64,000 nt of DNA. Origin: Bacteroidota bacterium. Lineage in GTDB: Bacteria; Bacteroidota; Bacteroidia; 2-12-FULL-35-15. Numbering within the stretch: the first letter of the stretch is position 1; every line of letters starts with the position of its first letter. Where the stretch lies: assembly GCA_029237775.1 (NCBI GenBank), contig JAQZBR010000001.1:372001-436000 (forward strand), written 5' to 3'. Below, piece after piece: positions 1 to 64,000 of this stretch. The position numbers were made by a program, and so were the translations under genes. The notes under the pieces were generated by a model. It was not told the origin of the DNA. It ran no database searches and saw only the letters and a list, made by a program, of their open reading frames with translations.

Positions 1-1018
1 GTAAATTAAAATTCTTGTTGAAGCTTGGCTGCGGAGTAATGCTATACGTAACAGTAGTACTCGCCTTGAATGAAACCTGATTGCTGTACTCAACAGTTGA
101 AAATGAAATAGCCTGTCGTGAAAAATTATCTTTATCTATATAGAGTTCCGAAGGCGGTAACTGAGCTATAACACCATCAAGCTTGTTGTATGCTTCTTCT
201 GCGATAGCATACGCTTTTTCAATTTTTTCGCTGCTGAGCTGAAAATTCTGAAACCAGATTATTGAATCCTCCGGAATGAATTCTAAAAAGGACTGCCGGC
301 TTTCCTGTAACAGCCTCGTTTGTACATTCGGAATGATCGTACAGAAAGTTAATTTACTCATCGAAAGCTGTGATGTCGGATCGAAGCTCCTGATGGAATC
401 GACATCATTTCCCAAAAATTCAACACGATAGGGATGATCATTGGAGAAAGAAAAAATATCGACAATACCACCACGGACAGAATATTGTCCGGGCTCAATA
501 ACATAATCAACCCTTTCGAAATCATATTCATTAAGGACCTCAGTAATAAAATCAATGGAGATCTTTTCTCCTTGTTTTATCTGAAGAGTATTTTTTGTAA
601 GATGTGCTTTTGTTACAACCTTTTCAGAAAGCGCTTCCGGATAAGACACGATACAGACATGTTTAGCACGGTCGCTGGAATTCAGTTTATTCAACACTTC
701 AGCGCGGAGAAGAATATTTGCATTATCAATTTCCTCATGCTCATAAGGCATCCGGTATGATGCAGGGAAGAATAAAACCTGTTCTACACCTAGAAGGCTC
801 TCAAGGTCATTCAATAAATAAGCTGCTTCTTCCTTATCATTGACAACAAAAAGATTGGTTTTGAAAATATTTTGGTAAAGGGCGGCCGCAATAAATGAAA
901 GACTGGATCCAACCACATTTTTGAGATGAACGCGCACACCTCTCCCCTTTAATTCCTGTGTTAGCAGAGAATTATTATTGGCTTCATTGTACTTACGCAG
1001 AATCTCCTCTTTCGTCAC
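1..1018 (-). CDS. mfd: Transcription-repair coupling factor Mfd, N-terminal part (cut by window start)
   Basis: Mfd is the DNA translocase that removes RNA polymerase stalled at lesions and recruits UvrA. Only the first ~339 residues are in the window. They match the UvrB-like N-terminal module: the motif QYSVRGGIVDIFSF followed by PYRVEFLGNDVDSIRSFD is diagnostic for Mfd D1-D2. The helicase and RNAP-binding parts lie beyond position 1. The frame starts at GTG (1018-1016), directly preceded by an in-frame TAA, so no earlier start is possible; no ATG occurs in frame nearby. A TAAATTTG -7 box lies at 1027-1034, only 8 bases before the GTG, and the fbp terminator lies just upstream, so the transcript should be leaderless or nearly so. 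The family call is very safe; the GTG start is inferred from the upstream stop. Confidence 0.93.
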   Translation of the reverse strand, partial: MTKEEILRKYNEANNNSLLTQELKGRGVRVHLKNVVGSSLSFIAAALYQNIFKTNLFVVNDKEEAAYLLNDLESLLGVEQVLFFPASYRMPYEHEEIDNANILLRAEVLNKLNSSDRAKHVCIVSYPEALSEKVVTKAHLTKNTLQIKQGEKISIDFITEVLNEYDFERVDYVIEPGQYSVRGGIVDIFSFSNDHPYRVEFLGNDVDSIRSFDPTSQLSMSKLTFCTIIPNVQTRLLQESRQSFLEFIPEDSIIWFQNFQLSSEKIEKAYAIAEEAYNKLDGVIAQLPPSELYIDKDNFSRQAISFSTVEYSNQVSFKASTTVTYSITPQPSFNKNFNL

Positions 1019-1026
1019 TTATGTCA

Positions 1027-1034
1027 CAAATTTA
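1027..1034 (-). promoter_or_regulatory. -7 box TAAATTTG for mfd
   Basis: On the minus strand this reads TAAATTTG, a full match to the Bacteroidota -7 consensus TAnnTTTG. It ends 8 bases before the mfd GTG. No good TTTG/TTG -33 box is found at 19 bp; the nearest TTG is 15 bp away, inside the terminator stem. Confidence 0.5.
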
Positions 1035-1075
1035 CAAAAAATAAACCCTCAATTGTTTTGCCAATTGAGGGTTTA
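1030..1075 (-). terminator. Rho-independent terminator after fbp
   Basis: A perfect 14-bp stem (TAAACCCTCAATTG at 1042-1055 with its complement at 1062-1075) has a 6-base loop. In minus-strand orientation it is followed by TTTATTTTTTG. It lies between the fbp stop and the mfd start and separates the two genes transcriptionally. Confidence 0.85.
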
Positions 1076-1094
1076 AATAGCTAATTTTTTTGAA

Positions 1095-2120
1095 TTACTT
1101 TATAGCAGCATCTACTCCTGAATATTTCTTCATGTAGTCGCAGGCCATATCAACCATGTCCGCAGAACCAATAAACAATGGCGTTCTTTGGTGAAGCTCT
1201 GTAAGATCAAGCTCCATGATCCGTTTAAAACCATTGGTAGCCTTTCCTCCTGCCTGCTCAATAATAAATGCCAGCGGATTACATTCGTATAACAAACGCA
1301 ATTTACCCTTGGGCGATTTGGATGTAGTAGGGTAAATGTAAACGCCTCCGGTGATCAGGTTACGGTGAATATCCGCAACTCCGGAACCAATGTATCTTGA
1401 TGAATAGGGGCGGCCGGTAGCAGCGTCTTCTTCCTGACAATATTTAATATATTTTTTAACTCCGTCAGGAAAGTGAACGTAATTACCTTCGTTGATAGAA
1501 TAGGTCTTAGCTGTTTTCGGAGTTTCCATGTTCGGGTGCGACAAACAAAATTCACCAATCGATGGGTCAAGTGTAAAACCATTAACGCCTTTGCCGGTAG
1601 TATATACCATCATACATGATGAGCCGTAGATCACATAACCTGCAGCCACCTGCTCTGTGCCATGTTGTAAAAAGTCTTCCAGTGTACCCGGACCAGAAAG
1701 TGAAGTTCTGCGGTAAATTGAAAAGATAGTTCCCACAGAAACATTCACATCAATATTCGATGAACCATCCAAAGGATCCATTGCCACCACATACTTTGCG
1801 TTTTTTGATTGCTTGTTATCTACGATGATTATATCCTCATTCTCTTCTGACGCGATTGCGCAGCACTCTCCACCGAGACTTAATGCTGCGATGAATTGCT
1901 CGTTGGCAAAAACATCCAGCTTTTTAACTGATTCACCCTGTACATTGATAGAACCAGCTTCACCCAGGATATCTGCTAAACCTGCTTTGTTCACTTCACG
2001 ATTAACAATTTTAGATGCAATACCTATATCACGAAGCAAACGTGAAAGCTCTCCTTTTGCATATGGAAAATCTGCCTGTTTTTCAATTATAAACTGCCCT
2101 AACGTAGTAACCTGTCTCAT
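1095..2120 (-). CDS. fbp: Fructose-1,6-bisphosphatase class I
   Basis: Hydrolyses fructose-1,6-bisphosphate to fructose-6-phosphate plus phosphate, the committed step of gluconeogenesis, in the cytosol. The 341 residues are the usual class I length. The metal-binding signature [10 protein letters not shown] is at residues 115-124, followed by [12 protein letters not shown], and the sugar-phosphate region has [15 protein letters not shown]. The C-terminal active-site part reads [20 protein letters not shown] start at 2120. A TAnnTTTG box lies upstream at 2145-2152. The gene appears monocistronic, with a strong terminator at 1030-1075 between it and mfd. Confidence 0.97.
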
Positions 2121-2144
2121 TTAAATCCTTTTTAATTTTACACA

Positions 2145-2152
2145 CAAACCTA
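2145..2152 (-). promoter_or_regulatory. -7 box TAGGTTTG for fbp
   Basis: Minus-strand TAGGTTTG matches TAnnTTTG and lies 24 bases before the fbp ATG. A TTTTTG upstream is only about 14 bp away, shorter than the usual 19, so the -33 half is weak. Confidence 0.45.
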
Positions 2153-2265
2153 CACAATTTTTTTGGCAAAAAGGAGGAATGTACTGAGGATTTTGTTCTA
2201 CATAAATTGCCCTAACAGGGCTATGAAATAAAAGAAACCGGTATCTTTATTCATATTTTTTATTC

Positions 2266-2772
2266 ATGAACATTACGATCAAAAAAGGAGTTAAGAGTGA
2301 CCTTCCTTTCGCGTTGGAACTTATTAAAGAATTAGCTTCGTATGAAAAGGCTCCTCTTGAAGTAAGCGTTAGCATTGAAGAAATGGAAGAAGATGGCTTT
2401 GGCAAGAATCCCATCTTTGAATTCTTTGTGGCTGAAGCCGATAGTAAGATTGTCGGGATTGCGTTGTATTATATAAAATATTCGACATGGAAAGGTAAAT
2501 GTCTTTTCCTCGAAGATATAATAGTGACTGAATCATTCAGAAAAGCAGGTATCGGAAAAAAGCTGTTTGATGAAGTTGTGAAGGTTGCGAAAGAAATGAA
2601 GGTTCGCAGGATGGAATGGCAGGTACTTGAGTGGAACACTCCCGCAATAAAGTTTTATGAAAGGGTAAATTCGAAATTTGATAATGAATGGGTAAATTGT
2701 AAGTTGAATGAGAATCAACTGGAAAACTATTCTTTTAACCACGGAGACACAGAGATCACTAAGACACACTAA
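2266..2772 (+). CDS. GNAT family N-acetyltransferase (SSAT-like)
   Basis: Cytosolic acetyl-CoA dependent N-acetyltransferase. The fold is clear: the N-terminal ITIKKGVKSDLPFALELI, the beta4 segment LFLEDIIVTESF, the pyrophosphate-binding loop RKAGIGKKL at residues 92-100, and the C-terminal NTPAIKFYERV. The order and spacing resemble spermidine/spermine and thialysine acetyltransferases, but the substrate cannot be assigned. The last ~11 residues (NHGDTEITKTH) are unlike the family and are encoded by a dispersed repeat (2735-2775), so the natural C-terminus has probably been extended by repeat insertion. The gene ends 19 bases before the aspartate kinase start. Confidence 0.85.
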   Translation: MNITIKKGVKSDLPFALELIKELASYEKAPLEVSVSIEEMEEDGFGKNPIFEFFVAEADSKIVGIALYYIKYSTWKGKCLFLEDIIVTESFRKAGIGKKLFDEVVKVAKEMKVRRMEWQVLEWNTPAIKFYERVNSKFDNEWVNCKLNENQLENYSFNHGDTEITKTH

Positions 2773-2775
2773 GAA
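2735..2775 (+). repeat. Degenerate 'accac-gaga-cac' dispersed repeat, copy 1
   Basis: The run ttaaccacggagacacag followed by agatcactaagacacacta is of the low-complexity type seen in many bacterial genomes. Related stretches occur at 26463-26489 and 55435-55470. Here it supplies the last codons of the acetyltransferase and the spacer before aspartate kinase. Confidence 0.55.
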
Positions 2776-2791
2776 ATATTTTTCTACCGAA

Positions 2792-4060
2792 ATGAAAATT
2801 TTCAAATTTGGCGGGGCATCGGTGAAAGATGCTGAAGCTGTAAAAAATGTAGCGAACATCCTTAAATATTTTCCGGGAGAGAATATTATTGTGGTTGTTT
2901 CTGCAATGGGAAAGGTTACTAACGCACTTGAAAGACTAACTGATGCTTTCTATTATAAAAAAGAAAATGCAGAAGAGGTTTTAAATGAGATCAGAAAATA
3001 TCATCAACAGATCCTTGATCAGCTTTTTCCTGACAGGAACCATCCTGTGCATGTGGAAATCAGCAATACTTTCGTGGAACTCGATTGGGCAATAGAGGAA
3101 GATCCTAGTCCGGATTACAATTACGATTATGATAAGATCGTGAGTATGGGTGAGATCATCTCGACAAAGATCGTAAGCGCGTATCTCAATGAGGCCGGTG
3201 TGGATAACAAATGGTGGGATGTTCGGGGTTTGATACAAACTGATAACGCTTATCGTGAAGGAAATGTTGATTGGGCATTAACGCAATACCTTGTCGACCG
3301 CCACCTCAATTCTTATTTCGCAAACAATAAAGGGATAGTCGTTACACAAGGATTTCTGGGAGGCACTTCAGAAAATTTCACCACAACGCTTGGGCGCGAA
3401 GGAAGTGATTATACTGCTGCAATTCTTGCTTACACAACAAATGCAGAAAGCGTTACTATCTGGAAAGATGTTCCCGGTGTTTTAAATGCCGATCCGAAAT
3501 GGTTTGATGAAACACAAAAACTGGAGCAGATCTCTTACCAGGATGCAATTGAACTTGCGTATTACGGAGCGACAGTCATACACCCTAAAACGATCAAGCC
3601 TTTACAAAATAAAAAGATCCCTCTTCTTGTAAAATCATTCTTACATCCCGAAGAGAAAGGCACTATCATTAATGATGTGCAGTCGCCATTACCTGTACCA
3701 AGCTTCATATTTAAGATCAACCAGGTTTTACTTTCTATTTCACCTAAGGATTTTTCCTTTATCATGGAGCATAACCTTAGCGAGATGTTCAATTTATTTG
3801 CTGAGCGACAGGTGAAAGTAAACGTAATGCAAAACTCTGCAATCAGCTTTTCAGTGAGCATTGATAATGATGAACGCAAACTGCCCGAGCTTATAAAAAC
3901 ACTACAGAAGGATTATAAGGTTCTTTACAATGAAGGACTGGAACTGATCACGATCCGCTATTATGATCAGGCAACGATTGATCGTGTAACGGTTGGGAAG
4001 GTGATTTTACTTGAAGTAAAGAGCAGATATACGGTGCAGTTGGTAGTGAAGAATGCGTGA
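2792..4060 (+). CDS. Aspartate kinase (monofunctional)
   Basis: Phosphorylates L-aspartate as the first step of the lysine, threonine and methionine pathways. The ATG at 2792 is preferred because the family signature KFGGASVKDAEAVKNV starts at residue 4; an open frame extends upstream to 2708 but only through repeat sequence. The kinase domain covers residues 1-~285, with VVVSAMGKVTNALERL, the catalytic loop TLGREGSDYTAAILA and the substrate-binding stretch VTIWKDVPGVLNADP. The remaining ~135 residues form an ACT-type regulatory region, seen in SFIMEHNLSEMFNLF and MQNSAISFSVSID. Length 422 fits a monofunctional enzyme with no homoserine dehydrogenase domain. A feedback regulator (lysine or threonine) cannot be deduced. 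Confidence 0.93.
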   Translation: MKIFKFGGASVKDAEAVKNVANILKYFPGENIIVVVSAMGKVTNALERLTDAFYYKKENAEEVLNEIRKYHQQILDQLFPDRNHPVHVEISNTFVELDWAIEEDPSPDYNYDYDKIVSMGEIISTKIVSAYLNEAGVDNKWWDVRGLIQTDNAYREGNVDWALTQYLVDRHLNSYFANNKGIVVTQGFLGGTSENFTTTLGREGSDYTAAILAYTTNAESVTIWKDVPGVLNADPKWFDETQKLEQISYQDAIELAYYGATVIHPKTIKPLQNKKIPLLVKSFLHPEEKGTIINDVQSPLPVPSFIFKINQVLLSISPKDFSFIMEHNLSEMFNLFAERQVKVNVMQNSAISFSVSIDNDERKLPELIKTLQKDYKVLYNEGLELITIRYYDQATIDRVTVGKVILLEVKSRYTVQLVVKNA

Positions 4061-4084
4061 GTAAATTATTTTGATTGACATTTT

Positions 4085-4190
4085 AACTTTTTGTCTTGAT
4101 ACAAAAAGTCACAAAACAAATCAAGAACCAACGATCTCTCCCCACGGGCAACACAGCATCGCGTTGGTTCAGGCCTCGCGCGCAGCTTCG
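4085..4190 (+). repeat. Structured extragenic element, copy A (hairpin, pseudoknot, covarying hairpin)
   Basis: Lies between two convergent genes. Hairpin 1 is ACTTTTTGT (4086-4094) with ACAAAAAGT (4101-4109). Its 6-base loop CTTGAT (4095-4100) is the exact complement of ATCAAG (4120-4125). Hairpin 2 is GAACCAACG (4125-4133) with CGTTGGTTC (4162-4170) around a 28-base loop. A conserved tail CCTCGCGCGCAGCTTCG follows to 4190. Copies B (59502-59606) and C (61481-61661) have the same layout with different but still complementary arms. Whether it acts as RNA or as DNA is unknown. Confidence 0.8.
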
Positions 4191-4246
4191 TAGAAATGAA
4201 TATCATCTGAAACTTTAATTCGTGGGCACACTTAGACAAAAAGGAT

Positions 4247-4522
4247 TTATTGAGTCTTAGAAAAGTACTTATTCAAAAGCACCTTTACTTTTGCATCAAT
4301 TGGCTTCTTGAAGAAGAAATACCCGCCTGTCATTAAGACAAGATAAGGAACAGCCATCAGGTAAAGAATACCAGTATTAAGGCCATTTGCAATTGATCCG
4401 CCATTTGCAAGATCACTTTCCGATGTAGTTTTACACATTGCACATTGCGCGAGCGAATTATCGCTGCACAATATTACAAGTGCGATAATAAAACCGATTG
4501 ATATGAAACCTTTAAACTTCAA
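4247..4522 (-). CDS. Small membrane protein with CAMCK motif, oxidase-linked
   Basis: A 91-residue protein of unknown function. An N-terminal signal/membrane segment (residues ~5-25, ending SLAQ) is followed by CAMCKTTSESDLANGG, then a second hydrophobic helix (~50-72, ILYLMAVPYLVLMTGGYFFF) and a basic tail. The CxxC-type pair (CAMC) just after the signal sequence could bind copper or heme or form a disulfide; this is inference from position next to SCO1. The start is TTG at 4522, 6 bases after the stop of the DUF420 gene and in the same frame; no ATG is available. It is the last gene of the oxidase accessory cluster. Confidence 0.75.
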   Translation of the reverse strand: MKFKGFISIGFIIALVILCSDNSLAQCAMCKTTSESDLANGGSIANGLNTGILYLMAVPYLVLMTGGYFFFKKPIDAKVKVLLNKYFSKTQ

Positions 4523-4528
4523 TTTTAT

Positions 4529-5086
4529 CTAATTCTGAAATACATAAAACGGTGAGATCATAAGGTAAACGACAACACCCGTCACTGTGACATACAACCA
4601 GATAGGGAAACTCCACCTTGTTAATTTACGATGTCTCTGAATATAAGCCTCTCCATCAGGTTCCTGACTTTTCAGTCCGTACCAGAAAGAAAGCAAGATC
4701 AAAGGAAGAACAACAGCTGCTAATATTATATGGCTTACGAGAATAACGAGGTATGGAGTTCGAAGCGGGTTTCCGACAGGATATGTTGTTTCCTGGGCAA
4801 GCCAGTGATATGTTATATAAGAAACTAAAAAAACAGCCGATAAACAAAAAGCGATAATGTTCACTTTACGATGCATTGCAATATTCCTTTCTTTAATGAA
4901 ATACAATGAAAGCAAAAGCAGCAAAGAGCATGTACCGTTTATCATTGCATTCAGCTTCGGTAAACGATAAACGAAATAAGGGATTGAATCAGGAACAGGC
5001 AGAATCTTCTTATTCAGGATCACTACCGCGATAAATACCACTGCAGAAACAACCATCACTAACCTGAAAACCGATTTATCATTCAT
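4529..5086 (-). CDS. DUF420 membrane protein (CtaM/YozB-like)
   Basis: A 185-residue integral membrane protein with five predicted helices (about 8-25, 48-64, 76-93, 114-136, 155-178). The TYHWLAQETTYP and LVSHIILAAVVLPLILLS segments, with conserved histidines, are typical of DUF420, whose members (CtaM in Staphylococcus, YozB in Bacillus) are needed for maturation of heme-copper oxidases. ATG start at 5086. It follows SCO1 (gap 114 bases) and precedes the small CAMCK protein by 6 bases, consistent with a late copper/heme insertion role. The family call is firm; the exact step is not known. Confidence 0.85.
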   Translation of the reverse strand: MNDKSVFRLVMVVSAVVFIAVVILNKKILPVPDSIPYFVYRLPKLNAMINGTCSLLLLLSLYFIKERNIAMHRKVNIIAFCLSAVFLVSYITYHWLAQETTYPVGNPLRTPYLVILVSHIILAAVVLPLILLSFWYGLKSQEPDGEAYIQRHRKLTRWSFPIWLYVTVTGVVVYLMISPFYVFQN

Positions 5087-5200
5087 TCTTCTTAAATTAT
5101 ATTAATGAGATTGTTCATCTCTATAAAGTCTAAACACTTTTACAAACACAGTCTTGATAGCTATCGGGACAATAAATTCGCAAAAATTAGTATTCGTTGA

Positions 5201-5887
5201 TTACTCCGCGGCCCCTCTGCCCCTGTCTTCTTTAATGGCATATTCCGCTATCAGCACTTTTATATCATCGAGAAGATCATTTACTGCTTTGATATCTGTT
5301 CCATCATAAATTCCTCTGATGTGTTTTTCCTTATCGATCAACACAAATAATTCACTGTGTATAAAATCATCGGGGCCACCGTCTCCTTCCATTGCATTCA
5401 GCAAATACGAATGACGCGCCATATCGTACAATTGCTTTTTATCTCCTGTTACAAAATTCCACATTTTTGTATCCGCATGAATCATTTCTGAATATTGTTT
5501 CAATACCGGCACTGAATCATTTTCCGGGTTTACCGTATGAGAAAGGATCTGAACCATGCCATTTGCGTATGCAAACTTTTCCTGGACACGTAAAAGCTCG
5601 GTGGCCATTTTCGGACAAATACTTTTGCAGGTAGTGAAAAAATAATCTGCAACATAGATCTTCCCCTCGTAATCTTTGTCTGTAATGGTCTTACCATCCT
5701 GATTAATAAAACTGAAGGGCTGAATAGAATGATAGACCGTATCCTTGCCATTAGGGGCAAGTTGTCGTTCGCCCACATAAGGAAGCCGGATAAAATTAGT
5801 CTTGCCTGTTGCAAGAATCACATATAACACAGACGGGAATGTAAGTATGAATAACAGGATAACGAGTATGGTTCCTTTTTTCTTCAA
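5201..5887 (-). CDS. SCO1/SenC copper chaperone for cytochrome oxidase
   Basis: A membrane-anchored thioredoxin-fold protein delivering copper to the CuA site of subunit II. An N-terminal anchor spans residues ~5-27. The copper-binding CKSIC is at 87-91 (context FFTTCKSICPKM) and the third ligand histidine is about residue 177 (DDFIHSELFVLIDKE). Length 228 is normal for the family. The start is TTG at 5887; no ATG is in frame, and the -7 box at 5909-5916 places the transcript start close upstream. A terminator (5956-5979) separates it from subunit IV, so SCO1, DUF420 and the CAMCK protein form their own small unit. Confidence 0.92.
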   Translation of the reverse strand: MKKKGTILVILLFILTFPSVLYVILATGKTNFIRLPYVGERQLAPNGKDTVYHSIQPFSFINQDGKTITDKDYEGKIYVADYFFTTCKSICPKMATELLRVQEKFAYANGMVQILSHTVNPENDSVPVLKQYSEMIHADTKMWNFVTGDKKQLYDMARHSYLLNAMEGDGGPDDFIHSELFVLIDKEKHIRGIYDGTDIKAVNDLLDDIKVLIAEYAIKEDRGRGAAE

Positions 5888-5908
5888 TTTCGGATGATTT
5901 TATTTTTG

Positions 5909-5916
5909 CAAAAATA
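5909..5916 (-). promoter_or_regulatory. -7 box TATTTTTG for SCO1
   Basis: The minus strand reads TATTTTTG, matching TAnnTTTG, 21 bases before the TTG start of SCO1 and downstream of the subunit IV terminator. No clear -33 box at 19 bp (a TTTC lies at 16 bp). Confidence 0.45.
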
Positions 5917-5949
5917 CGTGTAAATCCCTTACGAAATCTGAGAAGCAGA

Positions 5950-5979
5950 ATAAAAAAAGGCTCCTTTTCAGGAGCCTTT
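5950..5979 (-). terminator. Terminator after oxidase subunit IV
   Basis: A 10-bp perfect stem, AAAGGCTCCT (5956-5965) with AGGAGCCTTT (5970-5979), has a 4-base loop. On the minus strand it is followed by TTTTATTC. It lies 15 bases past the subunit IV stop. Confidence 0.85.
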
Positions 5980-5993
5980 CAATTTGAATATTT

Positions 5994-6533
5994 TTAATGG
6001 TGTTCTCCACCTTCAGCCGGATGTTCGCCTTCCGCAGGATGTTCGCCTTCTGAATGTTTACCTTCATGGCCTTCTTTTCCTTCTGCACTATGATGACCTG
6101 ATTTAGCCTCTTCGTTAAGCCTGTTCTTCTGATCTACGATAAGTTCGTCCATTTTTTCTTTGTGAACTTTACTGTAGTTCGCTTCCTGTACAATGATTCC
6201 GATCAGGTACACGATAAAAATCATATAAGGGCCCAGGATGCTCCATTTCAGCCATTTCTTCTCATGGCCAAGGTGCATGAAGCTGAATACAATAAAGTAT
6301 GCTTTACCAATGGTTAATCCAATGAAAAGAACCTTCAGTACAACAGAAGAAGTACGGTCTTCATTTAATAATCCCCAATCACTTGCCTGAAAACCTATAA
6401 TAAGCTCAACTATCGTAACAACAAGCATGATCCAGAAAACACCCCACAATTTTTTACGGGCTTGTTTTCCTTCTTCTTCGCTGTGCTGAGCCATAAACTC
6501 ATACTGTGGGTAATCATCGTGAAATTCTGACAT
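5994..6533 (-). CDS. Cytochrome c oxidase subunit IV (prokaryotic COX4 family)
   Basis: Small accessory subunit of a heme-copper oxidase in the inner membrane. The 179 residues have three helices (about 28-48, 64-86, 97-118), with GKAYFIVFSFMHLGHEKKW matching the prokaryotic COX4 family. The C-terminal ~45 residues are hydrophilic and rich in His, Glu and Gly, with two repeats of GEHPAEG, ending EHH; such tails are variable and may bind metal, but that is speculation. It follows the subunit III gene (gap 53 bases) and is closed by a terminator. Confidence 0.85.
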   Translation of the reverse strand: MSEFHDDYPQYEFMAQHSEEEGKQARKKLWGVFWIMLVVTIVELIIGFQASDWGLLNEDRTSSVVLKVLFIGLTIGKAYFIVFSFMHLGHEKKWLKWSILGPYMIFIVYLIGIIVQEANYSKVHKEKMDELIVDQKNRLNEEAKSGHHSAEGKEGHEGKHSEGEHPAEGEHPAEGGEHH

Positions 6534-6586
6534 AACTGAAAAAATTATAAATTATAAATTTTGAATTATAAATGTTTGAAACACTA

Positions 6587-7309
6587 TTACAAAAGGTAGA
6601 AGAAGGTAAATACGAATACCCATACCAGATCGACAAAGTGCCAGTACAATCCAACTTTCTCAACCATTTCGTAATGTCCGCGTCTTTCATAAGTCCCCTT
6701 CACAACATTTATGAAGATCACAAGATTGATAATTACTCCTGAGAATACGTGAAAACCGTGGAAACCTGTGATAAAGAAGAAGAAGTTAGCAAACACAGGT
6801 AAGCCATATTCGTTAACGGTCATATTAGCACCATAAACAGTTTTCTCTACCCATTTTCCATCTTCAAATACGCTTCTTACCGCACCATGATCCGTTCCAA
6901 CAATGAAGTGCCACCACTCCCAAGCCTGTGAGCCAACGAACATCGCACCACCGATAATGGTCAGCAACATCCACATGATCACTTTTTGCTTGTCTTTACG
7001 ATGCCCTGCTTCCACAGCAAGTACCATTGTAACGGAGGACATGATGAGGATCAGGGTCATTAGACCCACGTAAGCCAAAGGTATATGGCCTTCATAAAAA
7101 GGAAAATGTGTAAATACATCGCCCGGATTAGGCCAAACTTCAGGGTGTTTGTGACGCATGAAACCATATGCGCATAATAAACCTGAAAATGTTAATGCAT
7201 CCGATACCAGGAAGAACCACATGAAGAGCTTTCCGTAGCTAACATTAAAAGGAGATTTACCACCGCCCCATGCTGAGCCTGAATCTGTTTCAACTGCGTG
7301 ACTTGACAT
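6587..7309 (-). CDS. Heme-copper oxidase subunit III (first type)
   Basis: Core non-redox subunit III of a caa3-type oxidase. Of 240 residues, about six helices are visible, with LFMWFFLVSDALTFSG near the N-terminus, FVGSQAWEWWHF in the middle and GFHGFHVFSGVI plus YWHFVDLVWVFVF at the C-terminus, all hallmarks of the family. A long loop (residues ~135-165) carries ICs typical of Bacteroidota versions. It is followed by subunit IV and preceded by a second, shorter subunit III gene; such tandem pairs are common in this phylum. Subunits I and II are not in the window. Confidence 0.93.
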   Translation of the reverse strand: MSSHAVETDSGSAWGGGKSPFNVSYGKLFMWFFLVSDALTFSGLLCAYGFMRHKHPEVWPNPGDVFTHFPFYEGHIPLAYVGLMTLILIMSSVTMVLAVEAGHRKDKQKVIMWMLLTIIGGAMFVGSQAWEWWHFIVGTDHGAVRSVFEDGKWVEKTVYGANMTVNEYGLPVFANFFFFITGFHGFHVFSGVIINLVIFINVVKGTYERRGHYEMVEKVGLYWHFVDLVWVFVFTFFYLL

Positions 7310-7377
7310 ACTTTATAAAAAATTTATAGTTTTTTAACTGAAATTCGGGTGCTAATATGCAAAATTTCATTCAAATT

Positions 7378-7962
7378 TTAGCGAACAAATAATAAAAATA
7401 AGAACAAATAAATCCACAGCAAATCGAGAAAATGCCAGAAGATTGCGCAAAGCTTTACTCCCAAAAGGTTTTCGGAGTTATATTTTCCTTGTATAGACTT
7501 AATCCAAACTACTAAAAGGGCTATCATTCCTCCGAAAAGGTGAAGAAGATGCATCAGCGTCAAAACATAGAAAAAGGAACCGGAAGCGTTACTGTATTTA
7601 CCTGCAAATACTATCTTCTGGCTGTAAAGGATATTCCAGCCCATTACCTGACAAACCACGAAGCCAATTCCTAATAACAAAGTGATCAAAGAAGCTAGCT
7701 TAATATTTTTGAATTCATTCTTCTTTGCTGCGGAAACAGCCCAGTTCATTGTCACACTGCTTAAAAGAATAACCGCTGTGCTAATGTAAAAGATCTGGGG
7801 TACCTCAAAATGCATCCAGTCTCCCTTTTCATGACGTACCCAATATGCACTGGTAAATGCTGCGAATAACATCACCATACTCCCCATAGCAAGATAAAGC
7901 ATTGGTTTTGCTACCTTTTCGCGGGTTATTCTTTTTTCTTCCGAAAGTGAAATTGTTTCCAT
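7378..7962 (-). CDS. Heme-copper oxidase subunit III (second type)
   Basis: A 194-residue paralogue of the next gene. Five helices; family motifs AFTSAYWVRHE, LMHLLHLFGGMIALL and FWHFLDLLWIYLFLFL at the very C-terminus. It is shorter, lacking the extra helices and loop of the 240-residue partner. It lies 62 bases after cyoE and 68 before the partner. Both probably belong to the same oxidase, with subunits I and II encoded elsewhere. Confidence 0.9.
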   Translation of the reverse strand: METISLSEEKRITREKVAKPMLYLAMGSMVMLFAAFTSAYWVRHEKGDWMHFEVPQIFYISTAVILLSSVTMNWAVSAAKKNEFKNIKLASLITLLLGIGFVVCQVMGWNILYSQKIVFAGKYSNASGSFFYVLTLMHLLHLFGGMIALLVVWIKSIQGKYNSENLLGVKLCAIFWHFLDLLWIYLFLFLLFVR

Positions 7963-8024
7963 TTTTGTTCTTAAAATTCAATCATATCTGGTTAAACCGT
8001 TAACCGAAACCTCCTCACTATTAC

Positions 8025-8927
8025 CTATTTCCCAATCATTACTGCCAACTGAATGGCCGGCAGGTAAAAGAAAGAACCGAACATGAGCTTGCGTGCAGCT
8101 TCAATAGTGCATTCCTTATATAAAATATAAGCCTGGTAAAGGAAATAGATGCTACAAAATGAAATTACAAATGCCGAAATAGTTCCAGAAAAATGAAACA
8201 TCACTGGCATTAAGCTGATGGGATACAGGAACAGAGTATACACAAGGATCTGGAAAGCGCTGCTTTTATCGCGGCCTCCCGGGGAAGGAAGCATTCTGAA
8301 TCCGGCTTTTTTGTAATCATCATCAATCACCCATGCAATAGCCCAGAAGTGAGGGAATTGCCAGATGAATTGTCCTGCAAACATGATCCAGCCTAAAAGA
8401 GTGATTTCCCCAAAACCTTCTGTTGCAGCAACACATCCTAACAATGGTGGAATCGCTCCCGGGAACGCTCCTATAAATACAGCAAATGGTGTTACCCGTT
8501 TTAAAGGTGTATAAACAACTGTATAAAGAACCAACGCTAAAAGACCAAGAATACCACTCAGGGGATTCATAAACACGGTAAGGATTGTGATTCCGGCACT
8601 GCCTGTAACAGCGGCCAGGATCAAGGCCTCATTTACACTCATTCTGCCCTGTGGCAATGGACGGTTTTGCGTACGGGTCATTAATTTATCAAAATTTCGT
8701 TCAATGATCTGGTTGAACCCGTTGGAAGAGCCTGTCACAAGGAAACCACCGAGCACAAGCCATCCCATCTGCGCCCAGTTCACGGTTTCCGAGGCAGCTG
8801 TATAACCAATGGCAGCGGAGATCACAACCAGTGAAGCAAGCCTGAATTTCATAAAGGCAGCATAATCACGTAATTTACTCACGCGTGCAATGGGTTGTTC
8901 TAAAGTGTTAACGTCTTCTGTGATCAA
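8025..8927 (-). CDS. cyoE: Protoheme IX farnesyltransferase (heme O synthase)
   Basis: Transfers a farnesyl group to protoheme to make heme O for the oxidase. It is a UbiA-type membrane prenyltransferase with 300 residues and seven to nine helices. The first aspartate-rich region is SNGFNQIIERNFDKLMTRTQ (residues 68-87) and is followed by NRPLPQGRM; the second conserved region reads WQFPHFWAIAWVIDDDYKKA. The start is TTG at 8927 or a GTG 15 codons later; no ATG fits before residue 26. It is the first gene of the oxidase accessory unit, divergent from the channel gene at 9181. Confidence 0.93.
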   Translation of the reverse strand: MITEDVNTLEQPIARVSKLRDYAAFMKFRLASLVVISAAIGYTAASETVNWAQMGWLVLGGFLVTGSSNGFNQIIERNFDKLMTRTQNRPLPQGRMSVNEALILAAVTGSAGITILTVFMNPLSGILGLLALVLYTVVYTPLKRVTPFAVFIGAFPGAIPPLLGCVAATEGFGEITLLGWIMFAGQFIWQFPHFWAIAWVIDDDYKKAGFRMLPSPGGRDKSSAFQILVYTLFLYPISLMPVMFHFSGTISAFVISFCSIYFLYQAYILYKECTIEAARKLMFGSFFYLPAIQLAVMIGK

Positions 8928-9131
8928 TTTCTGTGGCTTTTTGTAAGCGGATACAATTTTACCAAAATATTCTCAGATTGCGTGTGTTTGTGCGAAATTT
9001 TAGACCATTTTTATATTAACAGGGATGAATTTTTAGTAAATCTGCTCCTTGAAAAAAATCATCCGGAATTCAAATCCTAATTGAGAACATTTAAATACTC
9101 ATAGAATCAAGTTCCAATCTTGATGAAAACA

Positions 9132-9161
9132 TTGTCTTTTAGTTTTATTAAAATACATTTG
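9132..9161 (+). promoter_or_regulatory. Promoter TTG-N19-TACATTTG of the channel gene
   Basis: TTG at 9132-9134, exactly 19 bases, then TACATTTG at 9154-9161. This is a full match to the Bacteroidota housekeeping consensus. The predicted transcript start gives a leader of about 14 bases before ATG 9181. The rest of the 253-base intergenic region 8928-9180 shows no other clear signal. Confidence 0.75.
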
Positions 9162-9180
9162 CCCAAAGCATTTTTACCTT

Positions 9181-11079
9181 ATGATCACTAAACCTACCTT
9201 GACCCAACGTTTGAGATATTCTTTTGAGAATACGCTCTCAAAAGGCACTCCGGCCATTATCATGTGGCTCGCAATTCTTTCAATACTGATCGTAGTGATT
9301 GCGGCTGCATTCCTTGCCCTTACCGGAATTAAACAGGCAGAAGGAGAAGATCTTAATTTTGTTGAAGCAGCCTGGCAAAGCCTTATGCATACGATGGATT
9401 CAGGAACGCTGGGTGGGGACAGTGGCTGGAGTTTCAGGATAGTGATGCTTTTTGTAACGATCGGAGGTATCTTTATTTTGAGCAGTCTGATCGGAACTCT
9501 TACTGCCGGACTGGAAAGCACGCTCGATGAGATGAGAAAAGGCAGATCAAAAGTGCTTGAATCAGATCATACACTTATCCTCGGCTGGTCCTCAAAGATC
9601 TCTTCCATTATTTCAGAATTGATGATTGCCAATGCGAATCAGAAAAAGCCACGGATTGTGATCATGGCTGATAAGGACAAAGTGGAAATGGAAGATGAGA
9701 TCCGCTCCAAATTCCCTGACACGGGACATATGAAGATCATTTGCAGAACCGGAAGTCCGCTCGACCTTACTGACCTGGAAGTTGTAAGTCCGCATGATGC
9801 AAAATCCATCATTATACTATCACCTGAAGAAGGAAATGCAGATACGCATGTGATCAAATCGATCCTTGCAATTACAAATAACCCAAAAAGGAAACAGGGA
9901 AAATATCACATTGTTGCTGAGATCCGCAACCAGGAGAATATGGAAGCTGCTGAGCTTGTTGGAGCAGATGAAGCTGTGATTGTCCTTTCTGGAGAGCTCA
10001 TTGCGCGCGTCACCGCTCAAACCTGCAGACAATCGGGTTTAAGTGTAGTGTACACTGAATTGCTTGACTTTGATGGAGCAGAGATCTACTTCAAGAAAGA
10101 AGAAAACTTATATAATAAAACATACAAAGAAGCTTTGTTCGCCTATGAGAATTCTGCCGTCATGGGGATCTATCACGCAAATGGAGACGTTTCAATCAAT
10201 CCTGATATGGATAAAATAATCGGGCAGGGCGATAAGATCATTGCAATCTCCGAAGACGATGACACTATTAATTTGTCAGGTAAAACTCGATTCGACATTG
10301 AAATCTCCTCTATCATCAATGAAGTTCAGCGCGAGCAAAAGAAAGAAAGGACTCTGATCCTTGGCTGGAATCAAAAAGGAAATTCAATCATCAGGGAACT
10401 TGATAACTATGTTTCACAAGGTTCTGAAATACTTGTCGTGGCGGAGTTGACAGAGGTTGCAGGTATCCTGAATATACTTAAACCCATTTTAAAGAATACA
10501 ACAGTTGAATTTAAAAAAGCGAACACAACGGAGAAATCGCTTCTCAATTCTCTTCCTGTGGATTCGTACGATCATATAATAATTCTATGTTATGAAGACA
10601 TGGACATTCAGGAAGCCGATGCAAAAACACTGATCACATTACTGCATCTCAGAAACATTTCTGAGACGGCCAAGATCGATTTCAGCATTGTAAGTGAAAT
10701 GCTCGATGTGCGAAATAGGGAACTTGCAGAGGTTACAAAGGCGGATGATTTTATTGTAAGCGACAAACTGATCAGTCTGATGCTTTCTCAACTTTCAGAA
10801 AACAGGCATTTGGAAAAAGTTTTCTCCACACTTTTTTCATCAGACGGTTCTGAAATTTATTTGCGACCAATTAAACATTATGTTCAACCCGAAAGCAGCA
10901 CTAATTTTTATACGATACTTGAATCGGCAGCAGCAAAGGGGGAAACGGCAATTGGTTATAGGATTGAATCGCTTTCAAAAGAAACCGATCAGACTTACGG
11001 AATTGTTGTTAATCCCGACAAATCGAAAAAGGTTAAATGGTCAGCTGAAGACAAGATCATAGTTCTAGCGGAAGACTGA
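9181..11079 (+). CDS. CASTOR/POLLUX-like ion channel with RCK/NAD-binding domains
   Basis: Membrane ion channel related to plant CASTOR, POLLUX and DMI1 and to calcium-gated potassium channels. Two membrane helices (residues ~24-48 and ~87-108) flank a pore region containing AWQSLMHTMDSGTLGGDSGW. Then come tandem regulator-of-conductance domains, each with a Rossmann start: TLILGWSSKISSIISEL (~131-147) and TLILGWNQKGNSIIREL (~395-411). Length 632 is right for bacterial homologues. The last base of its TGA stop abuts the last codon of the convergent phosphatase gene. The family call is firm; ion selectivity and gating ligand are not visible. Confidence 0.87.
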   Translation: MITKPTLTQRLRYSFENTLSKGTPAIIMWLAILSILIVVIAAAFLALTGIKQAEGEDLNFVEAAWQSLMHTMDSGTLGGDSGWSFRIVMLFVTIGGIFILSSLIGTLTAGLESTLDEMRKGRSKVLESDHTLILGWSSKISSIISELMIANANQKKPRIVIMADKDKVEMEDEIRSKFPDTGHMKIICRTGSPLDLTDLEVVSPHDAKSIIILSPEEGNADTHVIKSILAITNNPKRKQGKYHIVAEIRNQENMEAAELVGADEAVIVLSGELIARVTAQTCRQSGLSVVYTELLDFDGAEIYFKKEENLYNKTYKEALFAYENSAVMGIYHANGDVSINPDMDKIIGQGDKIIAISEDDDTINLSGKTRFDIEISSIINEVQREQKKERTLILGWNQKGNSIIRELDNYVSQGSEILVVAELTEVAGILNILKPILKNTTVEFKKANTTEKSLLNSLPVDSYDHIIILCYEDMDIQEADAKTLITLLHLRNISETAKIDFSIVSEMLDVRNRELAEVTKADDFIVSDKLISLMLSQLSENRHLEKVFSTLFSSDGSEIYLRPIKHYVQPESSTNFYTILESAAAKGETAIGYRIESLSKETDQTYGIVVNPDKSKKVKWSAEDKIIVLAED

Positions 11080-13179
11080 TCAGAAGCGGATTCCAACAAT
11101 ACAAATATCATCAACCTGCGCGAGGTCACCGCGCCATTCCTCTATAAAGTCATTGAGGATATCTTTTTGAACATTCAACGGTTTAGATGAGATCTCGAAT
11201 AATTTTTCCTGCAGATGTTTGGATTTTAGTTTCTTTCCTTTATCTCCCCCAAACTGATCTGCGTATCCATCGGTTGATAAATATAAGGTTGTTCCTTTTT
11301 CTGCCTGTACTGAGTACAAATTAAAAGAGTCGGTTCTTTCACCGTGTCCTACAGGCATCTTATCACATTCAAGTTTTAGAAGCGAATTATCCTTAACAAA
11401 CATTGGTGCATTATGTGCTGCCGAATAAGTGACAACACCGCTGCCTTTTTCAATACATAAAAGTATTCCGTCCATTCCGTCCTTTGCACCATCAATCGAA
11501 ACACTTTCTATTAAACGATTTCTTACATGATTGAGAATTTCATTAGGTTTGATTATTCCCCGCTCTGTTATCGCTTCATTAAGATATGATATATTCAGCA
11601 GGCTCATAAAAGCTCCAGGAACGCCATGCCCGGTTGAATCACAAACAGCCAGATAAAAATAATTGCCTGTTTCGGTTGCCCAGTAAAAATCACCGCTGAC
11701 AATATCTTTTGGTTTGAACAAAACGAAATGCTCTTTAAAATTTTCCTGAAGTATTTTATCCCCCGCAAGGAGAGCATGTTGAATTCGCTGGGCGTAATTA
11801 ATACTATCCACGATCTCTTTATTCTTTTCTTCGACAATATGTTTCTGCGTTTCAATCTCTACATTCTTATCATACAGATCATCATTGGCTTTCCGTTTGA
11901 TACGATATCCTCTGTAAGCAAGAGCAAGCATTATCAATACGAGCACACCTCCTGCAATACTAAATCCCGTGATGATCTTCTGCTGCTTAAGCTCTTCCTT
12001 GTTTAAAGCATCTCTTTTTTCCTGCTCAGCAGAAAGCATCTCTTCTTTTTTCTCAAACTCGTACTGGAGCTGTTTTTTCAAAGATGCTTTTTTCGTTTCC
12101 TCGTTCTTTGTGCTGTCGCGGTAAATAACAAATTGTTTATAATGTTCCAGTGATTGCTTATACTGACCCATATCGAGATAGATATTGGATAACAATTCCT
12201 CCGCCCGGTTAATGTTTTCGGGATAACCGATCTCCCTGGAAACATCACTTGCGATCTGCGCGTAAATCAGCGCTTCTTTCAGGTTCTTTTGTAACCGGTA
12301 ACACTCACCAATATTTCTTGTACTAAGCGAGATCCCGTCTTTATCCCCGATTGAATTTAATAGCTGATAGCTTTTCTTATAAAACTCAAGCGCCTCCTGA
12401 ACGTGTCCCTGATGATCCAACACAGAACCAATATTATTATAGCAATGCGCGATACCTTTTAGATCACCTGCTTCCTCCCGTACTATAAGGCTTCTTTTAT
12501 AATAATCCAATGCCTTTTCATTCTGTCCATTACTGGAATAGATGAACCCGATATTACTTAAAGGATATCCCAAACCTTCTTTATCTCCAACCTTCTCGTA
12601 ATACCCAATACTTTTTTCGAAATATTCAAGTGCTTTAGTTGTGTCTCCCTGATCCTGATAGACCATACCTAAATTATTAAGTGAAGTCGCAAGCCCCGGA
12701 GCGTCATTCATCTCTTCACGGATCTTAAGGCTCTTATGAAAATATTCGAGTGCCTCACGAATGTTGCCTTGGTCATTCAGGATAGTACCAATGTTATTAT
12801 AAGATTGTGCAAGGCCTTCCTTATTGCCGATAGACGACTGCAGCTCCAGACTTTTTTTATTGAACTCTATCGCTTTTTCAATGTTCCCCTGATTCTGATA
12901 GATGTATGCCATGTTATTCAGGGCATCGCCTTCGGTTTTTTTAATCGAAAGTCTTTTCGCATCGATGCGGATGCTGTCCCAGTAACCAATGCGGAAGATC
13001 ATCGCCTGTTCCCCGATCGCATGCCGGAGCTTAAGTTTGGCTGAATCCGATTGCGCTTTTTGAAGTGCCTTTTGAAGTGAATCAAGAACAAGATCCTGTG
13101 CGCTAAGTTTGATAACGGAAATGATAAAAAAGAAAAATAAGAAAGAATGGATCTTCTTCATTTTGATTTTAAAGATCAA
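11080..13179 (-). CDS. TPR-containing PP2C/SpoIIE-type serine phosphatase
   Basis: Membrane-anchored sensor phosphatase. After a signal sequence (ending LSAQ) come about seven tetratricopeptide repeats (residues ~60-340, recurrent YYKRSL, NNIG and EALEYF elements), then a coiled region, a membrane helix (~402-425, FSIAGGVLVLIMLALAYRGY), a second coiled linker and a C-terminal PP2C/SpoIIE domain (~470-699). Metal-site acidic residues lie in VSGDFYWA and AVCDSTGHGVPGAFMS, and in DICIVGIRF. The start at 13179 overlaps the previous stop by 4 bases (ATGA); MKKIHS at 13161 is an alternative. Being last in the surface-polysaccharide operon, it may act on an anti-sigma antagonist or on operon partners; that is inference. 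Confidence 0.88.
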   Translation of the reverse strand: MIFKIKMKKIHSFLFFFFIISVIKLSAQDLVLDSLQKALQKAQSDSAKLKLRHAIGEQAMIFRIGYWDSIRIDAKRLSIKKTEGDALNNMAYIYQNQGNIEKAIEFNKKSLELQSSIGNKEGLAQSYNNIGTILNDQGNIREALEYFHKSLKIREEMNDAPGLATSLNNLGMVYQDQGDTTKALEYFEKSIGYYEKVGDKEGLGYPLSNIGFIYSSNGQNEKALDYYKRSLIVREEAGDLKGIAHCYNNIGSVLDHQGHVQEALEFYKKSYQLLNSIGDKDGISLSTRNIGECYRLQKNLKEALIYAQIASDVSREIGYPENINRAEELLSNIYLDMGQYKQSLEHYKQFVIYRDSTKNEETKKASLKKQLQYEFEKKEEMLSAEQEKRDALNKEELKQQKIITGFSIAGGVLVLIMLALAYRGYRIKRKANDDLYDKNVEIETQKHIVEEKNKEIVDSINYAQRIQHALLAGDKILQENFKEHFVLFKPKDIVSGDFYWATETGNYFYLAVCDSTGHGVPGAFMSLLNISYLNEAITERGIIKPNEILNHVRNRLIESVSIDGAKDGMDGILLCIEKGSGVVTYSAAHNAPMFVKDNSLLKLECDKMPVGHGERTDSFNLYSVQAEKGTTLYLSTDGYADQFGGDKGKKLKSKHLQEKLFEISSKPLNVQKDILNDFIEEWRGDLAQVDDICIVGIRF

Positions 13180-14762
13180 TAATCGTTATAAAGGTTGCTC
13201 AGATCTGTACGGATTCCAAGAAAGATATAAGGGGTTTGTTTCGAAGTAAATTCGGTTTGGATTATCCGGTCTGCCACTCCTAGCTCGATCTTTAAATTCA
13301 TTCTGGTATCAAGAATATATGCTGCGCGAAGTGATGCTGTAATGAGTCTCGTTTGAAAACCCTGTCCGGTAAAATTTCCGTACTCCCGTGGGCGATTGCT
13401 ATACGATATAAATATATTCCTCCCATAATCTGTTCCGCCACTATCCGCACCATAAAAGGCATACATAAATTTGGCCTCTATAAATAAACGTTTATAACGA
13501 TAATTGAGGAAGGTGGCAGATTCAATGAAATTAGCGCCTAATGGGTGGGCCAGCGGTTCGTTCATATTGCTATAATTCTGCTGAACACTTCCATGTGCAT
13601 AAGTGTACGGACGCACATAATTGAATTCATATTGAAAATTCAAGCGTTTAATTGTGAAGAGATCAAAGCTTTTAAAGCCAAGTTGAAAAGCTTGCTTGTT
13701 TCCCCACCAACCGGAATCAGCTACAACTTCCTTCAACAGAAATTCATCCAGCAAAAGTTGACCATACAATTGCTGGTGCTTAAACAGTTTAAGCTTGAAT
13801 GATAAACCAAGAAACGCATTATCACTAGAACCTAATGAGTATTCTGCAGGCCTGAAAAACATGATCGGATTCAGGTAATTAACATCATATCCGCGGTGAC
13901 GGGTACTGTCAGAACCCTGCCAGACGATTGATTCGAACAGACCGATATTCAGACGTTTTGTAGCGTTCCATCCGAGATAATGAAAGGTAGCGTATTTGGT
14001 AAGATGATCTTTTTTTAAACCCGAAGGATTATTCATATCCTTCATGATCGTGTATAAATTTACGTAAGTGAGATGCCACACATTTGTAGTGATCTTAAGA
14101 AAAGGATACGGGGCGGAAACATCAGAAAGAAACAACGATCTGTATCCGTCACCCCAAAAATGCTTGTCCTGACCGGCCTGAATATTGAAGATCTTATTTG
14201 GCGACCAGGAAACATAACCTGAATAATACTGATAGCCATACCTTGTCAGGAATGTATCAGAATTACTTCTATAGGCTCTTCCAATGCCGGGAATAACTTT
14301 AGCCTGCTCAACAATGGAATCCTGCCATGAATTAAAAACCTGATTCCCTCCGATGATCTTTAAACTAAAAGCAAATTTATTCCCGAAGTAACCAAGAAGA
14401 TGACCGCCAATAGCCAGATCGCTGGTTAAACGTGAAGGAGAAGACAGATCGTAACCTCCATGCGCAGAAAGCAAAGGATACACCTCCACCTGTGATTTTG
14501 CTTCTTTATCGTGTTCTTCAGCTTTCGTACCTACAAGCAATCTCGGAAAAGGGGCAGAAGAATCTTTTATAAGCTTTACAGTTTCAAACGTATAAGGCTT
14601 AATAAAAGTCTGGGTGTTCTCTTCCTTATTGTTATAGTAATTATCAAACCCCCACAAGTAGTCGCGGTTAAGAGTATAATTCAATTGCTGCGCAGAAAGA
14701 CTTGCCCCACAAAACATGAGAATAAAAACTGTAACGACTTTTATTAAATAAGGCTTACTCAT
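13176..14762 (-). CDS. RemB/Wzi-like outer-membrane protein, paralogue 1
   Basis: A 528-residue secreted protein starting at MSKPYLIK (14762), with a signal peptide ending SLSAQ. An open frame continues upstream to 14840 but only into the preceding gene; the chosen start overlaps that gene by 8 bases. The body is rich in beta-strand patterns with alternating aromatics and is a relative of capsule-assembly Wzi and of Flavobacterium gliding/adhesion protein RemB. Key stretches: SPNKIFNIQAGQDKHFWGDG and GYRSLFLSDVSAPYPFLKI. The gene at 15889-17529 encodes a paralogue with the same motifs. Role in surface polysaccharide attachment is inferred from family and operon. Confidence 0.75.
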   Translation of the reverse strand: MSKPYLIKVVTVFILMFCGASLSAQQLNYTLNRDYLWGFDNYYNNKEENTQTFIKPYTFETVKLIKDSSAPFPRLLVGTKAEEHDKEAKSQVEVYPLLSAHGGYDLSSPSRLTSDLAIGGHLLGYFGNKFAFSLKIIGGNQVFNSWQDSIVEQAKVIPGIGRAYRSNSDTFLTRYGYQYYSGYVSWSPNKIFNIQAGQDKHFWGDGYRSLFLSDVSAPYPFLKITTNVWHLTYVNLYTIMKDMNNPSGLKKDHLTKYATFHYLGWNATKRLNIGLFESIVWQGSDSTRHRGYDVNYLNPIMFFRPAEYSLGSSDNAFLGLSFKLKLFKHQQLYGQLLLDEFLLKEVVADSGWWGNKQAFQLGFKSFDLFTIKRLNFQYEFNYVRPYTYAHGSVQQNYSNMNEPLAHPLGANFIESATFLNYRYKRLFIEAKFMYAFYGADSGGTDYGRNIFISYSNRPREYGNFTGQGFQTRLITASLRAAYILDTRMNLKIELGVADRIIQTEFTSKQTPYIFLGIRTDLSNLYNDY

Positions 14763-15858
14763 TTTCTGCAGGAACGCGGTTTTTTTTCTTTTTAATAAAG
14801 AATGGAATTTGAGCAATGAACAAGGCTGTTGTAGCAACAATTAAAAGTGAATAATTAGCATTCAAACTTATAGCCGCGAGGCTCACTGTCAATGCGATCA
14901 TGATCAGATTAAAAGCGTAAATCACGAGAACCGCCTGTTTGTGAGAACAACCAATATCAATAAGACGGTGATGAAGATGGTTTCTGTCTGCAGAAAAAGG
15001 TGAGACACCCTGTACGGCCCTGTAAATAAATATCCGGAGTGTATCTATAAGCGGATAAACCAATACTGCCATAGTGAAGATCGGCTTAGAAACATTCAGT
15101 ACAAATCCGTTATGAATAGCGCTCACATCATAGCTAATGAGTTTGATCGCCAGAATTGAGATTATTAACCCTATTGTTAATGAGCCCGAATCACCCATAA
15201 ATATTTTTGCCGGAGAGAAGTTAAAACATAGAAATGCCAATAGCGAACCTGATAAAGCTATTGCAAGGGCAGCCATTGCATAATCACCGGCAAAGGCAAA
15301 CCATCCTCCGAATGCAGAAGATGCAATGAATCCAACCCCACCTGCAAGGCCATCTACTCCATCAATCAGATTAAAGGCATTTACAACTACGATGTACGTA
15401 AACAAAGAAAGAAATACACTCGCCCAATACGGAAGGACGTGGATCCCGAAAATCCCATGCATGCTGACAATCCTGATATCTGCCATCAGCACAAGCACCA
15501 TTCCCACCATTACATGTGCTACAAGCTTTTTTACAGGGGCTGTTCCAATGATATCATCTTTAACACCGACAAAAAACATCACGAGCAATGTGGATAAGAT
15601 GAATCTGTAATCATTCACTGCGTTGAAGAGCTGTATCCCATCATGTATCTGCTGACTCGGAAACCATAGCGAATAAGAAAACACAGTGCCGGCAAAGATC
15701 ATGATCCCACCGATAGTCGGGATCATGCGCGTGTGCAGCTTACGGGTATCACCAGGAGCATCAAACAAACGCTTCAATATAGCTACCTTTATCAACGATG
15801 GTGTTGAAAGCAGGACCACAAAAAAAGATGTTATAAATACCAATATTAAAAACTCCAT
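14755..15858 (-). CDS. WecA/MraY-like polyprenyl-phosphate sugar-1-phosphate transferase
   Basis: Integral membrane enzyme that transfers a sugar-1-phosphate (GlcNAc-1-P in WecA/TagO) to undecaprenyl phosphate, starting a lipid-linked glycan. The 367 residues form about ten helices. Family motifs are VKDDIIGTAPVKKL, NLIDGVDGLAGG, FMGDSGSLTIGL and the cytosolic HLHHRLIDIG. The gene lies between the two RemB/Wzi-like genes and after GDP-fucose genes, so it probably initiates the polysaccharide these genes serve. Which sugar nucleotide is used cannot be deduced. Confidence 0.9.
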   Translation of the reverse strand: MEFLILVFITSFFVVLLSTPSLIKVAILKRLFDAPGDTRKLHTRMIPTIGGIMIFAGTVFSYSLWFPSQQIHDGIQLFNAVNDYRFILSTLLVMFFVGVKDDIIGTAPVKKLVAHVMVGMVLVLMADIRIVSMHGIFGIHVLPYWASVFLSLFTYIVVVNAFNLIDGVDGLAGGVGFIASSAFGGWFAFAGDYAMAALAIALSGSLLAFLCFNFSPAKIFMGDSGSLTIGLIISILAIKLISYDVSAIHNGFVLNVSKPIFTMAVLVYPLIDTLRIFIYRAVQGVSPFSADRNHLHHRLIDIGCSHKQAVLVIYAFNLIMIALTVSLAAISLNANYSLLIVATTALFIAQIPFFIKKKKNRVPAENE

Positions 15859-15888
15859 ATTCCTCCTTTTCCCTTCAGGGAATCTATT

Positions 15889-17529
15889 TTAGAAATCATA
15901 ATAAAAATTGGCAAGCGATGTTCTCAATCCGAAATATACGAGCTGAGAATTATAACTCACTTTACCTGTTCCGCTCTGCACTCTGTTTGTAACTCCTACT
16001 ACAACATTTAAATTCGATGCACGGTTGATCAGGTAGCCGATATGCACATCCTGGTAAGTAATAATTGTTCTGAGTCCCCCGGTTGTTTGAAATTTATCTT
16101 GCGGTTGTAACACATGAACAGAGCCGGATGATCTGAATATATTTCCTCCGAAATTATTACCCCCGAAATCATTTCCCTTAACAGCATAATTCCCTTTCAA
16201 CTGTATGAAAAAATCTTTGATCCTGTAATTGATAAAACCAACCATCTCATTGAAGTTCGCTCCGAGCGGATGTGCCAATGCCTGGTTATAATGCGTATAA
16301 CTCTGAAATGAATTGTTGGCAGCATAAGCGAAAGGCCGTACGCTGTTATATTCAAACTGAAAGTGCAGATTCCTTATCGTAAAAAGATCGTGATATTTTA
16401 AACCGATCTGATAACCGTATTTGTTTCCAACGTCACCGGTAGATTTTGACGGTCGTTCATCCAGCATACATTGTCCATACAGAGTGATTGAATTCGTCAC
16501 TTTGACCTTTAAAGTTAAGCCCAACAACATATTATTATCATCATCGAGACCATAAACTGCGGTATTCACGCCAATTACCGGATTAAAAGTATTAAAGCTG
16601 ACATGCTCTTTGTTTGTGGAATCGGCAGCTTTGAATATCATCCCCTGAAAAAATCCGATTTGTATCCTTTTCAATAAATCAATGCTAAGCATCTGAAATG
16701 ATCCGGTCTTTTTCTGAAAAAGCCTTTCCACATGAGGCGGAGTTTTTACGCCACCATCGGTAAGGTTCATGAATGAAGTGTAAAGATTCGTGTATTCAAT
16801 ATTCTTATACTTGGTCGTTATTCGGGCATACGGATAATTAAAAGCATTATCAGACAGCAACAGCGAACGGTATCCTTCACCAACAAAATGCTTCCCGTGA
16901 CCTACCTGAAAATTAAAAATTTTATTTGGCGAATACGAAACATAACCCGATGCCATCGCATAATCATATCCGTTCTTCCTGAAAACCTTGGAGCGTCCCT
17001 GCCCCGGGATTACCTGGTAATTATAATTGGCGGTTTGAGGAAACAGATCATCTGTTGAAGCAATGTAAGCATCAATATATTTCGGATAGGTAGACTGGTT
17101 TTCGTAGAAGGATGTTTCAAAGGATAGCTTTTCACCAATTTCGCCTTTTAATATGATTCCACGGGTGTTTTTATAAAGCTTCTCCCCGCTCGTATCGGCC
17201 ATATCCATCCCGAATTCAAAATTTAAAAGAGGATCAATACTTAGATAAAATTTATCTGAAGTGTCATTAACAATGATCAGATTCTCATGTTTTATTTTAC
17301 GGGCAAACCAGTTCCTGGATTTATCTTTTTGAATATGGACCGGCTTTTTAATATTAGGATGAAATTGTGAATTCAGTTGGGATGCAGAATCTGATTTACG
17401 CAAGCTGTCATTCTTTTTAGACGATTTATACGGCAATGACCACTCCCGGTTCAAAGGCATATTCCTCTGCGCGGGAAGCAGGTAAGGCAAAAGGAGTAAT
17501 ATAAAAATTAGTTTTTTCACAATGCGCAA
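15889..17529 (-). CDS. RemB/Wzi-like outer-membrane protein, paralogue 2
   Basis: A 546-residue secreted protein, signal peptide residues ~1-20 (ending LPAQ). Its core is paralogous to the gene at 13176: SPNKIFNFQVGHGKHFVGEG and GYRSLLLSDNAFNYPYARI correspond to SPNKIFNIQAGQDKHFWGDG and following residues there, and both end with LGLRTSLANFYYDF-like strands (GIRTDLSNLYNDY in paralogue 1). The N-terminal ~60 residues after the signal are basic and low in complexity. It follows fcl by 14 bases. Surface polysaccharide assembly or gliding-linked adhesion is inferred from the family. Confidence 0.73.
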   Translation of the reverse strand: MRIVKKLIFILLLLPYLLPAQRNMPLNREWSLPYKSSKKNDSLRKSDSASQLNSQFHPNIKKPVHIQKDKSRNWFARKIKHENLIIVNDTSDKFYLSIDPLLNFEFGMDMADTSGEKLYKNTRGIILKGEIGEKLSFETSFYENQSTYPKYIDAYIASTDDLFPQTANYNYQVIPGQGRSKVFRKNGYDYAMASGYVSYSPNKIFNFQVGHGKHFVGEGYRSLLLSDNAFNYPYARITTKYKNIEYTNLYTSFMNLTDGGVKTPPHVERLFQKKTGSFQMLSIDLLKRIQIGFFQGMIFKAADSTNKEHVSFNTFNPVIGVNTAVYGLDDDNNMLLGLTLKVKVTNSITLYGQCMLDERPSKSTGDVGNKYGYQIGLKYHDLFTIRNLHFQFEYNSVRPFAYAANNSFQSYTHYNQALAHPLGANFNEMVGFINYRIKDFFIQLKGNYAVKGNDFGGNNFGGNIFRSSGSVHVLQPQDKFQTTGGLRTIITYQDVHIGYLINRASNLNVVVGVTNRVQSGTGKVSYNSQLVYFGLRTSLANFYYDF

Positions 17530-17543
17530 AGCGCTCAGGTTAT

Positions 17544-18470
17544 TTATAATTTATCTTTTACTTCCTTGTAAACAGAAGCAATTCCTTCTTCAAGTTCAAT
17601 CTTGTGCTTCCATCCGAATGAATGAAGCTTGCTTACATCCATTAGTTTTCTTGGGGTGCCGTCAGGTTTGGAAATGTCGAATTTTAATTCCCCTTCGTAA
17701 CCAACAATTTTCTTCACAAGCAATGCAAGGTCTTTGATACTGATATCATGGCCAACACCGATATTCACTAATCCTGGTTCGTTATAGTTTTTCATTAAAT
17801 AAACACACGCAGCAGCAAGATCATCCGCATGAAGGAACTCGCGCAAGGGAGAACCGGTGCCCCAGATCTCCACTTCAGGTTTACCTTCTTTTTTTGCCGT
17901 ATGAAACTTTCTGATCAATGCCGGAAGCACATGTGAATTATTGAGATCGTAATTATCGTTAGGCCCATATAGATTTGTAGGCATCACCGAAATGAAATTA
18001 CAACCGTACTGACTGCGGTATGAATCACACATCTTTATTCCGGTGATCTTGGCTATTGCATAAGGCTCGTTGGTTGACTCCAGCAATCCGGTGAGAAGAT
18101 AATCCTCTTTAAGTGGTTGAGGAGCCATCTTAGGATATATGCAGGATGAGCCCAAAAACAATAATTTCTTTACTCCATTAAGATAAGAATGATGAATAAC
18201 ATTACTCTGGATCATAATGTTCTCATAGATAAAGTCGGCACGATACGTATTATTAGCCACGATTCCGCCAACCTTAGCTGCTGCGAGAAATACATATTCC
18301 GGTTTTTCATTTGCAAAAAAATCAGCAACTGCTTGCTGATTTCTTAGGTCAAGTTCTTTTGAAGAGCGAAAAATAAAATTACTGAAGCCCTCTTCCTGCA
18401 GCTTTCTGTGTATAGCTGAACCAACCATACCGCGGTGACCGGCAATATATATCCTGGAGTCTTTATTCAT
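17544..18470 (-). CDS. fcl: GDP-L-fucose synthase
   Basis: Epimerises and reduces GDP-4-keto-6-deoxymannose to GDP-L-fucose. It is an extended SDR with [14 protein letters not shown] at the N-terminus (NADPH-binding), a catalytic YAIAKITG and, near the substrate, [14 protein letters not shown]. Length 308 is typical. It starts 4 bases after gmd, its pathway predecessor. It has no membrane segments. Confidence 0.96.
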
Positions 18471-18474
18471 ATAT

Positions 18475-19563
18475 TTATTCGTGGAAGTTCATTACATCAT
18501 GTCCGCCATCCAATAAGTATTTATCTTTTTCAAACAACTTAACGTCATGGGCCATCATTTCCTTCACTAATTGCTCAAGCGTGTGTTTTGGTGCCCATCC
18601 CATATTTGCCTTGGCTTTTGAAGAATCGCCAATCAAAAGGTCGACTTCGGTAGGACGGAAATATGCAGGATCCACTTCCACAAGAACTTTACCTGTTGCA
18701 GCATCAATGCCTTTTTCATCCACTCCTTTACCTTCCCATTTCAAGGTAATATTAACTTCCGCGAAAGCAAGGTCCACAAATTTTCTAACGGTTATTTTTT
18801 TTCCGGTTGCAAGCACGTAATCATCAGCCTCTTTTTGCTGAAGCATCATCCACATACCTTCAACGTAATCTTTTGCGTGGCCCCAATCGCGTTCTGCGTC
18901 AAGGTTACCTAAAAACAGCTTATCCTGAAGCTTAAGGTGAATCTTAGCGGCTGCACGGGTTATTTTTCGTGTAACAAAGGTTTCACCGCGCAGGGGGCTC
19001 TCGTGATTAAAAAGAATACCATTACAAGCATACATTCCGTAAGCTTCGCGATAGTTCTTTGTGATCCAGAACCCGTATACCTTGGCTACGCCATAAGGTG
19101 AACGGGGATAAAATGGTGTTGTTTCTTTCTGAGGAACTTCCTGAACAAAACCATACATTTCGGAAGTAGAAGCCTGATAAAAGCGGGTTTTTGTTTCCAT
19201 TTTCAGGATTCGGATAGCTTCAAGAATTCTTAAAGTTCCTATTCCGTCAGCATTTGCAGTATATTCAGGGGTTTCGAAAGACACCTTAACGTGTGATTGA
19301 GCAGCAAGATTATAGATCTCATCGGGCTGTGTTTCCTGTATAATTCTTATAAGATTCGTTGAATCTGTCAAATCGCCATAATGAAGGAAAAACTTAACCT
19401 GCTTTTCATGCTGATCTTTGTATAGGTGATCTATCCTGTCGGTATTGAATAATGAACTTCTTCTTTTAACACCATGAACAATATAACCCTTGCTTAACAG
19501 CAATTCGGCAAGATATGCTCCATCCTGACCTGTTATCCCTGTAATTAATGCTACTTTACTCAT
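18475..19563 (-). CDS. gmd: GDP-mannose 4,6-dehydratase
   Basis: Makes GDP-4-keto-6-deoxymannose from GDP-mannose, the first step to GDP-fucose. The SDR motif [15 protein letters not shown] and catalytic [12 protein letters not shown] are clear; the substrate loop has [20 protein letters not shown]. Start MSKVALITG at 19563 (362 residues); the open frame extends 8 codons further but without similarity. It is the first gene of the six-gene operon running to 11080 with gaps of 4, 14, 30, -8 and -4 bases. Confidence 0.97.
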
Positions 19564-19615
19564 CTTTCCTGATTTTATAGTATGCAATTATACGAAATAA
19601 AAGCGTGTGAACAGC

Positions 19616-19656
19616 AAAAAACCCCGCTCCGTATATCGGAGCGGGGTTTTCTTCAA
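19616..19656 (-). terminator. Terminator of T9SS cargo gene 1
   Basis: A 14-bp stem, AAAACCCCGCTCCG (19618-19631) and its complement (19637-19650), with loop tatat. It follows the stop of the 1009-residue protein in minus orientation and is flanked by A/T runs on both sides, so it may also work in the plus direction. The same hairpin is repeated at 22807-22839. Confidence 0.88.
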
Positions 19657-19896
19657 AAGGACTTTTACTTATTTAGTGATGTTGATCTTCTTAGTGATCT
19701 GACCTTTCTCAGTTGTTACTTTCACGAAGTAAACACCAGCTTCTAAACCTGTAAGGTCAAGAGAGTTGATCTGAGTGTTAAATGATTTATCACTAACCTG
19801 TGCACCTAAAACATTGTAAACTTCAACTGTAGAAGTTACATTGTGACCTAAGTTCAAAGTGAACATACCGTTAGATGGGTTAGGATACACACTGAT
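19616..19896 (-). repeat. Duplicated sorting domain plus terminator cassette, copy 1
   Basis: About 280 bp covering terminator, stop codon and the last ~75 codons are nearly identical to 22806-23084; by eye I count about ten differences and one single-base gap. The encoded peptides differ at only two residues (VLGAQVSD against VIGAQVSA). Confidence 0.85.
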
Positions 19897-22698
19897 AGAA
19901 TTAGCAATGTTTTTCTCAATACCTGTACAGATACTTACTACAATACTTACGGTGCTGCTTGCTGAGCAAGTTCCCGCGGTAGTATATGTAACAGAAGTAG
20001 TACCAGCGCCTGCAGCAGCCGGATCAAAAGTTCCAGCTGACGCATTTGTAATACCTGATCCGGTCCATGTCCCACCTGCAGTTGCTGCAGTTAAAGTCAT
20101 TGGTGCATCCTCGAAGCAAACCATTGCCGGAGCAGTGATGGCAGCATCTTCAGTAGCATTTACAACTATAGTTTCTGTATCCATGTCAGGACACACGCCC
20201 ATTGTAGTGTAAGTAACAGTGTGAGTTCCAACTCCTGAAACAGAAGGGTCGAAAGTTCCGGTAGCGTTTACTCCGGTTCCTGTCCATGTTCCGCCAGTTG
20301 TTACAGCTGATAATGTAAATGAAGAAGCTGATTCACACACAGGTGATGTTGCAGTGATTGTTGCATCATCATCAGCATTAACAATCACAATTTCCATGTC
20401 CGAATCAGGACATACACCTGCAGAAGTATAAGTCACTGTATGTGACCCTGCACCTGAAACAGAAGGATCGAAAGTTCCGGTAGCAGTTACTCCGGTCCCT
20501 GTCCATGTTCCGCCAGTTGTTGCAGCTGATAATGTAAACGAAGAAGCTGATTCACAAACAGGTGATGTAGCAGTGATTGTTGCATCATCCATTGCATTCA
20601 CTGTTATAATTAAATCGTCTGTGTTAGAGCAAGCTCCTGAAGTTGCATAAGTGATAGTAAAAGAACCTACACCTGAAACTGTCGGATCAAAAGATCCCGA
20701 TGCAGAAACACCGGTACCTGTCCATGTTCCACCCGCGGTTGGTGCTGTTAATGTTACAGCAGATGAACCCTCACAAACAGTTGACGGTCCTGTGACCGTA
20801 ACATCATCACTTAATGTAACGATGATGCTTGCATTGTCTGTATCAGGACAAACTCCGTTTGTAGTATATGTAACAACTGAAGTTCCTACACCAGCTACAG
20901 AAGGGTCAAAGACACCACTTGCAGAAACACCTGTTCCTGACCATGTTCCACCAGTAGTCGGAGCAGTAAGAGTAACCGGAGCAGCTGCAGAACAAACTGA
21001 TGCAGGAGCTGTGATAGTTGCATCATCATTAGCCGTTACGGAAACAGTTACAGGCTCAATGTCATTACAGCTTGCGTTATCGGCTTTGATATAATAAGTT
21101 CCGCTTGCGGTCACTGCTGAAGGAGTAGCCAATGCAACAGTTGCAGCAGCATCAGTCCAATAAGTAAGAGTCCCGCCACCAGTACTTCCTGCTGTGATAG
21201 CAGAAGCAGTAAGGTCTGCACTTCCACAAGCAGCAGCAGGGTTTGTAATCATTAAAACAGGTGTTGTTGATACAATAATGGTTGCCATGTCTGTATCAGG
21301 ACAAGTTCCGGAAGTTGTATATGTAATTGTGTGAGTTCCGGAACCAGCTGCCGCAGGGTCAAATGAACCAGAAGCAGAAACTCCTGTTCCTGACCATGTT
21401 CCGCCCGCTGTTGGAGCAGTTAACATGAATGCTGAAGATGCAGAACAAGCAGCTGAAGGCGCTGTAATTGTCGCATCATCATTTGGAGTAACAGAAACGC
21501 TCACTGATGCAACGGTTTGACATGCACCGTTAACTGCTTTAATGTAATATGTTCCGCTAACTGTCACAGCAGCAGGAGTCGATAAAGACATTGTAGCCGC
21601 AGCATCAGTCCAGTATGATAAAGTACCTGTATTTGTACTGCCGGCTGTTACAGCAGCAGCAGTGATATCTGCGCTTCCGCAAGCAGGAGCAGGATTTGTT
21701 ACCGTCAGCACAGGCATTGCACTTACTACAATTGAAGTTGCTTTGGTATCCGTACATGAATTCCAAAAACCAGCCAATGTATATAAAGTGGCAGTATAAG
21801 TTCCCGCTGCAGGATACGTATAAGAAGCATTCTGGCTCCAGATAATTGGAGAAGCATTCCCCATATCCCATGCATAAGTTGAATCTGCAACCGCTGCAGT
21901 TCCAAAATAATCAGTATACACATTGTAGTTGTACATCCGGCTCGATAAAGTGTTTGCTGGAGACGTAGTGTTTGTAAAAGTCATCGGGGTGCCAATACAA
22001 ACATTGCTTGCAGGACTTACAGTGTAATCTGTTGCGATAGCATAAGTGACAATCGGACTAATATCCGAATCGAAATCCTTATTCCATCCGTTAGTTGCAT
22101 CAGCGTTTGCAAACCATGCGTTACCCGCTCCCGGATCCCATAAGTTATAACCTAAACCTTCACCACCAGTACCTGTTCCTCTGTTATTGGATACAAAATC
22201 AATTCGTGCCGTACCATTCGCTTTAACAGCGACAGCGTAATTACCGGTGATGGTATGAGGCGTTGGGAAATTTGCACTATAGTATTTCACTGTTGTAGTT
22301 GACACTGTAACTGTTGCAGAATCAAGTGGTGTTACCGGCATAAATGCCGCATCCACACTGTAAAGGTATACTTTAGCCTGAGTTGCAGCACCCGAGTTAC
22401 TCCTCGCACGGAAATTCACACCTATAACATTGACTGTTCCCGGGGAAATGAATGCCTGAGATTCAGCTTCCCCTGCAAAAAGGCCGCGGGCAAAAAATTG
22501 AGGCGTAGCATTAAATGTGTATTCTTTCAGAAGCCCGTAACGCAATGTATCTGCGTTACATGTCATGTTTCTTTCTCCCGAGGCAGTCGGCCGGGTAATA
22601 GACGCATCATTGAGTAACATTGCCGGAGCCTTGCCATTCTGAGCGAATACGGCCAATCCGGAAATGAATAATGATGTTAATAGTAATGTTTTTTTCAT
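19669..22698 (-). CDS. Large T9SS-secreted repeat protein
   Basis: A 1009-residue cargo of the type IX secretion system. Signal peptide residues 1-20 (ending AVFAQ); a beta-rich N-terminal region to ~225; a PKD-like domain ~225-325 (STYAWDMGNASP, SYTYPAAGTYTATL); two Ig-like units of one kind (AACGSADLTASAITAG type); six Ig-like units of another kind (about 73 residues, GGTWTGTGVSASGSFDP core) to ~925; and a C-terminal sorting domain (~935-1009, starting ISVYPNPSNGMF and ending ITKKINITK). Two neighbouring 219-bp units (20240 and 20459) are almost identical at DNA level, so repeat number is probably unstable. An adhesin or surface-coat role is plausible but unproven. Catalytic residues are not seen. 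Confidence 0.88.
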   Translation of the reverse strand: MKKTLLLTSLFISGLAVFAQNGKAPAMLLNDASITRPTASGERNMTCNADTLRYGLLKEYTFNATPQFFARGLFAGEAESQAFISPGTVNVIGVNFRARSNSGAATQAKVYLYSVDAAFMPVTPLDSATVTVSTTTVKYYSANFPTPHTITGNYAVAVKANGTARIDFVSNNRGTGTGGEGLGYNLWDPGAGNAWFANADATNGWNKDFDSDISPIVTYAIATDYTVSPASNVCIGTPMTFTNTTSPANTLSSRMYNYNVYTDYFGTAAVADSTYAWDMGNASPIIWSQNASYTYPAAGTYTATLYTLAGFWNSCTDTKATSIVVSAMPVLTVTNPAPACGSADITAAAVTAGSTNTGTLSYWTDAAATMSLSTPAAVTVSGTYYIKAVNGACQTVASVSVSVTPNDDATITAPSAACSASSAFMLTAPTAGGTWSGTGVSASGSFDPAAAGSGTHTITYTTSGTCPDTDMATIIVSTTPVLMITNPAAACGSADLTASAITAGSTGGGTLTYWTDAAATVALATPSAVTASGTYYIKADNASCNDIEPVTVSVTANDDATITAPASVCSAAAPVTLTAPTTGGTWSGTGVSASGVFDPSVAGVGTSVVTYTTNGVCPDTDNASIIVTLSDDVTVTGPSTVCEGSSAVTLTAPTAGGTWTGTGVSASGSFDPTVSGVGSFTITYATSGACSNTDDLIITVNAMDDATITATSPVCESASSFTLSAATTGGTWTGTGVTATGTFDPSVSGAGSHTVTYTSAGVCPDSDMEIVIVNADDDATITATSPVCESASSFTLSAVTTGGTWTGTGVNATGTFDPSVSGVGTHTVTYTTMGVCPDMDTETIVVNATEDAAITAPAMVCFEDAPMTLTAATAGGTWTGSGITNASAGTFDPAAAGAGTTSVTYTTAGTCSASSTVSIVVSICTGIEKNIANSISVYPNPSNGMFTLNLGHNVTSTVEVYNVLGAQVSDKSFNTQINSLDLTGLEAGVYFVKVTTEKGQITKKINITK
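20240..20676 (-). repeat. Adjacent near-identical 219-bp coding repeats
   Basis: The segment acagaagggtcgaaag at 20240 recurs as acagaaggatcgaaag at 20459, a period of 219 bp (73 codons), with few differences across the unit. Less similar units continue on both sides of the same gene. Confidence 0.75.
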
Positions 22699-22724
22699 GT
22701 TTTAATGTTTAGTTTATTAAGGCG

Positions 22725-22732
22725 CAAAATTA
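22725..22732 (-). promoter_or_regulatory. -7 box TAATTTTG for T9SS cargo gene 1
   Basis: Minus-strand TAATTTTG, a TAnnTTTG match, lies 27 bases before the ATG at 22698. No -33 box at the right spacing. Confidence 0.4.
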
Positions 22733-22805
22733 CGGATTCATTCAGGAATAAAGGACCGGATACTAAAGTGTTTATTAACATTTAAAGAGTCGTGAGCATA
22801 AAAAG

Positions 22806-22846
22806 AAAAACCCCGCTCCGTATATCGGAGCGGGGTTTTCTTCAAA
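22806..22846 (-). terminator. Terminator of T9SS cargo gene 2
   Basis: The same 14-bp stem as at 19618-19650: AAAACCCCGCTCCG (22807-22820), loop tatat, complement 22826-22839. It closes the 602-residue cargo gene. Confidence 0.88.
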
Positions 22847-23084
22847 GGACTTTTACTTATTTAGTGATGTTGATCTTTTTAGTGATCTGACCTTTCTCAG
22901 TTGTTACTTTCACGAAGTAAACACCAGCTTCTAAACCTGTAAGGTCAAGAGAGTTGATCTGAGTGTTAAATGATTTAGCACTAACCTGAGCACCGATTAC
23001 ATTATAAACTTCAACTGTAGAAGTTACATTGTGACCTAAGTTCAAAGTGAACATACCGTTAGATGGGTTAGGATAAACGCTGAT
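22806..23084 (-). repeat. Duplicated sorting domain plus terminator cassette, copy 2
   Basis: Second copy of the 280-bp cassette described at 19616-19896. The homology stops sharply at the sorting-domain boundary; upstream parts of the two genes are unrelated. Confidence 0.85.
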
Positions 23085-24665
23085 CTCATCAGAAGAAACG
23101 TTCGAAGCAATTCCGTTAGAACCAAATTGTAATTCCATACCAACCAAAGGAACATTTCCTGTTACAGAAGCCCACTGGAAAGCACCAGCAGCCGGCTGAA
23201 CATAAACAGCACCAGCAACACCAGCATCACCAGGGAAAGCATTATCAGAAACAACTGAAATTGTATCAGTTCCCGGAGTAATGTTTAACTGGATGCTTGC
23301 AACAAGTAATGTACCTGCAGCTGCATTGTAAGGAGTTATCAAAGCTAAAGTTGTAAAGTTAAGAGCACTGTTTGTTCCCATTGCCGGAGTGAAAGGAGCT
23401 GTTTGAGCAACAGGCACAAAGTTTCCGGTCATAAGGTCGATCATGTATAATTTACCTACAACGCTTCCGCCACCGCTTGTTCTGTAAAGAACAGTTGTGA
23501 TTGAATCAACACGCCCTGCATTTGGCATGATGTAAGTTGCACCGTATTCCATACCTGTAACCGCTGGAGCAGCTGTACCAAAACTGTAAGAAGACAATGT
23601 TGTCATTGCATTTAAAGTACGGTAGTAGCTATAATCAGTTCCGTAGAAGAAAACAGAATCAGCCATATTATTTGCAGGAACATCATCAGTTTCTGTCTGA
23701 TCAACCATTAAAGCTGTTTCGTAAGCAACGAAACCAGTTCCTCCTGTTGGAGCAACATTAGTCCATAATGTATCAAAAGAACCTGCAGCCATAGAAGGTG
23801 TAGGATTGTTAACCCCTGTAGATCCAACGAAAGTTCCGTTGTTTACGTCAGCCGTCAAAGTAACATTTGTCTGAGCGTTTGAGCCTACATTAGAAGTGAT
23901 AACTCCGAACTCTGCAGCAACAAGCTGATCGTTAGGGATAAACTGGAAATAATCAAATCCATTGATGTTCACCATTGGAGAAGGATTAACAGCGATATCG
24001 TTTGCAGAAGTTACAATTGTAGGTCCGGTTACGTTATCAACACCAATATTTGACCAACCATAATCAGATACTGCTCTGAAACGAGCCTGAACGTTCATAC
24101 CATTGTATGCCGCTAAGCTTGCAGTTTGTGTGACCCAACCTGAATTAGTAGTTGTGTTGTAGTTTGGCAAACCTGCTAACACATTTGTAGTGCTTGTTGT
24201 CCATGTTGTACCACCATCGGTAGAGTATTCGATGAACATTTTCGCACCAGTTCCCTGATAAGCAGGATTTGTTGACAGATTGTACAAATTCACGCTGTAG
24301 CTTAAAGTATTGCTTCCAGAAGTTGGTTGCATTACAGGAGTAACCAAATACCCCATAACTCCAGGATTTTCGTTAAATGCATCAAAGAATGCAAAGTGTC
24401 CTGTATTACCAACTGCAGCTGGCTCTTCATAAACATCAGCAGTGCTTGGCAACCAGTCACCCGACCAACCTGTTGGAGGAACTCCAAGTTCAAACATTTC
24501 GTTTAATGTAGCCTGAACACCTCTAACCGAAGGGGAAGTAGATGTTTGAGCTTTTGCACCATACGCTGCGAATTGAGCCGGCTTATCAGCTGTCTTCGTC
24601 AGATTCTGCGCATTAAGGCTGCCAACAGCCATAACCGCGATCAAAGGCAAGTAAATTTTTCTCAT
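22857..24665 (-). CDS. T9SS-secreted protein with choice-of-anchor J-like domain
   Basis: A 602-residue cargo protein. Signal peptide residues 1-19 (ending SLNAQ). Residues ~50-210 have the jelly-roll pattern of cleaved-adhesin/choice-of-anchor J domains: GHFAFFDAFNENPG, MFIEYSTDGGTTW, and YGWSNIGVDNVTGP. The middle (~215-525) is rich in Thr, Asn and Val with a CARDB-like segment (AEFGVITSNVGSNAQTNVTL) and a second beta domain. The sorting domain begins ISVYPNPSNGMF and ends ITKKINITK, almost identical to the neighbouring cargo protein. A TATATTTG box lies upstream. Function beyond surface display or release is not visible. Confidence 0.87.
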   Translation of the reverse strand: MRKIYLPLIAVMAVGSLNAQNLTKTADKPAQFAAYGAKAQTSTSPSVRGVQATLNEMFELGVPPTGWSGDWLPSTADVYEEPAAVGNTGHFAFFDAFNENPGVMGYLVTPVMQPTSGSNTLSYSVNLYNLSTNPAYQGTGAKMFIEYSTDGGTTWTTSTTNVLAGLPNYNTTTNSGWVTQTASLAAYNGMNVQARFRAVSDYGWSNIGVDNVTGPTIVTSANDIAVNPSPMVNINGFDYFQFIPNDQLVAAEFGVITSNVGSNAQTNVTLTADVNNGTFVGSTGVNNPTPSMAAGSFDTLWTNVAPTGGTGFVAYETALMVDQTETDDVPANNMADSVFFYGTDYSYYRTLNAMTTLSSYSFGTAAPAVTGMEYGATYIMPNAGRVDSITTVLYRTSGGGSVVGKLYMIDLMTGNFVPVAQTAPFTPAMGTNSALNFTTLALITPYNAAAGTLLVASIQLNITPGTDTISVVSDNAFPGDAGVAGAVYVQPAAGAFQWASVTGNVPLVGMELQFGSNGIASNVSSDEISVYPNPSNGMFTLNLGHNVTSTVEVYNVIGAQVSAKSFNTQINSLDLTGLEAGVYFVKVTTEKGQITKKINITK

Positions 24666-24706
24666 TTGTTTATTGGTTTATTGTTAATTTTTAAAAAGAT
24701 AGAAAG

Positions 24707-24714
24707 CAAATATA
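24707..24714 (-). promoter_or_regulatory. -7 box TATATTTG for T9SS cargo gene 2
   Basis: Minus-strand TATATTTG fits TAnnTTTG, with a TTTG 22 bp upstream (24737-24740), slightly longer than the usual spacing. The leader would be about 35 bases. Confidence 0.45.
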
Positions 24715-24754
24715 GCAAAATAAATTGTTCCGGAAGCAAATAGAAACCTCCAAA

Positions 24755-25561
24755 TTAACTCACTATAAACCAGTTATTTAGAAGATTTTCTTTATTGTAA
24801 AGCAACCTTTTGTTGGTAGAATAGTCGGTCACGGTAACCCCTGCAATTTCACAAATTGCCTGACCTGCCGCAGTGTCCCATTCCATAGTAGGGGCAAATC
24901 GTGGATAAACATCTGCACTGCCTTCCGCTACCAAGCATAATTTAATTGAACTGCCGGATGATCTAAACTCAATATCCTTATGTTTCGTCCTTAAGCCATC
25001 TATAAACATTTCCGTTTCTTCCGAAAGATGAGAACGGCTTGCCACGACAACAAATTTATCATGCTCCTTTACCAATGGAAGTTTCACTGATTGATTAATT
25101 ATCCCTTCAAGATCTTCTGCAAGGGCATCATTTATTTCCAATTTAAAGCTTCCAACACCTTCCGCAGCAAAATAAAGAACCTTTGTAACAGGCACATAGA
25201 CTACACCTAGAACCGCGCGTTGCTGAGTGATAAGTGCGATGTTCACAGTGAACTCACCATTCCTTTTTATAAACTCCTTTGTCCCATCCAGTGGGTCAAC
25301 CATCCAGAAATATTCCCATTTACTCCGTTCCGAATATTCAATATTCTTTCCTTCTTCACTAAGGACATGAAGATCACTATCTTTTAGGATCTCTGATATT
25401 GCAATGTGAGCCTTTTTGTCTGCGAGAGTTAAAGGAGATTTATCATCTTTATGCTCCACGGCAAAGTCCGAGTCATACACGCTGAGAATTTCATCCCCTG
25501 CTTTTAAAGAAGCCCGGATCGCCATCTGCAACCAGCCTTTCATATTTTGTTTATTCTCCAT
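24755..25561 (-). CDS. cysQ: 3'(2'),5'-bisphosphate nucleotidase CysQ
   Basis: Removes the 3'-phosphate from PAP (and PAPS), clearing the by-product of sulfotransfer or PAPS reduction. It is an inositol-monophosphatase fold with metal motif SEEGKNIEY (residues ~68-76), DPLDGTKEFIKRNGEF (~93-108) and the C-terminal metal site WDTAAGQAICEIAG. Length 268 is typical. It is the last gene of the minus-strand run that begins with deoC, 9 bases after the ALDH-like fragment gene, and lies about 3.6 kb from cysCDN, which make PAPS. Confidence 0.93.
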   Translation of the reverse strand: MENKQNMKGWLQMAIRASLKAGDEILSVYDSDFAVEHKDDKSPLTLADKKAHIAISEILKDSDLHVLSEEGKNIEYSERSKWEYFWMVDPLDGTKEFIKRNGEFTVNIALITQQRAVLGVVYVPVTKVLYFAAEGVGSFKLEINDALAEDLEGIINQSVKLPLVKEHDKFVVVASRSHLSEETEMFIDGLRTKHKDIEFRSSGSSIKLCLVAEGSADVYPRFAPTMEWDTAAGQAICEIAGVTVTDYSTNKRLLYNKENLLNNWFIVS

Positions 25562-25570
25562 AAATTAAAC

Positions 25571-26452
25571 TTAATATCCTGCCTTCGCGGATCCGATATT
25601 TTCAATTGGATGCCATGTGGTTTTTATTTCCTGAAGGTCAGTTATGTAATAAGGATTCGCGTGATCTTCTGAAAATATATTTTCTTTATACACGAAAACG
25701 CGCTTGACATTTAAAGCGGCATTTTCCTTTATTGTTTTAATCTGAGCTTTATCATCCCTGTAATAAACCATTGCATTCACATCCATATGAGATGAAAAAT
25801 GTGTATGAAGCTCCTGTGCACTTCCTGTTATAATATTTACAACACCACCGGGAAGATCTGAAGTGTTCAGCACTTCGGAAAAAGTAACGGCACATAAGGG
25901 TTTTGATTCTGAAGCCAGAACTACACAAGTGTTGCCGCCTGCAATTATAGGTGCTATGGCTGTAACTAATCCCAGCAGAGAAGATTTCTCATCTGCAATG
26001 ACAGCCACTACGCCCGTAGGTTCAGGAACGGAGAAATTAAAATGAGAGGAGGCAACCGGATTAACAGCGCTGAAAACCTGTTGGAATTTATCACACCAGC
26101 CGGAATAATACACCATGCGGTCAATTGCCATTTCCACTTCTACTCTTGCAGCTGCTGATGATGAGCCCTGAACAATGAGTTCTGAAATAAACTGATCTTT
26201 TCTTCCTTCAAGGATCTCAGCAACACGATAAAGGATCTGCGCCCTGTTAAAAGCAGCTCTGCTGCTCCAACCTGATTGAGCGCTCCTTGCAGCAACTTCC
26301 GCATTACGGAAATCCTTTCGGGAGCTCTGACAGATATTAGCTAACACTTCACCTTTTTTGTTTTTTAGAGAGTAGTATCTCCCCGACTCTGTTCTAGGAA
26401 ACTGACCTCCAATGAAGATCTTATATGTTTTCTGTATTTCTAATCTTTCCAT
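25571..26452 (-). CDS. Catalytically incomplete aldehyde dehydrogenase-like protein
   Basis: A 293-residue protein similar only to the N-terminal NAD-binding half of aldehyde dehydrogenases: YKIFIGGQFPRTESGRYYSL, then AQSGWSSRAAFNRAQILYRV and GNTCVVLASESKPLCAVTFSE with GGVVNIITGS. The catalytic Cys region and the ELGGK glutamate are absent, and the usual PWNFP is replaced by VIADEKSS. It ends at residue 293 with a normal stop; I see no frameshift, so it is not an obvious broken gene. It follows the complete ALDH by 45 bases. The pair resembles the active-plus-inactive arrangement of ALDH16 proteins, suggesting a partner subunit. Confidence 0.8.
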   Translation of the reverse strand: MERLEIQKTYKIFIGGQFPRTESGRYYSLKNKKGEVLANICQSSRKDFRNAEVAARSAQSGWSSRAAFNRAQILYRVAEILEGRKDQFISELIVQGSSSAAARVEVEMAIDRMVYYSGWCDKFQQVFSAVNPVASSHFNFSVPEPTGVVAVIADEKSSLLGLVTAIAPIIAGGNTCVVLASESKPLCAVTFSEVLNTSDLPGGVVNIITGSAQELHTHFSSHMDVNAMVYYRDDKAQIKTIKENAALNVKRVFVYKENIFSEDHANPYYITDLQEIKTTWHPIENIGSAKAGY

Positions 26453-26462
26453 TACTTTATTT

Positions 26463-26489
26463 TTTTACCGCGAAGGCACTAAGACAATA
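26463..26489. repeat. Degenerate 'accgcgaaggcac' repeat, copy 2
   Basis: The run ttaccgcgaaggcactaaga in the gap between the two ALDH-type genes resembles the repeats at 2735-2775 and 55435-55470. It is too degenerate to define boundaries. Confidence 0.4.
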
Positions 26490-26497
26490 AAAGTTTT

Positions 26498-27964
26498 TTA
26501 TATGTTCAAATACGCTGCTAATCCATGCAATCCGCCTTCTCTGCCGAAACCGCTTTCTTTAAAGCCACCGAAAGGTGAAACAGGGTCAAATTTATTATAC
26601 GTGTTAGCCCATACCACACCTGCCTTTAATTTGGTGGTCAGATTAAATATCTTAGAGCCTTTATCTGTCCAGACTCCTGCGGACAAACCATATGGAATAT
26701 TGTTCGCCTTTTCGATGACTTCTTCAATGGTCCTGAATGTCTGCACTGCTAACACCGGCCCGAAGATCTCTTCCTGAACAATACGGTGCGACTGAGATGC
26801 ATTTAAGAAGATAGTCGGTTTGCAGAAAAATCCTTTTTTAGGAATATTACAAGAACTCTGATAGATCTCTGCCCCTTCATTCTTACCTATGGTAATATAT
26901 TCATTGATCTTTGTAAGCTGTTCTTTCGAATTGATCGCTCCCACATCCGTATTTTTATCCATCGGATCACCGATACGAAGTGTCTCCATTCTGTCTTTTA
27001 GTTTTCTGATAACCAGATCGGCAACACTTTCATGAACGAACAAACGAGAGCCTGCACAGCAAACATGACCCTGATTGAAGAAGATCCCATTAATTACACC
27101 TTCTACAGCCTGGTCGAGCGGTGCGTCCTCAAAAATGATATTAGCCGCCTTGCCCCCTAATTCCAGGGTAAGTTTCTTATCAGTCCCTGCAATTGCTTTT
27201 TGAATGATCTTTCCAACATCGGTTGAACCTGTGAACGCGATTTTATTTATATCAGGATGATTCACAATTGCTGCACCTGTCTTCCCGGCACCTGTTACAA
27301 TATTCACAACACCCTTCGGTAATCCGCTGTCTCGGATCAGCTCTGCAAGCTTCAAAGCTGTTAATGGAGTGGTTTCCGCAGGTTTCAGAACAACAGTATT
27401 ACCTGCAGCTAAAGCGGGGGCAATTTTCCATGCGGCCATCAGCAGCGGGAAATTCCATGGAATGATCTGTCCGGCAACCCCAAGCGGCTTGGGTTTACGG
27501 TTTGGAAAAGCATACTCAAGCTTATCTGCCCAGCCCGCATAATAAAAGAAATGATTTGCTGCCAATGGAACATCAATATCCCTGCTTTCACGAATGGGTT
27601 TACCCCCGTCCATGGTTTCTATCACGGCAAATTCCCGCGCTCTTTCCTGCATTAACCTTGCAATACGATAGATATACTTTCCCCTTTCTTTGCCCGAAAG
27701 CTTGCTCCACTTACCAAATGCAGCCCGAGCAGCCTTAACTGCTTTGTCTACATCTTTTTCATTCGCTTCAGCAACATCCGCGATCTTCACTTCGGTAGCA
27801 GGATTATAAGTGGCAAAATATTTTTTGCTCTCAGGCTTCACGAATTCTCCATTGATGAATAAATCATATTGTGATTTAATAGAAATGTGTGAAGTGTCTT
27901 CCGGTGCCGGTGCCAGTTCCCAGGCAGCATTGAAGTTTAGTTTTATTTCCTTGGTTGTGCTCAT
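26498..27964 (-). CDS. NAD(P)-dependent aldehyde dehydrogenase
   Basis: A complete 488-residue ALDH. The oxyanion-hole IIPWNFPLLMAAW is at ~167-179, the cofactor-binding FTGSTDVG at ~244-251, the general-base Glu in LELGGKAANI (268) and the catalytic Cys in GHVCCAGSR (302/303). C-terminal signature VSPFGGFKESGFGREGG is intact. It lies 81 bases after deoC, whose aldolase releases acetaldehyde from deoxyribose-5-phosphate, so oxidation of acetaldehyde is the likely job; the substrate is inferred from context only. It is followed by the inactive-looking paralogue. Confidence 0.92.
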   Translation of the reverse strand: MSTTKEIKLNFNAAWELAPAPEDTSHISIKSQYDLFINGEFVKPESKKYFATYNPATEVKIADVAEANEKDVDKAVKAARAAFGKWSKLSGKERGKYIYRIARLMQERAREFAVIETMDGGKPIRESRDIDVPLAANHFFYYAGWADKLEYAFPNRKPKPLGVAGQIIPWNFPLLMAAWKIAPALAAGNTVVLKPAETTPLTALKLAELIRDSGLPKGVVNIVTGAGKTGAAIVNHPDINKIAFTGSTDVGKIIQKAIAGTDKKLTLELGGKAANIIFEDAPLDQAVEGVINGIFFNQGHVCCAGSRLFVHESVADLVIRKLKDRMETLRIGDPMDKNTDVGAINSKEQLTKINEYITIGKNEGAEIYQSSCNIPKKGFFCKPTIFLNASQSHRIVQEEIFGPVLAVQTFRTIEEVIEKANNIPYGLSAGVWTDKGSKIFNLTTKLKAGVVWANTYNKFDPVSPFGGFKESGFGREGGLHGLAAYLNI

Positions 27965-28045
27965 AGGAGAATTTTTCTTTTTGGTATTAACTTGTGCGGA
28001 CTAAAAGTTTTTTAGAAATCTTTAAATCTGCGGTCACTCTTATGT

Positions 28046-28957
28046 TTAATCTTTTGAAAAATAATCGGAACTCTGGTAAACACCGTGTGTCTCTTTAGCA
28101 ATTTGCATTAAAACATCATTTGCCAGGCTGCTCGCCCCGAAGCGAAACCACTCATTTGACAGCCATGCTGAACCGAGCGTTTCATTCACCATAATAAGAT
28201 ATTGCAATGCAAGCTTGGAAGTTGAAATTCCTCCTGCAGGTTTCATCCCTACCATCCTTCCGGTAAGGTAGTAATAATCGCGGATAGCCTCCAGCATTAC
28301 TAAAGTTACAGGCATTGTCGCAGCAGGTGAGATTTTACCTGTTGAAGTTTTAATAAAATCTGCACCGGCATACATCGCCAGATCGCTTGCCCTTCTCACA
28401 TTATCGAGTGTTGAAAGTTCACCGGTCTCAAAGATCACTTTAAGTCGTGCTTTTCCGCATGCTTCCTTGATTGAAGCAATTTCATCAAACACAAAATTAT
28501 AGTTGCCTGATAAAAATTCACCGCGCGAGATAACCATGTCAATCTCATCCGCGCCATTTTCAACCGCAAATTTTGTATCCAGAATTTTAATTTCAGGAGT
28601 TGACTGTCCGCTCGGAAAAGCAGTCGAAACAGAAGCCACTTTAATGGAAGTTCCTTTTAACGCCTCCTTGGCAGTTTTAACCATTGATGGATAAACACAA
28701 ACAGCTGCAACGGTGGGAATCCCTGGAATAACATCATGCAGGTGCGCGGCTTTGTAGCACATCTGCTTTACTTTCCCCTCAGTATCTTTCCCTTCAAGGG
28801 TGGTAAGATCTATCATACTAAGAACCATCTTCAGGCCTTCCATCTTTGAAGATTTTTTCACACTCCTTGTTGTAAACCGGGCAACACGTTCTTCTACTCC
28901 AACCTGATCAACTGGCGGGGTCTTTCTAAAATCAGGTATAATAATTTTCGATGCCAT
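28046..28957 (-). CDS. deoC: Deoxyribose-phosphate aldolase
   Basis: Cleaves 2-deoxy-D-ribose-5-phosphate to glyceraldehyde-3-phosphate and acetaldehyde, allowing growth on deoxynucleosides. The Schiff-base lysine lies in ADFIKTSTGK, and a second lysine in GMKPAGGIST; DEIDMVISRGEFLSG carries a conserved acidic site. At 303 residues it is the longer class with an N-terminal extension of ~40 residues. It begins the run deoC, ALDH, ALDH-like, cysQ and is divergent from cysCDN. Confidence 0.95.
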   Translation of the reverse strand: MASKIIIPDFRKTPPVDQVGVEERVARFTTRSVKKSSKMEGLKMVLSMIDLTTLEGKDTEGKVKQMCYKAAHLHDVIPGIPTVAAVCVYPSMVKTAKEALKGTSIKVASVSTAFPSGQSTPEIKILDTKFAVENGADEIDMVISRGEFLSGNYNFVFDEIASIKEACGKARLKVIFETGELSTLDNVRRASDLAMYAGADFIKTSTGKISPAATMPVTLVMLEAIRDYYYLTGRMVGMKPAGGISTSKLALQYLIMVNETLGSAWLSNEWFRFGASSLANDVLMQIAKETHGVYQSSDYFSKD

Positions 28958-29002
28958 TTTTAACCCTTTTTTTTAATTTATAAAGCTGAATTTCAGCGAA
29001 TA

Positions 29003-29010
29003 CAAAGGTA
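29003..29010 (-). promoter_or_regulatory. Promoter of deoC: TTTA-N19-TACCTTTG
   Basis: Minus-strand TACCTTTG at 29003-29010 matches TAnnTTTG; TTTA 19 bp upstream (29030-29033) is one base from the -33 consensus. It is back to back with the cysC promoter. Confidence 0.6.
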
Positions 29011-29019
29011 TTCAATTTA

Positions 29020-29050
29020 TTTCTCAGATTAAAAAAAGGTTATACCTTTG
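29020..29050 (+). promoter_or_regulatory. Promoter of cysCDN: TTTC-N19-TACCTTTG
   Basis: TTTC at 29020-29023, 19 bases, TACCTTTG at 29043-29050. The transcript would start near 29056 and carry a leader of ~155 bases before the cysC ATG. Confidence 0.62.
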
Positions 29051-29055
29051 CAATA

Positions 29056-29211
29056 CTTTGAAAAAACGGGATAATTCGCAACATTTAAACGAAGATCCCC
29101 GCATCCAAATGTGAACTAAAAAAACACATTTCCAATTAAGAAAGACTGATTTATTGATTATTTTGAAGGTCTTTTAAATTAAAAGGCCTTTTTTATTTAT
29201 ATTTATTGAAG
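29056..29211 (+). promoter_or_regulatory. Long leader with terminator-like hairpin before cysC
   Basis: Contains AAGGTCTTTT (29166-29175) pairing with AAAAGGCCTT (29181-29190; one G-T pair) and a T-run at 29189-29194, 18 bases before the ATG. Upstream, ACATTT, AAATGTG and CACATTT can form two mutually exclusive short stems. No plus-strand gene lies upstream, so the hairpin cannot be a read-through terminator; an attenuator is the simplest reading. I recognise no known riboswitch class in it. Confidence 0.5.
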
Positions 29212-29790
29212 ATGGAAAATATTTTTCCGACCACTCATATTTTGCAACGGCATGACAAAGAAAAACTCCTTGATCAAAAAGGAGTTGCGTTATGGTTTAC
29301 GGGATTAAGTGGCTCAGGAAAGACAACGATAGCAGTCGCGCTGGAAAAAGAGCTCCATAAAAAAGGATTGCTGACACAAGTGCTTGATGGAGATAATATC
29401 CGCGCAGGTATTAATAGTAATCTGGGTTTCAGTGAGGCCGACCGCATTGAAAACATCAGGCGGATCGCTGAAGTGACAAAGCTGTTTGTGAACACCGGAA
29501 TCATAACAATATGCTGTTTTGTAAGTCCGACAGAGCAGATCAGGAGCCTTGCTAAGAAAATAATCGGAGAAGATGATTTTCTGGAAATTTTTATAAACAC
29601 TCCCCTTGAAATTTGCGAAAAGCGTGATGTCAAAGGATTATATGCAAAAGCAAGAAGAGGTGAGATCAAAGATTTTACAGGGATCAGTGCACCTTTTGAA
29701 GCACCGGTTAGACCGGAAGTTGAATTAAGGACTAATGAATTAAGTGTTGCACAAAGTGTTAAACAGATCATAGAGAAGCTTAAAATATAA
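29212..29790 (+). CDS. cysC: Adenylylsulfate kinase
   Basis: Phosphorylates APS to PAPS. The P-loop is GLSGSGKTT (residues 31-39); DGDNIRAGINSNLGFS and the lid RRGEIKDFTGISAPFE are typical. Length 192 with ATG 29212; a TTG two codons earlier is also open, but the ATG is preferred. The stop overlaps the cysD start by one base. It is the first gene of cysCDN. No sulfite-producing genes (cysH, cysIJ) are near, so PAPS could be used for sulfation as well as for assimilation. Confidence 0.95.
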   Translation: MENIFPTTHILQRHDKEKLLDQKGVALWFTGLSGSGKTTIAVALEKELHKKGLLTQVLDGDNIRAGINSNLGFSEADRIENIRRIAEVTKLFVNTGIITICCFVSPTEQIRSLAKKIIGEDDFLEIFINTPLEICEKRDVKGLYAKARRGEIKDFTGISAPFEAPVRPEVELRTNELSVAQSVKQIIEKLKI

Positions 29791-30695
29791 TGAAAAGCCA
29801 CCACCTCACTCATTTGAAGGAATTAGAAAGCGAAAGTATTTACGTTCTTCGTGAAGTTGCAGCGCAATTTGAAAAGCCTGCTTTGCTTTTTTCTGGCGGA
29901 AAAGACAGCATCGTTTGTTTTCACCTTGCCCGTAAAGCTTTTGCACCGGCCAAAGTGCCTTTCCCTCTTGTCCATATCGATACCGGACACAACTTTCAGG
30001 AGACACTGACTTTCCGTGATAATCTTGCTGATAAATATGGCGCTCATCTCATAGTGGCATCCGTTCAGGATAGCATTGACACCGGAAGGGTTACTGAAGA
30101 GAAAGGGTTTAACGCCAGCCGGAATGTTTTGCAAACAGTCACTCTACTGGATACAATCGAAAATTACAAATTCGATGCATGTATCGGTGGTGCGCGCAGA
30201 GATGAAGAAAAAGCACGTGCAAAAGAAAGATTCTTTTCTCACCGTGATGAGTTCGGCCAATGGGACCCTAAAAACCAGAGGCCTGAATTATGGAATTTAT
30301 TTAATGGCAAAAAGCATATTGGTGAGCATTTCAGAGTGTTTCCAATCAGCAACTGGACAGAGATGGATGTGTGGCAATACATCCTCCAGGAAAAGATTGA
30401 CATCCCTTCTATATACTTTACCCATGAACGTGAATGTTTTGTTCGTGATGGAGTAATTTATGCCCATTCGAATGTAATTCCACTGAAGCCTACTGAAAAA
30501 GTGGAAAAAATGCAGGTACGTTTCAGAACGATCGGGGATATAAGCTGCACGGGCGCGGTGCTTTCCAAAGCGAATTCACTGGAAGAAATTGTGGAAGAGG
30601 TCGCTTCAACACGTGTTACCGAACGTGGAAGCAGGATAGACGATAAACGTTCTGAAGCCGCAATGGAAGACCGTAAGAAAGCCGGCTATTTCTAA
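29790..30695 (+). CDS. cysD: Sulfate adenylyltransferase subunit 2
   Basis: ATP sulfurylase catalytic subunit that makes APS from ATP and sulfate, coupled to GTP hydrolysis by CysN. PP-loop FSGGKDSIV at ~34-42, then HIDTGHNFQETL, GARRDEEKARAKER and the C-terminal RVTERGSRIDDKRSEAAME, all diagnostic. Length 301. The start ATG overlaps the cysC stop (TAATG). It is 22 bases from the next gene. Confidence 0.97.
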   Translation: MKSHHLTHLKELESESIYVLREVAAQFEKPALLFSGGKDSIVCFHLARKAFAPAKVPFPLVHIDTGHNFQETLTFRDNLADKYGAHLIVASVQDSIDTGRVTEEKGFNASRNVLQTVTLLDTIENYKFDACIGGARRDEEKARAKERFFSHRDEFGQWDPKNQRPELWNLFNGKKHIGEHFRVFPISNWTEMDVWQYILQEKIDIPSIYFTHERECFVRDGVIYAHSNVIPLKPTEKVEKMQVRFRTIGDISCTGAVLSKANSLEEIVEEVASTRVTERGSRIDDKRSEAAMEDRKKAGYF

Positions 30696-30717
30696 CAGCA
30701 ATAACAAAACTCATTAA

Positions 30718-32034
30718 TTGAAACAAACCGTGTCAGATAATAAACATTCAGCAGTCAGCGATCAGCAATTTTCCTCAAAGGGATATTTAGAAATGGACCT
30801 GCTGCGCTTTACTACAGCAGGATCCGTTGATGACGGAAAAAGCACGCTCATCGGAAGACTTCTTTATGATTCGAAATCGATCTTCGAAGATCAGTATGAA
30901 TCCATCAAAGCAACGAGCGAAAAACGTGGTGAAGAATATGTGAACCTTGCATTGCTTACAGATGGGCTTCGTGCTGAACGCGAACAGGGTATAACTATCG
31001 ATGTTGCATACCGTTACTTTGCCACCCCAAAAAGAAAATTCATTATTGCTGATACTCCCGGACATATTCAGTACACCCGCAACATGGTTACGGGTGCGTC
31101 TACCGCGAATGTTGCTCTCATACTTATCGATGCGCGCAAAGGTGTTATTGAACAAACCATGCGTCATACGTATATCGCTTCCCTTTTAAAAATACCTCAT
31201 ATAATAGTTTGTGTGAATAAGATGGACCTTGCTGACTTTAAGGAGGCCACGTTCATACAAATCAAAAGTGATTACGAGAAGTTCATTAAAAAACTGGAAA
31301 GTACTGTTGATGTTAAATTCATCCCGATGAGTGCGCTCAAAGGTGACAATGTTGTGGATGCGAGCAGCAGCATGAAATGGTATAAAGGGAAGACCCTTTT
31401 AGGAATGCTTGAAGATATCGACATTACGCACGATCAGAATCTTAACGATATGAGGTTCCCGGTTCAATACGTGATCAGGCCCATGAGCCATGAGTACCAT
31501 GATTATCGCGGTTATGCCGGAAGAATAGCAGGAGGCGTGTTAAAAAAAGGCGATAAGGTTACCGTCTTGCCCGGTGGTCACTCATCAACCATACGATCCA
31601 TCGACACAGCAAACGGGTCGCTTGACGAAGCATTTGCTCCTATGAGCGTTACACTTACCCTAAATGATGAAATTGATATTTCACGCGGAGACATGATCGT
31701 TGCAAGCAGCAATATTGCTGAAGTGACACAGGATCTAGAGGTAATGATCTGCTGGCTTACTGATAAAAAACTTCAGCTGAATGGAAAATATTATTTAAAA
31801 CATACGAGCAAGGAAGTCCGTTGCGTGGTAAAAGATGTTCAATACAAAGTAAATATCAGCACCCTCGAAAATGTACAGGACAAGACTGTCGGGCTAAATG
31901 AAATAGCCCGGCTGACACTACGTACAACGGCTCCATTGGTTATCGACAAATACGAGAAGAACAGAAGTTCCGGTAGTATCATTCTCATTGATGAATCAAC
32001 GAATGTTACCGTTGGCGCAGGCATGATTCTGTAA
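30718..32034 (+). CDS. cysN: Sulfate adenylyltransferase subunit 1 (GTPase)
   Basis: GTPase partner of CysD. EF-Tu-like motifs: GSVDDGKST (G1), ADTPGHIQYTRNM (G3) and CVNKMDL (G4), followed by two beta-barrel domains. At 438 residues it is the cysN-only form with no fused CysC kinase domain, as expected with a separate cysC. The start is TTG at 30718 or GTG at 30730; the first ATG (MDLLRFTTAGS) is only ~7 residues before the P-loop, so one of the upstream alternative starts is likely but cannot be fixed. Confidence 0.94.
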   Translation: MKQTVSDNKHSAVSDQQFSSKGYLEMDLLRFTTAGSVDDGKSTLIGRLLYDSKSIFEDQYESIKATSEKRGEEYVNLALLTDGLRAEREQGITIDVAYRYFATPKRKFIIADTPGHIQYTRNMVTGASTANVALILIDARKGVIEQTMRHTYIASLLKIPHIIVCVNKMDLADFKEATFIQIKSDYEKFIKKLESTVDVKFIPMSALKGDNVVDASSSMKWYKGKTLLGMLEDIDITHDQNLNDMRFPVQYVIRPMSHEYHDYRGYAGRIAGGVLKKGDKVTVLPGGHSSTIRSIDTANGSLDEAFAPMSVTLTLNDEIDISRGDMIVASSNIAEVTQDLEVMICWLTDKKLQLNGKYYLKHTSKEVRCVVKDVQYKVNISTLENVQDKTVGLNEIARLTLRTTAPLVIDKYEKNRSSGSIILIDESTNVTVGAGMIL

Positions 32035-32086
32035 TCAAAAACAGCTTTTTAAAGAATTGGATAGAATATCCATACTTCCATTGTTT

Positions 32087-32539
32087 CTAAAGCTTGGCGA
32101 GCATTTCAATGTGAGGGATATTGTCTTCCAGGTATTCATCCGAGATGACCTCAAACCCAAACCCTTCATAGAATTTTTTCAGATAAAGCTGTGCTCCTAT
32201 CCTGACAGGCACATCTCCAAACAGAAGCCTGATCTCATCGAGCGCCCTTTGCATCATTTCCTTTCCCGCACCTGTGCCTCTTGCCGATTGTGATGTAACC
32301 ACCCTGCCAATTGAAACTTCCGGATACGAAACATTTTCAGGAAGGATTCTGCAATAAGCAATCATCTCTTTTTCTTCATTGTATCCCATCACATGGAATG
32401 CATTTTCATCTTTGCCATCAGCATCCAGATAAGGACAGTTCTGCTCAACGACAAACACTTCAGCACGAAGCTGCATGATCCTGTATAAAGTAGCAGGGGT
32501 CAGGGCTTCAAATCTTGTTATGATCCACTTAAATTTCAA
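32087..32539 (-). CDS. elaA: GNAT acetyltransferase, ElaA family
   Basis: A 150-residue predicted acyltransferase of unknown substrate. The ElaA pattern is clear: YRIMQLRAEVFVVEQNCPY at the N-terminus, then YCRILPEN, EVSIGRVVTS and the acetyl-CoA loop SARGTGAGKEMM, ending with FYEGFGFEVISDEYLEDNIP. The start is TTG at 32539, as no ATG is in frame. It is the third gene after gcvH and vanZ, with an 8-base gap. Confidence 0.85.
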   Translation of the reverse strand: MKFKWIITRFEALTPATLYRIMQLRAEVFVVEQNCPYLDADGKDENAFHVMGYNEEKEMIAYCRILPENVSYPEVSIGRVVTSQSARGTGAGKEMMQRALDEIRLLFGDVPVRIGAQLYLKKFYEGFGFEVISDEYLEDNIPHIEMLAKL

Positions 32540-32547
32540 ATGACTAT

Positions 32548-32943
32548 TTATTTAATTAAACTGATAAGAAACTTCTTTTCAATCCGGTTATAAAAAATGA
32601 TCCCAACGATACAACCGAAGCTGTTAGCAATAAAATCGTACAGGTCGGCACTGCGCTCCTTGAATACCGTTGCCTGCATAATCTCAAGGAGACCGCCATA
32701 AGTTATACAAATAAAGGCGGCAAAACTTTTTGGATTATTATGCAGAATAATAAATCTCGTCTGCAAGCTCAAACCACGTACGGTTAATAAGATGAGGACA
32801 AAGAATATTCCTGCATGTACGAACTTATCAAAGCTCAGCAGCTCCAGAAATGAAATATGCGGAATATCCCTTCCGGGCATTCCGCATAATATTAAAATGA
32901 CCAATGCCCAAAGCATCGCCCACCTAAGATGCCTGAAAAACAT
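32548..32943 (-). CDS. VanZ-like membrane protein
   Basis: A 131-residue membrane protein with four helices. The family pattern includes SFDKFVHAGIFFVLILL near the second helix, GGLLEIMQATVF in the third and ADLYDFIANSFGCIVGI in the last. Function is unknown; VanZ of the vancomycin cluster gives teicoplanin resistance but this homologue occupies the conserved gcvH-adjacent position of Bacteroidota genomes and no resistance role should be assumed. It starts 2 bases after the gcvH stop. Confidence 0.83.
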   Translation of the reverse strand: MFFRHLRWAMLWALVILILCGMPGRDIPHISFLELLSFDKFVHAGIFFVLILLTVRGLSLQTRFIILHNNPKSFAAFICITYGGLLEIMQATVFKERSADLYDFIANSFGCIVGIIFYNRIEKKFLISLIK

Positions 32944-32945
32944 TT

Positions 32946-33326
32946 TTAGTGTCCGATCAATGCTTTGTAATCAGCAGCGCTTAACAAAGAATTTACTTCA
33001 GATACGTCTTTCATTGAAACTTTTATCATCCAGCCTGCTCCGTAAGGATCTTTATTTACAGCTTCAGGATTCGAATCGAGACCTTTGTTCACCTCAGCCA
33101 CTTTGCCCGAAACAGGCATAAACAGATCTGAAACGGTTTTAACAGCTTCAACTGTACCAAAGATCTCTTCATGAGCAAGATCTTCACCTTCCGTTTGTAT
33201 ATCCACATAAACGATATCACCCAATTCGCCCTGAGCAAATTCCGTGATTCCGATGTATGCATCATTGCCTTCAACACGAACCCATTCGTGATCTTTAGTG
33301 TATTTTAAGTTTTCAGGAAAATTCAT
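32946..33326 (-). CDS. gcvH: Glycine cleavage system H protein
   Basis: Lipoyl carrier of the glycine cleavage complex. At 126 residues it is normal; the lipoylation lysine is K63 in [12 protein letters not shown], preceded by [14 protein letters not shown] and followed by [21 protein letters not shown]. Other components (gcvP, gcvT) are not in the window. It lies 65 bases after sprA, with a TAAATTTG box at 33349-33356 that may give it a separate promoter. Confidence 0.96.
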
Positions 33327-33348
33327 ATTCAGTTTTTTTATTGAGACA

Positions 33349-33356
33349 CAAATTTA
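33349..33356 (-). promoter_or_regulatory. -7 box TAAATTTG for gcvH
   Basis: Minus-strand TAAATTTG, 22 bases before the gcvH ATG; a TTTT 18 bp upstream is a weak -33. Confidence 0.42.
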
Positions 33357-33391
33357 TAATAATTCGACAAGCGTAAAACATTGCAGCGAAA

Positions 33392-36300
33392 TTAATTTGA
33401 AAGCGTCAGCCTTAAACTAACACCCGCGTTTGTATTGGTTGTCGGGAATGAAGTTGAGATAACCGGTTTATTTATGATGCGATCATAGAATATACGAATA
33501 TTGATCTTTTCGCTGATCACGTAATCTGCCGACAACTTCAGTGAAATAATATTTGTTCCTCCTGTCGACTGGCTTACTTCCTCCACAATTCTCCTCATGA
33601 CAGTTTCATTTTTCCTGAAAGAAATATCCCCTTTTAAATTAAGGTCACTCTTGATCGGCTTTCCTTTGATTTGCAAATTAGGAATTTTTAAATCCCTTAA
33701 ACGATACCCCAGCCCTCCGATTATTTCTTTACCCATCATCTCGGTGATCGTTTTACTTGTTAATCCGAGTGATAAATTTCTGTCTTTTTTATATTCAAAT
33801 GAAACAAGTATACTATTGTTCAACGTCATTTCGAGCTTGATCAATGGGCTCCATTGTTCTGAAATTGTTACAGTGTTGATCTGTGTCCTGCTGAGGAAAT
33901 TAGGATTATTGGAAATGCTGGAAACATTTTCTTTGATGGCAGTATACCCATCACCATCAGGATCACTGAAAAGTAAATTCGAGGTGTAACCGCTTACATT
34001 GTATGAAGAGCGGTATGCATGGCTCAATGTAAAAGATTTAAAGTACTTTTTGATCTTCTCTAATTTCGACAATCCATCGTAAGTAACTCTCCAGTTAGGT
34101 TTTGGAACCTTAGGAAATTGCTCGAGGCTTGAGCTCGCAGAATTTCTTCCTGAATAAGCCGCAAGGAAAGAAGGAATTAAAACATCCTGCGCAGTTTCAT
34201 TATACCCTTCTGCATAGCCGCCAACACTGCTTTGTGAATTCGGGTTATTTGATCCGAGCCTTGCGGAAATATTGGGCCTGGCATCTAAAAACGCCTGAAA
34301 TGTTTTATCTCCATTCTTTTCAAAAGAGGTGCTGTACGTCAGATACGAAGTACTGAAAGTTCCCGTTTCTGTGGGCGCATCAGAAACATACCTGTCTTCG
34401 ATATCACTCCAGCGAAAAAATTCGCTCTTACTTTTTGATTGTGTCCTGGTTGCCGTGAGCTCTACTTTCAGGTCCGGGAAAGGTTCCGCATTAGCACGAA
34501 TACTAAGATTCTGCGTACTTGTGTTGGTATATGGGGTATTTATCGAAGGTGTTTGTACGAGCCAGTCGTTATTCGGATCATCGTCCTGAGTTGTCGCAAT
34601 TGCCCTTCCCCTTATATCATGCTGGCTACCGAAAATAAAACCGGGCGTTGGCCCATCGAAGTGCTCATCCATTCCCATCATCTGAGTCCCCTTTTTATAA
34701 CCTGGCAACAAAGTTCCAGCATTGTCACTATAAGTTACATTCACCGTTTTCAGCGTCATCACAAATCTTGCAATATATTCCAACACTTCGTAATTGTCAT
34801 TCTTCTTTTTTGTGGTATCGGCAGGTGGGGTTTTGGCATTACCTTTTACTGCTGGCGCTTTCGCATTCTTATTCTTATTGTTTTTTTGATTGATCTTTTT
34901 CAGATACGGAACTTTATTATAAAGCGTCACCATGTTCAACTGGCCGTTCCAGGATATATTCCGGGAGTTCTGAATGGTATTCCCTAATGTATCGGTTAAG
35001 ATAAAATTACCGGCAGCATCTTTACGCGTATCATATAATGGTGAATGCTGCCAATTGTAAGTGCCTGCATAACGAACGCTTGCTGTAGTGAAATCAAGCA
35101 ATGGGAGTTTATTGATAGGAATATTATAATTCAGGCTGATCTGGTGATTGTACTGCGTTTTTGTTAAGCGGTCGAAAAATTCTTTTCTCAGTGTATCATT
35201 CGTTTCGTTGGTAATTGCGCCATCCGGTTCTAAGACACGCTCCTGATTATTCGCGATGAAATCAAGCTTCAGATTCTTTGTGATATCATATTTCAGATCA
35301 TAATCACGATTCATATTAAATGTTTTGTTGAAGGTCGGAAGAATGATAATATCATCTGTGGTGGTGTTCCTTCCCTTCGAAGTACTGTAATCACGGTCAA
35401 CATCAGTTGAGAAACCAATTTTGTTCGGATAAGGATAAAAGTTAATATCCTTGATTATTGTCAGGTATTTCGACTGCAATGCTTTGTTCTTAGCAAAAGG
35501 CCTTATGTTCTTAGGCTGGGGAGCATAATTATAATTCAAACCAGCACGATACGTACGCTGAGAATTATATTCAATATTTACATTTCTTCTGTAGATCTCG
35601 TTGTATGAATAAGAAGCAGCCCAGTTCTCGACATCATAAATATGGCTCTTCTTGGCATTCTTGCCTTTATCTTTTTTCACATTGGTAAAGTTGAGACTCC
35701 TTCGTTTTGTATAATCCTGCGTAATGTGCTTTATCGAATCACGCTGTGCCTTTGGAATACTCGCATCCTTAAGTACAGGTTTTAAAAGGATGTCGGGGTC
35801 AAGCGGATTATATTGCGGTGTGATAAATGTTTCAGAATATCCCACATACATAGGAATATGAACGTTATAGTCTTCAGGAATGAATTTCCCTAACTCAAGG
35901 CTTGACGATACATCATACTGTTTCAGCTCTTCACGCTTTCTTTCACTCACTTTATTTTCAATGCTTCCAAAACCCGGAGTGTACATACTTCCGGAAAGTG
36001 ACAGTGTTCCGAAATCTGCAAGCTTTGCTGTTACCCTGGCATTCGCTGCCCATCCACCCTTCTGATCGAAATCACTTAGGCGAAGCTCGTTCACCCAGAT
36101 CTGTCCGCATTTCGCCAAACCGTCATCCGCATCACCCGGGCCGCCACGCTTCGGATTTCTTATCCCGATCATTACCGTTTTAACCGCACTTAAATTTGGA
36201 TTACCTTTTATGACGATTGTTCGTGACCCGTCATTTACCTTATATTCAGTGGTCAGGGTAACTGATGAGTTTCCAAACATCTCAATATTTCTTTTTTGCT

Positions 36301-39300
36301 TGGCAGACTGAAGCTTTTCAAACTCAAGGATCATCTCATTATCAGATGGCCACACACGATACTGATCGTCCTCGTTTGTTCCGCTATAGCTTCCCGGAGC
36401 TGTAACGGAAAGCGGGATCTCATACTCGTAATAGTTGTCTGTAAAATCTGTCCCCAAGCGAACAAACAGATGCAGATCTCCATTGCTTAACGGATATGCA
36501 GTATTTGCAGAAGCTTCGGCATGCACATACATTTTCAGTTTTTTATAGGAACGTACGTCAAGGCTTGTATTCTTATATGCTGCGCGTGAAACTCCGTCCT
36601 GGAGATTACAAACTGTTAAAGACAATGCCTGTTCATTTTGCTGAATAAGATTTGCTGACGCAGCACTTTGTTCACGCTGAATGCCCGGAGGCAGTACATA
36701 GTTCACAGGGCTCTTGCTTCCGTTCTCTTCAATGTTAACAGCACCAATATCAAACTGCGTTGAGTTATCATCATTTGGAACATACAGCCCTGGAGTGAGA
36801 AGGTCAAAACCATATTTTCTCCATTCACCCCGAACAAGCTCAAGACGTGCAAAACGAAGGACGATCGGCTTATCGACACCTTTCAGATACATCCTCATAA
36901 AACGGATCGATTGAAAATTTTCGATTGAACCAACCCTCAGTTCCGGAACTTTAACCGGGATCTTGAACTGATACCATTTGATCGGCTTTGAAGATCCGTC
37001 TTTCACATTCTGTCCGTAAGTGCTGTAAATATCGGTGATGTAGTTTTCACCCACACTACCCCATTTTGCAGGGTCAAGACTCACATGATACTGAAAATAA
37101 CTTTCTGATGTGCTTAAGTTATTATCGCGGTTAATATCCTCAACATTTGGTGTTCCTGATGTTGGCCCCGGAGTAGCGTATGATTCTGGCGACTGAGAAG
37201 TTGTTCTGGAATTCTCTTCCAATCCATTCCATTGCTGATAACGCTGTAAAGTACTATAAGAAACTGCATCATAATCTCCTCCCCTGAAATAATGGAAATT
37301 ATCTCCTGATGGATCTGCTACCAGATTATTGTACGTTGTAGAATTTACGATCGATTGAGCTTTACTCAAATAGTTCGCGAAAAAAGTAGCCTCCCTGTTA
37401 TCATCCAAACCATCCAGACCAACGTCCTGAGAAGCCCTGTCACCTTCATCACTGTTGAACGCATTTACAAGCGGCTGAACTGTTGGAATTATCCCCCATT
37501 TAGTTTCGGTAGTGGGAAGATTTTGACCGTTATTTTGGTCCGCAGTACTTGGCGCAGGTAAGGCATTTTCAGCACTTTTGTAGCCGTCATGAAGAATGTC
37601 TTCTGATACATTTCCTATGTTAAAATAAAGGTCTCCTCCTGTATTTCTTTGAGATACCGGCAAATCATCATTAAATGGATCCATCACCCAAAACTGGATG
37701 TATTCAATATTTGTCGCTTCAAAATCGTTTGTCTGAACTGAGCGCATGATCCCACCCCAGCGTGATTCCGGATCCCTTAACTTTCCATTAGCATCCAATC
37801 CGGCCGCATACTGCACAGAATCTGCATTGTAGTTATAAGGACCACGTTCATTTGGATAATAGGCAAGATCAAGGGTAGCAATGGCACTTACCTGTCCGGT
37901 TGGTGATTGTTTGTTTGGAAACACCTCTGTTTCGGGGATCTCACGGGAGAAGTTGTTAGACATATCCACGGAAGTATAATGTCCCGGAGTAAGATTTTGC
38001 TGACGCTGAAGAACGTTATCGATCACATACCAGTTAAGGCGTGCGCGGTTATAACCAAAGGCAAGACTGTTCACTGAATCCGATTCAGGAAACATACTCC
38101 GTTGACCTTCCGGTAAACTGGCAAGGTTCCAGCTCCCCTGCTGACGAAGGTCGATGGTTGACTGGCTGCCTTCAAAATCATCGATGTATGAATTACCATC
38201 TTTACCAATTGCCTTGCTGTGTCCCGGAATTAAATATGCGAACTCACCTGTAGCGGTGATCGTACTCATTTCTTTGGTTTCGATCAATGGGATCTTGTCG
38301 ATCCACCTTGTCAGGAAAGGAGCTTCGGTTCTGTAATTACCGTCAAGACCCCAAATGGTATTGCGGATCGGTTCATCACCCTGATTCACTTTTTTAGTTA
38401 ATGGCCGTTCCGTTAGATTCATTACGGTTGCACCAATGTTAAAATCTTTGTTGATCTTGTAATCGAGGTGTGTCCCGAAAAGGGTTTTCGACTGTATAGC
38501 GAACAAGGCATTACTTTCAAGTGAGATCTTGATCGGTGTGCCGGAATTTAAAATTCCTTCATTAACGATCTTTAATCGTCCAAGCGTATAATCAACAGTA
38601 TAATCCACATTCTCGGTCAGCTGAACACCACCGGCCGTAACAGTTACCGAGCCTTGAGGAACATTAGGAGCCCCCAGCGAGATCTCCGAACCGGAAGCCG
38701 ATTGATATTGTCCTTTGATCTTAAACCTGTTCAGATTGAGGAACTGCTGAGCAGAGGTTCTCGTTGAATCGTAAAGAGGATCGAACACATATTTGTTTGC
38801 TTCTCCCGGATCACAATTCGCATTAGCATCAAAGCGCGATCTTAAGAAATCTCCGAAAGGTTCCACAACAGGAAAGATCACACGTCCGTTATTCGAATTT
38901 ATAGTAACACCATCTACATAATCGAAAACACCATCAGGCGTTTGATCATTCTGCATATTCAACCTGTCGAGATTTAACACCTGGATCAGGGGCTTACCTT
39001 TGATCGCAGTATGACATTCCGTTACAGGGAGGTAGTTGATGTCCGTTCCTGTCGCGATGTTGGTATAAAATACATCCAGCTTAAAATCTTTTGGATTTAC
39101 CTGATATGCACCGATGGAATAAACGTTCTTCATCATCAAGTTCCAGATCGGGTAACGGGTGTTAGGAGCTTCTGCCTTAAGCATCTTCAGGAAAAGCAAT
39201 GCCGGAGCACTGATACCGCCATCTGAGAATTCCCCTACGTTATATGTTTGTCCCTGGTAAGTATACTGAAAAGAAACAGCAAGCACCTGTTCCGGGTTCA

Positions 39301-40753
39301 GTTGTTGATTAAGGGAAATGAAACCTAATCTCGCATTGTAGGTATATTCCGATGGCTGAAGCTTCCGCATGTTTTGCACCGAATAATTGATAGTCTGCTT
39401 CAAAGGCGTAGTGGCTAATTGTGTGTTGGCACTTGAAAGCCCCCTTGTTCCAGCCGGAGAAGAAGGATTCGTAAGGTTACCCAATGCAACCATTTTCTGA
39501 TAAAGATTATTCTGATCATTATAAGGAAGAACAGTATTCGGATCATTGTCGCTAACATAATTCAGGTTGGTAGCCGGTGGCACCACATGTGTAATATCCT
39601 CTCCAAGTTCAGAAAGGGCAAGCGCATAACGGATATCATTCGTTGCATTATTTGAATTCGATACCCAGACTTCTATCCTGCTGATGTTTACACTTGAGTT
39701 GATGAAAGGCAGGCCAGCTAATGCAGTATTGAACTGATCGCGAAAAAAGTGAGCAAGAAAAAAGTGTTTGTTATACTCGTAAGCATCACCTGCGACTTCA
39801 TACTTGCTGACTTGTGCTCCACCGGTAACCTCAACTTCAGACTTTTTCCCTTTTTGCTGTGACAAAATACTTGTGACCGTAAGTCTTCCGAATTGCAGCT
39901 GCGTTTTTATCCCGAACAATGTCTGGCTTCCTGTGATCAGCGACCCATTCAAAGGCATGCTTACGTTACCCGCTTCGATCTTCTTAATGATCTCATCTTC
40001 ATACCCTGTATATTCCAGCTTCATCTGATTCTCATAATCAAATGTAGCTTCGGTGTTGTAGCTCGTGGTTAATTTTAATTTATCCCCGATCTTACCCACA
40101 ACGTTCAGCTGGATCTTCTCATCGAAATCGAATGTGCTGATCTTCCTTTGCTTTTCAGGCAAAGCGGGATTCTCGGTTTTAGTTCCCTGATACGCAAAGA
40201 TCAATTCGGCAGAACCGTTCGGACGGATATCAACCGTGTTACCACCGAAGATCCTGTCAAACACTTCACCTCCCACACGTAATTTCGGGATGGTTGTACT
40301 GCTTTGAGCATTTTGTGATTCAGCATGTGAACGCTGATTCCAATAGGATTTAGTTTGTTTTTTGAATTGATAATCCTGGAACTCTTCACTCTCCATATAA
40401 GTTGGCGGGCGATAATTCATTCCTCCTATTTTCTGTGAAATATTATAATTGCCCGTCTTCGGATCATACTCCACATCGGTAGTTACATTGGAAGGATTGT
40501 TAAGCATCAGTCCGCCTGAATTAGGGTAATTCAGAGGGTCACCTGTAGACTGGTCCTGATAAGGATACGGCAAAATGATGGGAGAATCTTCTTCCGGAAC
40601 TTCAGGCGTATCAACAGCCATCATAGGCTGATCTGCGTCAAAACTTCCTGCATGATCGTAAGGCGAAACCTTTGCATCCGATCCCACGATCACGGACAGC
40701 AAAGCTGCGGAAACAGCACCAACGACTAAATATTTTGAAAGTTTGAAACTCAA
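33392..40753 (-). CDS. sprA: SprA/Sov, T9SS outer-membrane translocon
   Basis: The giant outer-membrane barrel through which T9SS cargo is exported. At 2453 residues it matches the family size. An N-terminal signal/anchor (residues ~8-26) is followed by repeated SprA N-terminal-type domains beginning PNGSAELIFAYQG, with the conserved FGIKTQLQFGRLTVTSILSQ and RKLQPSEYTYNARLGFISLN, then long strand-rich stretches to a C-terminus ending LTLSN. A low-complexity Lys/Asn/Ala insert is present around residues ~1940-1985 (KNNKNKNAKAPAVKGNAK). It is 13 bases after ruvA in a synteny (maeB, ruvA, sprA, gcvH, vanZ) that I know as common in this phylum. The window encodes five likely substrates. Confidence 0.95.
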   Translation of the reverse strand: MSFKLSKYLVVGAVSAALLSVIVGSDAKVSPYDHAGSFDADQPMMAVDTPEVPEEDSPIILPYPYQDQSTGDPLNYPNSGGLMLNNPSNVTTDVEYDPKTGNYNISQKIGGMNYRPPTYMESEEFQDYQFKKQTKSYWNQRSHAESQNAQSSTTIPKLRVGGEVFDRIFGGNTVDIRPNGSAELIFAYQGTKTENPALPEKQRKISTFDFDEKIQLNVVGKIGDKLKLTTSYNTEATFDYENQMKLEYTGYEDEIIKKIEAGNVSMPLNGSLITGSQTLFGIKTQLQFGRLTVTSILSQQKGKKSEVEVTGGAQVSKYEVAGDAYEYNKHFFLAHFFRDQFNTALAGLPFINSSVNISRIEVWVSNSNNATNDIRYALALSELGEDITHVVPPATNLNYVSDNDPNTVLPYNDQNNLYQKMVALGNLTNPSSPAGTRGLSSANTQLATTPLKQTINYSVQNMRKLQPSEYTYNARLGFISLNQQLNPEQVLAVSFQYTYQGQTYNVGEFSDGGISAPALLFLKMLKAEAPNTRYPIWNLMMKNVYSIGAYQVNPKDFKLDVFYTNIATGTDINYLPVTECHTAIKGKPLIQVLNLDRLNMQNDQTPDGVFDYVDGVTINSNNGRVIFPVVEPFGDFLRSRFDANANCDPGEANKYVFDPLYDSTRTSAQQFLNLNRFKIKGQYQSASGSEISLGAPNVPQGSVTVTAGGVQLTENVDYTVDYTLGRLKIVNEGILNSGTPIKISLESNALFAIQSKTLFGTHLDYKINKDFNIGATVMNLTERPLTKKVNQGDEPIRNTIWGLDGNYRTEAPFLTRWIDKIPLIETKEMSTITATGEFAYLIPGHSKAIGKDGNSYIDDFEGSQSTIDLRQQGSWNLASLPEGQRSMFPESDSVNSLAFGYNRARLNWYVIDNVLQRQQNLTPGHYTSVDMSNNFSREIPETEVFPNKQSPTGQVSAIATLDLAYYPNERGPYNYNADSVQYAAGLDANGKLRDPESRWGGIMRSVQTNDFEATNIEYIQFWVMDPFNDDLPVSQRNTGGDLYFNIGNVSEDILHDGYKSAENALPAPSTADQNNGQNLPTTETKWGIIPTVQPLVNAFNSDEGDRASQDVGLDGLDDNREATFFANYLSKAQSIVNSTTYNNLVADPSGDNFHYFRGGDYDAVSYSTLQRYQQWNGLEENSRTTSQSPESYATPGPTSGTPNVEDINRDNNLSTSESYFQYHVSLDPAKWGSVGENYITDIYSTYGQNVKDGSSKPIKWYQFKIPVKVPELRVGSIENFQSIRFMRMYLKGVDKPIVLRFARLELVRGEWRKYGFDLLTPGLYVPNDDNSTQFDIGAVNIEENGSKSPVNYVLPPGIQREQSAASANLIQQNEQALSLTVCNLQDGVSRAAYKNTSLDVRSYKKLKMYVHAEASANTAYPLSNGDLHLFVRLGTDFTDNYYEYEIPLSVTAPGSYSGTNEDDQYRVWPSDNEMILEFEKLQSAKQKRNIEMFGNSSVTLTTEYKVNDGSRTIVIKGNPNLSAVKTVMIGIRNPKRGGPGDADDGLAKCGQIWVNELRLSDFDQKGGWAANARVTAKLADFGTLSLSGSMYTPGFGSIENKVSERKREELKQYDVSSSLELGKFIPEDYNVHIPMYVGYSETFITPQYNPLDPDILLKPVLKDASIPKAQRDSIKHITQDYTKRRSLNFTNVKKDKGKNAKKSHIYDVENWAASYSYNEIYRRNVNIEYNSQRTYRAGLNYNYAPQPKNIRPFAKNKALQSKYLTIIKDINFYPYPNKIGFSTDVDRDYSTSKGRNTTTDDIIILPTFNKTFNMNRDYDLKYDITKNLKLDFIANNQERVLEPDGAITNETNDTLRKEFFDRLTKTQYNHQISLNYNIPINKLPLLDFTTASVRYAGTYNWQHSPLYDTRKDAAGNFILTDTLGNTIQNSRNISWNGQLNMVTLYNKVPYLKKINQKNNKNKNAKAPAVKGNAKTPPADTTKKKNDNYEVLEYIARFVMTLKTVNVTYSDNAGTLLPGYKKGTQMMGMDEHFDGPTPGFIFGSQHDIRGRAIATTQDDDPNNDWLVQTPSINTPYTNTSTQNLSIRANAEPFPDLKVELTATRTQSKSKSEFFRWSDIEDRYVSDAPTETGTFSTSYLTYSTSFEKNGDKTFQAFLDARPNISARLGSNNPNSQSSVGGYAEGYNETAQDVLIPSFLAAYSGRNSASSSLEQFPKVPKPNWRVTYDGLSKLEKIKKYFKSFTLSHAYRSSYNVSGYTSNLLFSDPDGDGYTAIKENVSSISNNPNFLSRTQINTVTISEQWSPLIKLEMTLNNSILVSFEYKKDRNLSLGLTSKTITEMMGKEIIGGLGYRLRDLKIPNLQIKGKPIKSDLNLKGDISFRKNETVMRRIVEEVSQSTGGTNIISLKLSADYVISEKINIRIFYDRIINKPVISTSFPTTNTNAGVSLRLTLSN

Positions 40754-40766
40754 TGAAATGCCGGTC

Positions 40767-41354
40767 TTAGAGATTTTTTAATGCTCCTTTGATTAACTGC
40801 TCAACTGTTTGTCCCGCCCCTTCTGTCCGAATGATCTTGTCTAATACTTTATCTGCTGCAGCTTTATTAAAACCTAACATCACGAGCGCAGATAACGCTT
40901 CTTCCTTCAAAGTATTGTTTGCTCCAGCAAAAAAGCTTGAGCTTAATTCTTCCTTACCCATCTTGCCTTTCAGGTCGACAATGATTCTCTGTGCAGTCTT
41001 CTCACCGATTCCTTTCACACTCTTTATCAATGCAACATTTCCGGTAACAATGGCATTTTGAATTTCTGCAGCACTTAACGAAGAGAGCATCAGTAATGCG
41101 CTCGTTCCTCCTACACCTGATACTGAAACCAACTGACGGAAAAGATCACGCTCAGCGGTGTCAGCGAAGCCAAAAAACCGGGGCATGTCATCACGAACAT
41201 ATAATTGCTCAGTGAATAACTTGCATTGTTCGTTGTCACCTAACTTGGAAAAAGTGTTTAAAGAGATCTGCATCACATATCCTACACCGCCTGCCTCTAT
41301 CACAGCATAAGTAGGATTCTTTTCAGTTAACTTTCCGTTGATATGGTTGATCAT
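40767..41354 (-). CDS. ruvA: Holliday junction ATP-dependent helicase subunit RuvA
   Basis: Binds Holliday junctions and loads RuvB for branch migration. Domain I (OB-fold) covers residues 1-~62 (INHINGKLTEKNPTYAVIEA); domain II has the helix-hairpin-helix LKSVKGIGEKTAQRIIVDLK; domain III (~147-195) includes EEALSALVMLGFNKAAADKV. Length 195 is usual. ruvB lies 17 kb away at 58339. It sits between maeB (gap 62) and sprA (gap 13). Confidence 0.96.
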   Translation of the reverse strand: MINHINGKLTEKNPTYAVIEAGGVGYVMQISLNTFSKLGDNEQCKLFTEQLYVRDDMPRFFGFADTAERDLFRQLVSVSGVGGTSALLMLSSLSAAEIQNAIVTGNVALIKSVKGIGEKTAQRIIVDLKGKMGKEELSSSFFAGANNTLKEEALSALVMLGFNKAAADKVLDKIIRTEGAGQTVEQLIKGALKNL

Positions 41355-41416
41355 AAAAATCTGTCAATCAATTTTGATTTACTATTTTAAAGACGCAGCA
41401 ATCTAAAACAGTTGCC

Positions 41417-43687
41417 TTATTTTTTAGCCTGTGCATCAATCACGGCAATTGTAACCATGTTCACTATTTCACGCACTGAACTACCCAACTGTAAAATGTG
41501 AACAGGCTTTTTCATTCCGATCAGCACCGGGCCGATGGCTTCAGCTCCGCCCATTTCCTGGATCAGCTTGTATGCAATGTTTCCTGATGCAAGGTTTGGA
41601 AAGATGAGTGTGTTTACTTTCTTGTCCACCAGATCAGAGAATGGAAACTGCTCTTTCAATAATTCGTTATTAAGCGCGAAGTTTGCCTGCATTTCGCCAT
41701 CCACAATCATTCCGGGATATTCTTTATGCAGGATCTGTACAGCATCACGAACCTTGTTTGGAAGCTCTCCCTCTGAAGAACCGAAATTAGAATATGACAA
41801 CAACGCTACCCGCGGAGTGATATTGAATTGCTTCACACTCTTCGCTGTTAGTACTGCTATATCTACTAGCTCCTGCACAGTCGGATTCACATTCATTGTC
41901 GTGTCTGCGAAAAAGAAAGGCCCTTGTTTGGTATTTACGATATACATACCCGCAACGCGGCTTGCGCCTTCCTGAACTCCAATGATCTGCAATGCGGGGC
42001 GGATAGGATCTGCATACTTTCTGGTCAGGCCGGATATCATCGCATCAGCAGCACCGGTTTCCACCATCATTGCCCCGAAATGATTTCTTTCCTTCATGAT
42101 CTTTCTCGCTTCATAAAGCGTAAAACCTCTGCGTTGGCGTTTCTTAAAGAAAAGATCTCCATAAGCATATCGTCTTTCCTCTTCCGATTTGCTGCGTGGA
42201 TCGATGATAGGAATATCTCCTAAATCTAAATTATTCTCTGCGATCAGCTTTCTGATCTTGTCTGCATCACCCAATAATATTGGTTTTGCAATTCCTTCAT
42301 CAGCAACCTGCTGTGCAGCTTTTAATATTTTATAATGATCCGCTTCCGTGAATACAACACGCTTCGGATTTGATTTCGCTTTATTCGTTACATTCCTGAT
42401 AAGCTTATTATCCAGTCCTAAACGGTTGATGAGCTCATTTTCATAAGCTTCCCAATTTGTGATATTGAATTGAGCAACACCAGACTCCATTGCTGCTTTT
42501 GCAACCGCAGGAGCAACCGTGTAGATCAGTCGCGGATCGATCGGTTTGGGAATGATGTATTCGGGGCCGAAAACAATATTTTTAGAGTCGTACGCAAGAT
42601 TTACCGTGTCAGGAACCGGCTCTTTAGCGAGATGAGCAATGGCGTAAACCGCGGCAAGCTTCATCGCTTCATTGATCTGTGTTGCTCTGACATCCAGCGC
42701 ACCACGAAAGATAAACGGGAAACCAAGTACATTATTCACCTGGTTAGGATGATCGCTCCGGCCTGTTGCCATGATGATATCCGGACGTGCAGCCATTGCA
42801 TCTGCATAAGGAATTTCGGGATCCGGATTTGCTAAAGCAAAAACAATTGGGTTATCTGCCATAGAACGAACCATATCCTGGTTCACCACATTTCCTTTTG
42901 ACAAACCAACGAATACATCAGCGTCTTTGATAGCTTCCGCTAAGGTCTTTCGTTTTTTATCTGTTGTTGCAAAGAACTTTTTCTGCTCATCAAGATCTTC
43001 ACGCTCCAGGCTCAACACACCTTTACTATCGAGCATAAGGATGTTCTCCTTTTTCGCTCCTACAGCAATGTATAATTTGGCACATGAAATAGCAGATGCA
43101 CCGGCTCCGTTAACAACTATCTTAACTTCCGATAATTTTTTCTTTGCCACTTCACACGCGTTAAGCAATGCTGCCGCAGAAATGATAGCAGTTCCATGCT
43201 GGTCATCATGCATCAGGGGAATTTTCAACTCCTCCTTAAGCCTTCTTTCAATCTCGAAACATTCCGGTGCTTTTATATCCTCAAGGTTAATTCCCCCAAA
43301 GGTTGGTGAGATCGCCTTAACTGTGTTTACAAAAGCGTCAATATCGGTTGCATCAACCTCTATGTCGAATACATCAATGTCAGCAAAGATCTTAAAAAGC
43401 AATCCTTTACCCTCCATTACCGGCTTTGAAGCCAACGCCCCTATGTTTCCAAGTCCAAGAACCGCTGTACCGTTAGAAATGACAGCCACCAGATTTCCCT
43501 TTGCCGTGTATTTGTATGCATCTTCAGGGTTCTTTTCTATCTCGAGGCAAGGTTCCGCAACCCCCGGTGAATATGCTAATGATAAGTCTCTTTGTGAGCT
43601 ATGTGGCTTGGTAGGTATAACTTCAATTTTACCCGGTCTTCCCTGCGAATGATAATCCAATGCATCCTGCTTTCTGAATTTTGCCAT
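41417..43687 (-). CDS. maeB: NADP-dependent malic enzyme with phosphotransacetylase-like domain
   Basis: Oxidatively decarboxylates malate to pyruvate with NADP. Residues ~1-430 form the malic enzyme: LAYSPGVAEPCLEIEKNPED, HDDQHGTAIISAAALLNA and VVNGAGASAISCAKLY. Residues ~440-756 are a phosphotransacetylase-like domain (VFTEADHYKILKAAQQV, MMVETGAADAMISG) that in MaeB is regulatory and not an active Pta. Length 756 is standard for the hybrid. It starts the run maeB-ruvA-sprA-gcvH; a promoter-like TATATTCG is upstream. A long reverse frame inside this gene is a shadow. Confidence 0.95.
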   Translation of the reverse strand: MAKFRKQDALDYHSQGRPGKIEVIPTKPHSSQRDLSLAYSPGVAEPCLEIEKNPEDAYKYTAKGNLVAVISNGTAVLGLGNIGALASKPVMEGKGLLFKIFADIDVFDIEVDATDIDAFVNTVKAISPTFGGINLEDIKAPECFEIERRLKEELKIPLMHDDQHGTAIISAAALLNACEVAKKKLSEVKIVVNGAGASAISCAKLYIAVGAKKENILMLDSKGVLSLEREDLDEQKKFFATTDKKRKTLAEAIKDADVFVGLSKGNVVNQDMVRSMADNPIVFALANPDPEIPYADAMAARPDIIMATGRSDHPNQVNNVLGFPFIFRGALDVRATQINEAMKLAAVYAIAHLAKEPVPDTVNLAYDSKNIVFGPEYIIPKPIDPRLIYTVAPAVAKAAMESGVAQFNITNWEAYENELINRLGLDNKLIRNVTNKAKSNPKRVVFTEADHYKILKAAQQVADEGIAKPILLGDADKIRKLIAENNLDLGDIPIIDPRSKSEEERRYAYGDLFFKKRQRRGFTLYEARKIMKERNHFGAMMVETGAADAMISGLTRKYADPIRPALQIIGVQEGASRVAGMYIVNTKQGPFFFADTTMNVNPTVQELVDIAVLTAKSVKQFNITPRVALLSYSNFGSSEGELPNKVRDAVQILHKEYPGMIVDGEMQANFALNNELLKEQFPFSDLVDKKVNTLIFPNLASGNIAYKLIQEMGGAEAIGPVLIGMKKPVHILQLGSSVREIVNMVTIAVIDAQAKK

Positions 43688-43706
43688 CTTCTGATTTTTT
43701 GAATTG

Positions 43707-43736
43707 CGAATATAAGAATTTATCAGTCATTACAAG
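43707..43736 (-). promoter_or_regulatory. Promoter of maeB: CTTG-N18-TATATTCG
   Basis: Minus-strand TATATTCG (43707-43714) is one base from TAnnTTTG; CTTG (43733-43736) lies 18 bp upstream. The leader would be about 15 bases. Confidence 0.5.
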
Positions 43737-43864
43737 ACCTTGAGCACAATTTGACACCTTTAAAATTGTTTTTTAATTTTTAATTTTTAATTTTATATTC
43801 TATGCATTTTAAAAGGCTCTGATGAGAGACATCCTGGCAAGAAAAATGCAAATCGATTGTGAAC

Positions 43865-44572
43865 ATGAAACCTAAATTAGTTGTATTTACCGGAGCAGGA
43901 ATCAGTGCTGAAAGCGGCATTAAAACTTTTCGCGACAGTGGCGGTCTATGGGAAGAATATGACATCAATGACGTGGCTACACCACAGGCCTGGGATCGCA
44001 ATAAAGAATTAGTGCTCGACTTCTACAACAAACGCAGAAAACAGGTTTTGGAATCACAACCTAATGATGCCCACTTCGCTTTAGTTGAACTTGAAAGCAA
44101 ATACGATGTGCATATCATCACCCAGAATATTGATGACCTTCACGAGCGTGCAGGCTCTAAAAAAGTTCTTCACCTGCATGGTGAGATCATCAAAAGCCGG
44201 AGTACCGTTGATCCATCATTGATTTACAAAATCAAAGGCTCTGAAATAAAGCTCGGTGAGAAATGTGAAAAAGGATCTCAGCTGAGGCCGCATATTGTGT
44301 GGTTCGGTGAAATGGTACCTCAAATGGAAACTGCATATATCATTGCAGAAAAGGCAGATATCTTTATTGTGGTTGGCACATCCATGGCGGTTTATCCTGC
44401 AGCAGGACTGATTGATTATATACCTAACGATATTCCAAAATATCTGGTTGATCCGAGTGACGTGAAAGTAAATGGTGTAAGTAATCTGAAAATTATCAAG
44501 GAAAAAGCAAGCAGTGGTCTTTCCAAACTTGCTAAAGAATTGATGGGAGAAAAAACATCTAAAGCTTTATAA
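43865..44572 (+). CDS. Sirtuin-type NAD-dependent deacylase without the usual zinc cysteines
   Basis: A 235-residue sirtuin. NAD-binding motifs are intact: FTGAGISAESGIKTFRDSGG, TQNIDDLHERAGS and the catalytic-histidine segment LHLHGEI; GTSMAVYPAAGLIDY completes the Rossmann part. In most sirtuins two CxxC pairs follow HGEI to hold zinc; here the segment KSRSTVDPSLIYKIKGSEI then KLGEKCEKGSQLRP has a single Cys. Tyr/Arg of class III desuccinylases are not evident, so acyl preference is open. ATG 43865 is preferred to the GTG at 43859. It overlaps the convergent T9SS cargo gene by 14 bases. Confidence 0.9.
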   Translation: MKPKLVVFTGAGISAESGIKTFRDSGGLWEEYDINDVATPQAWDRNKELVLDFYNKRRKQVLESQPNDAHFALVELESKYDVHIITQNIDDLHERAGSKKVLHLHGEIIKSRSTVDPSLIYKIKGSEIKLGEKCEKGSQLRPHIVWFGEMVPQMETAYIIAEKADIFIVVGTSMAVYPAAGLIDYIPNDIPKYLVDPSDVKVNGVSNLKIIKEKASSGLSKLAKELMGEKTSKAL

Positions 44573-45968
44573 ATTTTGTTCTGGTGATAGGTTGCCCTTC
44601 GCTGCTGATCATGCAGAAATAAAGTCCTTTTGCGAGACCTGAAATATCGGCCTTTACCAATCCTCTATCGTCTGAAAGTATATGTTGCTGCATTAATATT
44701 TTCCCTTCAATGTTCGTAATTAAAATTTCAGATGTATTGTTTCCTTTACCGGTAACAACAAAAATTTCATTTGAACATGGATTAGGAAATACGGTCAATG
44801 AATTGACAGACTTAGCTTCCGGATCCTTTATTCCTACCATTCCATCACTGTTAAGCTTCAATAAATAATATTGTTCCGTGCCCTGAAAAGTTTTGCCGGT
44901 GATGATGAATCCGTTACTATCCACAGAAGGAATGATCTCATAACCAATGTCGATCCCTACTCCTCCGTATGTTTCTTTCCATAAAAACGTACCCGAGGCA
45001 TCCACTTTCAAAATCACCAGATCAAGTGGCCCGCCACCGTTGTAACTATTGGTATAACCTGTACAGATAAATCCTCCGTCAGTGTCTTCCTTCACCGAAA
45101 AGATGGCATCAGCACCGCCTCCGCCATAAGTGTAGCGCCAGATACTTCCTCCCAAAGGATCAATTTTCTCAAGATAAAAATCAAAAGGGGAAGCAGGATA
45201 GATTTCTGTTTCCCCATACGATAAATAATTGCCGTCAGAAAGAATTGCAAGTCCCTGACATCCGTTTTGAAGCGTGTCACCGTATGCTTGTGACCAGATC
45301 TCATTCCCGGTCGAGTCGAGCTTATATAAAATAACATCGTAGCCTCCTGCGCCATAACTGCGCGTATCGCCTGTCAATATATAATCGGTTCCGGTTTCGT
45401 GAATCATATCCGAATAATCGTTCTGCGTGCGGCCGAGCGTAACATGCCAATCTTCATCGCCTGCAGAATCAAGCTTAACAACTAAGATGTCATAATATCC
45501 GGAAGAGTCGTTCTGCGCTCCGCAAAGAATATAACCCTTATCATGGGTCTGTTCAATATATTTTGCATTCTCATTCACGTTACTTGCAAATGTTTTATTC
45601 CAGACCACAGTTCCGCTTGTATCCACCTTATAAATCAACACATCTAAATTATTAGAGGCCGTTTCGGTCTCCGCCACAAAAACGAGATTACCGTCATTTG
45701 TGAGGTTCAGATAAAATGCATTTTCAACGTTTGTCGTTCCATAATACTGAGTCCAGATCTCGTTTCCATGGCTGTTCAACTTGGTAAGTGAGATATCCTG
45801 TTGTCCATTGAAATCAGAATTCCCCAGCACGAAAATGCTACCCCCTGCTAACTGCTTCACAGATCGCGAAACGTCATTAGCTGCAGTACCATACACTTTT
45901 TCAAAGTATTGGTTCTGCGCCAGGCTAAAACATGGAATACAAAAGAATAACAGAAATTTTTTTATCAT
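44559..45968 (-). CDS. T9SS-secreted beta-propeller-like protein
   Basis: A 469-residue secreted protein. Signal peptide ~1-17 (ending SLAQ). Residues ~20-380 contain about seven repeats of a blade-like unit built around DGGFICTGYTNS, LVILKVDASGTFLWK and TYGG, as in SBBP and bacterial PQQ-like propellers. A sorting domain follows (~395-469: LTVFPNPCSNEIFV, ISGLAKGLYFCMISSEGQ). Its stop overlaps the sirtuin 3' end. Function is unknown; propellers of this kind are common extracellular T9SS cargo. Confidence 0.83.
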   Translation of the reverse strand: MIKKFLLFFCIPCFSLAQNQYFEKVYGTAANDVSRSVKQLAGGSIFVLGNSDFNGQQDISLTKLNSHGNEIWTQYYGTTNVENAFYLNLTNDGNLVFVAETETASNNLDVLIYKVDTSGTVVWNKTFASNVNENAKYIEQTHDKGYILCGAQNDSSGYYDILVVKLDSAGDEDWHVTLGRTQNDYSDMIHETGTDYILTGDTRSYGAGGYDVILYKLDSTGNEIWSQAYGDTLQNGCQGLAILSDGNYLSYGETEIYPASPFDFYLEKIDPLGGSIWRYTYGGGGADAIFSVKEDTDGGFICTGYTNSYNGGGPLDLVILKVDASGTFLWKETYGGVGIDIGYEIIPSVDSNGFIITGKTFQGTEQYYLLKLNSDGMVGIKDPEAKSVNSLTVFPNPCSNEIFVVTGKGNNTSEILITNIEGKILMQQHILSDDRGLVKADISGLAKGLYFCMISSEGQPITRTKFIKL

Positions 45969-45975
45969 GAGAATT

Positions 45976-46016
45976 AAAAAGCCATTCTTCTTAATGGAAG
46001 AATGGCCTTTTTAAGA
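45976..46016 (-). terminator. Terminator between two T9SS cargo genes
   Basis: Minus strand: GCCATTCTTC, loop CATTAA, GAAGAATGGC, then TTTTT. It lies just past the stop of the 46030-46815 gene and 8 bases before the ATG of the downstream cargo gene. Confidence 0.8.
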
Positions 46017-46029
46017 AAATATAAATTTG

Positions 46030-46815
46030 CTATTTTGAACTAACGATCAGTTTTTTAGTCACGAGCGCTTTATCATTTACCATGAATGAATAAAAATAAA
46101 CACCCGGAGCCATTGTTGAAACATCAACTTTTGCAACACCCTGTTTTTCGTTCAGGTCCATTTCTTTAACTTTATTTCCTAGCATGTCAAACACAATCAA
46201 TTTGCCTTTCTGAGCATACTGATTCATTTCATACTTTATTGAAACTGTTGAGATCGCAGGATTAGGATAAGCCGATGATACATTAACAGATGCCAATTTG
46301 TTTTCTTCAATTCCTACTGCGCTTCCAATATAATGTATTGTTACGAAAGCTGTATCTCCTGCTACCGCTGTATTAAATACGCGGTAAAGAACAACTACGT
46401 TTGATGTTGCAAGACTATCATCATAGTGAGCAGAGATCCCGTAAGTATTCGGTCCGCTGGGAAGTGTTGCATTAGCAGCGATCGAAGAAGGAGCGCCTCC
46501 CGGAGTCCAGGTGATAGCCGAATTTGGAGAATAGCACTGAACACCTGTACAGAAATACAATGCCGAAGCAGCAGGCAATGTGCCGCTCAGAATGGTGCGG
46601 TTAACTTTGTAGCTGACAGCACTGGAAGTCGTGTTATGCAATTCAAGCTCATGAAGCTTCAGGTCAAGAGACTGAGTGGTGAAATTATAACCGTAAGCTG
46701 TATCGTATATATGCCCACCGGTAACATCAGTACTGCCTTCATAAATATGCAGGCTTTGTGCAAACCCAAGAGTGGTAAAGGTTAATGCAATAATAGAAGT
46801 AAAGATTTTTTTCAT
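46030..46815 (-). CDS. Small T9SS-secreted protein
   Basis: A 261-residue cargo protein. Signal peptide residues 1-19 (ending LGFAQ). The core (~20-165) is a beta-sandwich-like domain, with IYEGSTDVTGG, two Cys in FCTGVQCYSP and alternating strands. The sorting domain is residues ~185-261 (SSAYPNPAISTVSIKY, MAPGVYFYSFMVN, VTKKLIVSSK). A TATATTTG box lies upstream. I do not recognise the core domain. Confidence 0.82.
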   Translation of the reverse strand: MKKIFTSIIALTFTTLGFAQSLHIYEGSTDVTGGHIYDTAYGYNFTTQSLDLKLHELELHNTTSSAVSYKVNRTILSGTLPAASALYFCTGVQCYSPNSAITWTPGGAPSSIAANATLPSGPNTYGISAHYDDSLATSNVVVLYRVFNTAVAGDTAFVTIHYIGSAVGIEENKLASVNVSSAYPNPAISTVSIKYEMNQYAQKGKLIVFDMLGNKVKEMDLNEKQGVAKVDVSTMAPGVYFYSFMVNDKALVTKKLIVSSK

Positions 46816-46854
46816 GGTTAATGATTTAAGTGACAGTATGTTCGTCTATACTTA

Positions 46855-46862
46855 CAAATATA
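46855..46862 (-). promoter_or_regulatory. -7 box TATATTTG for the small T9SS cargo gene
   Basis: Minus-strand TATATTTG with a TTG 21 bp upstream; leader about 33 bases. Confidence 0.42.
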
Positions 46863-46927
46863 CATTATTGTTTTAAAATATCACAATTATAAGAGCGTTT
46901 TAAATTTAGTATTCGAAAGGCTAATCT

Positions 46928-48454
46928 TTATACAGTTAATGGCTTAAGCTTTCCCTTTACCACTTCTTCGAATTTCCGTTTTTCTATTTTACTTTCAAGC
47001 CAGGACATAATATCAAAATAGGTCAGGAACTTGCTTTCCAATGGGTCTTTTACAACAGGTTCAAGGGATGCATGCAGCTGTTTGAAAAAGCTCATCGATT
47101 CCTGTCGGGAATTTACGTTTATCAGTTTCCGGATGGACGTAAGAATGATCTTTTCCAGTTGATACATCTTTTGTTTCGATGCCAGAAAACGGTAAGTCGA
47201 TTTCAATCTGTATTCCATTACGTCCGTTTTCCCTAATTCGTAATGAAGCACAATTTCCATTATCCGTCCGATACACTCCAGATCCTGGCGGATATTGATA
47301 TCTGCAACAATGTTTGCTTTCACAAGCCACTTAAGGGCAAGCTTATACTGCTCCGAGATCATCAGAAGAGAAGTGATCTGCCAGTAAATAACTTCTTTCA
47401 GCACTTTGTCAGAATCCTTGCTCTTTTCTAATAATATTTCAATCTCAGGGATCAGCTGCATGCATTTTTTCATGTTACCCATTTTAAAATAAACATTCAG
47501 CTTGGTGTTGTATGCCTTTAGAAGAATATTCACTTTCTGAACATCGCTTTTAACTTTAAGGCCTTCCATTTTCGAAGTGTATTCAAGCGCTTCATGATAC
47601 TTTCCCATATTGTAGCACTGAATACTGTGTCGATACAAAAAGTGAGTCGGGAAATTAACATTGGTTTCGATCACCTTCGTGTTCTCCTCGATCAGCTTAA
47701 TGAGTTTTGAAGAGAATTCATAACACTTTGCCGAATCTTCGATATCATTGTAATAACTCGCAAACAGCTCATAATAAAGGATCTTTGCATTGATGGATAA
47801 AGCCTGCTTGTCATTTTTAAGCAAAGGCGACCTCAACAACCAGTCATAGCTTTTAATTTCAGTTTCATTCCGGAGAACGCCCATCTCTATGCGCTGAACA
47901 TAAAGGCGGTTCTTGAGACTTTCATACTCTGCCATGTTTTTGATCTTCATTGCCGAGATCTCGATCTCTTCTATAAGGTTGTCGGAATTATCGCGAAGGT
48001 CACCCACATCATACTGCATCCGGTAAATGCTTTGTTCCATAAGATTTATTTCAGGAATGTAGGTTATCTTCTCATGAATGATCGCCATTTCCTTAACACG
48101 TTTCAATAATTTTTTAGCCTGAATGTAAAGCCCTTTATCAACAAGGATCTCGATCCGGTTCAGTATACTTCTGATCTCTGTTGTCGAATTTTTATGGTAT
48201 GCTTCAAGGCTTTCAAGAATCATTTCATACAAATAATTCTTCGCGACAGCGAATTGATTTATGAAACGTTCATTACTGAATTTTTTCAGGATCTTCTTTT
48301 CATCATACTCTTTCTGAAGATCAATTGCATCGAATATCCGTGTGTAATTATTCATTTCATTACGGACATGAAAGTTAGCATACTTTTTAAAGTATCCTTT
48401 TTCAGACTTGCTCAGGGATTTAATCAGCTTAAAAAGATGGTCGGATGTTTTCAT
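46928..48454 (-). CDS. Conserved helical-repeat (TPR-like) protein, function unknown
   Basis: A 508-residue soluble, almost wholly alpha-helical protein with no signal peptide or membrane segment. Charged helices with a periodic pattern (DKGLYIQAKKLLKRVKEM, YNMGKYHEALEYTSKMEG, FKMGNMKKCMQLIPEIEI) suggest TPR-like repeats from ~100 to ~480. The N-terminal ~100 residues (LIKSLSKSEKGYFKKYANFH) look like a conserved helical cap seen in Bacteroidota hypothetical proteins. It is monocistronic and divergent from the Omp28-like gene. I do not recognise a function. Confidence 0.75.
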   Translation of the reverse strand: MKTSDHLFKLIKSLSKSEKGYFKKYANFHVRNEMNNYTRIFDAIDLQKEYDEKKILKKFSNERFINQFAVAKNYLYEMILESLEAYHKNSTTEIRSILNRIEILVDKGLYIQAKKLLKRVKEMAIIHEKITYIPEINLMEQSIYRMQYDVGDLRDNSDNLIEEIEISAMKIKNMAEYESLKNRLYVQRIEMGVLRNETEIKSYDWLLRSPLLKNDKQALSINAKILYYELFASYYNDIEDSAKCYEFSSKLIKLIEENTKVIETNVNFPTHFLYRHSIQCYNMGKYHEALEYTSKMEGLKVKSDVQKVNILLKAYNTKLNVYFKMGNMKKCMQLIPEIEILLEKSKDSDKVLKEVIYWQITSLLMISEQYKLALKWLVKANIVADINIRQDLECIGRIMEIVLHYELGKTDVMEYRLKSTYRFLASKQKMYQLEKIILTSIRKLINVNSRQESMSFFKQLHASLEPVVKDPLESKFLTYFDIMSWLESKIEKRKFEEVVKGKLKPLTV

Positions 48455-48549
48455 CGAGTACTAATTTAGGAACCCCCAAATATATTAATTTTATTACATG
48501 TCTAAATAAAAACGACCCTCCGAATCCTAAGAATGAATTTAATTACCTA

Positions 48550-48579
48550 TTGATTAGGAATCACATCGGGCTAAATTTG
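48550..48579 (+). promoter_or_regulatory. Promoter TTG-N19-TAAATTTG of the Omp28-like gene
   Basis: TTG at 48550-48552, 19 bases, then TAAATTTG at 48572-48579. Consensus spacing. The transcript would have a leader of about 105 bases before ATG 48689. Region 48455-48688 shows no other signal. Confidence 0.72.
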
Positions 48580-48688
48580 GACTCCGTTAAGAATAACCAC
48601 AAATTATTTGCTTAAACGCTGTAAAAAAATTAAATTCGTTGTTCCACTAAAAAATAAAACGTCCCTAAATAACTTAAACCCAACCCAC

Positions 48689-50587
48689 ATGAAAAAATCT
48701 ACATTATTAGCCGGTATGCTTGCACTGGGATCGTTCGCGTTCGGACAATCTCAGAGACTGGTACTGGAAGAAGAATTCACTCAGGCCTCCTGCGGACCTT
48801 GCGCTTCACAAAATCCTGCGTTTAATACCCTTCTTGCTAACAACACAGCGAAGACTGTTTCTATTAAATATCAGACAAACTGGCCGGGCGTAGATCCGAT
48901 GAACACCCAGACTCAGGCTGAGGTAGGACCGCGTGTTACATACTATTCAGTTTCAGGTGTTCCTGATGTTCGTCAGGATGGAGTAACGATCGGAAGCGGA
49001 GCGCCTTCAGCCATTACTCAGACGGTTATCAATAACGAATACGCAGTTACTTCCCCTTTTACAATAAACTTAAGCCATAACTTCTCTTCTGATTACGATT
49101 CAATCTTTATTACCTGTGTTATTACAGCATCACAGGCGTTCACCGCAACGGGTGCTCTGAAAGCGCACATCGTAATGGTTGAGAGAACGATCAGCTTTAC
49201 ATCAGCTCCGGGAACAAATGGTGAGACAGAGTTTTACAATGTGATGAGAAAGATGTATCCGAATGCATCAGGTACTACAATTGGTGGTACATGGACTGCA
49301 GGGCAGACGCAAACGATCACATTTGCAAGACCTGTGCCTTCATATATTTATCGCAAAGCAGAAATTGGTATTGTTGGTTTTATACAGGATGATGGAAACA
49401 AATCGGTAAAACAGGCTGCTTTCAGCGCACCTCAGCCGATCCCTGTTGATATCGGAACAACTGCACTTGCAGGCATTCCATTGTATCAGTGCGCGAGCAC
49501 ATTCACTCCAACAGTTACGGTGAAAAATTTTGGAACCAACACATTAACTTCTTGTGATATAAACTTCAAGATCGATAACGGGACAGTAACAACCATTCCG
49601 TGGACAGGCTCGCTTGCCACAGGTGCAACAGCTACTGTTACATTACCTGCTCAGACTACAGCAAACGGAAGTCACACTTTCACAACATACACAAGCAATC
49701 CGAACGGAACAAGTGATAATGACGCTGCAAACAATCAAACAGTAAAACAATTTGCAATCATTGGAACAGGAGCTTCTGCTCCACTTGTTGAAGGTTACCA
49801 GCTTACAACATTTCCTCCTGCAGGATGGTTCATTAATAATCCTGATAGCGGACCAACCTGGACCAGAAGACTTGGTGGAGCTACTGCGGGCGGATTTGCT
49901 GCATCTACAGCGTGTGCTAAGATCGATTTCTATAATAGCCCGACAGGTGCAATTGATGAGTTCTATACTAAAAACGTGGACCTTACAAATGCATCGGGAG
50001 TTAACCTGACTTTCAGCGTTGCTCATGCGCGTTATAACACTACATACAGTGATAAGCTGGAAGTTAAAGTTTCAACTGATTGCGGTGCTACCTGGTCTAC
50101 AGTTTATAACAAAGCCGGTGCTACGCTTTCAACCACGACAGCCACTACAAGTGCATTTACTCCATCTTCAGCGGCTCAGTGGAGAGCTGAGTCAGTAAGC
50201 CTTGCTTCTTACATCGGCCAACCGAACGTAATGATCAAGTTTGTTGCAACGAGCGATTATGGTAATAATGCATATATTGATGATATTAATATCACGAACC
50301 TCACAACAGGCATCAATGAAGAAGTTACTAACAACAGCATGAATGTTTATCCTAATCCGATGACAAACAATGCAACAGTTAATTTCACACTTGCTGAAGC
50401 AGCAAATGTAAATGTTGTACTTGTGAATTCATTAGGCCAGATAGTTGTTAACGCTGATCTTGGGACATTGAGCCAGGGAGAACAAAACTACTTGCTGAAT
50501 GCAGAATCTTTAAGTAATGGCCTTTACTTCCTGAACCTTCAGGTTGGAAAGAATATGATTACTAAAAAGGTTTCTATCAACAAATAA
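48689..50587 (+). CDS. T9SS-secreted Omp28-like thioredoxin-fold protein
   Basis: A 632-residue secreted protein starting at MKKSTLLAG (48689); the frame is open 27 codons further up but without a signal peptide. After the signal (ending AFGQ) an Omp28-like domain (~24-260) has the thioredoxin motif CGPC in EEFTQASCGPCASQN and a cis-proline-like VSGVPDVRQDG. A CARDB-like domain follows (~265-370: ASTFTPTVTVKNFGTNTLTS), then a choice-of-anchor J domain (~380-550: FPPAGWFINNPDSGPTW, YGNNAYIDDINI) and a sorting domain (~560-632: MNVYPNPMTNNATV). It heads a cluster with a TlpA thioredoxin and a second Omp28-like lipoprotein. A surface redox role is inferred. Confidence 0.87.
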   Translation: MKKSTLLAGMLALGSFAFGQSQRLVLEEEFTQASCGPCASQNPAFNTLLANNTAKTVSIKYQTNWPGVDPMNTQTQAEVGPRVTYYSVSGVPDVRQDGVTIGSGAPSAITQTVINNEYAVTSPFTINLSHNFSSDYDSIFITCVITASQAFTATGALKAHIVMVERTISFTSAPGTNGETEFYNVMRKMYPNASGTTIGGTWTAGQTQTITFARPVPSYIYRKAEIGIVGFIQDDGNKSVKQAAFSAPQPIPVDIGTTALAGIPLYQCASTFTPTVTVKNFGTNTLTSCDINFKIDNGTVTTIPWTGSLATGATATVTLPAQTTANGSHTFTTYTSNPNGTSDNDAANNQTVKQFAIIGTGASAPLVEGYQLTTFPPAGWFINNPDSGPTWTRRLGGATAGGFAASTACAKIDFYNSPTGAIDEFYTKNVDLTNASGVNLTFSVAHARYNTTYSDKLEVKVSTDCGATWSTVYNKAGATLSTTTATTSAFTPSSAAQWRAESVSLASYIGQPNVMIKFVATSDYGNNAYIDDINITNLTTGINEEVTNNSMNVYPNPMTNNATVNFTLAEAANVNVVLVNSLGQIVVNADLGTLSQGEQNYLLNAESLSNGLYFLNLQVGKNMITKKVSINK

Positions 50588-50604
50588 TATTCTATTGAAA
50601 AAAT

Positions 50605-50657
50605 AAATCAGCAGTCCTTGCCACTATTTACGACAAGAGCACTGCTGATTTGTTTTT
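50605..50657 (+). terminator. Terminator after the Omp28-like gene
   Basis: An 11-bp outer stem, AAATCAGCAGT (50605-50615) with ACTGCTGATTT (50641-50651), encloses a second small stem (CTTG with CAAG) and is followed by GTTTTTA. It separates the 632-residue gene from the tlpA-like operon. Confidence 0.78.
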
Positions 50658-50694
50658 ATATTATCTTTATTCACACAGAACATTTCTCCTTCGC

Positions 50695-51216
50695 ATGAAA
50701 AAACTAATTGTAACATTCATTACCTGCGTTTGTATATCATACGCTGGCGTGGCTCAGAATAATAATTCCGGCAGTCCGATTCCCGCAGTTGATGTAAAGA
50801 CGATTGATGGAAAGACCTTCAACACTTCAAAGATCTCAAATGACGGCAAGCCGGTGATCATCAGCTTTTGGGCAACGTGGTGCAAGCCTTGTAAAAAAGA
50901 ACTTGATGCTATTGCAGAACAATATGAAGAATGGCAAAAAGAAACGGGCGTGAAGCTGATAGCTGTTTCCATCGATGATGCGCGAAGCGCAACGAAAGTT
51001 GGGCCTGATGTTAAAAGTAAAGGATGGGAATATGAAATTTACATTGATGAGAATTCCGATTTTAAACGTGCCATGAATGTCAATAACGTTCCTCACACTT
51101 TCATAATAGACGGAAAAGGCAATATTGTATGGCAGCACAATTCTTATGCAGAAGGAGACGAGGAACATTTGCTGGAGGCATTAAAAAAAGTAGCTAAAGG
51201 AGAAAAAGTAAATTAA
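50695..51216 (+). CDS. TlpA/ResA-family thioredoxin, secreted
   Basis: A 173-residue periplasmic or surface thiol-disulfide protein. The start MKKLIVTFIT (50695) gives a good signal peptide (to ~21, AGVAQ); the open frame extends 15 codons further. The active site is SFWATWCKPCKKELDAI (CKPC), followed by VKLIAVSIDDAR and the cis-Pro strand NNVPHTFIIDGKGNIVW, as in TlpA-type disulfide reductases. It lies 16 bases before a barrel gene and is presumed to be co-transcribed with the two genes that follow. Confidence 0.92.
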   Translation: MKKLIVTFITCVCISYAGVAQNNNSGSPIPAVDVKTIDGKTFNTSKISNDGKPVIISFWATWCKPCKKELDAIAEQYEEWQKETGVKLIAVSIDDARSATKVGPDVKSKGWEYEIYIDENSDFKRAMNVNNVPHTFIIDGKGNIVWQHNSYAEGDEEHLLEALKKVAKGEKVN

Positions 51217-51232
51217 CATTCAAGCTTTAAGT

Positions 51233-52948
51233 GTGAAAAAAAAATATTTTATAAAGATCAGAATTGCTTTTCTTTCCTGCACCTTTTTGCTCATTAGTCA
51301 TATTTCCTGTGCACAATTACTAAATAACCTTGGCTCTCTCGACCTGGGTGACATTCACGGAAACTTTCAATCCACAGCGCAATATTACATCCCGGATTCA
51401 ACAATCGGAGCCGCAGAAGTGCCGGAGAAAATGCTTTTCAATGGTTTCATGAATCTTATTTATACTAAAGGTAAATTCAGCGCTGGAGTGCGATACGAAA
51501 GTTATTTAAACCGATTACAAGGTTATCCCGCAAACTTTCAGGGTACCGGAATATCTTATCGTTATGCTACATATAAATCCGATTTTCTCGAAGTCACAGT
51601 TGGAAGCTTCTATGAACAATTCGGAAACGGATTAACGCTTAGAACTTACGAAGAGCGAAACCTCGGACTTGATAATGCACTCGATGGTGTCCGTGTAAAA
51701 GCTGTTCCAGTCAAAGGTGTTTATCTGAAAGGATTGATCGGTAAACAGCGTGCCGACCTGAAAACTAACAGTGGCCTTGTTCGTGGATTTGATGGGGAAA
51801 TTCAGCTGAACGAAGCGATCAAACAATTGACAGATAAAAAATTGGTGATCTCTATTGGTGGAAGTTTCGTTAGTAAATTCCAGGAGGATCGCGACCCTAC
51901 GCTTGTACTTCCTCAGAATGTTGGCTCTTCAGCAGGACGCATGCGCATTTCAAGGAATAACTTTAGTTTAAATACCGAATACGCCTCCAAGATCAACGAC
52001 CCATCGTACGACAACAAATACATTTACAAGCCAGGCGAAGCGTTATTAATGCAGGCAAGCTATGCCAAAAAAGGATTCTCCCTTTTACTCACCGGTTCTC
52101 ACATTGATAACATGAGCTTTCGTTCCGACCGTAATGAACAGCAGGCAACTCAGCTCATGAATTATATCCCTGCACTTAACAAGCAACACACTTATAACCT
52201 GCTTGCTTTTTATCCATACGCTTCACAGTCGAATGGAGAAACCCAGTACTCCGCTGAAGTGAGCTATAAGATCATCAAAAAACCAAAATACAAACTTGAT
52301 GTTGTGGTTAACTACACCGGCTCAGACGCTCTAGATACAATGCGATATGATGTAGCAACAGATACGACAAGAGAAGGCTATAAAGTGAATAGCTGGCTGC
52401 CGGCTTCACTGACATCAAAAAAGAAAAACTATCTGAACATTGACCCCACGCTTGCTGATAACAGGAGATTATTCAGAGAATTGTACATCGAGATCAATCA
52501 GAAGTTCGGCAAGAAAATAAAGAGCACTTTGATCTATTCTAACCAGTTTTACAACAAGGATGTGCTTCAGAAACCGGGGGATGGAAAGATCTACTCGAGT
52601 ATTGTTGTTGCCGATATTACTTATAAGTTAAAGACAGAAAGTGCAATCCGTGTAGAGCTTCAGGGCTTGTTTACCAAACAGGATCACCAGGACTGGGCGT
52701 ATGGATTAATTGAATACACATTAAACAGCAACATTTACATTGCTGTTGGGGACCAATGGAATTACGGTAATGATCATGCAAATGAACGATATCATTATTA
52801 CAACGTAAGTGCGGGATATATCAAAAATGCACACCGCATTGAACTTACATACGGCAAACAAAGAGCCGGTATCTTTTGCGTAGGAGGTGTTTGCAGGAAT
52901 GTTCCTGCATCGAACGGAGTGACATTGACAATTACAAGCAGCTTTTAA
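51233..52948 (+). CDS. DUF6029-type outer-membrane barrel protein
   Basis: A 571-residue secreted protein, start GTG at 51233 (no ATG), with a signal peptide ending SCAQ. The body is strand-rich with aromatic girdles (FSAGVRYESYLNRLQGY, FLEVTVGSFYEQFGNGLTLR), which I recall as the DUF6029 family, often next to tlpA-like genes. Two cysteines occur near the end in GIFCVGGVCRNVPAS (CxxxxC). It is 16 bases after the thioredoxin gene and 11 before the lipoprotein gene. Function is unknown; the Cys pair is a possible redox target of its neighbours. Confidence 0.75.
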   Translation: MKKKYFIKIRIAFLSCTFLLISHISCAQLLNNLGSLDLGDIHGNFQSTAQYYIPDSTIGAAEVPEKMLFNGFMNLIYTKGKFSAGVRYESYLNRLQGYPANFQGTGISYRYATYKSDFLEVTVGSFYEQFGNGLTLRTYEERNLGLDNALDGVRVKAVPVKGVYLKGLIGKQRADLKTNSGLVRGFDGEIQLNEAIKQLTDKKLVISIGGSFVSKFQEDRDPTLVLPQNVGSSAGRMRISRNNFSLNTEYASKINDPSYDNKYIYKPGEALLMQASYAKKGFSLLLTGSHIDNMSFRSDRNEQQATQLMNYIPALNKQHTYNLLAFYPYASQSNGETQYSAEVSYKIIKKPKYKLDVVVNYTGSDALDTMRYDVATDTTREGYKVNSWLPASLTSKKKNYLNIDPTLADNRRLFRELYIEINQKFGKKIKSTLIYSNQFYNKDVLQKPGDGKIYSSIVVADITYKLKTESAIRVELQGLFTKQDHQDWAYGLIEYTLNSNIYIAVGDQWNYGNDHANERYHYYNVSAGYIKNAHRIELTYGKQRAGIFCVGGVCRNVPASNGVTLTITSSF

Positions 52949-52959
52949 TCTTACTTACA

Positions 52960-53859
52960 ATGAAAAGATATTTCTATTTACTCATTATACTTACTGGATC
53001 GCTTGGCTTTCATTCCTGCGATTACGTTGCAAATCCAAATGAGACAAATCAAAATACAGGCGGACCCGGGAATGTCGATACGACTGAACATATCCGCAGA
53101 GTGCTTGTTGAAGATTACACCGGGCACAAATGCACAGCTTGTCCGCAGGCTGCCATTGAAGCAGAAAATCTGATCAACACTTTTGGTGAACAGGTAGTAG
53201 TTGTTGCAGTGCACGCGGGCTTTTTCTCAACGCCTACAACTCCTGCAGGAGCGCCTGCAGGGTCGTATCTGGTAGATTTCAGAACTTCAGCAGGAAACGC
53301 ATACGACAGTCCAACCTATTTCGGGATTTCCTCAATTGGAAATCCTAATGGGATGATCAACAGAAAAGATTATAATGCGAGTTCAGGTGATCACGTTAAA
53401 TCTTATGGGTCCTGGGCGACTGAAGTTGCAGGATTACTTGGAAAGCCGGCCGTTGCAGACATAAACATTACAAATACTTACGATGCATCAACGCGAAGTT
53501 TAAGCATCAATCTTGTTTCACAATTTGTAAGTGATACATTGCTGAACGGGAATTATAACCTTGTTGTGATGATCACGCAGGACAGCATCAGTGACTGGCA
53601 ACTGAACGGTTCAACTCATGTTCCTGATTACATCCACAGACATGTGTTGAGGGCAAATGTCAATGGGACCTGGGGAGAGAATATCGTTAACGGAACAATC
53701 ACTCCTAATGGAACGATCACAAAGAATTATGTGTATTCCTTACCGACAGCCTACCTTGGAAATAGCTGTGATGCAACCAAGTGTCATGTTGTGGCTTTTA
53801 TTTATAACATGTTTAACTATGAAGTGATACAAGCCGCAGAGAAAAAGGTGGTCGAGTAA
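52960..53859 (+). CDS. Omp28-like lipoprotein with CxxC thioredoxin-fold motif
   Basis: A 299-residue lipoprotein starting at MKRYFYLLI (52960); the upstream open frame lies inside the preceding gene. The lipobox is LGFHSC (Cys19). The Omp28-like domain follows, with VLVEDYTGHKCTACPQAAIE (CTAC), VVVVAVHAGFF and cis-Pro-type SSIGNPNGMINR. It is a paralogue in fold of the T9SS protein at 48689. Anchored to the outer membrane, it is the last gene of the tlpA-barrel-lipoprotein operon, closed by the hairpin at 53882-53907. Confidence 0.85.
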   Translation: MKRYFYLLIILTGSLGFHSCDYVANPNETNQNTGGPGNVDTTEHIRRVLVEDYTGHKCTACPQAAIEAENLINTFGEQVVVVAVHAGFFSTPTTPAGAPAGSYLVDFRTSAGNAYDSPTYFGISSIGNPNGMINRKDYNASSGDHVKSYGSWATEVAGLLGKPAVADINITNTYDASTRSLSINLVSQFVSDTLLNGNYNLVVMITQDSISDWQLNGSTHVPDYIHRHVLRANVNGTWGENIVNGTITPNGTITKNYVYSLPTAYLGNSCDATKCHVVAFIYNMFNYEVIQAAEKKVVE

Positions 53860-53881
53860 AAGCAAATTATAATTAATGCTG

Positions 53882-53912
53882 AACGCTCTGCCCCTTTGCA
53901 GAGCGTTTCTTT
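53882..53912 (+). terminator. Terminator after the Omp28-like lipoprotein gene
   Basis: Stem AACGCTCTGC (53882-53891), loop CCCTTT, GCAGAGCGTT (53898-53907), followed by TCTTTTT. The loop contains the -33 box of the next promoter. Confidence 0.82.
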
Positions 53913-53925
53913 TTGGCTAACTTTG
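53895..53925 (+). promoter_or_regulatory. Promoter TTTG-N19-TAACTTTG embedded in a terminator
   Basis: TTTG at 53895-53898 (terminator loop and first stem base), exactly 19 bases, then TAACTTTG at 53918-53925. The next ATG (53931) begins 5 bases after the -7 box, so the transcript should be leaderless or nearly so. Confidence 0.78.
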
Positions 53926-53930
53926 TAAGA

Positions 53931-54551
53931 ATGAAGAATATTGTCACTCTTTCATTTCTATTCTTAAGCCTAAACATATTCTGTCAGAAGCGTTTTGTGG
54001 CAGGGATCAAAGCGGGACTCAGCACCAGCCAGGTAGAAGGCGATACATATGGCGGGTTTGACAAAGCCGGACTGGCCGCAGGGATCACGATCACAGGAAA
54101 GATGAACGAAAAGTGGACGGCTCAGATGGAGATGATCTACATCCAGAAAGGAAGCAAGCACAATTCAAATCCTGATAACGGTGATTTTTCTTACTACTAC
54201 CTTGCTCTTAATTATATTGAAGTACCGGTATTATTTCAGTATCATCATAAGAAGTTCAACTTCGAAATCGGACCCGGATTTGGTTATCTCATAAACACGC
54301 ATGAGTACAATGAGAATGGTGATGTGTACATGGCATTACCTTTTAACAGTTATGAATTAAGCGCGAGCCTGGGGATCAGTTATGAGATCTTAAAGAACAT
54401 TTCCATTAACTGGCGTTACACAAATTCATTGGCCGCGGTGCGTGCTTTCCAGTCGGGAGGACGTACCTGGAATAATCCCGGACAAAGAAACAATGTTCTG
54501 GCTTTTACATTAATTTATCAATTCAAAGGGAAAGATGCACAAACAGAATAA
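53931..54551 (+). CDS. PorT-family outer-membrane beta-barrel protein
   Basis: A 206-residue outer-membrane protein, start MKNIVTLSF (53931), signal to ~19 (NIFCQ). The barrel pattern of the PorT/OMP_b-brl_2 group is clear: FVAGIKAGLSTSQVEGD, WTAQMEMIYIQKGSKHN, YIEVPVLFQYHHKKFNFEIG, ending LAFTLIYQFKGK. Such proteins are common and PorT itself belongs to the T9SS, but this is not evidence that this gene is PorT. The 3' end overlaps ubiX by 17 bases. Confidence 0.82.
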   Translation: MKNIVTLSFLFLSLNIFCQKRFVAGIKAGLSTSQVEGDTYGGFDKAGLAAGITITGKMNEKWTAQMEMIYIQKGSKHNSNPDNGDFSYYYLALNYIEVPVLFQYHHKKFNFEIGPGFGYLINTHEYNENGDVYMALPFNSYELSASLGISYEILKNISINWRYTNSLAAVRAFQSGGRTWNNPGQRNNVLAFTLIYQFKGKDAQTE

Positions 54552-55113
54552 ATTGAAAATAGTAGTCGCTGTCACAGGTGCAAGCGGTTCTATTTATGCA
54601 AAGGTGCTTTTCGATAAACTGCAAAAGCTGGCAGAACAGATCGAAACAGTTGGCGTGATCATGTCAGACAATGCGAAAGACGTATGGAAACATGAACTTG
54701 GCAACACTGATTATGAGAAGATTTCCTACAAAATATATAACAAATCAGACTTCTATGCTCCTTTTGCATCCGGATCTGCCGGATATGATGCCATGATCAT
54801 TTGCCCATGCTCGATGGGAACACTCGCAAGAATTGCAAGCGGCATCAGCAATGACCTCACGACCCGGGCTGCCGATGTAATGCTAAAGGAAAGAAAAAAA
54901 CTTATCCTCATTAACCGCGATACACCTTTAAGCCTGATCCATATCAATAACATGAAAATGATCACGGAAGCCGGAGGAATTATTTGTCCGGCAAGTCCAT
55001 CATTTTACAGCAACCCGACCGATTTCGAAAGCCTGGCAGCAACCGTTGTCGACAGGGCAATCGATCTTTGCGGACTCTCTCAGAATACCTACCGCTGGGG
55101 CGAAAATAATTAA
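54535..55113 (+). CDS. ubiX: Flavin prenyltransferase UbiX
   Basis: Prenylates FMN for UbiD-type decarboxylases. The 192 residues include VVAVTGASGSIYAKVLFDK, MIICPCSMGTLARIASGISN, LTTRAADVMLKERKKLILIN and RDTPLSLIHINNM, all diagnostic. The gene overlaps the PorT-like gene by 17 bases and is probably co-transcribed. The partner UbiD decarboxylase is not in the window. Confidence 0.95.
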   Translation: MHKQNKLKIVVAVTGASGSIYAKVLFDKLQKLAEQIETVGVIMSDNAKDVWKHELGNTDYEKISYKIYNKSDFYAPFASGSAGYDAMIICPCSMGTLARIASGISNDLTTRAADVMLKERKKLILINRDTPLSLIHINNMKMITEAGGIICPASPSFYSNPTDFESLAATVVDRAIDLCGLSQNTYRWGENN

Positions 55114-55157
55114 GCTTTTTTAACAAAAATATAACGCCATTTTACTTTTCAACAAGG

Positions 55158-55165
55158 TAACTTTG
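55158..55165 (+). promoter_or_regulatory. -7 box TAACTTTG before the 65-residue gene
   Basis: TAACTTTG matches the -7 consensus 73 bases before ATG 55239; -33 not clear. Confidence 0.4.
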
Positions 55166-55238
55166 CACTTGTATTCACGTAAAAAATCGAGTATCTTCGG
55201 TTTAGATTGAATTGACAACATATTCTTAATACAACATC

Positions 55239-55433
55239 ATGTTCGAATTAAGTAAAAACATACTGGAAAAAGTAAGCTTCGATAAGACACTTTTCCGCAA
55301 AGAGCTCACCAAAGCCGTTAAATGGCTTAAACCTGATGAAAAGACACTTTTAAAAGTATGGTGTCTCACCACCTTTGGCCATCAGTATAAGAATGAAATC
55401 ATGGAGGTTTTTAAGAATGTGACAAAGTCTTAA
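55239..55433 (+). CDS. Small conserved protein (65 residues)
   Basis: A 65-residue protein, MFELSKNILEKVSFDKTLFR, then KELTKAVKWLKPDEKTLLKV and WCLTTFGHQYKNEIMEVF. It is charged, helical and has no signal or membrane segment. I recall very similar small proteins across Bacteroidota genomes, with a conserved KWLKP and WC..TFGH, but none with an assigned function. A -7 box is upstream; the C-terminus is followed by a degenerate repeat. Confidence 0.8.
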   Translation: MFELSKNILEKVSFDKTLFRKELTKAVKWLKPDEKTLLKVWCLTTFGHQYKNEIMEVFKNVTKS

Positions 55434-55434
55434 T

Positions 55435-55470
55435 TTTTACCACTAAGGCACTTACGTCACTGAGTATTTT
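55435..55470. repeat. Degenerate 'accactaaggcac' repeat, copy 3
   Basis: The run ttttaccactaaggcacttac followed by gtcactgag is of the same kind as 2735-2775. It lies in the 81-base gap before queG (convergent). Confidence 0.45.
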
Positions 55471-55514
55471 ATGGCAAGAAATAAGATCGTGAAACAAGTT
55501 CAACACGACTGCTT

Positions 55515-56432
55515 TCATTTCAAGAAATCAATATTTCGTTTAAGCCCACTGAATTTCGTGCGCTTAACCGCGGAATCTTTAAACACTTTTCTAAAGGTTT
55601 CTTCTGTGATCTCCTCCCAGTCTGATTTACTGAACCCCAGCATTTCAGATGGTTTGAAGTGAGGTTCTGAATGCGGTTTTGCGAAACGGTTCCAGGGACA
55701 AACATCCTGACAAACATCACAACCGAACATCCAGTTATCAAATTTACCTTTCACTTCATTTGGAATATTTTCTTTCAGCTCTATAGTGAAGTAAGAAATA
55801 CATTTGCTTCCATCGACAATGTGGGGAGAAACAATAGCATCAGTGGGACAAGCATCTATGCATTTCGTACATGTACCGCAATAATCCTTTACGGGCCCGT
55901 CATATTCAAGATCTAAATCTATGATCAATTCAGCTATAAAAAAGAAAGAGCCATTCTGCTTATTGATCAGGTTACTGTTCTTACCGATCCATCCCAATCC
56001 ACTTTTTTTAGCCCATACCTTATCCATCACAGGTGCAGAATCGACAAAAGCACGGCCATCCACCGCTCCAATATTATGCTTTATGAATTCAAGCAAACCA
56101 TTCAGCTTCTCCTTGATCACAAAATGATAATCAGTTCCGTAGGCATATTTCGAGATCTTCGGAGCGTCCTTGTCGGTCTGTTCGGCCTCCGGATAATAAT
56201 TCAGCAACATTGAAATCACCGACTTTGCACCCGGAACTAATAATCGCGGATCCAGGCGCTTGTCAAAATGATTCTGCATGTAGCTCATTTGCCCGTGCAT
56301 GTTCTGATTCAGCCAGCTTTCCAATCTGGGAGCCTCTTCTTCAAGAAATTCCGCCTTTGAGACACCTACATAGTCAAAGCCGAGGCGTTTAGCCTCCGCC
56401 TTGATCAGATATGTATTTTGAACGGAATCCAT
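55515..56432 (-). CDS. queG: Epoxyqueuosine reductase
   Basis: Reduces epoxyqueuosine to queuosine in tRNA, using cobalamin and two [4Fe-4S] clusters. The two cluster motifs are [16 protein letters not shown] and [35 protein letters not shown] and GYVYGTDYH-like [16 protein letters not shown] are also typical. Length 305 is the short form without the HEAT-repeat C-terminus. Start MDSVQNTYL at 56432. The rest of the queuosine pathway is not in the window. Confidence 0.94.
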
Positions 56433-56460
56433 TAGAAGTTGTGACGAGGTCTAAGAAGAA

Positions 56461-56784
56461 CTATTCTTCATGGTTTTTATGAAAAAACCTCTCTAGAATA
56501 TTTGAGACGACCCTTTGAATAGTTTTGCCTGATTCATTTTTGTCAGACGGTGCGTTTCCCGTAAAATAAGAAAGAACCGATCTAACGATCATGTTCCCAA
56601 TTGAAAGAATACTTGTACTTGCAACAGTTGAGATCACGCGATTGATTGCCAGCAAGACAACCTCTTCCGGTAATTTCTTCACCTGAAGTTTGATCTCTGT
56701 TTCTTGTTGCTGAATCCGGTCCCGTACCAATTTTTCCTCACGTACCAGATCCCTGTAAGAAGTTATGTGATAATTATTCTTCAT
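56461..56784 (-). CDS. Small hypothetical protein downstream of a holin-like gene
   Basis: A 107-residue protein from MKNNYHITS (56784); the apparent longer form begins at TTG and is rejected. The N-terminal ~50 residues are charged and helical (RDLVREEKLVRDRIQQQE), then a moderately hydrophobic stretch (~55-80, NRVISTVASTSILSIGNMIV) and a basic tail. Its start overlaps the previous gene by 11 bases, so the two are probably co-translated. I do not recognise a family. Confidence 0.65.
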   Translation of the reverse strand: MKNNYHITSYRDLVREEKLVRDRIQQQETEIKLQVKKLPEEVVLLAINRVISTVASTSILSIGNMIVRSVLSYFTGNAPSDKNESGKTIQRVVSNILERFFHKNHEE

Positions 56785-57136
56785 TTTCACGCGATTCATT
56801 TTCAAAGAAAATCCTGGTAGTCATATCCATAATTTTAATTGAAATATATTTTCTGTAGAGTATAAGAAACGAGAAAAGAAGAAGCAAATATAATCCGGCT
56901 ATGATGCTAAAACCCTTATATAAACTGCCGGTAAGGTCAGCAAAATAATAACCTCCCATCATACTTACAAAAAACAATAAGAAGAAGACGAGCAAGATCA
57001 AAACAATGAAAAAAATAAGCTTGCTGCTGAGCTGACCGGTTTTTTTAGCGGCCTGTATTTTTAACAGTAAAATCCTGTCTTCCGTGTAATTTTTGATCAG
57101 ATCTGATGTCTTTTCAAAATAATCCTGATCATGCAT
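56774..57136 (-). CDS. Holin-X/phage-holin-like membrane protein
   Basis: A 120-residue protein with an N-terminal helical segment (~1-38) and two membrane helices (~39-62 KLIFFIVLILLVFFLLFFVS and ~72-95 LYKGFSIIAGLYLLLLFSFL), then a hydrophilic tail. This layout matches the PF07332-type putative holin family, widespread in non-phage chromosomal loci of Bacteroidota; no phage genes are near. ATG at 57136. Function unknown. Confidence 0.68.
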   Translation of the reverse strand: MHDQDYFEKTSDLIKNYTEDRILLLKIQAAKKTGQLSSKLIFFIVLILLVFFLLFFVSMMGGYYFADLTGSLYKGFSIIAGLYLLLLFSFLILYRKYISIKIMDMTTRIFFENESRENEE

Positions 57137-57235
57137 TTTGCGTGTGAATATTGGGATTTACACCAAAATGTGCTGGTATAAAATTATTAGTACTAAATTA
57201 CAAAAAATTAAGGCAAGAAATTTAACAATCTGAAT

Positions 57236-58342
57236 ATGCAGGCGGTACCAGAGAAAAACACGAATAAAACCATCTTTATGGTGGTCATAGTAATTTTTGG
57301 GATTTTGTTACTTATCTCTTTGCGGGAATATTTTACCGCATTTTTAGGCAGCTTGATGTTCTATGTACTCTTTAAAAAATGGATGGAGAACCTTGTTAAA
57401 AAGAGGAACTGGAAAAAAGGAAGGGCTGCCATTTTGATCATTGTTGTTTCTTTCTTTATAATACTTGTCCCTGTCAGCCTTTTTGTAACTATGCTTTATA
57501 ATAAAGTAGCTCCGGTGGTAATGCATCCCACGGAGTTCGTTGGTCAGCTGAAGCAGATAGACTCCACCGTTCAAGATAAATTTAACGTGAAGCTTTTGTC
57601 AGAAAAAAATATTCAGGATATACAGGCGCGCGGAACGGCTATGTTGTCAGGTGTTTTGAATGAGGGCTTAGGGATCTTCGCCAGCATAACCATGATGTAT
57701 TTCTTCCTGTATTTTTTACTCACCAACTTCAGAAAAACAGAAGCAACTCTTTTACATTCGCTTCCGTTCAGCAGACAAAAAATCATGATGTTCGGGTCGG
57801 AACTCAAGGCACAAACCTTCAGTAATGCCATTGGAGTACCACTGATAGCCCTTACGCAGGGAATCTTTGCATTTATCATTTATCTTATCACGGGTTTACC
57901 CGAAGCAGCATTTTGGGCCATTCTTACCGGATTCAGTTCGGTGATCCCGATCGTTGGAACCGGTATAATCTGGGTACCAGCTGCAATCTATATGTTTGTA
58001 ACCGGACACACTTGGCAGGGAATCGCGATCATTGGCTGGTGCGGACTTGTCATGGGAAGCATGGATAATGTTATCCGTTTCATGTTGGCTAAGAAGATGG
58101 CCGATGTGCATCCCGTAGTTACGGTTCTGGGAATTATCCTTGGAATAAAATTTCTGGGTATAACGGGCTTGATCTTCGGGCCATTGATCATCTCCTACTT
58201 CCTGATCTTACTCAAAATCTACAATGCGGAATATCAAAGCTCCCTGCATGTTGTTAAAAAAGAAGATGCCGTGCTCGAATTAGGAGTGCCTTTTATTTAT
58301 TCTAAAAAGTTCGTGCAGAAAAGAGATCCGGATAATACTTAG
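57236..58342 (+). CDS. AI-2E family transporter (permease)
   Basis: A 368-residue permease with about eight helices. Family features include the N-terminal pair (~15-60), the large extracytoplasmic loop (~90-140), and [54 protein letters not shown] with [19 protein letters not shown]. Members include AI-2 exporters and Na+/H+ transporters; the substrate cannot be assigned. Its TAG overlaps the ruvB stop by 4 bases. Confidence 0.87.
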
Positions 58343-59370
58343 CCGTTGTCGAAAAGACTGCCTTTAAACGAACGTGGAATTTTCCCCAGATGTTTGTAAG
58401 CAAGATCTGTAGCCTCACGGCCGCGTGGAGTGCGGATAAGATAACCTTCCTGGATAAGGAAAGGCTCATACACTTCTTCGATCGTTCCGGCTTCTTCGCC
58501 AACAGCGGTTGAAATGGTTGTAATTCCAACCGGACCGCCTTTGAATTTTTCTATCAAAGCAGACAAGATGCGGATATCCATTTCATCCAGGCCATTCTTG
58601 TCTACATTCAGGGCAGTCAGGCCCATGTGGGCGATATCCATGTCGATGCTGCCATTTCCTTTGATCTGAGCAAAATCCCGGATCCTTCTCAACAAAGCAT
58701 TTGCAATACGTGGTGTCCCACGGCTTCTTCTCGCTATTTCTCCGGCAGCATCTTCCGATATTGGAACATTTAAGATTCCGGATGCCCGAACTATGATCTT
58801 CTTTAAAAGCTTTGCATCGTAATAATTCAATCGCGAATTGATCCCGAAACGAGCGCGTAAAGGAGCTGTCAATAATCCACTACGGGTTGTCGCGCCAATA
58901 AGTGTAAAAGGATTTAATTTGATCTGAACTGTTCTTGCGTTAGGGCCGCTATCGATCATGATATCGATCTTGTAGTCTTCCATTGCGGAATACAGATACT
59001 CTTCAACGATTGGACTTAAACGGTGAATCTCGTCAATGAATAAAACATCATGAGGTTCCAGGTTGGTCAGTAATCCGGCCAGATCGCCCGGTTTATCAAG
59101 GACAGGACCGGAAGTGATCCTGATCCCTACGCCCAATTCAGAAGCAACAATATTTGCAAGAGTTGTCTTTCCGAGGCCGGGAGGGCCATGCAGAAGGACA
59201 TGATCCAATGCTTCGTTTCGCTGTTTAGCAGCTTTAACAAAGATCTTCAGGTTTTCCACCACCTCATACTGACCGGTAAAGTCTTCAAACTCTGCCGGAC
59301 GCAACACCTTTTCAAACTCTTTTTCAGCGGAGCTTAAATTTTCGGAATCGGGGTCAATATTAGGATTCAT
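58339..59370 (-). CDS. ruvB: Holliday junction helicase RuvB
   Basis: AAA+ motor of the RuvAB branch-migration complex. Walker [14 protein letters not shown], Walker [11 protein letters not shown], sensor [19 protein letters not shown] and arginine finger in [17 protein letters not shown]; the winged C-terminal domain is present. Length 343. Unlinked to ruvA (40767-41354). Upstream lies a 317-base region with a repeat and terminator. Confidence 0.97.
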
Positions 59371-59389
59371 GTGGGTTTTGATAGGATAA

Positions 59390-59430
59390 CAAAAATAAGA
59401 AAAGCATCCCGATTATGGAATGCTTTTCTT
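59390..59430 (-). terminator. Terminator upstream of ruvB
   Basis: Stem AAGAAAAGCAT (59397-59407) with ATGCTTTTCTT (59420-59430); on the minus strand the stem is followed by ATTTTTG. It closes minus-strand transcription from the coiled-coil gene, reading through element B. Confidence 0.7.
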
Positions 59431-59501
59431 TTAAATATTATACTGTCTTATCTTTTAAATTTCGGTTCACCCCTCCTAAAATGAATTCTTATTTTAATTT
59501 T

Positions 59502-59606
59502 AACTTTTTGTCTTGAAACAAAAAGTTACAAAAAATTCAAGCTCAAACGACTGCTTCACACATGCTCCACGGCATCGCGTTTGAGCAGTCCTCACGCGCC
59601 ACTTCG
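59502..59606 (+). repeat. Structured extragenic element, copy B
   Basis: Hairpin 1 AACTTTTTGT (59502-59511) with ACAAAAAGTT (59518-59527); loop CTTGAA (59512-59517) complements TTCAAG (59536-59541). Hairpin 2 GCTCAAACG (59541-59549) with CGTTTGAGC (59578-59586), 28-base loop; tail CCTCACGCGCCACTTCG to 59606. Length and loop size equal copy A. Confidence 0.82.
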
Positions 59607-59687
59607 AAACAATAATTCTCTTCACCTAAAACCAAAAAGTCCAAGCTCGCGAGAATTCGGTAGTCGATTCTACAATTCAAATAACTT

Positions 59688-60605
59688 CTACTTAAGGGTA
59701 ATTGTCGATTCCCCAACCACCACATCATCGCAGATTATATTCACAAGGTACTTACCCGGCACAAACTCAGTTGGTGAAGGACAAAAAACATCTACGGCAA
59801 CATCATCCCCTGAATAATTCACATCCTGTTTAGCAGCGTAATAACCTTTAGAACCGTTGAATTTAACTGTATTCATATCATCAGGCGACTTTGTAAGCTC
59901 CTTTCCATCAGGAGTCACGATGCGCACATAAACCGATCTCGTACCTTTTTTAGCGATCTTGTTCTCCCCAAGGACGAAAGACACTTTAATACGCTCAACA
60001 CGCGATGCCTTTGTAGTTTCCACTTCTTTCTTTCCGCCCGATTTAAACTTCACGCCCTTTACAGTTGGGTTTTCAGCTTTTAGAACTGACCCTAAGTTCA
60101 CAGTACTCTGCAAAGCATCTTTATCCTTTGACAATTGAGTTGTCTTGTCTTTCTCAGCGCTCAGATCAGCAGAAACCTTATCCTTTTCAACGATCAGATT
60201 TTTATTAAGGGTATTCAATGAATCGATCTGAACCACAAAATGCTTCATGATCTTGCGAAGTGTTTCCGTTTCTTTACGAAGCTTTGAGATAATGTAGGCA
60301 TCATCTTTATGTTTTTCAGCCTGCTCTAAAAGCTCGGCAATTTCAGCACGTTTGGCTTCCAGTTCCTTTTGCAGGCTTTGATCATTTGTCTGTAAGGTTG
60401 CATATTCTTCCTGCAGATCAAGAAGGTCTTTCCTTACATTGTCACGCTCCACAAGCACCTGTTCTTTTTCAACAACGACCGTATTAGCGCGTCCTCTTTC
60501 CTTTAACCAAAGCCATACGAACGTGCCATTGCTTACCAGAAGTAATAAAAGCAAAACAATTAATAATCTGTTATTCGACTTTTTTTCTTCCTGCTTATTT
60601 TCCAT
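59688..60605 (-). CDS. Coiled-coil membrane-anchored protein
   Basis: A 305-residue protein with a cytoplasmic N-terminal tail, one membrane helix (~14-34, LLIVLLLLLLVSNGTFVWLW), a long coiled coil (~40-170, heptads such as LEAKRAEIAELLEQAEKHKD) and a C-terminal beta-rich domain (~200-305: SFVLGENKIAKKGTRSVYVR, SGDDVAVDVFCPSPTEFVPG). It is a conserved Bacteroidota hypothetical protein by my recollection, with no assigned role. Topology suggests a periplasmic coiled coil and globular domain. Divergent from comF. Confidence 0.8.
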   Translation of the reverse strand: MENKQEEKKSNNRLLIVLLLLLLVSNGTFVWLWLKERGRANTVVVEKEQVLVERDNVRKDLLDLQEEYATLQTNDQSLQKELEAKRAEIAELLEQAEKHKDDAYIISKLRKETETLRKIMKHFVVQIDSLNTLNKNLIVEKDKVSADLSAEKDKTTQLSKDKDALQSTVNLGSVLKAENPTVKGVKFKSGGKKEVETTKASRVERIKVSFVLGENKIAKKGTRSVYVRIVTPDGKELTKSPDDMNTVKFNGSKGYYAAKQDVNYSGDDVAVDVFCPSPTEFVPGKYLVNIICDDVVVGESTITLK

Positions 60606-60672
60606 ATAGTTTGATTGTTATATTTTAGTGCGGTAAAGTTAATACATTTTAATTTTTACGCAGCTAAAAAGT

Positions 60673-61356
60673 ATGATAGACGATTTTATTTCATTGATAT
60701 TTCCGCGAATCTGTGTTTCCTGTGGAAAAAGCCTTTATAAAAGTGAACACAGCATCTGCACCTACTGTGCTTACCATTTGCCAAAAACAAATTTCCACTC
60801 GGATAACGAGAATCCCGTTGCAAAAATTTTCTGGGGACGAATAAATATTCACTCTGCTTCCGCTTATTATAATTTCGGCAAAGGAGGTAAAGTTCAGCAT
60901 CTCATTCATCAGTTAAAATACCGTGGGCAAAAAGATATAGGAGTTACGCTGGGTAAGCTGTACGGTTATGACCTCAGAAAATGCAATAATTTCAGAACCG
61001 TTGAAACTATTATTCCTGTTCCACTCCATCCGAAGAAAGAAAAAAAGAGAGGTTATAACCAAAGTGCGTTTTTCGCGAGTGGCTTAGCGGAAACAATGAA
61101 CATCCCAACGGATTTCAATACACTTTACCGTTCCTATTCATCGGAAACGCAAACAAAAAAATCCCGTTTTAGTCGCTGGAAAAACGTTGAAACAATTTTT
61201 CAGCTGAAAGACCATGCGAAGCTGGAAGGGAAACATATTCTGCTTGTTGATGATGTGATCACGACAGGAGCAACGCTTGAAGCGTGCGCTCAGACACTGA
61301 TGCAGATCCCGGATGTGAGGATAAGTATTGCTACGATTGCTTACGCCAATAATTAG
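60673..61356 (+). CDS. ComF family protein (phosphoribosyltransferase-like)
   Basis: A 227-residue protein with an N-terminal zinc-ribbon pair (ICVSCGKSLYKSEHSICTYC) and a C-terminal type I phosphoribosyltransferase fold whose PRPP motif is ILLVDDVITTGATLEACA; VPLHPKKEKKRGYNQS precedes it. ComF proteins take part in DNA uptake for transformation; the function of the phosphoribosyltransferase is not settled. ATG 60673. The 390-base region after it holds repeat elements. Confidence 0.92.
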   Translation: MIDDFISLIFPRICVSCGKSLYKSEHSICTYCAYHLPKTNFHSDNENPVAKIFWGRINIHSASAYYNFGKGGKVQHLIHQLKYRGQKDIGVTLGKLYGYDLRKCNNFRTVETIIPVPLHPKKEKKRGYNQSAFFASGLAETMNIPTDFNTLYRSYSSETQTKKSRFSRWKNVETIFQLKDHAKLEGKHILLVDDVITTGATLEACAQTLMQIPDVRISIATIAYANN

Positions 61357-61384
61357 TGCACAGCTTCGATGCTATTTTATTCCC

Positions 61385-61462
61385 ACTTTTTGAAGACAAA
61401 AAGTTGCAAAAACCTTTTTGTCCGTAAGTTGGTTGCATTCGCCCTGTCGCTCGAATACAACC
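61385..61462 (+). repeat. Degenerate structured element, copy C'
   Basis: Hairpin 1-like ACTTTTT (61385-61391) with AAAAAGT (61398-61404), loop GAAGAC; then GGTTGCATTCG (61431-61441) with CGAATACAACC (61452-61462), 11 positions with one mismatch and a 10-base loop. It resembles elements A-C in layout but the loop-to-segment complementarity is lost. Confidence 0.6.
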
Positions 61463-61480
61463 GCTGCTACTTTGTCTATT

Positions 61481-61661
61481 ACTTTTTGTCTTGACACAAA
61501 AAGGTAACAAAAAAGTCAAGGCTGAACGATTGCCACCCGCCTCCCCTGATTATTTCGAAGTTCTAAACTTCGAGGACTAAAGCTCGAAGCAAGAACTTCA
61601 GAAATACTCAGTTTCACCTCTTCACAACATCGCGTTCAGCCATAGCCTTCGCGCGGCTTCG
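61481..61661 (+). repeat. Structured extragenic element, copy C (with insertion in the loop)
   Basis: Hairpin 1 ACTTTTTG (61481-61488) pairs with the CAAAAAG segment (61497-61503); loop CTTGAC (61490-61495) complements GTCAAG (61515-61520). Hairpin 2 GGCTGAACG (61520-61528) with CGTTCAGCC (61633-61641). The loop is 104 bases, 76 longer than in A and B, and holds an extra hairpin, TCGAAGTT (61555-61562) with AACTTCGA (61566-61573). Tail CCTTCGCGCGGCTTCG to 61661. Confidence 0.8.
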
Positions 61662-61719
61662 TTGCTTTTTTCTAACAGAGAGAAAAGAAAATGAATATTC
61701 CATAACCTTGCTTTTTCCT

Positions 61720-61727
61720 TATCTTTG
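61720..61727 (+). promoter_or_regulatory. -7 box TATCTTTG for the GAF-domain gene
   Basis: TATCTTTG matches TAnnTTTG and lies 19 bases before ATG 61747. No -33 at standard spacing. Confidence 0.45.
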
Positions 61728-61746
61728 CAGCTGTTAAACTTCAACT

Positions 61747-62247
61747 ATGGCAGAATCATTCGCAGTAAGCGGGACAACCAAAAAGGAAAAATACGAGTCT
61801 ATTCTACCTCAGATCAAAGCGCTTGTCGAGGGAGAAAAAGATACGATCGCGAATCTGTCAAATATCATGTCGGCTTTAAAATTCGGAATGGATTTTTTTT
61901 GGGTTGGGATTTACTTCGTAAAGGAAAACAACGGAAACAAAGAGCTCGTGCTGGGTCCCTTTCAAGGGCCGGTCGCCTGTACACGCATCGCGTTTGGCAA
62001 AGGAGTATGTGGCAAATCATGGGAACAGAAGGAAACAATCATTGTTGAGGATGTGGAAAAATTCCCGGGCCATATCGCCTGCAGCTCCCTTTCAAAGTCC
62101 GAGATCGTCCTTCCGGGCTTCAATAAAAATGGTGATGTTATGCTGGTGCTTGATGTAGATAGTGAAGTGCTTGCCACGTTTGATGACACGGATAAAATAT
62201 ACCTTGAACAGCTGATGGAAATAATTACCGGATGTGTGAATTTATAA
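61747..62247 (+). CDS. Free methionine-(R)-sulfoxide reductase (GAF domain)
   Basis: A 166-residue cytosolic GAF-fold enzyme reducing free methionine-R-sulfoxide, linked to oxidative-stress repair. The family signature with three active-site cysteines is visible in PVACTRIAFGKGVCGKSW and the later HIACSSLSKSEIVLPG. The N-terminal helix KKEKYESILPQIKALVEGEK and FDDTDKIYLEQLMEII are also typical. It corresponds to the fRMsr (MsrC) family. The downstream lipoprotein starts 8 bases later. Confidence 0.92.
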   Translation: MAESFAVSGTTKKEKYESILPQIKALVEGEKDTIANLSNIMSALKFGMDFFWVGIYFVKENNGNKELVLGPFQGPVACTRIAFGKGVCGKSWEQKETIIVEDVEKFPGHIACSSLSKSEIVLPGFNKNGDVMLVLDVDSEVLATFDDTDKIYLEQLMEIITGCVNL

Positions 62248-62255
62248 ATGTGCGG

Positions 62256-64000
62256 ATGTACCAACTAAAAAAATATACACAGACTGTTATAAGTAGCATT
62301 AAGCTATACGCGTTGCTTTGTCTGAGCACACTCATCGCTTCCTGTGCACAGGTAGTGGCTCCGGGGGGTGGCGACAGGGATGCAACTCCACCACGGGTAG
62401 TTAAGTACAAACCGGACAGCGCGCAATTAAATTTCAACTCGAAGATCATCGAGCTGAGCTTTGATGAATACATTCAGTTGAAAGATGCAAATAATCAGCT
62501 CATCATTTCGCCTCCATTAGAAAAAACACCGGAAGTTAAGGTCAAAAACAAAATACTTACAATCGACCTAGGTGATGAAAAACTGAAACCCAATACAACC
62601 TACTCTATCAATTTCGGGAATGCTTTACAGGATATCAATGAGAGTAATACAAAAGAAAATTTCAGTTATATCTTCTCTACCGGAAGTTTTATCGATTCCC
62701 TCAAAGTAAAAGGGAAGGTTCAAAACGCCTTTGATCACAAACCCGAAAAAGGGCTTTTTGCAATTCTTTACAGTGATATGTCTGACAGCGCTATATTTAA
62801 AACACAACCGGAATATTTCGCAAAAACCTCCGATGATGGAAGCTTTCAGATCAACAATGTCCGCGAAGGAAAATACAAGCTTGTTGTTATTAAGGATATC
62901 AACTCCAATTACAAATACGATGGAGATGCTGAAACAATAGGCTTTACCGACAGCATCATTAATCCCGCAGAAAAGCACAATATCTTAATTGATATTTTTC
63001 AGGAGCCCGCAAAGAAAATTTTCCTGAAGAAATATATGCATCAATCTTATGGCAAAGTATTAATGGTATTCAATCAGGGTTCGGACAGCATTCGAATTAA
63101 TAATCTTACAAATACCGACAAAGGCGTTCAGGAGTTTTTTGACTTCTCGACCAATAAAGACACTCTTGTTTATTGGTTGAGAAACTATCAGAAAGATTCG
63201 ATCAAGCTTCAGATCAGTAATGGCAATGAAGTAATAGATACAATTGAATTTAAAACGATCAAACTTGAGGATGTCTTAAAATCTAAACGCAATCCTTTTA
63301 AACTATCCCTGGTAAGCAGTCCGGCAGGTAACCAGAACTTTGATCTCAACCAACCACTTAAGCTTGGGTTTTCACAACCCATTTCAAATATCAATGATTC
63401 CCGGGCGCGAATCAAAAAGGACACTACAGCAATAAATAGCTTGTATTATATGCTTAATCAGGAAGATGCTAATCAAAGCGTGACCCTTGTAAGCTGGGAT
63501 TCAACAAACATGGTAGAGGATCCTGACAAGAAAGGATCTATGATCAGTGCACCGATTGCTGACTCGCAGCTTCAGTTAAAGGAGAACACAAAGTATCAGC
63601 TTTTTGTTCCACCGGGTACATTCACTGATATTTTTGGGTTAAAAAATGACACATTAAAGATCGATTTTAAAACACGCGAACTAAAATATTATGGGAGCCT
63701 TAAGCTCACCATCGACATACGAGAAACCGAAGCTAATTACATTCTTCAGCTTCTGGATGAGAAAGAAAAGATCGTGAGGGAAGACCATATTAATAAAACG
63801 TCCACGATCAATTACACCTACCTGTATCCGAACAAGTATAGGGTAAAGCTCATTTATGATGAGAACGGAAATGCAAAATGGGATACAGGAAATTATCTAC
63901 AAAGCATTCAGCCGGAAAAAGTATTATACAATACAGAGGTGATCACTATACGATCAAACTGGGATGCTGAAATTGAATGGAAAGTAAACACTTCGAATAT
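62256..64000 (+). CDS. Ig-like domain lipoprotein (cut by window end)
   Basis: At least 581 residues, with the frame open to the window end. Start MYQLKKYTQT (62256), lipobox LSTLIASC. The first domain is a Big_5-like Ig fold (~45-150: VVKYKPDSAQLNFNSKIIEL, KPNTTYSINFGNALQDINES), followed by prealbumin-like or carboxypeptidase regulatory repeats (DDGSFQINNVREGKYKLVVI) and a second similar Ig-like block (SQPISNINDSRARIK). The role is unknown; many Bacteroidota lipoproteins of this design are surface or periplasmic. It probably shares a transcript with the fRMsr gene. Confidence 0.83.
   Translation, partial: MYQLKKYTQTVISSIKLYALLCLSTLIASCAQVVAPGGGDRDATPPRVVKYKPDSAQLNFNSKIIELSFDEYIQLKDANNQLIISPPLEKTPEVKVKNKILTIDLGDEKLKPNTTYSINFGNALQDINESNTKENFSYIFSTGSFIDSLKVKGKVQNAFDHKPEKGLFAILYSDMSDSAIFKTQPEYFAKTSDDGSFQINNVREGKYKLVVIKDINSNYKYDGDAETIGFTDSIINPAEKHNILIDIFQEPAKKIFLKKYMHQSYGKVLMVFNQGSDSIRINNLTNTDKGVQEFFDFSTNKDTLVYWLRNYQKDSIKLQISNGNEVIDTIEFKTIKLEDVLKSKRNPFKLSLVSSPAGNQNFDLNQPLKLGFSQPISNINDSRARIKKDTTAINSLYYMLNQEDANQSVTLVSWDSTNMVEDPDKKGSMISAPIADSQLQLKENTKYQLFVPPGTFTDIFGLKNDTLKIDFKTRELKYYGSLKLTIDIRETEANYILQLLDEKEKIVREDHINKTSTINYTYLYPNKYRVKLIYDENGNAKWDTGNYLQSIQPEKVLYNTEVITIRSNWDAEIEWKVNTSN

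Follow-up and report, generated by a model that had tools for sequence, protein, structure and literature searches.

Organisation of the locus

On the minus strand of the window, the whole stretch of 64,000 nucleotides that was analysed, two adjacent genes for T9SS cargo proteins lie between a cysQ-like gene and gmd, in the 5' to 3' order cysQ, B, A, gmd (Table 1). Both products end in a type A C-terminal sorting domain (CTD), with scores against PF18962 (Por_Secre_tail) and TIGR04183 of 58.1 and 56.4 bits for A and of 59.2 and 54.7 bits for B, above the cut-offs of 27 and 23. Each N-terminus, judged by eye, has a hydrophobic start followed by AQN (Q-rule-like) and is signal-peptide-like. Promoters of Bacteroidota follow a TAnnTTTG-like consensus, and two elements matched to it by eye, TATATTTG at 24714-24707 ahead of B and TAATTTTG ahead of A, are presumed to be promoter elements. 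Each gene thus seems to have a promoter of its own, in which case promoter, body, CTD and terminator would form a self-contained unit. The adjacency of A and B is that found in one assembly.

Within A, an array of ~219-nt (73-aa) repeats occupies 20132-21460 of the minus strand, the best pair of repeats being 81% identical as DNA. Given that the A cargo is 1009 aa long here and about 495-651 aa long in relatives, this lineage seems to have expanded the array.

Table 1. Features of the cysQ-gmd region and their positions in the window (the slot is the position upstream of gmd).
Feature	Position	Strand	Remark
cysQ-like 3'(2'),5'-bisphosphate nucleotidase	24755-25561	minus	upstream border of slot
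Gene B	22857-24665	minus	T9SS cargo, 602 aa; choice-of-anchor J domain, aa 54-213
Type A CTD, gene B	22860-23084	minus	profile matches to PF18962, TIGR04183
Cassette copy 2 (gene B): final 75 codons, stop and terminator	22806-23084	minus	read as acquired (recipient) copy
Intrinsic terminator after B (copy)	22806-22840	minus	fold -29.1 kcal/mol, z -6.0; also in terminator scan
B-A spacer past cassette	22699-22805	minus	contains TAnnTTTG-like element TAATTTTG at 22732-22725
Gene A	19669-22698	minus	T9SS cargo, 1009 aa; ~73-aa repeat array ahead of CTD
Type A CTD, gene A	19672-19896	minus	profile matches to PF18962, TIGR04183
Cassette copy 1 (gene A): final 75 codons, stop and terminator	19617-19896	minus	read as native (donor) copy
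Intrinsic terminator after A	19617-19651	minus	fold -28.7 kcal/mol, z -6.4
gmd (GDP-mannose 4,6-dehydratase)	18478-19563	minus	conserved downstream border of slot

A CTD and terminator shared by two unrelated genes

Local alignment of the 3' ends of A and B returned a single block, coextensive with the two cassette copies of Table 1, which is 280 columns long and 96.4% identical, the differences being 9 substitutions and one 1-bp indel. The 5' edge of the block is codon 75 before the stop (ISVYPNPSNG...), which is the start of the Por_Secre_tail domain, and the 3' edge falls within the T-run of the terminator. There is no similarity 5' of the block, where 14 of the 14 codons directly upstream differ between the genes, and comparison of the body profiles with hhalign gave a match confined to the first 23 aa, the signal-peptide region. 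Eight codons have changed between the two CTDs, six of them synonymously and two with replacement of a residue (L/I, D/A), and the terminator hairpin does not differ between the copies (~-29 kcal/mol, z about -6). A high-identity block with sharp edges in otherwise unrelated sequence is the mark of a gene-conversion tract, and the comparison shows one of the two tags to be a copy of the other with well-defined edges. The sequence-only reading of this region had described near-identical final ~75 codons and terminators in adjacent unrelated genes, with similarity stopping at the domain edge, and was right on both points.

A search of the genome with the A tag as query gave 145 CTD hits, corresponding to 144 distinct ORFs, whose 3' ends were compared all-against-all as DNA (10,296 pairs). 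A and B are the sole near-identical CTD pair on unrelated bodies among the 144. The next best CTD in the genome is 41% identical to the A tag as protein, and the DNA search for further copies of the cassette that the sequence-only reading had called for found the copies of A and B only. Six other CTD pairs were prominent by bit score, five to six of them being paralogous over the whole gene and of various ages, and one consisting of two hits to the same ORF. Weaker DNA matches between unrelated genes do occur, for example 71% over 103 bases between C11_600901 and C3_215694. A general homogenisation of CTDs can be rejected, as strong DNA similarity is otherwise confined to whole-gene paralogues and to a double hit within one ORF; CTDs of this genome differ at the DNA level, and are not all as alike as those of A and B. 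A portable cassette in many copies is likewise rejected, given the two copies in the genome and none in plasmid or phage collections. Signs of a mobile element were looked for in the form of a third genomic copy, matches in the plasmid and phage collections and a nearby tRNA, and none was seen. Of the 'portable unit' of tag and terminator proposed earlier, the local copying of such a unit therefore stands, but not its spread through the genome or by plasmid or phage.

One pair that appeared to be 100% identical, C11_225216 and C11_226878, was discarded because it is one ORF with two CTD hits; this 720-aa ORF (G000:C11:225216-227123, L174) has one of its hits in an internal position. Two paralogous cargo genes on different contigs, G000:C3:215694 and G000:C7:2933 (L122 and L048), contain internal repeats and are 78-84% identical as DNA to the gene end.

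Occupants of the slot in relatives

In the comparison set of 35 congeners, the slot is often occupied by one cargo gene. This is an A-type cargo in nine relatives (G032, G009, G033, G006, G003, G025, G007, G035 and G031), a B-type cargo in G015 and G024, a cargo designated X in G008 and G030, a cargo Y in G014 and G026 and a cargo C in G028. G010 and G023 showed no cargo in the cysQ-gmd interval, and in the remaining congeners gmd has unrelated neighbours. The slot is host to at least four unrelated bodies, and when set against the 35 congeners only the genome of the window has two cargoes (B and A) in it. Homologues of the A body were found in 12 of the 35 at E <= 1e-40, a search in which the body was absent from G008 and G030, and orthologues of the B body in G015 and G024 only. 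The A-type gene of G035 (L102:1546-3026) is split in two ORFs, which may reflect gene breakage or an error of assembly.

The A-type cargoes bear CTDs of the A lineage, and those of G009 and G032 are 64% identical to the CTD of A and 65-67% identical to the CTD of B in the window. The CTDs of the two B orthologues are 89% identical to each other and 35-37% identical to that of B in the window. The terminator of A resembles the G009 terminator at the same place (GGAGCGGGGTTTTTTGCTGTT.ACACGC), and the terminators of the B orthologues differ from that of B. The copy in A is read as native, on the strength of the CTD lineage that it shares with A-type cargo in nine relatives and of the matching terminator in G009; that in B is read as acquired, because neither the CTD nor the terminator of its body orthologues is of this kind. 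Elsewhere in their genomes, G015 and G024 each have a cargo of 311-313 aa bearing its genome's most A-like CTD (L212:1060-1995 and L213:3508-4449), the body of which gave no match to X.

Phylogeny and age of the copy

In trees of the CTDs, those of A and B from the window are sisters (100/98), with the A-type CTDs of G009 and G032 beside the pair (FastTree 0.98; IQ-TREE 88/95) and the CTDs of the B orthologues far from it. The phylogeny of the tract is therefore in conflict with that of the body, the CTD of B being sister to that of A while the only kin of the B body are those of G015 and G024. An AU test did not reject the grouping of the B CTD with those of its body orthologues (p 0.24 and 0.13), a weak test with ~75 columns.

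Between the two CTDs of the window, dS is 0.14 and dN is 0.0145, for a dN/dS of about 0.1, which points to continuing constraint on both tags. In gmd, synonymous sites are near-saturated in comparisons with G028, G009, G032 and G015 (pS 0.72-0.83), which places the copying long after the divergence from every relative compared. The earlier suggestion that the copy is recent is upheld by these values, and the pair is not an ancient orthologous one. At the differing codons more derived states are found in A than in B, indicating that the two copies have evolved unevenly. The codon GTT at the 5' edge of the tract in B was considered as a relic of the old B CTD and rejected, given that the A gene of G009 has GTT too.

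Direction and mechanism of the exchange

Taken together, it is very probable that B lost its own sorting domain and terminator and took a copy of those of its unrelated neighbour A, the resident module of the slot having been recombined onto a second body. Despite the AU test, the direction from A to B appears secure from the sequences for two reasons: the A CTD lineage is native to the slot and the B orthologues have another CTD and terminator, and the CTD of B is 97% identical as protein and 96% as DNA to that of A, as against 35-37% as protein to those of its body orthologues. It had also been proposed that the event illustrates a way in which new T9SS cargo arises. This is not borne out: given that the orthologues of B in G015 and G024 already belong to the T9SS cargoes and have a CTD from a different lineage, B swapped one tag for another and no new cargo was born here. 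No close relative is known in which B stands beside A without the swapped CTD, and intermediates were not seen.

The crossover would have been anchored in the conserved YPNP codons at the CTD start and in the GC-rich terminator. At the 5' edge, A and B of the window share the sequence TATCCTAACCC with A of G009 and B of G024, so that homology for a crossover exists between CTDs of different lineages, and A-type and B-type genes both terminate in a GC-rich terminator with a T-run. Two routes are conceivable: the 3' end of B may have been converted by its downstream tandem neighbour A, or an A unit may have been inserted at the CTD of a resident gene, doubling the CTD and terminator. The B body orthologues do hold a homologous CTD and terminator, as conversion would require, but insertion-duplication would give the same end product. 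The earlier wording of 'recent gene conversion or transfer' thus holds for a recent local copy of tag and terminator from A to B; as the route, insertion-duplication fits as well as conversion.

Fusion to a CTD suffices for a protein to be exported, and PorV is the shuttle for all type A CTDs (PMC12618676, PMC10202324). Given that one type A CTD can generically stand in for another as an export tag, B is predicted to be still exported by the same PorV-dependent route.

Alternative accounts

That insertion-duplication took the place of conversion is a serious possibility, if one somewhat short of an even chance. One crossover joining the CTD of a resident gene to that of an A unit, whether incoming or duplicated, would have put promoter, A, CTD and terminator behind B, which gives the exact layout cysQ-B-CTD-terminator-A-CTD-terminator-gmd. 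It is also consistent with B and A being alternative occupants of the same slot in relatives, and with the retention in the B copy of some G009 states lost in A (codons 30 and 32). However, this account needs an ancestor with B alone, or a circle or duplicate of A, none of which was seen, and one genome cannot tell it from conversion.

Two further accounts can be considered. Near-identical blocks of 280 bp are sites at which an assembler may make wrong joins, raising the possibility of an assembly or strain-mixing artefact. This is most unlikely: 10 positions distinguish the two copies, a single contig of 594,790 bp contains both, and cysQ and gmd on the outside agree with what relatives show. 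A wrong adjacency would still leave two copies in existence. It is scarcely credible that A and B are old paralogues, partial duplicates of one ancestral gene whose CTDs have been held alike by selection, as their common signal-peptide-like start and type A CTD might suggest. Selection on the protein is at odds with the conservation of synonymous sites and of the non-coding terminator as well, and a dS of 0.14 without detectable body homology contradicts an old duplication; furthermore, the bodies are unrelated, the B orthologues carry a different CTD and other CTDs of the genome reach 41% identity at most.

Possible earlier exchanges at the same slot

The copying of the resident module onto B may not be an isolated case. 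It is perhaps marginally favoured over an even chance that the locus is a cargo-exchange site at which bodies recombine onto a resident, re-used CTD and terminator, with B in the window, X in G008 and G030 and perhaps C in G028 as separate cases, that is at least twice and perhaps three times in one genus. The X CTDs of the slot score 97.5 bits (G008) and 88.7 bits (G030) with a profile of the A-slot CTDs, to which they are 36-59% identical. X orthologues at other loci in eight relatives (G001, G003, G009, G035, G011, G018, G023 and G031) carry another CTD lineage; of the eight tails, seven are complete, and these score 19-26 bits and share 19-37% identity with the X tags of the slot. When all scored CTDs of a genome are ranked with that profile, the one in the slot comes top in G008 (96.6 bits, next 68.6) and in G030 (87.8, next 60.8), leading by 27-28 bits, and the C slot CTD of G028 is also first, at 75.5 against 67.3 bits, a lead of 8 bits; the chance of each first rank is about 1 in 70-150, G008 and G030 not being independent. 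In trees the X-slot CTDs group with the A-slot CTDs (85/93), and in a reduced tree a 100/99 branch separates them from the non-slot X CTDs. The diversity of bodies found in the slot is in keeping with such exchange.

On the other side, an AU test did not reject grouping of the X CTDs by body (p 0.27-0.30; single CTDs, little power), and with so little power in the constrained trees it is the profile ranks that carry the cases of X and C. Both cases are old, with no surviving DNA tract, and the G008 genome is 76% complete. The slots of G015 and G024 (B) and of G014 and G026 (Y) bear non-A CTDs, which indicates that whole-gene replacement happens too. Nevertheless, X provides the strongest parallel, and its CTD profile suggests that the slot has probably done this before. 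Given the wide presence of A in the slot, we infer that X took the slot tag, rather than that the non-slot X genes were re-tagged. C, whose body has domain-level relatives only and whose CTD has no starred placement in the trees, is a weaker case and only perhaps a third. If recurrent exchange at the slot is true, T9SS cargo repertoires evolve through the capture of bodies at resident tags.

Relation to known systems

As T9SS type A cargoes (TIGR04183/PF18962), A and B are typical in exceeding the curated cut-offs, in their signal peptide-like N-terminus and in the basic end of the CTD, ..TKKINITK. The domain itself is ordinary, and what is unusual is that it is shared at the DNA level, together with a terminator, by two unrelated cargoes. 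In Porphyromonas gingivalis, also a T9SS bacterium, gene conversion and domain rearrangement among the gingipains and HagA similarly move domains of surface proteins between loci (PMC5266723); there, however, it is mainly adhesin and catalytic modules of related proteins that are moved, whereas here it is an export tag and terminator between unrelated bodies. Polymorphic toxin cassettes, such as the TANFOR proteins of Bacteroidota (PMC7073777), likewise combine a constant delivery part with a variable payload, but in the present case it is the C-terminus, with its CTD, that is constant and the N-terminal part that varies, and no toxin, immunity gene or silent-tip array was seen at the A/B locus. 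Gene conversion and domain shuffling are thus already known, and the exchange of a T9SS tag and terminator between unrelated cargoes is undescribed in the open-access literature searched.

T9SS genomes may hold more than 100 unrelated cargoes with one C-terminal tag type (about 144 here), and the A/B pair bears on how such proteins acquire it. It is a dated and polarised exchange of tag and terminator by two unrelated cargoes, probably with an older counterpart at this locus, and offers a testable route for re-tagging, in which recombination takes place in the conserved YPNP codons at the CTD start and in terminators. It also warns that trees of cargo CTDs and of cargo bodies need not agree.

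Upstream of cysQ, at 25571-27964 of the window, a truncated aldehyde dehydrogenase-like gene (293 aa) adjoins a full-length one, an arrangement that is kept in several relatives.
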